Positions 1 through 45,997 of a stretch of 45,997 bases of DNA are shown piece by piece. Positions within the stretch are counted from its first letter, which is position 1; every line of letters starts with the position of its first letter. The translations under genes were made by a program, and so were the position numbers. The notes under the pieces were generated by a model. It did no database searches. It was not told the DNA's origin and saw only the letters and a program-made list of their open reading frames with translations. This DNA comes from Myxococcaceae bacterium (GTDB taxonomy: Bacteria > Myxococcota > Myxococcia > Myxococcales > Myxococcaceae), in the NCBI GenBank assembly GCA_016926755.1, contig JAFGNZ010000058.1, forward strand, positions 1-45,997, read 5' to 3'.

Positions 1-372
1 ACCTCACGGGTTGAGATGTGGGGTATCCTGAGCCGTCGCTGACGGGTCCGCCCGCCCCGGCGTCCCGCTCTCCCAAGGCTTGCTGCCCCCAGCGGCTCGA
101 GAGCCTCACGGTGGCGCCCTCGCCAAAGCTGCCGAGTTGTCGGACAGGTTTCGCCAGCACGCTCGGACAGGTGGGCCCTGCTTCCTTGCTGCCAGTGTGC
201 TCCAGGAAGTTCGGGGCTCTGCGTTGGCCGGTCAGCTCGGTGTCGGCAGCGGGGGTGTCAACAACAGCCCCCCACACTACTCGACGCGCTATCCGCCAGA
301 AAAGAAGAGGAAATCCGCCGTCTCACTGAAGAGGGGATGGCCCCCTGGCAGTGAGGGCTCGAGGCCTCCCCC
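1..372. other. Window edge, no gene recognised
   Basis: This stretch lies downstream of the minus-strand dipeptidase gene. Short open frames on the plus strand here have irregular composition, no recognisable domain and no clear ribosome binding site, so I call none of them. I see no repeat, RNA gene or convincing hairpin terminator. Confidence 0.5.
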
Positions 373-2292
373 TCACTGGATGACAAAGTTCTTGGAGATG
401 TACTCGGACTTCTCCCACACCCGGATGAAGCTCTCCGCGGACTTGTCCCGGAACTCGCTCAGCGTGGTGGAGGCGAGCCCGATCGCCGCCAGATCCTCGT
501 GGAGGTACTTGATGAGGCCATGATGCCCGTAGCCTCGGGTGTAGTAATACGCCCGGCCGCGGGCATCCTCGGTGGAGTACGCGCTCAGGTCCGCGTTGTA
601 GGCGCTGCCCTGCGCGCTCTGGTACGTCGTGTTGCCCTCGCACCAGTCCGCGGAGGAGACCGTGTAGCCCCTGCGCGGCGCCACTCCGGCGGCCAGGCCC
701 ATCAGGTCTCCGGCCCAGGCCACCTTCACCCCCTTGCTCCGCACGTAGGCGATGTATTGAGCCAGTGAGCGCGCCGACAGGGGGCAGTTGTTCGCCACGC
801 CGTTGTAGGTCGCAGAGGTGAACGTCACGCTCTTGTCGGGGCCCATGAAGTGCCCCACGATCCCCTCGGTCGTCCTGATCCGCTCCAGGGTGGTGTCGCC
901 GAGCGCCATCTCCACGGCATCCGCTGGCAGGCGCAGCTTCCTCGAGTAGGTGTGGGACGACATGAGGGGATAGGACTGGTTGGCCATGGCGATGTCGTAG
1001 ATGGCGGTGATGGCGTTCTCCGACAGGTGGCTGATCTCCAGCAGCATCCCCTTGCGCATCATCGCCCGGACCACCATCGCTCCGTCCGCGGTCAGCCCCA
1101 GGCTGTTCTTCACCACGGTGACGGCCGTCCCATCCAGGAGCGTCTCCGAGGCGGTGTAGGTGCCCCCCACCTTGAACCCGTTCCAGGAGTCCGGATCGAT
1201 GGCCCGGTCCATGGTCCACTCGCAGACGTCGTAGTAGTTCCGGGCGTAGCCGGGCCAGCCCAAGCAGAGCCAGTTCTGCTTGATCTCATAGTCATGGCCC
1301 GGGTCCGAGGGCACGTTCGGATCCGGGCTCGTGCATTGCTTGTTCTTGAAGAGGCAGTTGGCCATGGACTGCTGAGCCCAGAGGGGCTTCGCGTACAGGG
1401 CGGCGCCTGCCAGCCGCGTGTTGAGCGAGTGCGTCAGGTAGATGTGCCGGGCGCCCAGGGAGTGATAGGCGCTGAGCCGGGCCTGGAGATCGATGGGATA
1501 GCGCTCGTTGCCCCAGGCATAGTCCGCCTCGATCCCGATGACGATGGCCATCTTCCCGGAGTGGATGATGGCGCGCGCCTCGGCCGGCGTATAGGCGATG
1601 CCCAGGAAGTCGGAGTGGTTCTGGACGAACGCCTTCATGGCGTCGATCTGCCGCACGATGCTGTTGTACGAGTCGCCGTGATCGCACGGGTAGCCGTTGC
1701 CGCGGATGGGGTGACCCTTCCACGTCTCATTGGCGGTGAAGGCGCAGAGGGCGTAGTTCTCCACCGCCATGAAGAGCATCAGCTTGAGGCCTCCGGCGAG
1801 GGCCTTCTTCAGGTCTCCGTGCCAGTACTGGGGGTGGGCCTTGGTGTCCCAGATGGGCCACTCCTTGTAGGAGTTGGAGAGGCTGCCGGTGTTCCCATCG
1901 GTCCGCTTCTCGTAGCAGTCGAAGAGCCCGCCGGAGTGGCAGCAGGTGTCCCGGCCCACGGCGTTCGGGACGACGATGTAGACAGGGTCGAAGCACACGC
2001 CCAGGGCGCCTCCGTGCGTGTCTCCATCTCCCTCGCACTTCCCCATGGCGAAGGACTCGGTGCCCTCGACGCTCCCCCAGTGCCACTTTCCGCTGAAGGC
2101 GTGCTCCGCCATGACGTGCTCATGGAGCGCGGCGGCCCCTGTCACGACGGGCCCTGTCAGCGGGACATCGCTCAGCGTGATGGAGCGAGTGAGTTGCCGT
2201 GTCTCGGTGCCTTCTGGCGGTCTCTCCTGCTGGCATGAGAGCACTCCCAGGAGAGACAACAAGAACGTACATCGCCAGAGCACCGTGCACAT
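373..2292 (-). CDS. Membrane dipeptidase (peptidase M19-like) lipoprotein
   Basis: The 639-residue product starts with a hydrophobic signal ending in a lipobox (VLSC, Cys near residue 20), so it is probably a lipoprotein. The C-terminal half resembles the metal-dependent renal dipeptidase family M19: a LTADGAMVVRAMMRKGMLLE stretch followed by ISHLSE matches the family 'LT..G..VV..M...G...D.SH.S' element, and PLMSSHTYSR matches the later conserved His segment. Family members hydrolyse dipeptides using two zinc ions. At 639 residues it is much longer than the usual ~350-420, with extra Cys-rich sequence in the N-terminal half, so substrate may differ. The ATG at 2292 has a GGAGG five bases upstream. 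The family assignment is from motif resemblance; activity is not certain. Confidence 0.75.
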   Translation of the reverse strand: MCTVLWRCTFLLSLLGVLSCQQERPPEGTETRQLTRSITLSDVPLTGPVVTGAAALHEHVMAEHAFSGKWHWGSVEGTESFAMGKCEGDGDTHGGALGVCFDPVYIVVPNAVGRDTCCHSGGLFDCYEKRTDGNTGSLSNSYKEWPIWDTKAHPQYWHGDLKKALAGGLKLMLFMAVENYALCAFTANETWKGHPIRGNGYPCDHGDSYNSIVRQIDAMKAFVQNHSDFLGIAYTPAEARAIIHSGKMAIVIGIEADYAWGNERYPIDLQARLSAYHSLGARHIYLTHSLNTRLAGAALYAKPLWAQQSMANCLFKNKQCTSPDPNVPSDPGHDYEIKQNWLCLGWPGYARNYYDVCEWTMDRAIDPDSWNGFKVGGTYTASETLLDGTAVTVVKNSLGLTADGAMVVRAMMRKGMLLEISHLSENAITAIYDIAMANQSYPLMSSHTYSRKLRLPADAVEMALGDTTLERIRTTEGIVGHFMGPDKSVTFTSATYNGVANNCPLSARSLAQYIAYVRSKGVKVAWAGDLMGLAAGVAPRRGYTVSSADWCEGNTTYQSAQGSAYNADLSAYSTEDARGRAYYYTRGYGHHGLIKYLHEDLAAIGLASTTLSEFRDKSAESFIRVWEKSEYISKNFVIQ

Positions 2293-2385
2293 GGGGACCT
2301 CCGTCTATCTGTGGGCTGCGTGTGGGGCGGGAGGAGAGCAGGACGCGCCCCTTCTCGACGCACGGCATTGGCTCCGCAGCCTCAG

Positions 2386-3783
2386 TTACCCGCGCAACTC
2401 CGAGAGTGGACCTTCGGCGATGCGCGTCGTTGCCTCTGCGCCGAAGGTATTGAAGCTCGAGTCGCCGAACGCGTGTCCGAGTGTGTTGAACAGGTTCGAG
2501 ACCTGGCGGTTCCGGGCCTTGCCCTCGGCCGGATACACCACCGTTCGGCCATCGGTCTTCATCCCGAGCGCGTTGCCGCCCAGCACGAGCTTCGGCCACT
2601 CGATCGCCCTGGAGTGGTGCTGCTCGCCGTTGTCGGACATGAAGACGATGATCGTGTGATCCAGCATCGACCCGGCCGCGCCGATCTCAGGGGTCGCCTC
2701 GAGCGACCGCGCCAGCTTCGCCACCAGCTCCACGTGCTTCCGCGTCACCGCGGCAATCGCCGTCCAGTTGCTGGGGGTTCCAATGCCGTGCTGGAGGTCG
2801 TGTCGGCCCACGCCCGGGATGATCGAGTCGTACCGCACGTCGAAGCCGGAGGTCCCGGAGGCCAGCACCACCAGGTTGGTCAGCCCGCCCAGCAGCGCGG
2901 TGGTGGCGATCTGGAACTGCGCCTCCAGCCACCTGAGCGAGTCTGGCGGTTCGCCCGCTCCCCGCAGCAGCGGGTTCTCCGACGGAAGGGGTGGCAGGAG
3001 CGGCTGGACCTGCGCCGCCATGGCGTGGAGCTGGGCCTCTCGGGAGCGCAACGCCTCCAGGGACGCCAGATAGCGCTCGAGCTTCGCGCGCTCGTTGGAG
3101 TTGCCCTTGAACGTGCTCAGGGCCGCCCTCACGTCATCTCTCGCGAAGTCGAACAGCATGCTGCGCTCCTGGCCCGCAGAAGCGCCCGCCGTCATCGAAC
3201 CGAAGAGGGTGGTGTAGGCCAGCGCCGGGTTCACGAGGATCCCCGCCGGCCTCCGGGGACCGTATGCGCACGACTGGTATGCCACCGGCGTGGGCGATGA
3301 GCTGGTCCCCAGGCGAACCGCATCGAACGGTGCGCTGCCCTTGAGCCTCGGCGCCAGCACCGCGTCGATCGTCGCCGCCGAGCCATCGACCGCGCAGCTC
3401 AGCGCCCCCGTGCCGGTCGAGTGCCCTCCGCCCGCGATGGTGGAGGACAACCCCAGCACCACCGCGGCGCGGTTCTCCAGGCTCACCGCCCCGTTCCCCC
3501 CGGCCAGTGGCCCCAGCGTGAGCGCCGAGGAGAGATCGTCTCCCGTCCGGACCAGCGGCGTCTCGGGGTAGACGTCAGAGAAGTTGTGCCGGGTGCCGAT
3601 GCCCGCGGAGCCCAGCGCGGCGCGCGTTCCGGAGGAGAGGAAGGCCTCGGGGTAGATGCCGTTGCACTCCATCACCAGCACCAGGCGGCTCGGGCTCGTG
3701 CTCTGGGCGAGCGCCTCACGGTAGAGCGGCCCGAGCAGGACGGAGGCGGCGGCGGTCTTGAGCAGCGCACGTCGGCTCAGCAT
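2386..3783 (-). CDS. DUF1552 domain protein (Tat-exported)
   Basis: The 465-residue protein starts with an SRRALLKTAAAS twin-arginine-like signal ending near AQS, so it is probably exported folded. The body (for example VLVMECNGIYP near the start, then sulfatase-like SMLDHTIIVFMSDNGEQHH) fits the DUF1552 family, almost always paired with a DUF1592-type partner in myxobacteria and planctomycetes. Function is unknown; the fold is thought to be alkaline-phosphatase/sulfatase-like. I chose the ATG at 3783 over the GTG two codons upstream because AGGAG sits seven bases before the ATG and too close to the GTG. The upstream partner gene ends just before it, so the two are translationally linked. Confidence 0.85.
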   Translation of the reverse strand: MLSRRALLKTAAASVLLGPLYREALAQSTSPSRLVLVMECNGIYPEAFLSSGTRAALGSAGIGTRHNFSDVYPETPLVRTGDDLSSALTLGPLAGGNGAVSLENRAAVVLGLSSTIAGGGHSTGTGALSCAVDGSAATIDAVLAPRLKGSAPFDAVRLGTSSSPTPVAYQSCAYGPRRPAGILVNPALAYTTLFGSMTAGASAGQERSMLFDFARDDVRAALSTFKGNSNERAKLERYLASLEALRSREAQLHAMAAQVQPLLPPLPSENPLLRGAGEPPDSLRWLEAQFQIATTALLGGLTNLVVLASGTSGFDVRYDSIIPGVGRHDLQHGIGTPSNWTAIAAVTRKHVELVAKLARSLEATPEIGAAGSMLDHTIIVFMSDNGEQHHSRAIEWPKLVLGGNALGMKTDGRTVVYPAEGKARNRQVSNLFNTLGHAFGDSSFNTFGAEATTRIAEGPLSELRG

Positions 3784-3785
3784 GG

Positions 3786-6119
3786 TCACTCTCCTTGCGC
3801 CGGCTCGCGGCGCGTCGTCCAGGTGTCACTGGTCATCAGGGTCTTGAGCAGCGCGCGGAACGAGCCGTTGCTGGAGTCGTAGGCCTGCTCCATCCGCGCC
3901 AGCGTGCACGCGTCGGATCTGTTCTCGTCGCGCCCCATGAAATAGCGGAACACGTGACGGACGAAGCACCGCTTCACGTAGGGGGAGTCCGCCAGCTTCT
4001 CGCTCAGCTCCACCGCATCGCGCACGGGTCCGTTCAGGGCAGGGTCCGGCATGCCGCTCAGCGCGCTGCGCCCATCGGGAGGCATGGTCCCGCCATCGGG
4101 AGCATGATCCCCCACGCGCAGGTAGCCCGCGTGGTTGTAGATCTCGAACGGGTAGCCCAGCGGGTTCATCAGGCTGTGGCAGAGCTGGCACGCCGGCTTC
4201 CCGGTGGCCTCCTCGAGCCGCGCGCGGGCGTTCTTGTCCGGCGAGTGGGGACCGACCAGGGCCACCACCCGGACCTCGCTCAAGGGGGGCACGTACCCGC
4301 ACAGCAGGTTCTCGCGGACCCACTTGCCCCGGTGCACCGCGGAGGGATCGTCCTCGAAGTTCCCACCATGGGACGCCAGCCAGGCGGGGTGGGTGAGCAC
4401 CCCTGCCCTCTCCTGCGCTGGGAGCGTCCGCCAACGCTCGGCGTTGGTGGCGGCGATCTCCGCCTCGGTGCCGTAGGGCTGACCGGTGTAGCGGGTGGCG
4501 TTGCCGTCGAAGCCGGAGTCCTGTGTCGCGGCGAGGAAGAACTGGCGCGTCGTGAGCAGCCTCCGCAGGACGTCCACGTCCTCGATCACCGCGCGCGCGA
4601 CGAAGTCGTCCATCTGCTGCACCAGGGTCGACTCCTCGCCGTAGTACCCCGACATCAGGTTCCCCCACGCTGACGCCTGCGCGCGGTAGATGCTGGTGCC
4701 CCCATCGTCGAAGGCGCTGGTCGCCTCCGGGCGCTCCTTGAAGATCTCCTTCACCCGCATGTAGCCGAGCCACTCACGGAAGAAGTTGGCGGCCCCGTCC
4801 GACAGCCAGTACTCGCCGCGCCGCGAACGGTCACCTTCGCCGAAGTCCTGGAGGAGATCGAAGCGCGTGGCATCGACGCCGCCGATGTTCTGCTCGATGA
4901 GCGCGCCTACCACCTCCGGGGAGCGGATGCCGCCGTCTCGCGCCGCCGCCGCGATGTCCGCGTAGTGCCCCTCCTGCGTCGCCGAGTAGTCGGGGTGACG
5001 CCACAGCGGCACCGCGCCGGGCCCTCGCTCCCCGAGCGCGTACGTGAGCTGCTGCGCAAGCTCCCAGTCTCCCAGCTGGACCCGGCCGTCGCCGGTGGGC
5101 GTGCCCAGCTCTTCGCGGAAGAGCGCCCCACTGGTCAGCGAGGCCGCGGTGACGATCCGCGACAGCGAGTGGGTGCGTGGATCCGGCCCGCCGTCGGGCA
5201 CCTCTTGCGAGAGCACCGCCTGGGCGAACGCGCTGAGCCGAGCCACCTCGTCCGCGCGCGGCGCGCGGTAGAGCACCCCCCGCTCGAGGAGCGTGGAGAC
5301 GTAGTTGTTGATGCAGTCCTGCGTCGGCTGAGCGCTATTCCACATGCAGCGCAGCGAGGTGTCGGTCCGCAGCAGCTCCAGCCGGTTGCCGCCGGTGTAC
5401 GGCCCGGCCCAGGTCTCGCCGTACTCGCCGACGATGGGGAGCAGGATCTCCACCATCGAGTCGTCCACCGTGTCATCGGCGGCGTAGCTGCCATAGGGAG
5501 ACTGCACGCTCGGATCGAGCGGGTTGTCGTAGAAGCTGAAGCCGGTCCAGCTTCGGGTGACCGAGCCGCCCACGTTGCGCGTCCACTGCCAGCGGTTGAT
5601 CCGCCGGAGCCGGGTGGGCGCGTCGGAGACCTGGCCTTCACAGGCGAACAGCTCATCCTGTGGGAGCTGGTTGGGCGATCGGACGCTGTCGTGGATGCCT
5701 GCGTCCGGCTGGCTGCACGAGGGCATCCCGGCGCTGATCCACTGGGAGAGCGTCTCGACATCGGCCTGGGCCGCGGCCACGAACGGCTCGGGCGGCATCG
5801 GCGCCGTCGCGTCCCTCATGCGCGCAACGCACCGCTCGGCGGTGGTCTGCTCCGGAGCGCGCAGCGAAGGCGCCCGAAGCGCCTCCAGCGAGGTGAGCGC
5901 CATCGGCGCTCCCTGCGACGGCGAGTTGCCATGGCAGCTCGTGCAGCGCGTCTGCAGCACGGTGAGGACCTCGCAAGCCTGATCGGACACGCCGGGCTCC
6001 GGCTCCGGCTCCGGCTGCGCGCCCACTACCTCCCCGGAGCAGTTCGCGCCGGCCGCGACGAGCGCGCCCGAGAGCAGAAGAGCAAAGAGCGCGCGGTGCG
6101 CACGGACCGATTGACCCAT
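3786..6119 (-). CDS. DUF1587/1592/1588/1585 cytochrome-like exported protein
   Basis: The 777-residue protein has an N-terminal hydrophobic signal with a lipoprotein-like GANC, an EPEPEPEP linker, then a c-type heme motif CTSCH at residues 59-63 (planctomycete-type cytochrome domain). It continues through the DUF1592 region, a DUF1588 segment with a second CQLCH motif followed by MNPLGYPFEIYN, and a DUF1585-like C-terminus (YFMGRDENRSDACT). These multi-DUF proteins are envelope-located and of unknown reaction; heme binding is inferred from CxxCH. The ATG at 6119 has GGAGG six bases upstream. It is the first gene of a two-gene operon with the DUF1552 gene, and conserved pairing suggests the products work together. 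Confidence 0.85.
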   Translation of the reverse strand: MGQSVRAHRALFALLLSGALVAAGANCSGEVVGAQPEPEPEPGVSDQACEVLTVLQTRCTSCHGNSPSQGAPMALTSLEALRAPSLRAPEQTTAERCVARMRDATAPMPPEPFVAAAQADVETLSQWISAGMPSCSQPDAGIHDSVRSPNQLPQDELFACEGQVSDAPTRLRRINRWQWTRNVGGSVTRSWTGFSFYDNPLDPSVQSPYGSYAADDTVDDSMVEILLPIVGEYGETWAGPYTGGNRLELLRTDTSLRCMWNSAQPTQDCINNYVSTLLERGVLYRAPRADEVARLSAFAQAVLSQEVPDGGPDPRTHSLSRIVTAASLTSGALFREELGTPTGDGRVQLGDWELAQQLTYALGERGPGAVPLWRHPDYSATQEGHYADIAAAARDGGIRSPEVVGALIEQNIGGVDATRFDLLQDFGEGDRSRRGEYWLSDGAANFFREWLGYMRVKEIFKERPEATSAFDDGGTSIYRAQASAWGNLMSGYYGEESTLVQQMDDFVARAVIEDVDVLRRLLTTRQFFLAATQDSGFDGNATRYTGQPYGTEAEIAATNAERWRTLPAQERAGVLTHPAWLASHGGNFEDDPSAVHRGKWVRENLLCGYVPPLSEVRVVALVGPHSPDKNARARLEEATGKPACQLCHSLMNPLGYPFEIYNHAGYLRVGDHAPDGGTMPPDGRSALSGMPDPALNGPVRDAVELSEKLADSPYVKRCFVRHVFRYFMGRDENRSDACTLARMEQAYDSSNGSFRALLKTLMTSDTWTTRREPAQGE

Positions 6120-6229
6120 GACCTACCTCCGGGCGCGAGCGTAACGGAAAGCATGAGTTCCGGCTTAAGAAAGCTTCCAAGTGAGCCGGAGAGGCCGCGC
6201 TGTGGCAGCGCGGCTCCCCTCCTCTGCTT

Positions 6230-8548
6230 TCACTCCAGGTTCATGGAGGAGGGCTGCGAGAACCCCTTGCTCATCGGGGCTTGCGGGCCATCATTGAGCA
6301 CGCACTCACCGGTCAGATCTTCCACCACTGCACAGCCGGATTTGGGGTTGCCCCAGCGGCTCGTGATGTTGAGCCAGTCCAGCGATCCCGTGTAGGTGCC
6401 GCTGGTCTGCCACTCGAACGGCACGACCGTGCTCCCCGTGTCCCAGAGCATTCCAGCCCCCGTGTCGTCCACCAGCTCATCGCCATTGTCGAGGCTCTGA
6501 TAGACGTGCCGCCCCTCGTCGGCATAGAGGCCATGCGAGCCGTCCGCCGCGTAGAGGGTCGGGCGCCCCTGAGCCAGGGCCAGGACCTTGTCCCCGTAGA
6601 CAAAAGTCTGACCGTGGGAGTGCTGAGCGAGATGGATCTGCGAGGGCCGCCCGTCGACGAAGCGGACCGTCATGTGCTCCCAATCCCCCACGTGATTGCC
6701 AAACCGGACACGGTCCCCAACGCAGTTCCCATCCACCTCGTAGCCCACGCACACCAGCTTGCCGTTGTTATACGGGTAGAACATCCAGTAGATGATGTCG
6801 GTGATCCCCGTCGGCTGGCCGTTCTGGGTGCGCTGGACGATCTCGGCATAGACGGGCACCCGCGTCTGAGCAGGCCGCTGGCCGTCCAGGAATGCGGGGT
6901 TCGTGCAGTTGTCACAGCCGAGCCCTTCATTGGTGACCAGGAACCCGCCGCTCTGATGCACGTTGTTGAGGAAGAACTGGGTCGAGGAGGGGAAGAAGTC
7001 CTCATCCGGATCCAGCCAGACGCGCGGAGCCAGGGCGGCCGCGGTGAGCGCGTTCACGGGCAGACCCTTCAGCTCGAGGTTGGCCGTGGCGCTCTTGTTG
7101 AGCACCCAGTAGCGGCTCGAGCCGCCATCACCGTCGTAGTGGGGCAGGGACACGAACGTGGACACCGCGAGCCCTCGGTGATCCTTCGGGTTGGCCTGAT
7201 AGAGGGACACGTTGTCGTCCGCGTGCGAGCCACTGTCGTCCCAGACCCAGGCCGAGCTGGCTGACAGGACGTAGGAGCTCTTGATGCAGCGGATGAGATC
7301 CGTGGAGGGCTTGCTGTAGTTGGGGGTCGCCACGTGCCCGAGGCAGGTGTAGCCCGCGGGCGCCACGGGGGCCCAGAAGGCCCCATCGTGCTCTCCGCCC
7401 GAGCCCTTGTCATTCCAGATCCAGGTGTAGTCGATCGGCATGGCCAGCAGATCGCCCTCGCCCTTGACGACGAACGTGCTGCGCGGGGGACCCCCGTGGT
7501 TCTGCATGGCCACGTCTCCCAGCGAATAGTAGCCAGGGTACTGGCTGAGATTGGGACGCCACACCGAGACGTCGTCGTCGGCGCCGGTGCTGGCATCGTC
7601 GTAGATCCACACGAAGCTGCCGACCTGCTGAACGTAGAGCATCTGTGGGTAGCTCAGCGTGGCCTTGTCAGACGACACCGTGAAGTCCGCGGTCTGGCCG
7701 GCCGAGAAGGTGGCCGCCACCAGCCTGTACGTGCCGGTCGAGAGCGTGACGCTCAAGCGCGAGTCGTATGCGGTGCCGCCATCGTCATCCTCGCCGAGCA
7801 GATTGCCACTCGAGTCCAGGAGGTAGAGGTAGGTGTCGGCAGCCGAGGAGAGCGAGAACGTCACCGTGCTCGTCGGTCCGGCGTAGGAGACCGTGAGAGA
7901 GGGATTGTTCGGGCTCCCGGGATCGCGGCCTCCGGAGCCGCTCCAGCGGCCGTAGAGGACATTGCCGACAGTCGCAGTGGGCTCCAGCCTGAACTTCTGG
8001 TGGTCTCCGCCATTGCAGCTCCACTGACGGATGCTCGCGCCGAGCTGCGTGCTGGCTGCGGCGACCTCCATGCACTTGCCGCTGTGCCTGGCCACGAGGG
8101 AGTAGGCCCCGTTGCCCGCGGGCACTGGCTTGAACTTCTGGTTGTCCTGGGGAACGCAGGCCCATTGATTGATATCGGTACCATCCGCGGTACCGGCTCC
8201 GAGGACGTCGACACATTTGCTGCTGTGACTGGCCACCAGGCTGTAATAGCCATCGCCTGTGGGTTGCAGGTTGAACTTCTGTTGAGCCAGATCCTGGCAG
8301 TTGGATTGCCGGATGTTGGTGTTGTCCGCCTGGCCGGCGGACTCGACGGCGACGCACTTGCCGCTGTGCACGGCGACGAGCCGATAGGCCGTCTGGAAGG
8401 TCTCGAGCGCCGCGGTGTTCGAAGCGGTCTCGGCCTCCTCCAGGCTCCCGTCCTCCGGCAGGGGGCCGCAGCCCGCGAGCATCGCGACAGTGCTGAACGC
8501 GACCACAGCGGTGGTGATGGAAAAGGAAGGCTCTCTCCGAGGGTGCAT
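6230..8548 (-). CDS. Secreted lipoprotein: ricin-type lectin, PPC and Vps62-like domains
   Basis: The 772-residue product begins with a signal ending in LAGC (lipobox). Residues ~53-190 hold three ricin beta-trefoil repeats, each with a HSGKC/HSSKC opening and ending in QKFN, QKFK or QKFR. A PPC-like (pre-peptidase C-terminal) beta domain follows at ~200-290 with DTYLYLLDSSGNLL. The C-terminal ~450 residues resemble the Vps62/DUF946 family, with HVGDWEHMTVRF and HSHGQ as anchors. Ricin repeats usually bind sugars; the role of the Vps62-like part is unknown. A surface carbohydrate-binding protein is plausible. The ATG at 8548 has AGGAG eight bases upstream. It is transcribed divergently from the LysR gene, a common arrangement for a regulator and its target. 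Confidence 0.8.
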   Translation of the reverse strand: MHPRREPSFSITTAVVAFSTVAMLAGCGPLPEDGSLEEAETASNTAALETFQTAYRLVAVHSGKCVAVESAGQADNTNIRQSNCQDLAQQKFNLQPTGDGYYSLVASHSSKCVDVLGAGTADGTDINQWACVPQDNQKFKPVPAGNGAYSLVARHSGKCMEVAAASTQLGASIRQWSCNGGDHQKFRLEPTATVGNVLYGRWSGSGGRDPGSPNNPSLTVSYAGPTSTVTFSLSSAADTYLYLLDSSGNLLGEDDDGGTAYDSRLSVTLSTGTYRLVAATFSAGQTADFTVSSDKATLSYPQMLYVQQVGSFVWIYDDASTGADDDVSVWRPNLSQYPGYYSLGDVAMQNHGGPPRSTFVVKGEGDLLAMPIDYTWIWNDKGSGGEHDGAFWAPVAPAGYTCLGHVATPNYSKPSTDLIRCIKSSYVLSASSAWVWDDSGSHADDNVSLYQANPKDHRGLAVSTFVSLPHYDGDGGSSRYWVLNKSATANLELKGLPVNALTAAALAPRVWLDPDEDFFPSSTQFFLNNVHQSGGFLVTNEGLGCDNCTNPAFLDGQRPAQTRVPVYAEIVQRTQNGQPTGITDIIYWMFYPYNNGKLVCVGYEVDGNCVGDRVRFGNHVGDWEHMTVRFVDGRPSQIHLAQHSHGQTFVYGDKVLALAQGRPTLYAADGSHGLYADEGRHVYQSLDNGDELVDDTGAGMLWDTGSTVVPFEWQTSGTYTGSLDWLNITSRWGNPKSGCAVVEDLTGECVLNDGPQAPMSKGFSQPSSMNLE

Positions 8549-8693
8549 GATGTAGTCTCCTGAGTGCTGGCAACGCCGGCAGCGGGTCAGCGGCTGCGCG
8601 ACGTGCGGAATGGAGTACCAACCTCAGGGCGCCCCTGGCCTGGCCGGAGACGGACCCTGAGGGGCTCGAAACCGGTCAACCGAAAGGGCTGCC

Positions 8694-9581
8694 ATGGACC
8701 TCGAGGAGCTGCAGGCCTTCATGAACGTCGTGAAGGTAGGCTCGTTTCACGCCGCGGCGGAGACGCTCGGCATGTCGCGCACGACGCTGAGACGTCGCGT
8801 CGACTCGCTGCAGTCCCGCGCGGGCGTCCCGCTGCTCGAGAGCTCCAGGGAAGGGGTCATCCTGACCGAGGCGGGGCGTATGCTCGCCGAGAAAGGCAAG
8901 GTGATGGTCGAGGAGGCGAGCGCGCTCATCTCGTCGGTTCGCGAGCTGGGGCGGGAGCCCTCGGGGGTGCTGCGCGTCGTGATGCCCGTGGGGATGCCAC
9001 CGCAGATCTTCACGCAGGTCTATGCGGCGCTCCGGAGCGCCTACCCGCGGCTGCACGTGCATGGCCGCTTCAGCAACGATCCGCTGGGCGAGTCGCTCGT
9101 CGACGTCGACATGGCGGTGCACTTCGGCGAGAACAGACCGAGAGGACCGTGGCTGTCACAAGTGGTCCTGCGCGTGCGCGAATGGCTGGTCGCGAGCGAG
9201 GCGTACCTGAGCCAGCGCGGAGTGCCGAAGTCCATCGCCGATCTGGCCGACCATGAGCTCTTGACGTGGGAGAAGCCCGGTGAGGACCCGCGGGCCTGGC
9301 CCATCCTCAAGGGCGGAACCTTCGAGGTGGAGCCGGCCCTGATCGCGACGGACAGCCACGTCGTTCGCAAGTGCTGCACCGCCGGGCTCGGCATCGCCCT
9401 GGTTCCGGATGCGATGCTGGAGGCTCCCCAGGAGGAGGCCCTGGTCCCGGTCCTCCCCGACGTCGTGGGGCGCGAGCAGGCGGTGAGGGTGTCGGTGCCC
9501 GAGGCGATCGCCGACATCCCGAAGATCAAGGTGGTGCTGACCCACCTCCGGAAGTTGCTCGGCGCGCTGAAGACGACGTGA
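8694..9581 (+). CDS. LysR family transcriptional regulator
   Basis: The 295-residue protein has the standard LysR layout: an N-terminal winged helix-turn-helix (residues 1-60, with FMNVVKVGSFHAAAETLGMS and LLESSREGVILTEAGR) followed by a substrate-binding effector domain. It most resembles the LysR subgroup whose effector domain includes a WLVASEAYL segment. LysR regulators typically bind the region between themselves and a divergent gene, so the ricin/Vps62 lipoprotein gene is a candidate target. The effector is not predictable. The ATG at 8694 is preceded by AAAGGG. Confidence 0.9.
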   Translation: MDLEELQAFMNVVKVGSFHAAAETLGMSRTTLRRRVDSLQSRAGVPLLESSREGVILTEAGRMLAEKGKVMVEEASALISSVRELGREPSGVLRVVMPVGMPPQIFTQVYAALRSAYPRLHVHGRFSNDPLGESLVDVDMAVHFGENRPRGPWLSQVVLRVREWLVASEAYLSQRGVPKSIADLADHELLTWEKPGEDPRAWPILKGGTFEVEPALIATDSHVVRKCCTAGLGIALVPDAMLEAPQEEALVPVLPDVVGREQAVRVSVPEAIADIPKIKVVLTHLRKLLGALKTT

Positions 9582-9740
9582 CATCACGAACGCCACCTGC
9601 CACGAGGGGTGCGACGGCTTCACCGTTCTTGAACCCATGGCCTCCGGAGTCCGTGCCCTGCCCGCGGGGGCTCCATGACTGTGTGCGACTGAGAGATGGC
9701 AGGGGTGCCGCGCCCCCCCACCCCGTGGCAGGATCCAGCC

Positions 9741-10409
9741 ATGCCTCCCTCGCGAGCCCCTCTCCGACGCGCCGGGCCCCCCATCCCCCGGCACTGGCTG
9801 CGCATCCTCGCCGCGGCGCTGCTGCTCATCTTCCCTCTCGTGGCCCGGGCCGACCTGCCCCCCCGGCCTCCCGCCAGGAGGGAGCTGGCGCCCGAGGTGC
9901 GGCAGCGATTCGCGGCAGCCCTCCGCGACGCGCAGGAGAAGCACGCCGTGTTCGCCCAGGCCCAGCGCGAGCTCGAATCACTCATCGGACAGCTCCAGCG
10001 CGAGCAGGAGGAGGAGCAGCGCACGTGCTCGCAGGTGAAGCCCCTCATGGCCCGGCTCCAACTGGAGGGCGACAAGCCCCAGAGGCTCCAGGCGCAGGTC
10101 CAGAGGTTGATCGAACATGTGGAGCAGCTCAGGGCCAGCACCTCCGACATTCGCCTGCAGGGACAGGCCGAAGAGCAGCTCGCGAGGGCGATGGAAGAGC
10201 TGGCTGCTCAGCAGGCCGCCAGCGACTCCATCGCCGCGAGGCTGGAGGAGCTGGCCCACGGGTGCGTGGCGCACACGAGGCGCGTGGTGGAGCTGAAGCA
10301 GCAGCAGAAGCAGTCCGCGCTGCGCGGCGTGCGAGCCATGCTGGATCTGACGGGGCAGCTGGATCCCGAAGCCCCGCGAGAGGTGCTCCGCCCAGGGGAC
10401 GAGAGATGA
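9741..10409 (+). CDS. Exported coiled-coil protein, unknown function
   Basis: The 222-residue product has an N-terminal signal-like segment (RILAAALLLIFPLVARA) and then an almost entirely helical, Gln/Glu/Arg/Leu-rich body with heptad character, for example ESLIGQLQREQEEEQ and LARAMEELAAQQAA. I recognise no catalytic domain. The ATG at 9741 lies directly before the signal; an upstream GTG at 9696 would add a proline-rich extension that would bury the signal. It overlaps the next gene by 4 bp (ATGA), so it belongs to an envelope operon with the VHL-like lipoprotein and the 506-residue lipoprotein. Confidence 0.7.
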   Translation: MPPSRAPLRRAGPPIPRHWLRILAAALLLIFPLVARADLPPRPPARRELAPEVRQRFAAALRDAQEKHAVFAQAQRELESLIGQLQREQEEEQRTCSQVKPLMARLQLEGDKPQRLQAQVQRLIEHVEQLRASTSDIRLQGQAEEQLARAMEELAAQQAASDSIAARLEELAHGCVAHTRRVVELKQQQKQSALRGVRAMLDLTGQLDPEAPREVLRPGDER

Positions 10410-10822
10410 CCGGCCGGAATCGAGCACGTGCCCTCGGGGCCATGGCCGCCCTCCTGTCCGTTCTCGCCATGGGCTGCCTCGGCGAAGGGCGCCCGCTGGA
10501 GGAGTACCTGGCGGACTATGAGCGCATCCAGCGCGAGGCGGACGGCGGCTCGCCAGCGGCGGACCCGGGCTGCTCGAGGGACGAAGGGGGCCGCGTGTGG
10601 CTGCGCTTCGTCAACGGGTACACGGACGTGACGGTGCAGTACTTCTGGGTGGACCGGCAGTGCCAGGAGCACCTCTACGGCACGCTGCCTCCCGGCAAGG
10701 CGGTGGATCAGGACAGCTACGCGGGGCACCTCTGGCGCGTCCGGAGGCAGGAGGATGGGGCGCTGCTGCGGGAGCACCGGGCCGAGGCGAGCAGCGAGCG
10801 TGTCGTGGTGGAGGTGCCATGA
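10406..10822 (+). CDS. Lipoprotein with von Hippel-Lindau (VHL) beta-domain
   Basis: The 138-residue protein has a lipobox (LAMGC, Cys24), a short linker and a C-terminal domain (about residues 62-138) resembling the beta-domain of human pVHL. TLPPG and SYAGHLW match pVHL TLPPG and SYRGHLW. Aligned without gaps, the pVHL hydroxyproline-pocket residues Trp88, Tyr98, Ser111, His115 and Trp117 correspond to Trp81, Tyr91, Ser104, His108 and Trp110 here. VHL beta-domains occur in bacteria with largely unknown roles. Lipid anchoring puts this one on the periplasmic or surface side, so protein or peptide recognition in the envelope is a reasonable inference. It overlaps both flanking genes by 4 bp, so it is translated from the same message. 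Confidence 0.8.
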   Translation: MTGRNRARALGAMAALLSVLAMGCLGEGRPLEEYLADYERIQREADGGSPAADPGCSRDEGGRVWLRFVNGYTDVTVQYFWVDRQCQEHLYGTLPPGKAVDQDSYAGHLWRVRRQEDGALLREHRAEASSERVVVEVP

Positions 10823-12339
10823 GACGGCGGCTCGGGCAGGGGCTCGCGCTGCTGGCCGCGGCGCTGGGCGGCTGCGCAATGCCCGAGGCGGTGCGCCGGG
10901 CCGATACCGCCCTCGCGCGCGGTGACGAGGCCGAGGCCGAGGCCCTCTACCGGAAGGCCCTCGAGGACACCTACCTGACACGGAGCGAGCTCGCGCACGT
11001 GCTCCGGCCGCTGCGGGAGCTCTCCTCCCGCCGCACCCGGCGCCAGCTGGAGGAAATGGAGGCGCGCCTGGCGGAGGGCCCCGTCGAGGAGGTGCTGGCC
11101 GAGCTGAGCGGCCTGCGCGCCGAGCAGGCGCGGCGGATGGGGGATCCGGCGCAGGATGGCATGCTGCTGGAGGCCATGAGGCGGGTGGCGGCACGCGCCT
11201 GGCCCCAAGTGGAGGCGCTGGCGCGCGGGGGCAGGAACGTGTCCGCGCTGAAGCGGGCCCGGGAGCTGGCCATCTTCTTCCCGCTGGATCAGCCCATCTG
11301 GCGGGAGGTGTCGCGGCTGGAGCAGTCGTTCCGCGAGAGCCCGGTGGACGTGCCGGAGCTCGGCGAGCCACCCTTCGATCCACCCACCGAGGAGCACCTG
11401 CGCCTGGCCCTGGAGTCCGTGCAGCGCGACCGGCCGCATGAGGCGAGGGGTCACCTGGCCAGAGGGTGGGACGCCTCCGGGATGGCCTTCGAGGACTACG
11501 CGAACAGGCTCATCCTCCTGTACGGGCTGGACATGCCCCTCGTCCCGAAGCCGTTGCCGCCGGCCCCGGAGGTGCCGGAGAGCGTCAAGCGCGCCAGCGA
11601 GCCGGTGCGGCTCGAGCACGGCAGGGTGGGCCGGACCCGCGCAGGCGCGTGGGAGGGGCTGCCCACGGAGGATCGGCTGGCGGCGCGCGGCTTCGCCAGC
11701 GTGGAGCTCGCCGGCGAGGGCCTCACCCTCTCCTTCCCGGACATCCCCACCCAGCCCGATCGCTCGGGCCTCTTCCTGGGCTTGCGGATGACGGGAGGGG
11801 CGTGGCTGGCCCACGGGCTGGGGGGCTGGGGGTGGGTGTTGCATGACGAGTACCTGCTGGAGCTCTTCCTGGGGCTGCGCACCTCGCCGGCGCACGAGTA
11901 CCCCGCCGTGCCCCTGAGCGGCTACAACCGGGAGGAGACGGGCTTCTGCTTCGGGGGGGCCTTCTCCTACGCGCTGCTGGGCGGCTGGCGGGGCCCCCAC
12001 GTGGGCCTCCTGCTGGGGGTGCGCGCGCAGTACACGGGCTACCAGGTGGGGGACGTCAAGGCCGAGGGGATGATGCTGCCGATGGTGGCACGGCTGGAGT
12101 TGCGCTGGAACGAGCGCTACCCCTTCCGCCTCGAGGCCTGGGACACCCTGGGTGCGGGCGAGGAAGCCACGCGCGGGATGATGCTCCAGGCGCCCGTGGG
12201 AGGGACCTGGTCGCTCCACGGCCGCTACGAGGCGCTCCGGCTGGAGGCCACCATGGGCGGGCTCAACCGCAAGGATCGCGTCGCCCTCGGCTCGCGCGCC
12301 TCCAGGCTCTTCTCACTCGGGTTCAGCACGGCCTTCTGA
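10819..12339 (+). CDS. Large lipoprotein with helical repeat and beta-rich C-terminus
   Basis: The 506-residue protein has a lipobox (LGGC) followed by a TPR-like helical start (ADTALARGDEAEAEALYRKA) and more alpha-helical sequence to about residue 300. The last ~200 residues are beta-rich and glycine/tryptophan-rich (LGGWGWVLHDEYLLELFLG), ending in aromatic SLGFSTAF, which looks like an outer-membrane barrel or autotransporter-like terminus. I recognise no named family. The start ATG overlaps the stop of the VHL-like gene by 4 bp. An outer-membrane assembly or surface role with the two upstream genes is inferred from the operon. Confidence 0.7.
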   Translation: MRRRLGQGLALLAAALGGCAMPEAVRRADTALARGDEAEAEALYRKALEDTYLTRSELAHVLRPLRELSSRRTRRQLEEMEARLAEGPVEEVLAELSGLRAEQARRMGDPAQDGMLLEAMRRVAARAWPQVEALARGGRNVSALKRARELAIFFPLDQPIWREVSRLEQSFRESPVDVPELGEPPFDPPTEEHLRLALESVQRDRPHEARGHLARGWDASGMAFEDYANRLILLYGLDMPLVPKPLPPAPEVPESVKRASEPVRLEHGRVGRTRAGAWEGLPTEDRLAARGFASVELAGEGLTLSFPDIPTQPDRSGLFLGLRMTGGAWLAHGLGGWGWVLHDEYLLELFLGLRTSPAHEYPAVPLSGYNREETGFCFGGAFSYALLGGWRGPHVGLLLGVRAQYTGYQVGDVKAEGMMLPMVARLELRWNERYPFRLEAWDTLGAGEEATRGMMLQAPVGGTWSLHGRYEALRLEATMGGLNRKDRVALGSRASRLFSLGFSTAF

Positions 12340-12390
12340 GCTTCGGTCAGCGCTAGACAGGGTCCACTTCACACTTCAGCCGCCGCGGCG

Positions 12391-12452
12391 TCTACGACAA
12401 GAATCGTAGACATCTACGACAAACGTCGTTGACATCTACGATGATCGTCGTA
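12391..12452 (+). promoter_or_regulatory. Three phased operator dyads, probable BlaI-type repressor sites
   Basis: Three copies of a TCTACGA-N6-TCGTAGA dyad start at 12391, 12413 and 12435, exactly 22 bp apart (two helical turns). The first is perfect (TCTACGA / TCGTAGA); the second right arm is TCGTTGA and the third TCGTAAT. They end 11 bp before the BlaI-family start codon. BlaI/MecI repressors bind similar TACxAC-type dyads, so this is most likely the autoregulatory operator of the pair. Confidence 0.8.
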
Positions 12453-12463
12453 ATTATGGGCCC

Positions 12464-12856
12464 ATGAAATCGCCACTCCCCCAGCCCACGCGGGCTGAGC
12501 TCGCCATCTTGCGAGTCCTCTGGAAGCAGGGCCGCTGCACCGTCCGTCAGGTGCACGAGGCGCTCCGTGAGACTCAGGAAAAGGACACCGTCTACACCAC
12601 GGTGCTCAAGCTGCTTCAGAACATGGCCGAGAAGGGACTGGTCCGCCGCGACGAGCGCGACCGCACCCACGTCTACGAGGCTGCCCTCAACGAGCAGAAG
12701 ACGCAGAGAGATCTGCTGCGTGACTTGATGGATCGCGCCTTCGGCGGCTCCTCGGCGAGCCTCGTCATCCAGGCGCTCTCCCTCAAGAGAGCCACGCCCG
12801 AGGAGCTCGAGGAGATCCGCAAGCTGTTGGACAAGAACGAAGGGGGAAGGAAATGA
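12464..12856 (+). CDS. BlaI/MecI/CopY family transcriptional repressor
   Basis: The 130-residue protein has the BlaI winged-helix domain: PTRAELAILRVLW at the N-terminus, the recognition-helix segment VYTTVLKLLQNMAEKGLV, and RRDERDRTHVYEA as the wing, followed by a dimerisation helix. BlaI repressors are inactivated by cleavage once a partner membrane protease (BlaR1/M56) senses its signal. The gene overlaps the M56 gene by 4 bp and follows three operator dyads, so autoregulation is likely. No beta-lactamase gene is adjacent; the controlled genes may be this pair itself or lie elsewhere. Confidence 0.9.
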   Translation: MKSPLPQPTRAELAILRVLWKQGRCTVRQVHEALRETQEKDTVYTTVLKLLQNMAEKGLVRRDERDRTHVYEAALNEQKTQRDLLRDLMDRAFGGSSASLVIQALSLKRATPEELEEIRKLLDKNEGGRK

Positions 12857-14271
12857 ACACGTTGGAAGCATTGTGGGCGCAGCCGGTGATGCTGGCCTTG
12901 GGGGAAGCACTGGCTCGGTTCGTGTGGCAGGGCGCGGCCGTCGCGCTCGCGGTTGGAGCACTCCTGGCCTGCATGGGGCGCCGACCGGCGCGCGAGCGCT
13001 ATGCCCTGGCCTGTCTCGGGCTGCTGGTGATGGCGGTGCTTCCCGTGGGCTCGTTCTGGTCCGCGCTGGCGGGTGCGGCCTCCGGGGCCTCGCAGGCGAC
13101 GCTGGCCATCGAGGGGGGCTCGCTCTCCGGGGCCCCGGAGGTCGCCCTCGCCACCTGGGTAGGCGTCTGGCTGGAGGCGCTTCGCCCCTGGCTGACGTCC
13201 GCGTGGCTGTGCGGCGTGCTGCTCCTCTGCCTGCGCACGGCGTTGGCCTGGAGACAGGCGCGGGCACTCACCCGCGAGGGGACGCGGCAACCCGAGGGCG
13301 GCGTGGCGCAGGCGCTGGCTCGGGTGATGGAGCGCACCGGGGTGCGCCGCCCGGTGCGCCTGCTGGAGTCGGCGGCCATCGAGGTGCCCACGGTGGTGGG
13401 GCTGTGGCGTCCGCTCATCCTCGTGCCGACCAGCACGCTGACGGGGCTCTCCGTGTGGCAGCTGGAGGCCATCCTCGCGCACGAGCTGGCCCACATCCGC
13501 CGGCACGACTACCTGGTGAACCTGCTGCAAGCGCTGGTCGAGGCAGCGCTGTTCTACCACCCCGCGGTGTGGTGGCTGTCCTCTCGCATCCGCGAGGAGC
13601 GTGAGCACTGCGCCGATGATGTCGCCGTGCAGAGCTGTGGCGACGCGCTGCTGTACTCGCGCGCGCTGGCGACCCTCGAGCAACTTCGCTCGAGCGCCCC
13701 AGTCCCTGCTGTCGCGGCGAATGGGGGCTCCCTGCTGCTGCGCATCCAGCGGCTGCTCGCCGTGCCCAGGAGCCAAGCCCGCCTGCACCCCTGGAGGCTC
13801 GCGGGCAGTCTGGCCGTGGCCACGCTCGTCGTGGTGCTCGGGGCCGCGCGGCCAGCCCAGGCCACGGGCGCCACCTCGGAGCCGCCCGCCCGGAAGGCAC
13901 CGGCCACCTCCATCTCGCGTGATGAGATCCCCGTCTTCGATCCGAGCACCATGACGCCCCCGGTGCGCCTCTCTGGAGACGCGCCGAAGATCCCCGAGTC
14001 CATGCTGCCCTCTCTGTCACCACCGGGCTCGTACCCGAGCAGTGTCATGGTGAAGGTGCAGTGCACCATGACCGCCGAGGGCATTCTCAAGGACTGCAAG
14101 CCTGTCAGCCTCTCGCCAGAGTTGGAGGAGCTCGAGGCGAAGAAGCTCGAGGCGGAGATACTACGCTCCCTGAGTACCTGCCGCTTCAAGCCCGCCACCT
14201 TGCAGGGGCACCCCATCACGGTGCGGTACACCTTCCACATCAGGCTCCAATGGCCTCGAACTGATGCATAG
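12853..14271 (+). CDS. BlaR1-like M56 membrane metallopeptidase with TonB-type C-terminus
   Basis: The 472-residue protein has N-terminal membrane helices, then the M56 zinc protease motif HELAH at residues 210-214 in ILAHELAHIRRHD, with a downstream EREHCADD segment carrying the expected acidic ligand. A further hydrophobic helix lies near residues 315-335. The C-terminal ~100 residues form a TonB-like domain (VMVKVQCTMTAEG ... TCRFKPATLQG) in place of the penicillin-binding sensor of true BlaR1. The partner repressor is encoded immediately upstream with a 4-bp overlap. By family knowledge it would cleave or trigger loss of the BlaI repressor on an envelope signal; a beta-lactam signal is not supported here. 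Confidence 0.88.
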   Translation: MNTLEALWAQPVMLALGEALARFVWQGAAVALAVGALLACMGRRPARERYALACLGLLVMAVLPVGSFWSALAGAASGASQATLAIEGGSLSGAPEVALATWVGVWLEALRPWLTSAWLCGVLLLCLRTALAWRQARALTREGTRQPEGGVAQALARVMERTGVRRPVRLLESAAIEVPTVVGLWRPLILVPTSTLTGLSVWQLEAILAHELAHIRRHDYLVNLLQALVEAALFYHPAVWWLSSRIREEREHCADDVAVQSCGDALLYSRALATLEQLRSSAPVPAVAANGGSLLLRIQRLLAVPRSQARLHPWRLAGSLAVATLVVVLGAARPAQATGATSEPPARKAPATSISRDEIPVFDPSTMTPPVRLSGDAPKIPESMLPSLSPPGSYPSSVMVKVQCTMTAEGILKDCKPVSLSPELEELEAKKLEAEILRSLSTCRFKPATLQGHPITVRYTFHIRLQWPRTDA

Positions 14272-14300
14272 TCCGCCCCGCTAGCTCGCAGCGTGCGTTG

Positions 14301-14819
14301 TCAGCGAAAGCTGAAGGAGCGCCGGCCGCTGGGAGTCCGCTCCTGGGGATGCACGTCGCGGAAGATCGCGTGGGTGTTCCCGTCGCGGTCCCTCACCTTC
14401 AAGTGGATGCGAAGCCAGCCGGAGGCGCCCGTCTCGGCCTCCGCTGGCACCGTGAACGTCCCGAGCGCCATCCCGCTAATGGGCGGCACGAAGGAGATGA
14501 CGCGGTCCCCCTGGTGGATATCCACGCGCCAGGTGAAGGCGCTCGCTGGTAGCTCCCCGTCCTCCGAGTCCTTGCCGCGCCCCTCGAAGGCGATGAGCGT
14601 TCCAGCGCGGTACCTCGCCCCCACCTCGGGGAGGCGCACGGTTGCCATGGGCGGGTTGTCTCTCCGACGGGCGCTCGTCGCAGCCGGCGCTGGCGGCTCC
14701 CAGTCGTCCTCCCACCTCTCGAGCTGTGAGGGAGGCGCCAGGGGAGGCTCGCTGAACTCCGCTCCAGAACATCCCCCGAGCAGCAGAAGCAGGAAGGCCG
14801 AATGGATCTTCAGGCGCAT
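14301..14819 (-). CDS. Lipoprotein with PKD/Ig-like domain
   Basis: The 172-residue product starts MRLKIHSAFLLLLLGGC, a clean lipoprotein signal. After a Pro/Glu-rich linker comes a beta-sandwich-like domain (about residues 60-160) with RYRAGTLIAFEGRGKDSEDG and LPASAFTWRVDIHQGD. This resembles the PKD-like domain found after PQQ-dependent sugar dehydrogenases (ATDPEDG, LPASAFTW). No dehydrogenase domain is present, so this is the accessory fold alone. I chose the ATG at 14819 because it begins the signal peptide; the frame stays open upstream to a GTG at 14921 but that would hide the signal. Confidence 0.72.
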   Translation of the reverse strand: MRLKIHSAFLLLLLGGCSGAEFSEPPLAPPSQLERWEDDWEPPAPAATSARRRDNPPMATVRLPEVGARYRAGTLIAFEGRGKDSEDGELPASAFTWRVDIHQGDRVISFVPPISGMALGTFTVPAEAETGASGWLRIHLKVRDRDGNTHAIFRDVHPQERTPSGRRSFSFR

Positions 14820-14969
14820 GGCAGCGGCTCGCCGGTTGGTGCCGTCCTCAAGCAGCGCCGCCGAAGATGGGGCGACGAGCCCCTCGCGCCTACCGGAAGC
14901 CCGCCGCGGCCCTCCTTCCACCGTTCAGCACCGGATGCCGCGCGCGGAGAGTTGCCATGCACCGATCAG

Positions 14970-14993
14970 CCCCCTCCCCCACGAAGGAGGGGG
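14970..14993. terminator. GC hairpin downstream of the YcaO-TfuA pair
   Basis: Bases 14970-14977 (CCCCCTCC) pair with 14986-14993 (GGAGGGGG) around an 8-base loop. It lies just past the TfuA stop on the minus strand and before the lipoprotein start. There is no clear T-tract, so it may be a weak or factor-assisted terminator. Confidence 0.35.
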
Positions 14994-15022
14994 AGCGTCC
15001 GGCACCCGACTCCTCGCGCCCC

Positions 15023-16195
15023 TCACCGAGCGCGGGGGCGCTTCGCCCGGCGCATCCCTCGCGCCACCTCCACCCAGCGGCCCTGGAGGCGTGCCTCGGA
15101 GGCCAGCGCCTCGTCCCAGGAGGGCCCGTCCGGAAGCAGGCGCTGTGCATGCGAGAGCACGAGCCGCTCCAGCGCCCGCTCCTCGCACAGCCGCCTCAGC
15201 CCCGGCTCATCCAGCCCACACCCCACCAGGAACGCCTGCCGCTCCGCGGGCCGCACTGGGTGACGCCGCCACCACTCCGCCTCCGCCGCCTTTACCTCCT
15301 CCGCCGTGGGCACGAGCCCCAGGGAGCGAGCCCACCCCGCCAGCAGCGCCCGGCGCAGGCCCGCCTCGGCCAGCACCACGCTGTCCGGCTCACGCTGCAG
15401 CGCCGACAGCACCTGCCCGGAGGACACGGCCCGGCCCTCCACGACGGACACATCCTCCACCAGCCTCCGCCGCCGCACGAGCGAGGAGGGTGAGGGCCGG
15501 GAGGCGCCTCGCGGCTGCTGCACGGGGGCCGCCGAGGACAGCAACGCCGCCGCGGCCCGGATGCAGGCGATGGCGTCCAGGCGCTTGAGATCCTCCACGC
15601 CTCTCGAGAACCACCCCTCCCAGCCGCCGCGCGTGGCCTCGGGCCAGGTGGGGCGCACGGCCTCCAGGGTCCGGCGCCAGGTGCGGTCCTGGTAGAAGAG
15701 GCCCTCGGCCGCGGTCACCAGCGCCCGCGCCTGCCGCTGGTTGAGCACCCGCGCCACGCGCGCCTGGAGCGCCACGTGCCGGACGTTGACGAGCGGCACC
15801 GTGAGCGGCCGGTAGCCATGCTCCGCGTCGGCGTGCAGCAGCGCCACCTCCGAGTCGTCCTGCAGCACCCCATCCCGGTACCACTCGAAGATCCGCCCCA
15901 CCCCCACCATGCCGTGGGCGGCCAGCTCCGCCGCGCGCAGCGCCCCCATGCTCGCCCCGCCGAAGACGGCCACCCCCGCCTCCAGCGCGGCCAGCAGCTC
16001 GTGGTGCCACACGGAGGGCTGGGACTCGAAGACGCCATCCACCAGCGCGATGGCGCGAGGCCGCAGCGAGAGCGCACGCCACACATCCCCCTGGCGCGCG
16101 GGCGGCAGCACGTGGCAGCTCGCCAACCGGTGCGCCTCCTCCGCGGGCAGCGAGGGACCCAGGAAGACGACGAGATCTTCGGCACGGCGAGTCAT
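15023..16195 (-). CDS. TfuA-like protein, YcaO partner
   Basis: The 390-residue protein matches the TfuA-like family: FLGPSLP at 11-17, PPARQGDV at 31-38, ALVDGVF at 50-56, then FGGASMGALRAAEL (78-91) followed by GMVGVGRIFEWYRDG. TfuA proteins partner with YcaO enzymes; in characterised pairs they help install backbone thioamides, probably by handling sulfur. The extension after residue ~220 is typical of longer TfuA proteins and has no family I recognise. It overlaps the upstream YcaO gene by 4 bp (ATGA), so the two are co-translated. No precursor peptide gene is visible next to the pair, so the substrate is unknown. Confidence 0.85.
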   Translation of the reverse strand: MTRRAEDLVVFLGPSLPAEEAHRLASCHVLPPARQGDVWRALSLRPRAIALVDGVFESQPSVWHHELLAALEAGVAVFGGASMGALRAAELAAHGMVGVGRIFEWYRDGVLQDDSEVALLHADAEHGYRPLTVPLVNVRHVALQARVARVLNQRQARALVTAAEGLFYQDRTWRRTLEAVRPTWPEATRGGWEGWFSRGVEDLKRLDAIACIRAAAALLSSAAPVQQPRGASRPSPSSLVRRRRLVEDVSVVEGRAVSSGQVLSALQREPDSVVLAEAGLRRALLAGWARSLGLVPTAEEVKAAEAEWWRRHPVRPAERQAFLVGCGLDEPGLRRLCEERALERLVLSHAQRLLPDGPSWDEALASEARLQGRWVEVARGMRRAKRPRAR

Positions 16196-17391
16196 AGGAG
16201 CTCCGAGATGCGCATGCCCGGCACCACCACGCGCCGGACGTGCAGTCCGGGCACCGGCGCGTCCAGCGTGACGGCGGCCACCTGGGTGAACCCCGCGCGC
16301 CGCAGCTGGTGCAGCACGCGCCGCTGGGCCCGCACCACCGAGGAGGCCTCCGCGGAGAAGTCCGGCATGTCCTCCGCGTGGCGCTTGGGGCGCACCCCGG
16401 CACAGGCCTCGGCGAAGGCGCGCGCGGTGCTCCGGTCCGCCGCGGCCACGTCCTCCCGCGCCCCGTGAATGTCCGTGAGGCGGGACTGGGCCGCCTCCAG
16501 CAGGGCGCGCAGCAGCGCCCCGTCCCGCCCGAGCCCGCAGGCGTACCCCGCCGTGAGCGGCACCGGCCCCTCCTCCTCATCCACCAGCACCGCCGCGGCC
16601 AGCGGCAGCCCCACCGCCCCCGGCGTCCGCGCCACCGGGGTGACGTCGAACAGGTACACGCCAAACCCCCGCTCCCGGAGCGCCCGCGCCAGCGCCGCCG
16701 TCCGCGGCGCCCCGCGCTGCAGCACCAGGCTGCCCAGCATCCGCCGCCGCACCACCTCCTCCGTCCACCCCCCGGGCAGCGCGCGGGCGAGCTGATCGCG
16801 CTCCGTGGCCTCCAGCAGCGCGTGCAGCAGCGCGCGCCGGGCATCCGGGTGCGCCCCGCAGCCGTTGCTCGTCCAGGCCACGCTCACCGGCCCCAGCGCC
16901 GCGGCCTCCGCGGGCGGGCAGTGCACCCCCTGCGCGGGCACCCACACCGGGCGCCCCGAGTGCAGCTCCGTGGCCTGCCGCCAGGCGCACCGCACCGAAT
17001 CCCCCCACAGCCGGGGATCCACCAGCCTCCCCGCCGAGCCCAGGGCCTCGGCGCTCCAGGCCTCCCCGGCGCGCGGATCCAGCTCGGCGCGCGCGCCCCA
17101 CACCAGCCGGCCCGGCACCACGTGCTCCGCGGACCAGAGCTCCGCCGTCTCGAAGAGCGCGCCCAGGGCCGCCTCCTCATAGGTGAGCCCCTTGCCGTTG
17201 CACACCTGGAGGACGTGGCCGCCGGGCCGCACGGCGCACGCAACCTCCACCCCCGTGCGATCCAGCCCCGTTACGCGCGCCACCCGAGTGACGCCCATGG
17301 CCTCGGCCAGCCGCGCTTGGAACACCTGTGAGACAAGGACGTGTTTGGTAGGGAGCACGGCGGACAACCTTAACTCGAAAACCCCGCCCAC
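16192..17391 (-). CDS. YcaO domain cyclodehydratase / thioamide-forming enzyme
   Basis: The 399-residue protein carries YcaO ATP/Mg-binding elements: NGKGLTYEEAALGALFETAE (65-84), SNGCGAHPDARRALLHALLE, ATERDQ, and near residues 297-312 LLEAAQSRLTDIHGAREDV. YcaO enzymes activate a peptide backbone amide with ATP; with a TfuA partner the usual outcome is a thioamide. The annotated start is a GTG with a poorly placed GGTGGAG; an in-frame GTG about 11 codons later has AAGG upstream and is an alternative. The gene is divergent from the peroxiredoxin and co-directional with TfuA. Its target could be a distant peptide or a cellular protein. Confidence 0.87.
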   Translation of the reverse strand: MGGVFELRLSAVLPTKHVLVSQVFQARLAEAMGVTRVARVTGLDRTGVEVACAVRPGGHVLQVCNGKGLTYEEAALGALFETAELWSAEHVVPGRLVWGARAELDPRAGEAWSAEALGSAGRLVDPRLWGDSVRCAWRQATELHSGRPVWVPAQGVHCPPAEAAALGPVSVAWTSNGCGAHPDARRALLHALLEATERDQLARALPGGWTEEVVRRRMLGSLVLQRGAPRTAALARALRERGFGVYLFDVTPVARTPGAVGLPLAAAVLVDEEEGPVPLTAGYACGLGRDGALLRALLEAAQSRLTDIHGAREDVAAADRSTARAFAEACAGVRPKRHAEDMPDFSAEASSVVRAQRRVLHQLRRAGFTQVAAVTLDAPVPGLHVRRVVVPGMRISELL

Positions 17392-17465
17392 ACTCCACCC
17401 ATGTTCGTGTTCGTCCCCCGGGAACGAACCATGGTAGGGGTAGGCCCGTTCAGGGGGAGAACGGA

Positions 17466-17948
17466 ATGATCCAGGTCGGAGCTCCAGCGCCAGACTTCGA
17501 GGCCACCGACTGCCAGGGCCGTCCCGTGTCCCTGGCCGCCCTCCGGGGGCGCCGCGTGGTGCTGTTCTTCTTCCCCAAGGCCTTCACCATCGGCTGCACC
17601 ATCGAGATCCGGGCGTTCCGCGACAACCACTCCCGCCTCCAGGCCCTGGGCGCCGAGCTGGTCGGCGTCTCGGTGGACTCGGTGCGCACCCAGTGCGACT
17701 TCGCCGCGCAGGAGGCCATCCACTTCGCCCTCATCGGGGATGAGCAGCGCCAGATCAGCCGCGCCTATGACGTGCTCTGGCCCGTGCTCAACGTGGACCG
17801 CCGCGTCACCTTCATCATCGATCCCGCCGGCAACGTGGAGTCCGTCATCCGCCACGAGATCCGCGTCTACCGCCACCTGGATGACGTGGTGCGTTACCTC
17901 CAGGAGCACCCGCTGGCCGCCCCCGGCGCCGCTCCCCCACGCCCCTAG
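17466..17948 (+). CDS. Peroxiredoxin (AhpC/TSA, Bcp-like)
   Basis: The 160-residue thioredoxin-fold protein has the peroxidatic Cys in FPKAFTIGCTIE and a second Cys in VRTQCDF, consistent with an atypical peroxiredoxin of the Bcp/PrxQ type, although TIGCT is less usual than TPVCT. Such enzymes reduce hydrogen peroxide and alkyl hydroperoxides using thiols. The product is cytosolic, with no signal peptide. The ATG at 17466 is preceded by GGGGGAG. The gene overlaps the convergent DUF2378-type gene by 4 bp at their ends. It may be unrelated to the divergent YcaO pair. Confidence 0.88.
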   Translation: MIQVGAPAPDFEATDCQGRPVSLAALRGRRVVLFFFPKAFTIGCTIEIRAFRDNHSRLQALGAELVGVSVDSVRTQCDFAAQEAIHFALIGDEQRQISRAYDVLWPVLNVDRRVTFIIDPAGNVESVIRHEIRVYRHLDDVVRYLQEHPLAAPGAAPPRP

Positions 17949-18565
17949 TCCCACTGACAGGAATACTCACAGTGCGGGCTTCCCTTGGCCACGCACCGGG
18001 GGTGGGTGATGCGCACGGCGCGGCCGCCGGACAGCTCGATGGCGCGCTGGTGCCAGCCGATGATGGTGAGGCAGTCCGCCTCGGTGACGTTCTCCGCGCC
18101 GAAGGTGCGCAGGACGGCGGACCTGGGGCCCAGCCGCTCGTAGGTGCGCGAGCCGACGGCGTAATAGAAGCGGTAGATCTGCGGCGCCTGGCTCAGCAGG
18201 AAGTGCGGATCCCCGGGCCGGACGAAGACGTGCTGGGCCCCCTTGAGGTTCTCGTCGGCGGAGGCGCGGCCCATGTCAATGAAGGCCCGGGTGCGATCCT
18301 CGGGGGAGAGCACATCCGCGATGGCCGCGTCCAGGCGCAGGTTGAGCTCCAGCGGGTACCAGTTGATGGGAAGGATCATCTTCCGCAGCAGGGCCTGGTC
18401 CGCGGACGGCAGCCTGCGCAGCACCTCCTCCAGCCGCGCCTGCCCACCGTGCTGACGCACCATGTTCAGCCGGGAGATGAGCACCGTACCTTTGATGCGA
18501 GAGCTGGGAGGCGGATCTACCGTCGACATAGAGGAGAGGTGCCCTGGACGGGCGAGGGGCGGCAT
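17945..18565 (-). CDS. DUF2378/TIGR02265-type myxobacterial protein
   Basis: The ~206-residue protein resembles the myxobacterial DUF2378 (TIGR02265) family: RIKGTVLISRLNMV near the start, MGRASADENLKG in the middle, YRFYYAVGSR, and a Cys-containing end (RCVAKGSPHCEYSCQWD). The fold is thought to be V4R/heme-NO-binding-like; the ligand and role are unknown. The family is expanded in Myxococcales, which supports the taxonomic guess. Start choice is uncertain: ATG at 18565 or ATG at 18529, neither with a good ribosome binding site. Confidence 0.7.
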   Translation of the reverse strand: MPPLARPGHLSSMSTVDPPPSSRIKGTVLISRLNMVRQHGGQARLEEVLRRLPSADQALLRKMILPINWYPLELNLRLDAAIADVLSPEDRTRAFIDMGRASADENLKGAQHVFVRPGDPHFLLSQAPQIYRFYYAVGSRTYERLGPRSAVLRTFGAENVTEADCLTIIGWHQRAIELSGGRAVRITHPRCVAKGSPHCEYSCQWD

Positions 18566-18668
18566 TGTGTCAGCGACCTGCGTGAGGGGGCAACCCCAAG
18601 TCCCTCCTCGTCCCGGGTGGCCCCGCCTGACCCCTCGCTAGCCGACACTCGGTGGCTCCGAGTACGGC

Positions 18669-18697
18669 TGTAACCTTTTCCGCCGCCGCGTGTTCAA
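18669..18697 (+). promoter_or_regulatory. Candidate ECF-type promoter before the sigma factor
   Basis: TGTAACCTTTTCC at 18669-18681 resembles an ECF sigma -35 (AACC core), and CGTGTTCAA at 18689-18697 could hold the -10. Autoregulation from such promoters is usual for ECF sigma genes. If correct, transcription starts close to 18704, which bears on which start codon is used. Confidence 0.4.
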
Positions 18698-18703
18698 GGG
18701 AAG

Positions 18704-19342
18704 GTGAAGGCCTGGCACACAGGAGGAGGTACGGCCATTCCCCGGCTGACGCTGGCCAGCGCCCCGGCGCCCACGGACGAGGCGCTGTGCCGTGCCTTCC
18801 TGGAGGGAGACGAGGCGGCCTTTGGTACGCTGGTAGAGCGTTATCGCACCCTCGTCTTCTCCCTGGTGCGGCGCTTCGCGCCCCGGCCCGAGGACGCGGC
18901 GGACCTGGCGCAGCAGGCCTTCCTGCGGGCGCTGGAGGCCTCCGGCCGCGTCTTCTCGCGCTTCAAGCTGACGAGCCCCGCGCCCTTCCGGGCCTGGCTG
19001 GTGCGCATTGCCCTCAACCTGGCGAAGAACCACGCGCGCCAGGGCAACCGCTGGCGCCCGGCCCTGCTGACGGAGGTGGAGGACGCCGCGGCCGATCCGC
19101 GGGAGTCCCCGCAGGAGACGCTGGAGCGGCGGGAGCGGGAGCGGCACCTGCGGGCCGCGGTGCTGGCCCTGCCGCGCCGCCAGCGTGAGGTGCTCACGCT
19201 GCGCGTGGATGGGGGCCTGCCCTTTCGAGACATCGCCGAGACGCTCGGCATCACCGAGAACAACGCCAAGGTGCAGTTCCACCACGCCGTGAAGCGCCTG
19301 AAGGCGGAGGTGGGCGGCGCGCCGGAGGAGGAGCACGAATGA
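18704..19342 (+). CDS. ECF-family RNA polymerase sigma factor
   Basis: The ~212-residue protein has region 2 (AFLEGDEAAFGTLVERYRTL, then FAPRPEDAADLAQQAFLRAL) and region 4 (LPRRQREVLTLRVDGGLPFR, then DIAETLGITENNAKVQFHHA), the standard two-domain RpoE-like layout. It directs polymerase to stress promoters until bound by its anti-sigma, encoded next with a 4-bp overlap. The start is ambiguous: GTG at 18704 has a crowded AAGGGAA, whereas an ATT at 18737, in frame, has a near-perfect AGGAGGT six bases upstream and better fits a transcript starting near 18700. Starting there shortens the protein by 11 residues without losing domain sequence. Confidence 0.92.
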   Translation: MKAWHTGGGTAIPRLTLASAPAPTDEALCRAFLEGDEAAFGTLVERYRTLVFSLVRRFAPRPEDAADLAQQAFLRALEASGRVFSRFKLTSPAPFRAWLVRIALNLAKNHARQGNRWRPALLTEVEDAAADPRESPQETLERRERERHLRAAVLALPRRQREVLTLRVDGGLPFRDIAETLGITENNAKVQFHHAVKRLKAEVGGAPEEEHE

Positions 19343-19860
19343 GAGCGTGCCCGGAGTACGAGGAGCTGTTGACGCTGCACGCCGCGGAGGCGCTCGAGCT
19401 GGGAGAGGCGGCCCGGGTGCGCGCCCACCTGGAGTCCTGCGCCGGCTGCCGGAGCGAGGCCGAGTCCTCCGCGCGCATGCTCGCCGGGGTGGCGCTGCCG
19501 TCCCCTTCAGCAGCGGTGCGGGAGCGGATGGACGCCCTGCCCCAGCGGGTGCTGGGCCAGTGGCGACGCGAGCAGGTGCGCAAGGCGTTCAGGGCTCGGA
19601 CCCTGGGCGCGCTGCTGGCCGCGGCGGCGGTGCTGCTGGTGGTGCTGAGCCCCTCGCTGCGCCGCTCCGGCGCGCCCCAGCCCGTACCGCCGTCCGCGGC
19701 GGCCGCCGAGCCCTCGGAGTCGCAGGCCGAGTTCGAGCAGTGGGCCTCCGCGAATCCGCTCGGCGAGCTGCTCGAGCCGACCCTCGCCGAGGAGGACGCG
19801 GAGGCGTGGGAGGCGGAGGAGGAGGCCGAGCTGGAGCTGCCTGAGAGTGAGCTGTTCTGA
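19339..19860 (+). CDS. Zinc-finger anti-sigma factor (membrane)
   Basis: The 173-residue protein has an N-terminal zinc-binding anti-sigma domain (CPEYEELL ... RVRAHLESCAGC, giving the HxxxCxxC element), one membrane helix (LGALLAAAAVLLVVLS, about 92-107), and an acidic Glu-rich periplasmic tail. It would hold the upstream sigma factor at the membrane and release it on envelope stress or redox change. It overlaps the sigma gene by 4 bp. The very acidic C-terminus (EEEAELELPE) is unusual for the family. Confidence 0.85.
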   Translation: MRACPEYEELLTLHAAEALELGEAARVRAHLESCAGCRSEAESSARMLAGVALPSPSAAVRERMDALPQRVLGQWRREQVRKAFRARTLGALLAAAAVLLVVLSPSLRRSGAPQPVPPSAAAAEPSESQAEFEQWASANPLGELLEPTLAEEDAEAWEAEEEAELELPESELF

Positions 19861-19883
19861 ACCTGCAACATTGGAGAGCTGCC

Positions 19884-20435
19884 GTGATGAAGCCGATTCG
19901 AATGGCCGTGTTGACCCTCGCCCTGCTGCCCCTCGCCGCGCTCGCGCAGGCGTCCGACGCGCAGCAGGAGGCGGAGCAGGAGGCGGAGAAGCAGCTGCGG
20001 CTGGCGCGTGTGTTGGGGCTCGCGAACGAGCTGGAGCTGGACTCCGCGCAGGCGCTGAAGCTGGACGAGACGCTGCGCAAGTTCGACGAGCGCCGCCGCC
20101 CGCTGCGGCAGCAGATCCGCGAGTCAGCGGAGCTCCTGGAGCGCGCGGCGGACGGAGACACGGCGGCGCTGGGGCAGGTGGAGCAGGCCGCTCAGCGGGC
20201 CTTCGATGCGCGGGCGCAGCTCGCGGCGCTGGACCGGGAGATGTACCAGACGCTCTCACGGGATCTGCCGCCCCAGAAGCGGGCGAAGCTGGCGCTCTTC
20301 ATGGCCCGCTTCGAGAACAAGTTCATGAAGTTCAAGCACAAGTTCCGCGAGCGGCAGAAGGAGAAGATGAAGCTGCACCGCGAGCGGATGCGGATGGAGC
20401 GCAGGATGCTGCGGGACAGGGAGACGCACGGCTGA
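19884..20435 (+). CDS. Periplasmic Spy/CpxP-like helical protein
   Basis: The 183-residue product has a signal peptide (ALLPLAALAQA) and a helical, highly charged mature part with a Spy-like LTxxQ-type segment (LELDSAQALKLDETLRKFDE) and a basic C-terminus rich in Lys, Arg and Met (KFKHKFRERQKEKMKLHRER). Spy/CpxP and heavy-metal sensor proteins act as periplasmic chaperones or stress sensors, usually under sigma/anti-sigma or two-component control, which fits its position after the ECF pair. Either GTG 19884 or ATG 19887 could be the start; GGAGAG lies upstream. Confidence 0.72.
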   Translation: MMKPIRMAVLTLALLPLAALAQASDAQQEAEQEAEKQLRLARVLGLANELELDSAQALKLDETLRKFDERRRPLRQQIRESAELLERAADGDTAALGQVEQAAQRAFDARAQLAALDREMYQTLSRDLPPQKRAKLALFMARFENKFMKFKHKFRERQKEKMKLHRERMRMERRMLRDRETHG

Positions 20436-20456
20436 GCTCCCTGCCTCGCCCCGCTG

Positions 20457-25781
<5,325 letters not shown>

Positions 25782-26003
25782 CTGTCAGGTTGGATCCCAG
25801 AGGGAACCACAGCTCGCCTGGCAGGCGTCCGGACCGGCCCGGCGCTGGCCCGCGCCACCCCCGGAATGATCCGAAGAATTGCCTGGCAGACGGGCGCCGG
25901 GTTCTTTGCCATACTGCTCTCGGAGTGAGGTTTCCCCCCTGAGGAGTCATCCCGAGGTCGGACGCCCTGTACGGGTGCGTCATAATTTTCCGGCATCCTG
26001 CTA

Positions 26004-26030
26004 TTGACTCGCCCCCACCTGACTTATAAG
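26004..26030 (+). promoter_or_regulatory. Candidate housekeeping promoter for the RiPP operon
   Basis: TTGACT at 26004-26009 and TATAAG at 26025-26030 resemble -35 and -10 elements with a short 15-base spacer. The rest of the 313-base gap (25782-26094) is noticeably less GC-rich than its surroundings and holds no gene I can support; it is a shared upstream region of the divergent UvrA and PqqD genes. Confidence 0.45.
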
Positions 26031-26064
26031 ACTAATCGCATTGAGTAGATCTATCCCGTTTCCC

Positions 26065-26080
26065 TTCGAGTGAACTCGAA
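26065..26080. promoter_or_regulatory. Perfect 7-bp inverted repeat, possible operator
   Basis: TTCGAGT (26065-26071) and ACTCGAA (26074-26080) form a perfect inverted repeat with a 2-base spacer. It lies between the candidate promoter and the PqqD-like start, where a repressor site or a small RNA hairpin would control the whole operon. Confidence 0.45.
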
Positions 26081-26094
26081 AGCTGGCGGAGTAC

Positions 26095-26430
26095 ATGAGC
26101 GACTTCGTAGAGCCGACTCAGCAGTCTGCCCATGAAGCGGAAGCCCAGAAGGCGCTGCCCCCTGTCCTCGAGGGAGTCATCCTCCAGCGACAGGGCGAGG
26201 CGTGCTTCGTCATGGACACGAACAATGGAGAGGTCTTCTCCGTCAACCCGACCGCGGCGCGCATCTTCGAAGGGTGCCAGCAGCGCGAGACGGTGAGCGC
26301 GGTCGTCAATGCGCTGATCACCGCGGCAGGTGCACGAGAGAATGAGCACGCGGCGGTGCAAGCGGATGTGCTGCGGCTCGTAAAGGAGCTTCAGGAGCTG
26401 GGACTCTGCGAGCCTGCCGGGGCGCACTAA
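26095..26430 (+). CDS. PqqD-like RiPP recognition element protein
   Basis: The 111-residue protein has the PqqD winged-helix pattern: VILQRQGEACFVMDTNNGEV followed by FSVNPTAARIFEGCQ (the 'N.TA..I...' core) and a C-terminal helix with VLRLVKELQELGLCEP. PqqD-type proteins bind the leader or recognition segment of a precursor peptide and deliver it to modifying enzymes. It is the first gene of the putative RiPP operon, with GGAG just before the ATG. Most stand-alone PqqD proteins work with a radical SAM enzyme; none is encoded here, so its client may be the DUF692 enzyme, the methyltransferase or the protease. Confidence 0.85.
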   Translation: MSDFVEPTQQSAHEAEAQKALPPVLEGVILQRQGEACFVMDTNNGEVFSVNPTAARIFEGCQQRETVSAVVNALITAAGARENEHAAVQADVLRLVKELQELGLCEPAGAH

Positions 26431-26499
26431 GAGGACCAGCCTGTTTCGTGAGCCTGTACTCCACCCTGGCGAGTGCCCGGGTGGGCAGGTCTCCAAAGT

Positions 26500-26552
26500 G
26501 TGTGCCCATGAAGGGCATACTGTGCCGTCCGCTTGGGACGTGCCGTTCCAAG
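26500..26552 (+). promoter_or_regulatory. Structured leader before the precursor gene
   Basis: Two short hairpins lie in the 154-base gap before the precursor: bases 26500-26507 with 26513-26520 (core TGCCC/GGGCA) and 26532-26538 with 26546-26552 (CTTGGGA/TTCCAAG, one G-U pair). They could stabilise a separately abundant precursor message or mark a second promoter region. Weak evidence; no promoter hexamers stand out. Confidence 0.3.
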
Positions 26553-26584
26553 TGCCGGCTTCACCCCTAGCAGTCGAGGATCTC

Positions 26585-27130
26585 ATGTACAACAAGCCCC
26601 AGATCGCCCGCGTTGCCGCCACCACCGACAAGTGCACCTGCAGCAACGGCATGGTCGTTGTCTTGGCAGCGGAGATCAAGCGCGTGTCGGCCACCACCGA
26701 CAAGTGCACCTGCAGCAACGGCATGGGCGTCGTCGTGGCGGCGGAGATCTCCCGCGTGTCGGCCACCACCGACAAGTGCACCTGCAGCAACGGCATGGTC
26801 GTCATCGCCAACGCGGAGATCAAGCGCGTGTCGGCCACCACCGACAAGTGCACCTGCAGCGGCGGCATGGGCCCCGTCATCGTTTCGGCGCCGGAGATCA
26901 AGCGCGTGTCGGCCACCACCGACAAGTGCACCTGCAGCAACGGCATGGTCATCATCGCCAACGCCGAGATCAAGCGCGTGTCGGCCACCACCGACAAGTG
27001 CACCTGCAGCAACGGCATGGTCGCCACCCGCGAGGTAGCGGCCATCACCCGCCTGTCTCCCACCACCGACAAGTGCACCTGCAGCGGCGGCATGGGCCCG
27101 GTCCTCGCCGAGGCCACGACGGCCCAGTAG
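26585..27130 (+). CDS. Seven-repeat multi-core RiPP precursor (TTDKCTCSxGM)
   Basis: The 181-residue product consists of a 7-residue start (MYNKPQI) and seven repeats of about 24 residues. Each carries RVSATTDKCTCS(N/G)GM followed by a variable aliphatic stretch and (A/P)EIKR. All 14 Cys of the protein lie in the seven Cys-Thr-Cys motifs. Repeats 1, 2, 3, 5 and 6 end SNGM; repeats 4 and 7 end SGGMGPV. There is no signal peptide and no conventional leader. The ATG at 26585 has GAGGA four bases before it; the frame is open back to a GTG at 26498 without a ribosome binding site, which would add 29 residues. The neighbouring MNIO, partner, PqqD and methyltransferase genes make a Cys-modified peptide the best reading. 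A repetitive metal-binding protein is the alternative. Confidence 0.85.
   Translation: MYNKPQIARVAATTDKCTCSNGMVVVLAAEIKRVSATTDKCTCSNGMGVVVAAEISRVSATTDKCTCSNGMVVIANAEIKRVSATTDKCTCSGGMGPVIVSAPEIKRVSATTDKCTCSNGMVIIANAEIKRVSATTDKCTCSNGMVATREVAAITRLSPTTDKCTCSGGMGPVLAEATTAQ
26609..27112 (+). repeat. Seven in-frame direct repeats within the precursor gene
   Basis: The TTDKCTC-coding segment starts at 26621, 26693, 26765, 26837, 26915, 26987 and 27062, giving periods of 72, 72, 72, 78, 72 and 75 bases, all multiples of three. The core ACCACCGACAAGTGCACCTG is identical at the DNA level in all copies, so the array arose by recent duplication or is kept uniform by recombination. Collapse or expansion of the array in an assembly is possible. 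Confidence 0.95.
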
Positions 27131-27149
27131 TTCGCTGAAGTAGGCAAGG

Positions 27150-27181
27150 GGGGATGGCTCTCGGGCCGTCCCCTCGTTTTA
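27150..27181 (+). terminator. Intrinsic terminator/attenuator after the precursor
   Basis: GGGGATGGC (27150-27158) pairs with GCCGTCCCC (27165-27173), 9 bp with one G-U pair and a 6-base loop, followed by TCGTTTTA. It lies 20 bases after the precursor stop and 31 bases before the next gene of the same operon. Partial termination here would give more precursor than enzyme message, as is common for RiPP operons. Confidence 0.8.
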
Positions 27182-27211
27182 TGATGCGACAGCCTCCCGG
27201 CCAGCCCGATC

Positions 27212-27823
27212 GTGTCTTCCCCTGCCTCCCGCCTCCTGCTCTTCACGCTCGCGGACTCCGCGGGTGGCGCCTTCTTCCGGCCGCTCTCGCTGAAGCTCTC
27301 CGTGCAGCCCGGGACGGGGCAGCTCTGGCTGGATCCGGCGAATGAGAATGCCTACTCGCCCACCTGGCAGCAGGCCGCGCGGAACGTGGCCGCGGTGGGA
27401 AGGCGCAGGTATGAGCTGCCGTGGGAGACGACGGATCTGCACATCTCCCCTCAGGGCCGCAAGCTGCTGCTGGATGGACGGAGCGCCTCCCTGCCGCTCT
27501 TCGTGGCCTGGGTAGCGCTGCTCATGGGCCGGCCCCTGCCCGTGCCCTTCCTGGCCACCGGCGTGGTGTTCGAGGGTCAGGAGACCCTGGCCGCGGCCCC
27601 CCGCGACTACATCCAAGGCAAGCTCGGAGTGGCGGACGCCTATGTCCGCCAGGTGTACCCCAGCGCGGGGCGCGTCCCCATGTGGGTTCCCGAGGGCTCG
27701 GAGTATGATCCGGGAGTGTCCAGCGTCCTCGAGATCCGCCCCGTGGTCAGCCTGACCCAGGCAGTGGAACAGATCCTGGGGCTGGCGCCGCGGCCGCTCA
27801 GCGGTTCGGGAGTGGAGCGATGA
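27212..27823 (+). CDS. Stand-alone Lon-type (S16) serine protease domain
   Basis: The 203-residue protein looks like an isolated proteolytic domain of Lon. TTDLHISPQGRKLLLDGRSAS aligns with the Lon segment DIHIHVPEGATPKDGPSAG, placing the nucleophile at Ser91. VALLMGRPLP, ATGVV and the following GKLGVADAYV (Lys137) align with Lon LTGRPVR, TGEI and the catalytic-Lys helix. Ser-Lys spacing is 46 residues (43 in E. coli Lon). There is no AAA+ ATPase domain. The start is a GTG with no clear ribosome binding site, just after the attenuator; the end overlaps the MFS gene by 4 bp. In this context it is a good candidate for cutting the multi-core precursor. DGRSAS deviates from the usual DGPSAG, so activity needs proof; a binding-only relic is the alternative. 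Confidence 0.7.
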   Translation: MSSPASRLLLFTLADSAGGAFFRPLSLKLSVQPGTGQLWLDPANENAYSPTWQQAARNVAAVGRRRYELPWETTDLHISPQGRKLLLDGRSASLPLFVAWVALLMGRPLPVPFLATGVVFEGQETLAAAPRDYIQGKLGVADAYVRQVYPSAGRVPMWVPEGSEYDPGVSSVLEIRPVVSLTQAVEQILGLAPRPLSGSGVER

Positions 27824-29112
27824 TCCGCCAGGGCGTGAGCGCCCTCCGGGAGATGTACGCCCTGACGCGAGGCGTGGGCAACCTGCGCGTGCTGATGCTG
27901 TCCAACCTGGTGGGCACGCTGGCGGCGGGGCTGCTCAACCCGGTGCTGCCGCTGTTCCTGAACGCTCGAGGGCTGAGCCTGCAGGACATTGGCTTCACCT
28001 ACACCCTGGGCTCGCTGCTGCCCATCTTCGTGCAGCCCATGCTGGGGGCGTGGTCGGACCGCTACGGGCGCACGCGCTTCATCATCTGGACCTCGCTGGC
28101 CACCTCGCTGCTGGTGCCCGTGATGGCGCTGATCCACAGCGCCGTGCCGCTGGCGGTGGCCATCTGCCTCAAGCTGCTGCTGGTGCGCAGCGCCGCCCCC
28201 GTCACCCTGGCGCTGGTGGCGGACAGCGCACCGCCGGAGCGGCGCGCCACGGGCTTCGCGCTGCTCGACAGCGCCGCCAACTTCATGTTCGTGGCGGCCC
28301 TCGTCGCCTCGTCGCTGACGATGCGCTGGCTGTCCACCGAGCAGATCTTCTTCCTCGCGGGTGCGCTCTTCCTGGCCTCCAGCGGGATGCTCTTCGGGCT
28401 GAAGGATGTGGGCCAGCCCAAGCCCGCCGCCGCGCCCGGGGCCTCGCGGCCCGCCTGGAGCCTGGCGCTCGCGGGCCTGGCGGCGCCCTTCGCCTACGTG
28501 CGCCGCAACCCCTCCCTGGCGGGCCTCTTCATCTTCCAGTTCTTCTTCACCTTCGGGCTCAACCTCTACCCCATCTACATCCCGCTCTACGCCACCCGGC
28601 TGGGGGCGCCTCCCGAGCTGATCGGCCCGCTGGTGGCGGCCTCGTGGCTCGTCTTCGCCTTCGTCCAGCCGGTGGGCGGACGGCTGGCGGATCGGCTCCC
28701 CCAGCGTGGCGGCCTCATCATGGCCGGCCTGGGCGGCATGACGGCGATCAGCCTGGCGCTGGGCAGCGCGGGGTGGCTGCCTGCCCCCTATGGGCTGGTC
28801 GTCATGGTGCTGATGTGGGCGCTGCTGGCGGTGCCGGATGGGCTCTTCCGCCCCGCGCTCACGACCCTGCAGGTGGAGGTGGCGCCCGCCCAGGAGCGGG
28901 GCCGCTTCATGGGCGCGCTGGGCTCCTGCGTGGCGCTGGCCCAGGTGCTGGCGCCCGTCAGCTACGGCTTCGTCGCGCAGCGGCTCTCCCTGGGCGCGGC
29001 CTTCCTCCTGTCCTCCACCTCCTTCCTCCTGGCGCTCGCGTGCATGTCGCGAGTGCCGGCTATCATCACCACCCCCGCTGTCCCCTTACCCACCACTTCG
29101 GAACCTGGATGA
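27820..29112 (+). CDS. MFS transporter (putative RiPP exporter)
   Basis: The 430-residue protein has the 12-helix MFS layout with the loop 2-3 motif GAWSDRYGRTRF and a similar element (GGRLADRLPQRG) in the second half. It would export the product using the proton gradient or take up a substrate. It overlaps the protease gene and the downstream barrel gene by 4 bp each, so it is firmly in the operon. The AGTGGAGCG before the ATG is a good ribosome binding site. Export of modified peptide or self-protection is inferred from context; the substrate cannot be read from sequence. Confidence 0.88.
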   Translation: MIRQGVSALREMYALTRGVGNLRVLMLSNLVGTLAAGLLNPVLPLFLNARGLSLQDIGFTYTLGSLLPIFVQPMLGAWSDRYGRTRFIIWTSLATSLLVPVMALIHSAVPLAVAICLKLLLVRSAAPVTLALVADSAPPERRATGFALLDSAANFMFVAALVASSLTMRWLSTEQIFFLAGALFLASSGMLFGLKDVGQPKPAAAPGASRPAWSLALAGLAAPFAYVRRNPSLAGLFIFQFFFTFGLNLYPIYIPLYATRLGAPPELIGPLVAASWLVFAFVQPVGGRLADRLPQRGGLIMAGLGGMTAISLALGSAGWLPAPYGLVVMVLMWALLAVPDGLFRPALTTLQVEVAPAQERGRFMGALGSCVALAQVLAPVSYGFVAQRLSLGAAFLLSSTSFLLALACMSRVPAIITTPAVPLPTTSEPG

Positions 29113-31208
29113 GCCCTCACGTACGCACCCTCTCCTGGACCGCTGCCCTGCTGGCGATCTGCCTGCCCGGCCTGGGCCGCGCGGATTCAGAGTACTCGGT
29201 CAAGGCCACCCGCACGCGCGATGCCATCACCATCGACGGCAAGCTGGACGAGGCGGCCTGGCAGAGCGCGCCGGAGATCTCCGGCTGGCACCTGACGCGC
29301 ATCGACTACGGCAAGCCCGTGGAGGACGACACGCGCGTGCGCATCCTCTATGACGAGGACAACCTCTACTTCGCGTTCCACTGCCTGGACTCGAAGGCGG
29401 AGCTCGTCACCGGCTACACGGTGCAGAACGAGGGCTTCCTCCACCAGGAGGACAACATCACCGTCATCCTCGACACCTTCCTGGATCACCGCAACGCCTA
29501 CTACTTCTGGACGAACCCGCTGGGCGTGCGCACCGACGGGCGCATCGTGGACGACGGCGAGGCCTTCTCCACCAACTGGGCCGGCGAGTGGGAGACACAA
29601 TCCACCATCGTCAAGGATGGGTGGATCGCCGAGGTGCGCATCCCCTTCGCCAACTTCCAGTTCCCCGAGGGCACCCAGGAGCTCACCTTCGGGATGCTGC
29701 TGGACCGGGAGCAGGCGCGTAACCAGAAGTGGAGCAACTGGACGCCGGATGGCGTCAACTCCGCCAAGGTGTCGCGCTACCCGCACCTGACGGGCCTGGA
29801 GGGCGTCCGCGGCCGGCCGAAGTGGAGCATCACGCCCTACGTGGCCACCCAGTTCGCGCTCAAGGCGAATGACGACCGCGGCTTCTTCCGCCCCAACGTG
29901 GGCGCGGACGCCCAGATCGATCCGGTGCCCTCCGTGTCGTTGAAGCTGACGGCCAACCCGGACTTCTCACACGTGGAGGCGGACCAGGACTTCCTGCTGC
30001 TGGACACGGAGGAGCCCCTGCTGCCCGAGCGGCGCCCCTTCTTCCTGGAGAGCGAGCACCTCTTCATCTCCCCCATCAACATGTTCACCTCGCGCCGCAT
30101 CGCGCTGAAGCCCCATGATCGGATCTGGGGCGGCGCGCAGCTCACCGGCAAGGTGGGCGGGCTGGCCTTCGCGCTGCTGGACGTGCAGCACCGGGACGAG
30201 GCGTGGGACCAGACGTACGAGAACGTGAACTCGGGCGTCCTGCGGCTCCAGCAGGATCTGGGCAAGCGCTCCGCCATCAGCCTCACCCTCCTGAGCCGCA
30301 AGGGGGACGAGTGGTTCCGCACGGTGGGCGTGGACGCCAATATCCACCTCTACGAGGAGTTCTTCATCCAGGCGCAGGCCGCCAAGACCTGGAGCCCGCT
30401 CGGGAGGCACGGCTCGGAGGCCTACCACGTGGCCCTGCACCGCTTCGACACGCTGTCGGAGTTCTGGATCGAGTTGGAGGACATCGGGAAGAACTACGCC
30501 AACCCGCTGGGCTGGACGCCGGTGACCGACAAGCAGGGGTGGAACACGCACCTGTACCTCAACCCCTTCCCCCAGTGGCGCTTCCTGCCGCGGCTGGACG
30601 TGACGTGGGACACGCTCTGGCGGCGCAACCACGAGCATGAGCGCACGCGCTACCGGCAGCGGCTCAACGTGCAGCCCTACCTGCACCACAACTTCGCGCT
30701 CTACTTCGACGGCGTCTACGACCAGAACGAGGGCTTCGACAACCGGCTCATCAAGGCTGGCTTCACCGTCTTCCCGCATGACTGGCAGAACTTCACGCTC
30801 ACGGCGGTGACGGGCCGCTTCCTGGGCGGCGACATCCGCGGGTTCAACAGCGCGCTCAACCTCAAGCTGGGCTCTCGCATCGTGGCCCGCTTGAGCGGCT
30901 TCTACACGCGCAACGTGGGCGTGCCGCCCGAGAGCGATCTGTTCGGCGAGTCCGGGGATGGCTACTCGTGGTCCGGCTACGCCCAGCTGCGCTACCACTT
31001 CAGCCCGGATCTCTACGCCCGCGTCACCTTCCAGAAGGGCGGCGTGTCGGAGCTGGCGGACTACAACAGCGTCAAGGGCACCTTCCTCGACGCGGTGGTC
31101 GGCTGGCACTACCGCCAGTGGAGTGACATCTTCCTCGTCTACACGGACCAGCCTTTCGACGGCGCCCAGGAGCGCCGGATCCTCTCCAAGATCTCCTTCA
31201 ACTACTGA
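29109..31208 (+). CDS. CBM9-like / DUF5916 outer-membrane beta-barrel protein
   Basis: The 699-residue protein has a signal peptide (LLAICLPGLGRA), an N-terminal CBM9/DOMON-like beta-sandwich (about 25-220: ITIDGKLDEAAWQSA, VRILYDEDNLYFAFHC), and a DUF5916-type region with many aromatic-rich amphipathic strands ending in SKISFNY, typical of an outer-membrane barrel with a terminal aromatic residue. LLPERRPFFLESEHLF is a recognisable family segment. Function of the family is not established; some members are linked to carbohydrate or small-molecule handling. Its ATG overlaps the MFS stop by 4 bp, so a joint role with the inner-membrane transporter in moving the product or its metal-loaded form across the outer membrane is plausible. 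Confidence 0.8.
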   Translation: MSPHVRTLSWTAALLAICLPGLGRADSEYSVKATRTRDAITIDGKLDEAAWQSAPEISGWHLTRIDYGKPVEDDTRVRILYDEDNLYFAFHCLDSKAELVTGYTVQNEGFLHQEDNITVILDTFLDHRNAYYFWTNPLGVRTDGRIVDDGEAFSTNWAGEWETQSTIVKDGWIAEVRIPFANFQFPEGTQELTFGMLLDREQARNQKWSNWTPDGVNSAKVSRYPHLTGLEGVRGRPKWSITPYVATQFALKANDDRGFFRPNVGADAQIDPVPSVSLKLTANPDFSHVEADQDFLLLDTEEPLLPERRPFFLESEHLFISPINMFTSRRIALKPHDRIWGGAQLTGKVGGLAFALLDVQHRDEAWDQTYENVNSGVLRLQQDLGKRSAISLTLLSRKGDEWFRTVGVDANIHLYEEFFIQAQAAKTWSPLGRHGSEAYHVALHRFDTLSEFWIELEDIGKNYANPLGWTPVTDKQGWNTHLYLNPFPQWRFLPRLDVTWDTLWRRNHEHERTRYRQRLNVQPYLHHNFALYFDGVYDQNEGFDNRLIKAGFTVFPHDWQNFTLTAVTGRFLGGDIRGFNSALNLKLGSRIVARLSGFYTRNVGVPPESDLFGESGDGYSWSGYAQLRYHFSPDLYARVTFQKGGVSELADYNSVKGTFLDAVVGWHYRQWSDIFLVYTDQPFDGAQERRILSKISFNY

Positions 31209-31213
31209 GCGCC

Positions 31214-32041
31214 ATGACCACGCCCGACGTCACCTCCCTGCGTAGCCGCTATGACGAGGTGTCCCCGAAGTACGACAAGGGGACGCCCACCCAGCTGTCC
31301 CACCGGCTGTTCTGGCTGGCGTACGAGCACCTCACCTGGAGCGCGGTGGAGAAGGTGCTGCCTCCCGCGGGCCAGGTCTGGCGCGTGCTCGACGCGGGCG
31401 GCGGTGGAGGCAAGTTCGGCACCCGCTTCGCCGAGCGGGGCCATCACGTCACGGTGCTGGATGTGTCTCCCGGCATGCTGGAGCAGGCGCGCGGCGAGTT
31501 CTCCCAGAAGGGGCTGCTGGAGCGGGCCAGCTTCGTGGAGGGCAGCGTCACGGCGCTCGCCTTCCCGGACGCCACGTTCGATCTCGTCTTCTGTGAGGGG
31601 GATCCGGTCTCCTACTGCATGGACGAGTACCCCAAGGCCATCTCGGAGCTGGTGCGCGTGGCGAAGCCGCGCGGCCCCGTGGTGATGGGGCTGGACAACC
31701 GCTACGAGGCCTTCGTGGGCACCCTCAAGTACGGCAAGAAGGAGGAGGCGCTGAAGGTCCTGCTCGACGGCAAGACGAAGTGCCCCTATGGGCTGCCCGT
31801 CCACGCCTTCACCCTGCGCGAGCTGCATCAGGCCGTGGCCGCGGCGGGGGCCGAGGTGGAGGAGATCTTCGGCAAGCCCGTCATGTTCTTCGACATGCTG
31901 GAGGCGTTCCAGGCCGCCCGGGGGCCCAACGTCGATCTCTGGGAGGCGCGCGGGGAGCTCCTCGCCCTGCAGGAGCGCCTGGCCCACGAGGGCTTCGCCG
32001 TCACCGGCCAGCACCTGCAGGTCATGGCTCGGCGAAAGTGA
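31214..32041 (+). CDS. Class I SAM-dependent methyltransferase
   Basis: The 275-residue protein has the SAM-binding fold: motif I WRVLDAGGGGGKFGTRFAE (57-75), an acidic post-I VTVLDVS segment, and FDLVFCEGDPVSY at motif II. It most resembles the Methyltransf_11/25 small-molecule or peptide group. A 4-12 residue N-terminal YDEVSPKYDKG is also typical. It lies 5 bp after the barrel gene and 7 bp before the MNIO gene. In this operon it may methylate a thiol, nitrogen or carboxylate generated by the MNIO. The target atom is not deducible. Confidence 0.88.
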   Translation: MTTPDVTSLRSRYDEVSPKYDKGTPTQLSHRLFWLAYEHLTWSAVEKVLPPAGQVWRVLDAGGGGGKFGTRFAERGHHVTVLDVSPGMLEQARGEFSQKGLLERASFVEGSVTALAFPDATFDLVFCEGDPVSYCMDEYPKAISELVRVAKPRGPVVMGLDNRYEAFVGTLKYGKKEEALKVLLDGKTKCPYGLPVHAFTLRELHQAVAAAGAEVEEIFGKPVMFFDMLEAFQAARGPNVDLWEARGELLALQERLAHEGFAVTGQHLQVMARRK

Positions 32042-32048
32042 GGGACAC

Positions 32049-32882
32049 GTGAGCTCGCTTCCATACCTGGGTGTGGGGCTCAGCTACCGCTGGGATCTCA
32101 ACCCGCACCTGGCTCGCGGCAACCCCGGGGTGGACTGGCTGGAGGTGACGCCGGAGCACTTCCTGCCGCTCACGGAGGACGCGCTCCAGCGGCTGGCGCT
32201 GCTGGCGCGGCGCTACCCGCTGGCGGGCCATGGCCTGGAGCTGTCCGTGGGCTCGGATGGGGTGGATGCCCCCGGCTACATGGAGGGCGTGCGCCGCATC
32301 CTCAGCACCACCAAGAGCGCCTGGCACGGCGATCACCTCTGCTTCACGCGGGTGGGGACGCTGCCCCTGCGCGCGCTCACGCCCGTGCCCCTCACGGAGG
32401 AGGCGCTGGAGGTGTGCGTGCGCAACATCCGCCGCGTCCAGGCGGAGCTGGCCGTCCCCTTCGTGGTGGAGAACATCGCCTACCTCTTCGAGACGCCCCT
32501 GGACACGCTGCCGGAGGAGGAGTTCCTGCGGCGCGTGGTGACGGAGGCGGACTGCGGGCTGCTGCTGGATCTCCACAACCTGCACGCCAACGCCGTCAAC
32601 CGCCGGTACGATCCGTACCCGTTCCTGGATCGGCTGCCGCTGGAGCGGGTGGTGCAGATCCACATCGCCGGCGGCCGGACGATGGAGGGGCTGCTGCTGG
32701 ACAGCCACTCCTCGTGCTCGCCCAAGGAGGTGTTCGAGCTGCTGGATTACGTCGTCCCTCGCTGCCCCGTCCGCGGGGTGAACTTCGAGATGGACTCGGA
32801 CTTTCCCCCCTTCCCCCGGCTGGTGGAGGAGCTGGCGCACGCGCGCTCCATCCTCCAGCGCCACGGGGCCTCCAAGAGCTGA
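32049..32882 (+). CDS. DUF692 multinuclear non-heme iron oxidase (MNIO)
   Basis: The 277-residue protein is a DUF692 (MbnB/TglH/ChrH-type) TIM-barrel oxidase. The metal-ligand pattern is present: GHGLELSVGS (His61), GDHLCF (Asp95, His96), VENIAYL (Glu141, Asn142), LLLDLHNLHANAVN (Asp174), QIHIAGG (His205), DSHSS (Asp218, His220) and NFEMDSDFPPF (Glu247). Family members use two or three irons and O2 to rearrange Cys, and sometimes Asn or Asp, in precursor peptides, yielding oxazolones, thiooxazoles, thiomorpholines and similar groups. The GTG start has GAGGG just upstream. The adjacent partner gene and a Cys-rich precursor in the same operon make it the key modifying enzyme. Length is normal for the family. 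Confidence 0.92.
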   Translation: MSSLPYLGVGLSYRWDLNPHLARGNPGVDWLEVTPEHFLPLTEDALQRLALLARRYPLAGHGLELSVGSDGVDAPGYMEGVRRILSTTKSAWHGDHLCFTRVGTLPLRALTPVPLTEEALEVCVRNIRRVQAELAVPFVVENIAYLFETPLDTLPEEEFLRRVVTEADCGLLLDLHNLHANAVNRRYDPYPFLDRLPLERVVQIHIAGGRTMEGLLLDSHSSCSPKEVFELLDYVVPRCPVRGVNFEMDSDFPPFPRLVEELAHARSILQRHGASKS

Positions 32883-32895
32883 GAGAGGAGCGGAC

Positions 32896-33486
32896 GTGGG
32901 TTACTCGGAGACACTCGAAGTGCTGGCGCGGCTCCACGTGGATCCGCGCTTCCGCGCGGCCTACCTGGCCGATCCACGCGCGGCCCTCACCGCTCGGACA
33001 CTGACGGAGGCCGAGCAGGAGCGCCTGGCCCGCATCGAGCCCCGCGCCGTGCAGCTGGCGGGGCGGATGATGGACTACCACCGGTCCGCGCGCGTCCTGG
33101 AGCAGCTCACCTGGGTCAACCCCGAGCTGCGCCCGGAGCTGCGCGGGGTGATGAACCGGTTCATGGAAGGAGTCCTGCCGGAGCTGCTCAACCGCGAGGA
33201 GGCCATCACCTTCTGCCGCTTCCTGGAGGCGCAGCCGCAAGGGCTGCCCGACTACGTGGCCGAGCTGGCTCGGTGCGAGCGGCTGCGCATCGCGCTGGCC
33301 TGGGGGCTGGAGCCGGGAGCGGGCCCCACGCACGTGGAGACCTTCCAGTACCCGGTGCTGGAGGTGCTCGCGGCGATGGCGGCTCCAGGCTGGCCGAAGC
33401 CCACGCCGCGCGCGACGCGGGTCATCTACACCAAGGTGCCGAGCCTGCCGGCCGTGATGCTCCGGGCCGAGCCCGTGGCTCCCTGA
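32896..33486 (+). CDS. MNIO partner protein (MbnC/TglI-like, leader-binding)
   Basis: The 196-residue protein begins with a helical domain (YSETLEVLARLHVDPRFRAA, then YLADPRAAL) often seen in DUF692 partner proteins, followed by a domain with LNREEAITFCRFLEAQPQG and a VETFQYPVLEVLAAM strand. DUF692 oxidases nearly always need an adjacent partner that binds the precursor through a winged-helix recognition fold; the position 13 bp after the MNIO gene, with AGGAG before the GTG start, fits. Sequence identity to known partners is too low for me to assign a named subfamily. Confidence 0.72.
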   Translation: MGYSETLEVLARLHVDPRFRAAYLADPRAALTARTLTEAEQERLARIEPRAVQLAGRMMDYHRSARVLEQLTWVNPELRPELRGVMNRFMEGVLPELLNREEAITFCRFLEAQPQGLPDYVAELARCERLRIALAWGLEPGAGPTHVETFQYPVLEVLAAMAAPGWPKPTPRATRVIYTKVPSLPAVMLRAEPVAP

Positions 33487-33501
33487 GCCCTCCCCAGCGC
33501 C

Positions 33502-34812
33502 TCACGAGAAGAAGCGCTGCAGCACGGCGATCATCGCCGCCACGTCCGCGGCGGAGGCCAGCTCGCGGATGGAGTGCATGGAGAGCATGGGGCTGCCCAC
33601 GTCCACCGTGCGGATGCCCAGCTCCGCGGCCGTGATGGGCCCGATGGTGCTGCCGCAGCCCAGGTCCGTGCGCGTGACGAAGTGCTGGGGCGTCACCCCG
33701 GCCTCGCGGCACAGCCCGGCGAAGTACGCCCACGACTCCCCGTCCGTCGCGTAGGACTGGTTCACGTTGGACTTGATCACCGGGCCGCCGCCCATGAGCG
33801 GCTGGTGCTTCGGCTCGTGGAGCGAGGCGTAGTTGGGGTGGACGGCGTGCGCCATGTCCGCGGACACCAGGAACGAGTTCCGGATGGCGCGGTGGTACGC
33901 ATCCGGGCGCCCGTCCGAGTGGCCCAGCACGAGCCGCTGCAGGCAGTCGCGCAGGAACGTGCCCGCGGCCCCCTGGGCGCTGCGGCTGCCCACCTCCTCG
34001 TGATCGTACAGCACGACGCCGCAGGTGGCCTCGCAGGCCCGGCCCATCGCCAGCAGCGCGGACAGCGCCGAGTGGCAGCTGGCGAGGTTGTCCAGGCGCG
34101 GCGCGTGGAGGAACTCGCCGTTGGCGCCCGAGCGCGCCGAGGGCTGCGTGTCGTAGAGGCACAAGTCGTAGCCGAGGATGTCCCCGGGCTCCGCGCGCAC
34201 GCCCGCGCTGGTCAGCTCGCGCACGAGCAGCGTGCGCAGGTCCGCCGGGCCCGCGCTCTCCAGGCCGAGCACGGGCACCATGTGCTCCTGCGCGTTGAGC
34301 TTGAGGCCCTCGGTGTTCACGCCGCGGTTGAGGTGGATGGCCAGGTTGGGCACGCGCAGCAGCGGCCGGCGGAAGTCCACCAGGTGCGCCGCGGGGCGGC
34401 CTCCGGCATGCACCAGCACCCGGCCCGCCAGGGACAGATCCCGATCCAGCCACGTGCTCAGCAGCACCCCGCCGTAGATCTCCACGCCGAGCTGGTGGTA
34501 GCCGTTCTTCGAGATGGTGGGGTTGGGCTTGAGGCGCAGGTTGGGCGAGTCCGTGTGGGAGCCCACCAGCCGGAACCCCGCGCGATCCACGGGCGCGGTG
34601 CCCAGGTGGAAGGCGGCGATGCTCGTGTCCCCTCGGGTGATGTAGACGCGATCTCCGGGCTGGAGGCTCCAGGGTTCGCGCTCGTCCAGCGCGCGGTAGC
34701 CCTGCTGGGACAGGCGGCGGGCCGTCTCCCGCACCGCATGGTAGGGCGTGGGGGAGGCGTCGATATAGGCAAGCACGTCCTTGGCCGTGGTCTCGGTGTC
34801 GATGGGGCTCAT
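33502..34812 (-). CDS. M18 family aspartyl aminopeptidase
   Basis: The 436-residue protein is a zinc aminopeptidase of family M18. It has the SHTDSP motif (His86, Asp88) followed by LRLKPNPTISKNGYHQLGVE and GGVLLSTWLDRDLSLAGRV, plus the later LYDHEEVGS (Asp-His-Glu-Glu) and a C-terminal MLSMHSIRELAS. M18 enzymes remove acidic N-terminal residues and usually form dodecamers. Product length is normal. The gene is convergent with the RiPP operon and lies 10 bp after a 2OG-type gene on the same strand. Trimming of released RiPP fragments is possible but a housekeeping peptidase is equally likely. Confidence 0.92.
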   Translation of the reverse strand: MSPIDTETTAKDVLAYIDASPTPYHAVRETARRLSQQGYRALDEREPWSLQPGDRVYITRGDTSIAAFHLGTAPVDRAGFRLVGSHTDSPNLRLKPNPTISKNGYHQLGVEIYGGVLLSTWLDRDLSLAGRVLVHAGGRPAAHLVDFRRPLLRVPNLAIHLNRGVNTEGLKLNAQEHMVPVLGLESAGPADLRTLLVRELTSAGVRAEPGDILGYDLCLYDTQPSARSGANGEFLHAPRLDNLASCHSALSALLAMGRACEATCGVVLYDHEEVGSRSAQGAAGTFLRDCLQRLVLGHSDGRPDAYHRAIRNSFLVSADMAHAVHPNYASLHEPKHQPLMGGGPVIKSNVNQSYATDGESWAYFAGLCREAGVTPQHFVTRTDLGCGSTIGPITAAELGIRTVDVGSPMLSMHSIRELASAADVAAMIAVLQRFFS

Positions 34813-34822
34813 GGCCCCCAGG

Positions 34823-35605
34823 CTAGCGCCCCCGGGGCGCGTCGAGGAAGGTGCCGAGCAGCACCCAGCGGCGCGCGGCGTCCTCGGCGCCGGGCCGGGC
34901 CACCAGCGGCGTGGTGTAGTGCCAGAAGGGCAGCCGGTACACGGTGACGCCTCCCAGGGTGTTCACGCTGGCGATCTCCGAGAAGTGGCCGCCCCGCGCA
35001 TAGACGAGCCACTGGTGCGCGACAGCCGGCGTGGCGAGGGTGATGTGCATGTCCACGTACCCGTCCCGCGCCTCGGGATCCTCGGGGTGATGATCATTGT
35101 GCGGTCCGGTGTAGTCGCCGGGCCCGTAGCACAGCACCTGGATGCCCCACCGGCGCCGCAGCGCGCGACCGCTCACCGCGGCGGCGAAGGCCCCGAAGCT
35201 CTCCGAGCGCAGCAGGGTGGTGAGCCCCAGCCGCTCGGCCACGCGCCACGAGCGTGAGCGCCGGCTCCCCAGCAGCGCGGTGCGCACGCGCACCGTCTTG
35301 GGCAGCAGCTCCGAGTAGTTCTCCGTCATCCCCAGCAGGCTCTCCGGCGGGATGGGATCCTCCATCACCGTGAGCGTGCCGCGCAGCTCCTCCTCGAGCG
35401 CGTCCCGGCACGCCGCGGCCTTCCTCACGTCAATGACGCCGGTGAGGGAGAGGAAGCGCCGGGGTGGCACCCGGAGCAGCGCCCCACAGGCCTCTGGATC
35501 TCGTCCTCGGAGGATCCGGAGGCCCTTGAGGGTCAGCAGGTCGGCGAACTCGGAGGGAAACAAGGGCATGCAACTTCCACCGAGGGTGGCAGATAATGGT
35601 CCCAT
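34823..35605 (-). CDS. 2OG-Fe(II) oxygenase-like protein
   Basis: The 260-residue protein has an oxygenase-like iron site in its C-terminal half: YGPGDYTGPHNDHH gives His169-x-Asp171, LPFWHYTTPL the distal His229, and RRWVLLGTF an Arg at 245/246 positioned to bind 2-oxoglutarate. The N-terminal half is not recognised. Related proteins hydroxylate or halogenate diverse substrates; this one is too distant to name. The ATG at 35605 has GGGGAGAG five bases upstream; ATG 35569 is an alternative. It is followed 10 bp later by the M18 gene, so they are probably co-transcribed. Confidence 0.6.
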   Translation of the reverse strand: MGPLSATLGGSCMPLFPSEFADLLTLKGLRILRGRDPEACGALLRVPPRRFLSLTGVIDVRKAAACRDALEEELRGTLTVMEDPIPPESLLGMTENYSELLPKTVRVRTALLGSRRSRSWRVAERLGLTTLLRSESFGAFAAAVSGRALRRRWGIQVLCYGPGDYTGPHNDHHPEDPEARDGYVDMHITLATPAVAHQWLVYARGGHFSEIASVNTLGGVTVYRLPFWHYTTPLVARPGAEDAARRWVLLGTFLDAPRGR

Positions 35606-35652
35606 TGTCTCTCCCCAGGACCGGGGAGCCCCTCGCGAACCGGAGTTCTTCC

Positions 35653-36366
35653 ATGGATCCCATCGGCCGCCGCCCCTCTCCCCTCCGGCCCCTCGCGACC
35701 GCCCCCCAGGCGGAGGCCCGCCCCGCGGCGACCGCGAAGGCCGCGCCGGCCAACAGCGTGGCCCAGGTGCAGCAGAGCACCTTCGACGCGCCCGCCTCCC
35801 GCGCCGCGGCCTCGAAGCCGATCCCGGGCGCCTGGCGTGGCGGGCCGGACACCGCGGTGGGCAAGGCGATCGCGGGGATGATCGAGCGGATGCGGGGCTC
35901 GGAGGCCTCGGGCATCACGCTCAAGGGCGACACGATGGAGAGCCTCTTCACGCGGGCCATCCTGGACAACAAGCACGTGACGAACGAGCAGCTGCTGACC
36001 ATCACGAACGTGAAGCTGGAGCAGCTGGCCACCAGCCCCGAGGATCGGGCGAAGGTGCTGAAGAAGGTGCCGAACGCGCGGGAGCTGCCGGTGCACAAGT
36101 TCACGGTGGGCATGCTCGCGGCGGCCACGGGGCTGGATCCGAAGCAGCTCTCCGAGGTCTGCCCGGATCTGGGGCTGACGGGGGCGCCGGGCACGCCGAT
36201 CCTCTACGCGGCGAAGACGGAGCGGATGCAGCGCTCCACGGCGCTCCACGACTTCACGGACTACCTGCGAGGCGCCGGCGTCAAGGGCATGAACAAGGCG
36301 GTGTGGGGCGTGGAGAACCGCGTCCTGTCTGCCGCCGTCAGCGCGCTGGGCGGCGGGCGCTACTGA
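35653..36366 (+). CDS. Hypothetical protein with disordered N-terminus
   Basis: The 237-residue protein starts with about 60 residues rich in Pro and Ala (low complexity) and then a globular helical part (GKAIAGMIERMRGSEASGIT, LLTITNVKLEQLATSPED, FTVGMLAAATGLDPKQLSEV). I recognise no family; the helical part has regular spacing but no clear repeat. The ATG at 35653 has GGAG upstream. It is divergent from the 2OG-like gene with only 47 bp between starts, and its end overlaps the convergent acyl-CoA dehydrogenase gene by 7 bp. Confidence 0.6.
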   Translation: MDPIGRRPSPLRPLATAPQAEARPAATAKAAPANSVAQVQQSTFDAPASRAAASKPIPGAWRGGPDTAVGKAIAGMIERMRGSEASGITLKGDTMESLFTRAILDNKHVTNEQLLTITNVKLEQLATSPEDRAKVLKKVPNARELPVHKFTVGMLAAATGLDPKQLSEVCPDLGLTGAPGTPILYAAKTERMQRSTALHDFTDYLRGAGVKGMNKAVWGVENRVLSAAVSALGGGRY

Positions 36367-37289
36367 GCCCCCAGCCGCTGGCGGGCCACCTCTCGGCGCT
36401 TCGCCCGGGCCTTGCCGGCCACCCCGAGCAGAGCCTTGTCCCGCTCCCAGCGCTCGCGCGTGGGCGCGTCCACCCGAGGCCACCACTCCTCCAGCCCCGC
36501 CACCAGCCGCTGGCACAGATCCAGCGCGCCGCCGAGCGCCACGTGCACCGCGGGTGAAGCGGGCTCGGCCAGCGCCAGCCCGCGGATCATCACCGCAAGC
36601 GCGAGCACCTCGTCCTGGACGCGCTCCGGCCACCCCGAGCGCCGGGCGATCTGGAGCAGCCACCCGAGCAGCGCCGCGTTCACGTGGCAGTCCTCCGTCG
36701 TCCGGAAGGGCTTGAGGTAGCGCTCGTAGCCATCACCGGGCAGCACCTCCTCCGGGGACACCGCCACCTCATGCAGCCGCAGCTCGGCGTGGGGGATCTC
36801 CGGGACGAAGGGCATGGTCGGCATCTCGTCGAGGTGCACCCCCTCGCGGCGAGCATCGATCATCACCACCCGAAGCCGGTTCCTCCCCTGCGCGTCCAGC
36901 CCCTCGCTGGCCACGATGAAGAGCGTCTCGGCCGCCGTGCCCAGGGTGACGAACATCTTGGAGCCCGTCAGGCGCAGCGGGCCCTCACCCTCGCCGCCCG
37001 AGAGCCGCGTCTGGATGGCGCTCGGGTGGGCCCCGCCCGCCTCCGTGGCGCAGAGCGCGCCGCGGTGCTCCTTCGGCATGCCCGGGAAGAGGGAACGGAG
37101 CGCCGCGTGGTAGCCGGACGTGAACGCGAAGCCGAGCCGATCCGCCATGAAGCCGCCCGCGAGCGCGTGATCCACGGGCGTCATGAAGCGCGAGGCCAGC
37201 CCCAGATGCTGGCGCCACCAGTCCTCGATGGAGCCCAGGGCGCCCGGCTGGGGAGAGGCCGTGAGAAGGAACCGAAGGATGTCGTCCAC
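36360..37289 (-). CDS. Acyl-CoA dehydrogenase family protein
   Basis: The 309-residue protein shows acyl-CoA dehydrogenase landmarks: [19 protein letters not shown] (the FAD/substrate 'TE.GG' element), [20 protein letters not shown] (the G.K.F.T.. beta domain) and a helical C-terminus. It is shorter than typical members (~380), with a reduced C-terminal helical domain, and the catalytic Glu cannot be placed with confidence. It could be a divergent FAD-dependent dehydrogenase or a non-enzymatic relative. The start is a GTG with weak ribosome binding site. Confidence 0.75.
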
Positions 37290-37422
37290 GCGGCCACTCT
37301 ACGCCAGGGAGACGCCGTCTTCTCTCCTCCCCTGCCTCGTAATTCTGCTGAAACATGCGCGGGTTTAACTTTCGGCCGCCTCAGGGGTCCTGCTCCTGGG
37401 ATTGCACGCTCCTCCAGGGAAG

Positions 37423-38754
37423 ATGCCCACCTCCATCCGGATCCACCCGCGCCGCCACCTGCCAGCCCTCGCAGTGGGGCTGCTGGCCCTGGCCTTCACT
37501 CCCAGGCCCGCTGCCGCCCAGCAGGAAACACCCTGGGTGAGCATGACGCTCGAGGAGGCCATCGCCCGAGCGCTCAAGCACAGCCCCGAGATCGTCCAGG
37601 CCCAGGGCTCCATCCGGACCGCGGCGGCCGCCGAGCGGAGCGCCTTCGGGGCCTATCTGCCCGGCCTGTCCGCCAGCGCGAGCAGCTCCCTCTCCAGCAG
37701 CGAGCGCTTCAACCCGACCACCGGCACCCCCGTCACCGGCTCCAACGACTCCTACAACGCGGGCCTCTCGGCCTCCTGGGAGGTGTTCACCGGCTTCCGC
37801 CGGCGCAACGAGCGGCAGCGGGCTCGGGCCGAGGCCCTGTCCGCGGAGGCCCAGCTCGTCGGGCAGCGCTTCGGCGTGGAGCTCTCCGTCCAGCGCGCCT
37901 TCTTCGATGGGCTGCGCGCCGAGGAGCTGATCGCCGTGGCGCGAGCCCGCCTCGAGCGCGCGAAGGAGGGCGTGGGAGCAGCGGAGCGCCGGCTGGCCGT
38001 GGGCTCCGCCACCCGCTCGGATGTGCTCCGCGCCCAGCTCGAGCTCAACACGGCGCGCGAGTCCCTGCTCCAGTTCGAGAACCAACGCCTCACCGCGGCC
38101 CTCTCCCTCGGCCGGCTCGTCGGCCTGGAGGAACCCGTGGATCCGACCCCCTCCGGCCCCACCGAGCCCACGCCCATCCAGGAGTCTCGCGAGGCCGTGG
38201 TGTCCACCCTCGTCACCCAGGCGCCCTCGGTCCGCTCGGCGGAGGCCTCCTTGCTCTCCGCGGAGGCAGGCATCGGCACGGCGCGCTCGCAGTACTACCC
38301 CTCGGTCCGCCTCTCCGCGGGCTACGACTGGTTCAACCAGGACTTCGGGCTGACGGGCGGGCGGACGGGCTGGTCGGTCCGGCTCGGCCTCTCCTACCCG
38401 ATCTTCGACGGCTTCCAGCGGGAGGAAGGCGTGGTGCGCGCGCGGACGCAGGCCGAGGTCGCCCAGGCCCAGCTGGCCGACACCCGGCGGGCCGTCCGCA
38501 CCGAGGCCGAGCGGGTGCTGAGCCAGCTCCAGCTCGCCGAGGAGCGCATCTCCCTGGCCCGCCAGGCCGTGGAGGTGGCCCAGGAGGATCTCCGCGTCCA
38601 GCAGGAGCGCTACCGCCTGGGCGCCACCACCATCCTGGAGCTGCTCACCTCCCAGACGGCCCTCGTCGAAGCGCAGAACAACCTGGTGGGCCTGCGCTTC
38701 GACTACCTGCTCTCCCGCGCGGAGCTCGAGTCGATCGTGGGGAGGGAGTTGTGA
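37423..38754 (+). CDS. TolC-family outer-membrane efflux channel
   Basis: The 443-residue protein has a signal peptide ([17 protein letters not shown]) and the two-repeat TolC helical pattern ([33 protein letters not shown], and the long coiled segments [20 protein letters not shown] and [20 protein letters not shown]). It forms the outer-membrane tunnel of a tripartite efflux system. ATG 37423 is preferred over a TTG at 37402 because it opens the signal directly. The gene overlaps the ATPase gene by 4 bp (GTGA). Confidence 0.92.
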
Positions 38755-39497
38755 GCGCGGCCGGGATACCGGAGCCCTCCCCTGCCGCCGCGGAGGGCCG
38801 GGCGCTGTCCGACGTGATCATCCGCGTCGAGGGCCTGACGAAGACGTACCGGCTGGGCTCGGAGACCGTCCACGCTCTGCGTGGCGTCAGCCTCGACATC
38901 CGCCGCAACGAGTACCTGGCCGTGATGGGGCCGTCCGGCTCCGGCAAGTCCACCTTCATGAACCTGATCGGCTGCCTCGACGTCCCCAGCGGCGGCCAGT
39001 ACTGGCTCAACGGACAGCCCGTGGCTGGGTTGAGCGAGGAGTCTCTCGCCCGGATCCGCAACCGCGAGATCGGCTTCGTCTTCCAGAGCTTCAACCTGCT
39101 CCCCCGCGCCTCGGCGCTGGACAACGTGGGGCTGCCGCTCATCTACGCGGGCGTGAGGAAGCGCGAGCGCCGCGAGCGCGCCGCCGTGCTGCTCGATCGC
39201 GTCGGCCTGGGCGCCCGCAAGGATCACCGCCCCAACGAGCTCTCCGGTGGCCAGCGCCAGCGCGTCGCGATCGCCCGCGCCCTGGTGACCCACCCCGCCC
39301 TGCTGCTGGCGGATGAGCCCACGGGCGCGCTGGACAGCAAGACGGGCGAGGAGATCATGGCGCTCTTCGACGAGCTCCATGCCCAGGGACAGACCCTCAT
39401 GCTCGTCACCCACGAACAGGACATCGCCGAGCACGCCCACCGGATCCTCTTCCTCAAGGACGGGGTGATCGAGCGGGATGATCGGAGGCAGAAATGA
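38751..39497 (+). CDS. MacB-type ABC transporter ATP-binding protein
   Basis: The 248-residue ATPase carries Walker [10 protein letters not shown], signature LSGGQRQR, Walker B LLLADEP, and the MacB/LolD-like TGALDSKTG and [13 protein letters not shown]. Its GTG start overlaps the TolC-family stop. In classical MacB this domain is fused to the FtsX permease; here the permease is a separate gene two positions downstream, as in LolCDE-like systems. It would power export of a macrolide-like, peptide or lipid substrate. Confidence 0.93.
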
Positions 39498-40810
39498 AGA
39501 AGGTGCTCCTCATCATCGGGGCGCTCGCCCTGGCTGGAGCGGTGGTGTACTTCGTGCGCGGCCGCGCGGGACAGGCGGCCCCTGAGCGCGCGCTGCCCAC
39601 CACCGAGGCGAAGCGCATGGATCTGGAGATCGCCGCCGAGGCCTCCGGGCTGCTGGAGCCCATCCGGGTGGTGGAGGTGAAGTCGAAGGCCTCCGGCGAG
39701 GTGCTCCGCGTGCTCGTCGAGACGGGCCAGCAGGTGGAGCAAGGGGCGCTCCTGACCGAGATTGATCCCCGGGACGTGCAGAACGCCCTGGCCCAGGCCG
39801 AGGCGGACATCGAGTCCGCCCGGGTGCGCCTGTCCACCGTGGAGGCCCAGCGCCAGCGCATGGAGGCCCTGCGCGCCTCCGGCGTCGTCACGCAGCAGGA
39901 GCTGGAGACCGCGGTGGACGCGTCCGCCACGGCCCGCGCGGCGCTGGTGCGCGCCGAGACGAACCTGCAGCTGGCCCGGGAGCGGAGGAAGGACGTGACG
40001 ATCCGCGCGCCGATCTCCGGCACCATCCTGGAGCGCACCATCGAGCCCGGGCAGATCATCACCTCCGCCACCTCCAACGTGTCCGGCGGCAGCACCCTGT
40101 TCAAGATGGCGGACATGACGGAGATGCAGGTCCGCGCGAAGATCGACGAGACGGACATCGGGAAGATCCAGCCCGGCATGGAGACGCGGGTGTCACTGGA
40201 GGCCTACCCGAGCCGCACCTTCGTGGGCCAGGTGGTGAAGATCGAGCCCCAGGCGCTGGTCGAGCAGAACGTGACGCTCTTCCCGGTGCTCATCCGCCTG
40301 AAGAACCCGGAGGGCCTGCTCAAGCCGGGGATGAACGCGGAGGTGTCCATCGAGATCGCCCGCCGGAATGACGTCGTCGCGGTGCCCAACACGGCGGTGG
40401 TGGGGATGCGCGAGGCCCCCGGCGCGGCGACCGCCCTGGGGCTGGACGAGGCGGTGGTGCGAGCGGCGCTGCGCCCCGCGGGAGCCACTCCTGCCGGCGA
40501 CCGCGGGGGGCGAGGCTCCGGGGCGCGCGGCGATCCGGGGCGCTCGAGGGACCCGGACAGGCGCCCGGGGGTGGTCTTCGTGCAGCAGGCGGACGGCCCG
40601 CAGCCGCGGCGCGTCCTGCTCGGCTTGAGTGACTGGGAGAACACGGAGGTGATCAGCGGGCTGGAGCCCGGGGAGAAGGTGCTGCTGGTCTCCGTGGCCC
40701 AGCTCCAGCAGCAGCAGCAGCAGAACCTGGATCGGATACGGCAGCGGACCGGCGGGATGATCCCCGGCGCGGGCGGCGGGGCGCGCGGCGGCGGCGGCGG
40801 GCGGAGGTGA
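39494..40810 (+). CDS. MacA-like periplasmic adaptor (HlyD/RND family)
   Basis: The 438-residue membrane-fusion protein has an N-terminal membrane anchor ([18 protein letters not shown]), a lipoyl/biotinyl domain pair ([31 protein letters not shown]), an alpha-hairpin and a beta-barrel domain. It bridges the inner-membrane transporter and the TolC channel. The C-terminal end is unusual: [19 protein letters not shown] followed by a Gly/Arg-rich tail. It overlaps the ATPase gene by 4 bp. Confidence 0.92.
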
Positions 40811-40817
40811 TGGGGCC

Positions 40818-42029
40818 ATGCTGATCATCGAGATCCTCTGGGTCGCCCTGGACGCCGTCCTGGCCAACAAGCTGCGCTCCCTGCTCACCATGCTGGGGAT
40901 CGTCATTGGCATCGCGGCCGTCATCACCATGGTGGCCCTGGGCGAGGGCGCCCGCCGCTCGGTGGAGGATCGGCTGAAGACGCTGGGGGCCAACGTGCTC
41001 ACCGTGCGCCCCGGACAGTCCTTCTTCGGTGGGCTGGGGCGGGGCCAGGCCATGCTCTCCGTGGAGGACGCGGAGGCGCTGCGCGCGGCCCCCGAGGCCA
41101 TCCTCGAAGTCGCTCCCGAGCTGGAGGGGCGCTTCCAGGTCGAGCGCGGCGCGAGCAACGCCAACCTCTCCATCCTGGGCACCTGGCCCTCCTACTTCAG
41201 CGTCAACAACCACCAGCTCGCGGCCGGGCGCCTCTTCACGGAGGCGGAGGATCGCGGGCGGCGCCGCGTGGCGGTGCTGGGCGCCCTGGTGGGAGGACAG
41301 CTCGGCGGCATCCCCACCGAGTCGCTGGTGGGGCAGACGATCCGCGTCAGCGGCGTCCCCTTCGAGGTGATCGGCGTGCTCGCGGAGAAGGGCTCCCAGG
41401 GGTTCTTCAACCCGGACGAGGGCATCTACGTCCCCCTGGCGACCGCGCAGTTCCGCGTCATGGGCAGCGATCGCATCCGCTCGATCGCGGTGCAGGCCGT
41501 GAGCGAGGCCCAGATGAACGACGCGATGATCGAGATCGATCAGCTCCTCCGGCGCGAGCACCGGCTCCGCCCGGGCGAGGCGGCGGACTTCAACATCCGC
41601 GATCAGGCCTCCCTGCTCAACACCGTCCAGGAGACCACGCAGACCTTCACCCTGCTGCTGGCGGGCATCGCGGCGATCTCCCTGGTGGTGGGCGGCATCG
41701 GCATCATGAACATCATGCTCGTCTCGGTGACGGAGCGCACCCGGGAGATCGGCCTGCGCAAGGCGCTGGGCGCGCGGCCGAATGACATCCTCTTCCAGTT
41801 CCTCATCGAGTCCCTGGTGCTGTGCCTGGTGGGCGGGGCGCTGGGGCTGTTGCTAGGCCTGGGCGGCTCCATCGCGCTGCAGCGGCTGGCGGGGTGGAAC
41901 GCCACGGTGGCGCCCGAGGCGGTGGTGCTGGCCTTCGCGTTCTCTGCCGGGGTGGGCGTCTTCTTCGGCATCTGGCCCGCCCGGCGGGCGGCGAACCTCA
42001 CACCCATCGAGTCGCTCCGGTACGAGTAG
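40818..42029 (+). CDS. MacB/FtsX-type ABC permease
   Basis: The 403-residue permease has an N-terminal helix (LRSLLTMLGIVIGIAAVITM), a large periplasmic MacB_PCD domain, and three C-terminal helices with the FtsX pattern (GGIGIMNIMLVSVTERTREI, GLRKALGARPNDILFQFLIE). It completes the tripartite system with the preceding ATPase, adaptor and TolC protein, all on one operon. Substrate is unknown; the RiPP product or another secondary metabolite cannot be excluded, but no sequence link is visible. Confidence 0.93.
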   Translation: MLIIEILWVALDAVLANKLRSLLTMLGIVIGIAAVITMVALGEGARRSVEDRLKTLGANVLTVRPGQSFFGGLGRGQAMLSVEDAEALRAAPEAILEVAPELEGRFQVERGASNANLSILGTWPSYFSVNNHQLAAGRLFTEAEDRGRRRVAVLGALVGGQLGGIPTESLVGQTIRVSGVPFEVIGVLAEKGSQGFFNPDEGIYVPLATAQFRVMGSDRIRSIAVQAVSEAQMNDAMIEIDQLLRREHRLRPGEAADFNIRDQASLLNTVQETTQTFTLLLAGIAAISLVVGGIGIMNIMLVSVTERTREIGLRKALGARPNDILFQFLIESLVLCLVGGALGLLLGLGGSIALQRLAGWNATVAPEAVVLAFAFSAGVGVFFGIWPARRAANLTPIESLRYE

Positions 42030-42088
42030 CCGCGCCCCCCCGCCAGAGGGCCGTACCTTGTTTCCTTCACCGAGGCTCATGCCACGAA

Positions 42089-42111
42089 GGAGCCCTCGAC
42101 CTGAGGGCTCC
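42089..42111. terminator. Perfect 9-bp hairpin between convergent genes
   Basis: GGAGCCCTC (42089-42097) pairs exactly with GAGGGCTCC (42103-42111) around a 5-base loop. It lies between the MacB-type permease gene and the convergent endonuclease-like gene and may terminate both; there is no long T-tract. Confidence 0.6.
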
Positions 42112-42149
42112 CCGGACCGGGGCTGCCTCGATGACCCGACGCGCTGTAC

Positions 42150-42962
42150 CTAGTTGCACCCCTGGTTCGTCAGGAAGGTCACGCCACGGTTCTTCTCGCT
42201 CGTGCCGTTCGTGCCGCCGTAGTCCGTGTTCGAGAAGGACAAGAGCACGCTGGCCCCCGTGGACTGGTTCCTGATCTCCATCGTCATGTTGTTGGGGATG
42301 AGCGTGGTGCTGTTCGGGTAGTTCGCGCCGATGTAGTAGCGCAGTCGGCCATTCGGCAGGCTCCCGCACTTGGCCATCTTGTTCTCGAGCGTCACCCAGT
42401 TTCCGCGGTTGAAGTTGGTATCCTGAGGCACCAGATTCGCCCGGCCCCCCCAGCCTCCGAGCTGCGATCCGATGAGGTGTCCCCCGTCGTAGTCGTTGCT
42501 GGAGGCCGCGTCGCCCCACTGCCCCACGCTCAGCTGACAGGAGTCGTTGCGCGCCGCGGCGACGATCGGCGGCAAGTACGCGTACGCCCGGTGCGGCCGA
42601 CCCGAGCTCTCAATGAAGTAGTACTCGCCGTTGATGTTGTGCCAGGTGTTCCGGTCGCTCGACGGGAAGTACTGCGGACAGTCGGTGATGAGGGCGGCGG
42701 TGACGTCCCCGACGCCGTAGGACTCCAGCGCCCGCTGGAGCTCGTCTTCCGTGTGGAGCTTGAACCCGACGCCATAGGGCGCCATCGCCTGTCGGATCTC
42801 GTCCTCCGTGTGGCTCTCGAAGAACTCCATGACTCCGTCCGGGCCACCGAAGTCCCGCTCGATCTGACTGACGATCCCTTCGCCGCCCAGATCATCGGCT
42901 CCGCAGCCTGCGAGCCAGAGACCGAATACCACCGCAACTGACAGCTTGCTCATGATGCGCAT
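42150..42962 (-). CDS. DNA/RNA non-specific endonuclease-like lipoprotein
   Basis: The 270-residue protein starts with a lipoprotein signal (VVFGLWLAGC, Cys20). Residues ~51-86 hold two similar helical repeats beginning HTEDE (HTEDEIRQAMAPYGVGFK and HTEDELQRALESYGVGD). The C-terminal half has an endonuclease NS-like active site: DGGHLIGSQLGG (His162), RANLVPQ (Asn176) and FNRGNW, similar to the DRGH...N...N pattern of the beta-beta-alpha-Me nucleases. ATG 42962 has GGAAGGAG seven bases before it. A surface nuclease involved in prey DNA use or in toxin function is plausible; no immunity gene is identified. Confidence 0.78.
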   Translation of the reverse strand: MRIMSKLSVAVVFGLWLAGCGADDLGGEGIVSQIERDFGGPDGVMEFFESHTEDEIRQAMAPYGVGFKLHTEDELQRALESYGVGDVTAALITDCPQYFPSSDRNTWHNINGEYYFIESSGRPHRAYAYLPPIVAAARNDSCQLSVGQWGDAASSNDYDGGHLIGSQLGGWGGRANLVPQDTNFNRGNWVTLENKMAKCGSLPNGRLRYYIGANYPNSTTLIPNNMTMEIRNQSTGASVLLSFSNTDYGGTNGTSEKNRGVTFLTNQGCN

Positions 42963-43318
42963 TCCATCGCTCCTTCCTGGGGGGGGTGCCGCACGGACCT
43001 GTTGCAGCCGCGACTCTACTCGCACCGAGTTGCGGATTCTCAGGATCTGAGACACGCCTTTCGAAAAGCGCACACCTCGGGTCACGGGAGTTCCGCCGCA
43101 CCACATGCGTACAGGTCATCGAGGGCTCCGAGGCCATGGTGACAATCTCGCTCGATGCGAAGGGCTATCGCGCGACGCTCACGGGGAGCCTCGGCATGAA
43201 GGCGAAGAACGGCGTGGAGCTTTCCCGCTCGCAGCGCTCTCTTCTCCATCGCGCCCGTGAGCGATGCATCTGACAGGTGGTACTCACCCTCCGCGGTGCT
43301 GGTGCTGTAGACTGACGG
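42963..43318. other. Intergenic region, possible gene remnant
   Basis: This 356-base gap lies between divergent genes. It contains a 45-codon plus-strand frame from ATG 43136 to 43273 (starts MVTISLDAKGYRATLTGSLG, ends LLHRARERCI) with moderately coding-like third positions and a poor ribosome binding site; I cannot tell a small gene from a remnant. Nothing else stands out. Confidence 0.3.
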
Positions 43319-44422
43319 GTGAAGCAGTCCGCTCTGGCTTGTGAGGTACCGGTGGCACAGGACGACTCGACCCGCCCTGGGCCCCGGGGTGCCACGGGCG
43401 GCAAACAGGGGACGGCCAAGGCGCCAGCCCATGGCAGCGCTGGAACGACGAGGCCCCCGGGCAAGGGGCAGCCTCAAGCGGAGAATGCGCCGAGCCGCTC
43501 GACGGAGACCCGACCACCTCTCCCCCACACGCTCTCCACCGACGTGCTGATGAGGGCCCAGGACATCCACAAGCTGGTCAGGCGGGCCGAGCCCGACCCG
43601 AAGGACGCCCCTGCGCTCAAGGGCTCGGCGCCGCCTGGGACGACGCCTTCCTCGCTGGTGCCGGCACCTGCTCGGCTGAACTCCTCCCTCCCGTCCCCGC
43701 TCGTGCCCATCCCCACGGCCCGCATCCCCAACGGCCGGACCTCCAACCCCTGGGGAAAGAGCGGCTTTGATCAGCAGGAGAACAGCGAAGTCTCCCATAG
43801 CAACAGCGTCCGCCTGGGAGGAGAGGAGAGCGGAAAGCAGATCGTCCGCCGGCCCGACGTGAACCTCCTCTACGACGGCACCACTCCGGCCGAGGGTGTC
43901 TTCCTCACCAACTCCGGAGCCATCATCGTGGCGCCAGTGCAGAGCTATCCGGGGCAACGCACGGTGATCCACACCCAGAATGTCATCAACCAGTACGCCG
44001 TGGCGGCCAACCCCCGCTATTTCCCGCGCCCCCAGGAGCCGCGCGAGGCAGGGCACCTCTTCGTCTTCGACGTCATGGCCTCGCAGCACACCACGCTGGC
44101 GCGCGCCTTCGGTGCGGGCTATCCGGGCATCTACCGGCCGGGTACGCTCGTGGAGATCTGGGAGTGGCTGAACACCCGGGCGCCCTCGCGCAGCTGGCGC
44201 GTGGTGGAGGGCCGCGCCCTGCTGGATGCGGCGGCGCGGGGCCTGCCTCTCATCGCCCTCGCCGAGACGTCCTCGGGGCCGCGGCTCGCCGTGGTGGAGC
44301 CGGGACCGCCGGGCCCCGGCGGCGAGCCTTTCCTGGCCAGTGCGCATGAGCCTCGCGGCCAGCGGCAGACGCCAGAGCAGGTCTTCGGCTCGAGCACCGC
44401 CCGCTACCTCGCCCACGACTGA
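43319..44422 (+). CDS. Hypothetical protein, disordered N-terminus and globular C-terminus
   Basis: The ~367-residue protein has a Pro/Ser/Thr/Gly-rich, likely disordered first ~150 residues, then a globular part with FLTNSGAIIVAPVQSYPGQR, NQYAVAANPRYFPRPQEP and LVEIWEWLNTRAPSRSWRVV. I recognise no family. The GTG start at 43319 has a weak ribosome binding site; a GTG at 43352 has GAGG upstream and is an alternative. There is no signal peptide. It lies 54 bp before the 2OG oxygenase gene on the same strand. Confidence 0.6.
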   Translation: MKQSALACEVPVAQDDSTRPGPRGATGGKQGTAKAPAHGSAGTTRPPGKGQPQAENAPSRSTETRPPLPHTLSTDVLMRAQDIHKLVRRAEPDPKDAPALKGSAPPGTTPSSLVPAPARLNSSLPSPLVPIPTARIPNGRTSNPWGKSGFDQQENSEVSHSNSVRLGGEESGKQIVRRPDVNLLYDGTTPAEGVFLTNSGAIIVAPVQSYPGQRTVIHTQNVINQYAVAANPRYFPRPQEPREAGHLFVFDVMASQHTTLARAFGAGYPGIYRPGTLVEIWEWLNTRAPSRSWRVVEGRALLDAAARGLPLIALAETSSGPRLAVVEPGPPGPGGEPFLASAHEPRGQRQTPEQVFGSSTARYLAHD

Positions 44423-44476
44423 CGCTGCTCCGTGGGACGCCTGGGAGGCTGGAGTGAATTCCAGTAGAATCCCCCC

Positions 44477-45127
44477 ATGTCCTTTCAGCCGCCCTGGAGC
44501 GGGGCCTTTCGTCTCCAGACCTTCTTCCACCGCAAGCCCGAGGCCTTGCCGGCCGAGGCGATCGACTCCATTCGGGAGGCGATCCTCGGCTCCTCCCTGC
44601 TGGGGGAGAGCAACCTGACGGAGCAGTTCTCGGGCACCTATGGCTTCTCGGTCTCGTTTCGGCGCGAGGCCCTCCCCCAGGTGACGGCGCGCTTCCCGGC
44701 CTTCGCGCCCTTCCTCGAGGCCGCGCTCCTGCCGGGCTGCGATGCATTCCTGCTCAACCCGCTCCTGATCCAGAACGGGCGAGGGGTGGCTGCCCACATC
44801 GATCGGAGCCTGGAGTTCTACGGGCCCAGCATCGGCTGCCCGGTCGCCGTGAGCGTGCTCTACGTCCACGTGCCGGGACAGCTCGCGGGGGGAGAGCTGC
44901 GGCTTTACCACCGCAGCAAGCAGGTGGCGGTGCTGGCTCCCCAGCCGCGCTCCCTGGTGACGTTTCGAGGCGACATGGCGCACGAGGTCTCCGGGGTCGA
45001 GGCCGGGGCCCCGGCGCTCTCGGAGGCGCGCATCAGCCTGGTGGTCGAGCAGTACCGGGTGCCGGAGGCGTTGAGGGCCCGGATCCCCTCCTTCGAGGTG
45101 CGGCACCGTACCGGAGCGCTGGCATGA
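44477..45127 (+). CDS. 2OG-Fe(II) oxygenase
   Basis: The 216-residue protein has the oxygenase iron triad: AAHIDRS gives His107-x-Asp109, DMAHEVSGV the distal His169, and ARISLVVEQY the 2-oxoglutarate-binding Arg185, with GGELRLYHR in the usual strand before it. Such enzymes hydroxylate proteins, peptides or small molecules with O2 and 2-oxoglutarate. The substrate is unknown. It overlaps the SRPBCC gene by 4 bp, so the two probably act together. Confidence 0.83.
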   Translation: MSFQPPWSGAFRLQTFFHRKPEALPAEAIDSIREAILGSSLLGESNLTEQFSGTYGFSVSFRREALPQVTARFPAFAPFLEAALLPGCDAFLLNPLLIQNGRGVAAHIDRSLEFYGPSIGCPVAVSVLYVHVPGQLAGGELRLYHRSKQVAVLAPQPRSLVTFRGDMAHEVSGVEAGAPALSEARISLVVEQYRVPEALRARIPSFEVRHRTGALA

Positions 45128-45780
45128 GCGAGCTGAGGGTCGAGGTTCGGGTGGCCAGGCCTCCGGGGGAGGTCTTCGCCGCCATCGAGGATCCGTTCCG
45201 GCTGCGGCGGTGGTACGGGGCCCCGCCGGGTTGCCACCGCGTCGGGGCGGAGGGAGACGACGAGCCGGGCGAGCCGTTCCGGTTGAACCTGATCGATGAG
45301 AAGGGCGCTCCCTTCGCGCAGCGCGGCCGCATCGTCTCCGTGACTCCGGGTGAGGGCGTCGTGCTGGAGATGGCCTGGGAGGGCAGGAACTTCGGCACGG
45401 AGACGACCCGCGCGGCGATCACGCTCCGCCCAGTGGAGGGCGGCACGAGCGTCGAGGTGCGCCAGGGACCGTTCCCGAGCCGCGAGGCGCAGGAGGCGCA
45501 CCGGGTGTACTGGGAGGCCAACCTGGGGCGCCTGGCCCGCGTCGCCTCCGGAGAGGCCGTGCCCTGCTTCGAGGAGTTCTGGGAAGAGTCACAGGGCTTC
45601 ATCGAGCCACTCGGCGTGGCCGCGTACGCCGTGCTGGCTGGCATGCGGGAGGCCGGGGCGACGCCCGAGGTGATCGCTCAGGTCGAGGACACGCTCTACG
45701 CCCACCTCGCTCGCGTCCCTCGGGAGACGGCGGAGATCCTCGGGGCCGTGCTGCGCCGGCGGCTGAACGGCGCCTCCTGA
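45124..45780 (+). CDS. SRPBCC/AHSA1-like domain protein
   Basis: The 218-residue protein has the START/AHSA1-like ligand-binding fold in its first ~145 residues: VEVRVARPPGEVFAAIEDPFRLRRWY at the start, then GRIVSVTPGEGVVLEMAWEG and a C-terminal long helix region. A further helical tail (residues ~150-218) is not recognised. Related proteins bind hydrophobic ligands or assist aromatic-ring or oxygenase chemistry. Its start overlaps the 2OG oxygenase stop by 4 bp (ATGA). Confidence 0.8.
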   Translation: MSELRVEVRVARPPGEVFAAIEDPFRLRRWYGAPPGCHRVGAEGDDEPGEPFRLNLIDEKGAPFAQRGRIVSVTPGEGVVLEMAWEGRNFGTETTRAAITLRPVEGGTSVEVRQGPFPSREAQEAHRVYWEANLGRLARVASGEAVPCFEEFWEESQGFIEPLGVAAYAVLAGMREAGATPEVIAQVEDTLYAHLARVPRETAEILGAVLRRRLNGAS

Positions 45781-45868
45781 GCGGGCAGTGGGGCACCGTC
45801 TTCTCGGGCGCCGCCTGTGTCGCCGCCCTGCTGGCTCGCTTCATCCAGCACATGAAAGGACCGCGGCA

Positions 45869-45991
45869 ATGATGAACAGCAAGAGAATTCAGATGCTGGT
45901 GCCCATTCTTCTTGGACCTCCTGCTGAATATATGGACCACGGGCATGCCGCAGTCCCCGATAGTCGCAGGCGGGTTGAAGCAGCAAGCTGA
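45869..45991 (+). CDS. Possible 40-residue small protein
   Basis: An ORF of 40 codons (begins MMNSKRIQMLVPILLGPPAE) has AAAGGA upstream and ends at the window edge region. Third-position base use is less GC-rich than in the neighbouring genes, and I see no family, so it may be noise or a small peptide gene. Confidence 0.25.
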   Translation: MMNSKRIQMLVPILLGPPAEYMDHGHAAVPDSRRRVEAAS

Positions 45992-45997
45992 TCACGG

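What the first reader, a model, noticed from the sequence alone, without database searches (positions are those of the whole stretch)
26095..33486. Candidate new RiPP operon: seven-core Cys-Thr-Cys precursor with MNIO, partner, PqqD, Lon-like protease, methyltransferase and two-membrane transport
Eight consecutive plus-strand genes (4-bp overlaps or short gaps from 27212 onward) encode a recognition protein, a repetitive Cys-containing precursor, a protease domain, an exporter, an outer-membrane barrel, a methyltransferase, a DUF692 oxidase and its partner. DUF692 enzymes with a partner are known to modify Cys in peptides (methanobactin, 3-thiaglutamate, chryseobasin-type systems). The multi-core precursor without a leader together with a solitary Lon-like protease is not an arrangement I know to be described. 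The model: iron-dependent oxidation of each CTC motif, methylation, cutting between repeats, export.
Basis: partly seen in the sequence, partly recalled or inferred. Interest (0 to 1): 0.93.

Follow-up and report, generated by a model that had tools for sequence, protein, structure and literature searches.

The report
Seven-in-one peptide factory in myxobacteria
A myxobacterial operon encodes seven copies of a small Cys-Thr-Cys peptide fused into one protein, whereas the same operon in three other genera encodes it as separate tiny genes, together with a DUF692-family enzyme, a partner-like protein and a lone Lon-like domain that are predicted to modify and cut the peptide, likely into metal-binding products that would then be exported.

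Summary

Not supported: 'multi-core precursor without a leader'. In the 21 relatives the precursors are 82 separate 30-36 aa genes (2-9 per operon), each with its own start and stop. Each has a conserved leader-like half (MYxx[ASP][EQ]IVRVxAxxD), a KC[TS]CxxxM motif and a variable tail ending in E or Q. Only in this genome are the units fused.

Best explanation: a new MNIO RiPP family, likely making several thio-heterocycle, Cu-binding peptides, trimmed by an ATPase-free Lon domain. Chemistry, cleavage, metal and export are inferred. The papers listed in eight searches of the held library do not describe it. New variant of a known kind; interesting, not categorically new.

The parts
26095..26430 (+). 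PqqD-family protein (111 aa), likely the discrete recognition element for the leader-like half of each unit
   Evidence: Pfam PF05402 E 8.4e-12, 45.7 bits, cut-off 23.4; found upstream of the precursors in the window and in all 21 relative loci
26585..27130 (+). Precursor: seven fused units, each IxR[VL]xxTTD-KCTCS[NG]GM-tail; only unit 1 keeps the MY... start and only unit 7 the ...AQ end of the free peptides of relatives
   Evidence: start preceded by GAGGA; no Pfam or NCBIfam family over its cut-off
27146..27177 (+). GC-rich hairpin followed by T-rich bases between precursor and Lon-like gene; likely attenuator that gives more precursor than enzyme
   Evidence: Terminator-like site at 27148-27175, one of 2 in the scanned stretch against 0.7 (sd 0.8) in shuffles; 13-15 pairs (G-T and one mismatch allowed) at the same place in 17 of 22 loci, only 6-9 pairs in the 5 Myxococcus/Pyxidicoccus loci
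27212..27823 (+). Solitary Lon (S16) proteolytic-domain protein, 203 aa, no AAA+ domain; predicted maturation protease with Ser91/Lys137 dyad
27820..29112 (+). MFS transporter, likely inner-membrane exporter
   Evidence: PF07690 E 1e-38; conserved
29109..31208 (+). CBM9-like/DUF5916 protein with N-terminal signal-like segment (by eye); outer-membrane barrel is predicted, not shown
   Evidence: PF06452 8.4e-8 and PF19313 8.9e-7, both over cut-off; no solved relative by sequence; 69-78% identity to relatives
31214..32041 (+). Class I SAM methyltransferase, target unknown
   Evidence: PF13649 E 1.4e-21; best solved match 2avn E 1.2e-13
32049..32882 (+). MNIO (DUF692) enzyme; likely oxidises Cys of the KC[TS]C motif
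   Evidence: PF05114 257.8 bits; NCBIfam BufB 195.7 (cut-off 310), HvfB 188.4 (cut-off 360), ApyH 123, ChrH 63, MbnB 15 bits; solved relatives 3bww, TglH, MbnB in that order
32896..33486 (+). MNIO partner (PME-type-2-like), helical domain plus C-terminal alpha/beta domain

Best explanation
This operon encodes an MNIO-type RiPP pathway, predicted from its gene families, whose likely substrate is a 30-36 aa peptide, MYxx[ASP][EQ]IVRVxAxxD-KC[TS]CxxxM-tail, present as 2-9 separate genes in relatives and as seven fused units here, and it is predicted to turn each unit into a short sulfur-heterocycle peptide that likely binds copper. Inferred steps: PqqD and the TglI-like partner present the IxRVxxxxD half of a unit to the MNIO. 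The MNIO oxidises Cys in KC[TS]C, most likely to 5-thiooxazole, as its nearest characterised relatives (BufB/HvfB) do. The methyltransferase adds a methyl group. The ATPase-free Lon domain cuts the leader and, in this genome, between units, most simply at the ...AE|I junctions that recreate the E-ended tails of the free peptides. The MFS protein and the DUF5916 protein carry the products across the two membranes. Shown: gene content, order and conservation, unit anatomy, co-occurrence, and the fold matches of two models. Not shown: chemistry, cut sites, metal, transport and its direction.
For: Operon order is the same in 18 of 18 complete relative loci; three more are cut by contig ends, with the rest of the operon on other contigs. 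Co-occurrence: the precursor profile matches 22 of 195 phylum genomes; the Lon-like gene matches strongly in the same 22, with 7 further weak hits of 20-31 bits inside 563-929 aa frames, a size that fits full-length Lon but was not inspected; the partner is in the 22 plus 2. Precursors: 82 separate units in 21 loci, 72 distinct peptides, last residue E or Q in 82 of 82, a strict SD-like tetramer in 80 of 82. The counting rule itself demands MY, D, C, C and M; the looser rule (CxC[SGN] after an ATG) finds the same 82, all with Y2, R9, A12, D15 and M23, and the profile search finds 88 in the 21 relatives, 82 in the operons and 6 at second places. Fused form: tails VVVLAAE, GVVVAAE, VVIANAE, GPVIVSAPE, VIIANAE, VATREVAA, GPVLAEATTAQ, with E immediately before the next leader at 5 of 6 junctions. 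Lon fold and dyad. Partner. The window's MNIO scores highest with BufB and HvfB, and the best E-values over 19 members keep that order; the paper passages read link these enzymes to 5-thiooxazole and copper (PMC12668002; PMC13419390). The HvfB site-3 residues N175, D242 and H244 named there correspond, by my reading of the alignments, to invariant N177, D218 and H220.
Confidence: 0.62

Rival explanations
1. A metal-storage polypeptide rather than short products: the fused protein stays whole after MNIO modification and works like a modified metallothionein or long EGKCG captophorin, while the Lon-like domain is a non-cleaving scaffold or removes only the N-terminal part.
For: Long repeat captophorins exist and whether they are cut is stated to be unclear (PMC12668002 passages); RadA, ComM and BrxL are among the fold matches, and I recall that at least RadA and ComM Lon-type domains are not active proteases.
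Against: In 21 of 21 relatives the units are single short peptides, so polymer length is not needed; Ser91 and Lys137 are invariant in 22 of 22; transporter genes are conserved in the operon.
Confidence: 0.17
2. The MNIO performs another reaction on the CxC motif (oxazolone-thioamide, Cys excision, or crosslink as in methanobactin, TglH or ChrH), so the product is not a copper-type metallophore but for instance a signal or antibiotic.
For: The window's MNIO is below all equivalog cut-offs; the best partner match is TglI rather than the DUF2063-type 3dee; tails are very variable (72 distinct peptides among 82).
Against: Bit scores rank BufB and HvfB well above ApyH, ChrH and MbnB; CxC...M with constant Met is a plausible soft-metal site (inference).
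Confidence: 0.17
3. The small peptides are not MNIO substrates; they are unmodified metal-binding or regulatory peptides that sit in the operon.
For: In two Corallococcus genomes three divergent units with extra Cys lie on a second contig of about 8.9 kb where tblastn finds no other operon gene except a doubtful MFS-like match, E 0.007.
Against: Precursor, Lon-like gene, PqqD, MNIO and partner occur together; PqqD and partner are recognition-type proteins with no other obvious client.
Confidence: 0.04

Closest known systems
Captophorins / bufferins / oxazolins (BufABC, HvfABC, FonABC)
   Same: Nearest MNIO by NCBIfam score (BufB 196, HvfB 188 bits); Lys-Cys motif; several Cys sites per precursor; MNIO plus partner
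   Different: No EGKCG or DUF2282 precursor and no DUF2063 partner, no Sec signal by eye; adds PqqD, Lon-like domain, methyltransferase, MFS and DUF5916; MNIO below the equivalog cut-offs
TglHI (3-thiaglutamate) and other PME-type-2 MNIO systems
   Same: The partner model matches TglI over its whole length
   Different: MNIO only 105 bits to TglH as a profile, 151 to 3bww; precursor has an internal KCxC motif with a following tail; Lon-like domain and PqqD extra (TglA details recalled)
adjamnio-I precursors of Antoine et al. 2025 (PMC12452194; sections 13, 17 and 18 read)
   Same: Their table gives 122-293 residues, 8-21 Cys and a PME-type-2 partner; the fused ORF (181 aa, 14 Cys) falls in that range
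   Different: Order there is precursor-MNIO-PME; here four genes lie between precursor and MNIO. That survey collected ORFs that precede the MNIO gene, so this precursor would be missed. The free 30-36 aa units fall outside the range. Their alignments are in a supplement that could not be read
ATP-dependent Lon protease (S16)
   Same: Fold and Ser-Lys dyad of the proteolytic domain
   Different: No AAA+ or N-terminal domain; DGRSAS in place of DGPSAG; strong matches only in genomes with this operon (22 of 195)
ChrH/chryseobasin and DybH systems
   Same: MNIO family; myxobacterial members reported (PMC12636315 passages)
   Different: Only 63 bits to the ChrH model; CPACGMG motif absent; the enzyme is 277 aa, and the extra C-terminal domain described for ChrH does not fit in that length (inference)

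Membership tests
MNIO (DUF692, PF05114) | Profile match over curated cut-off | tested here: met
   257.8 bits, cut-off 25
MNIO (DUF692, PF05114) | Residues equivalent to HvfB N175, D242, H244 present | tested here: met
   N177, D218 and H220 invariant in 19 of 19; correspondence read by eye from the alignments to 3bww; HvfB numbers from PMC13419390 passages
Captophorin/bufferin | MNIO passes the BufB or HvfB equivalog cut-off | tested here: not met
   195.7 against 310 and 188.4 against 360 for the window's enzyme; the other 18 members match the models but their scores were not shown
Captophorin/bufferin | DUF2063 (PME-type 1) partner | tested here: not met
   No such Pfam match up to E 1 in 18 of 18 members
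Captophorin/bufferin | EGKCG-type or DUF2282 precursor with Sec signal | tested here: not met
   Units are MYxx..DKC[TS]C; no Pfam family over cut-off for the fused ORF; absence of a Sec signal judged by eye
Captophorin/bufferin | 5-thiooxazole product | not testable with these tools
   Needs mass spectrometry and NMR
PME-type-2 partner | TglI/NGO1945-like fold without DUF2063 signature, gene after MNIO | tested here: met
RiPP recognition element (PqqD) | PF05402 over cut-off | tested here: met
   45.7 against 23.4 bits
RiPP recognition element (PqqD) | Binds the leader of this precursor | not testable with these tools
   Needs a binding assay
Lon protease family S16 | Fold of the Lon proteolytic domain | tested here: met
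Lon protease family S16 | Catalytic Ser-Lys dyad | tested here: met
   S91 and K137 invariant in 22 of 22, aligned with DGPSAG Ser and GG[LI]KEK second Lys (which residues are catalytic is recalled)
Lon protease family S16 | Pfam Lon_C over cut-off | tested here: not met
   Only 2 of 22 members match up to E 1, best E 0.092
adjamnio-I | 122-293 aa, 8-21 Cys, PME-type-2 partner | tested here: inconclusive
   Fused ORF fits (181 aa, 14 Cys), the free units of relatives do not; the family alignment is in a supplement not readable here
Methanobactin (MbnB) | MbnB equivalog | tested here: not met
   14.7 bits against 325 for the window's enzyme
Chryseobasin (ChrH) | ChrH equivalog and CPACGMG-type motif | tested here: not met
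   63 bits against 600; motif absent from the 82 units and the fused ORF

The most novel reading that the evidence does not exclude
A myxobacterial RiPP class in which an ATPase-free Lon domain is the dedicated maturation protease, releasing from one operon a small library of up to nine thio-heterocycle, copper-binding peptides that share a core and differ in their tails; this genome has turned the gene array into a viral-style polyprotein, catching the step from many precursor genes to one multi-core precursor.
Probability: 0.42. Interest if true: 0.8.

Novelty: new variant of a known kind. Interest (0 to 1): 0.62.

Why it matters
MNIO enzymes are a large family (about 14,000 proteins in PMC12452194) with many substrates still unknown, and a survey that takes the ORF before the MNIO gene would pass over this precursor, because four genes lie between. 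Whether repeat-type MNIO precursors end as one polypeptide or as small peptides is stated to be unclear in a recent paper (PMC12668002, passages). Here the operon carries its own Lon-like candidate protease, and nature provides both forms (free units and a fused array), so that question becomes testable with one enzyme and two substrates. It would also give a Lon domain a biosynthetic role without an ATPase, and it shows how tandem peptide genes can become a multi-core precursor.

Tried and rejected
The protein-database search with the 181-aa precursor found nothing (3531 candidates, none at E 1e-3), probably because of composition correction; that is not evidence that no relatives exist (searches found them). 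Rejected: 'no leader'. Rejected: assembly artefact of the fusion, as six junctions would each need to lose stop, SD and start while staying in frame. Rejected: orphan repeat without function, given the conserved operon. Six frames in five loci with CxC but no ATG (again) were not counted as units, and one L035 unit can also be read with an 18-residue extension holding a further CxC, counted once. Sigma-70 promoter scan of 25780-27215 gave nothing. Solved relatives of the DUF5916 protein by sequence: none up to E 1. Solved relatives of the partner by sequence profile: none up to E 10. NCBIfam for four free units: no families. Half of the partners (9 of 18) match Pfam Frankia_peptide, best E 2.5e-6, in the N-terminal half, which agrees with the Os1348 fold match and was not taken further. 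In one search families not listed are not excluded.

Rows dropped: the L044 partner was left out of A2 because my extracted range ran past its own stop, so A2 holds the window and 17 of 18 loci; the three contig-broken loci (L017, L038, L039) have no MNIO or partner in A2/A3. A4 holds 17 units chosen by hand. One search had 3 of 59, one of them (G026) weak. One search counts 23 of 96, of which G102 is weak (E 7.6e-4) and not counted as a member; one search counts 29 of 195, of which 7 are weak; I did not inspect those 7. One search counts 24 of 195: G082 is a relic and G072 a contig that starts inside the MFS gene, both without precursor or Lon-like match; for G072 an assembly gap and a loss cannot be told apart.

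Changed on re-check: the genes between precursor and MNIO are four (I had written five), the uncounted frames six (I had written four), and one search was run because the counting rule partly forced the constant residues.
Full report
Observation. The precursor starts at 26585 (ATG after GAGGA) and runs to 27130: 181 aa, 14 Cys, seven DKCTC sites spaced 24, 24, 24, 26, 24, 25 aa. Tandem Repeats Finder sees the array with scores of 557-681. Families: PqqD, MFS, CBM9 plus DUF5916, methyltransferase and MbnB_TglH_ChrH are over Pfam cut-offs. The 27212 gene (P3 below) has no match at all, and the partner has only weak ones.

Relatives. The search with P3 in 96 genomes of the family gave 23 hits: 22 strong ones in four genera, the window's included, and one weak one. 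Of the 7 genomes of the window's genus searched, only the window's has the operon. In all 18 relative loci long enough, the seven searched genes stand in the same order. Three more loci are cut by contig ends, and the rest of their operons lies on other contigs.

The precursor in relatives. Between PqqD and P3 the 21 relative loci hold 82 separate small genes, 2-9 per locus, each 30-36 aa with its own ATG and stop; 80 of 82 have GGAG, GAGG or AGGA 4-16 nt upstream, and gaps are 26-300 nt (median 52). There are 72 distinct peptides. The rule demands MY, D, C, C and M, so their constancy there is partly built in; the looser rule (CxC[SGN] after an ATG) finds the same 82, and all of them have Y2, R9, A12, D15 and M23. 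The profile search finds 88 in the 21 relatives: these 82 and six at second places. K16 is present in 81 of 82; position 18 is T (46) or S (36). After M23 the tail varies but ends in E (63) or Q (19). So the window's repeat is a fusion of such units: unit 1 keeps the MY start, unit 7 the AQ end, and units 2-7 begin at the IxR[VL] of the leader-like half. At 5 of 6 junctions an E stands both as the last residue of a tail and as the residue before the leader Ile, as in the free peptides ([EQ]|I). The reading 'no leader' therefore falls; whether the first MY segment serves all seven units or each unit carries its own signal is open.

Co-occurrence. The precursor profile A4 matches 22 of 195 phylum genomes. 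The P3 profile matches 29 of 195, 22 strongly, the same 22. The partner matches 24 of 195: the 22, plus G072, whose contig begins inside the MFS gene, and G082, a single-contig genome with only pieces of methyltransferase, MNIO and partner left. If independent, a 22/22 overlap would have log10 p of -28.8, but the genomes are related, so this only says that the genes occur together. Nothing outside the phylum was searched by genome.

Regulation. A GC-rich hairpin followed by T-rich bases comes after the last precursor (27148-27175) and, with 13-15 pairs, in 17 of 22 loci; the five Myxococcus/Pyxidicoccus loci have only 6-9 pairs. This is likely an attenuator that keeps precursor in excess of enzymes.

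Mechanism. Commitment: recognition by PqqD and partner, Cys oxidation by the MNIO (5-thiooxazole most likely), methylation of an unknown group, cutting by the Lon-like domain, and export by MFS and DUF5916 proteins, giving short CxC...M peptides that likely bind copper. Only gene content, conservation, unit anatomy and predicted folds are shown; every chemical, proteolytic and transport step is inferred.

Literature. Eight searches of the held library (terms MNIO, DUF692, myxobacteria, Myxococcus, Corallococcus, RiPP, Lon protease, tandem repeat, core peptide, precursor peptide and others) listed no paper that, by title and start of abstract, describes this cluster. Lists were capped in four of them: 20 of 101, 20 of 193, 15 of 25, 12 of 34. 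Read: PMC12452194, outline, abstract, sections 13, 17, 18 and passages; its main text has no word beginning Myxococc or PqqD, and its supplement could not be read. PMC12668002: passages and section 12. PMC13419390: passages. PMC12636315 and PMC12710340: passages. PMC12224551: a term search with no hits for RiPP or DUF692. PMC12715929: one passage, which reports LonB/LonC-type Pfams over-represented near lanthipeptide clusters and points to the BREX defence system, with no mention of MNIO; that is the only Lon-RiPP link I saw and it is a different context. Subscription papers are not in the library, so print elsewhere cannot be excluded.

Verdict. A real, conserved and, as far as these searches show, undescribed MNIO RiPP family with its own Lon-like domain, in which this genome carries the odd fused form. 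New variant of a known kind; interest 0.62.

Noticed in passing
L094:6711-7139 (-) and L095:6689-7118 (-): Two Corallococcus genomes carry, on another contig of about 8.9 kb, three divergent units (35-39 aa) with extra Cys in the tail and at the C-terminus (e.g. ...TCNGLQEC), between a gene that by eye resembles a ZIP metal transporter and a short-chain dehydrogenase-like gene (both unverified); tblastn finds no MNIO on these contigs.
   Followed up: partly
L107:6730-7237 (-): A single-contig genome of the Corallococcus genus (G082) keeps only pieces of methyltransferase, MNIO and partner: a decayed operon without precursor or Lon-like match.
   Followed up: partly
L041 (minus strand), precursor region: Relative of the Citreicoccus genus with nine units, seven with the same tail and six of these identical peptides repeated with a 128-nt period, apparently a recent expansion.
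   Followed up: no
window 27146-27177: Terminator-like hairpin between precursor and Lon-like gene, with 13-15 pairs in 17 of 22 loci.
   Followed up: yes
G000 C142:9899-10684, C5:12705-13451, C314:33480-33866: Three further DUF692-family matches elsewhere in the own genome, one of 342 bits, so the organism may have other MNIO-type loci.
   Followed up: no
window 12391-12452: 22-bp unit TCTACGACAAACGTCGTAGACA repeated 2.8 times, itself partly palindromic.
   Followed up: no
window 34823-35605 (-): ORF that by eye resembles a 2-oxoglutarate/iron-type oxygenase, downstream and on the other strand; not part of the operon.
   Followed up: no
window 20457-25781 (-): 1774-aa ORF that by eye looks like a double-length UvrA-type excision protein upstream of the operon.
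   Followed up: no
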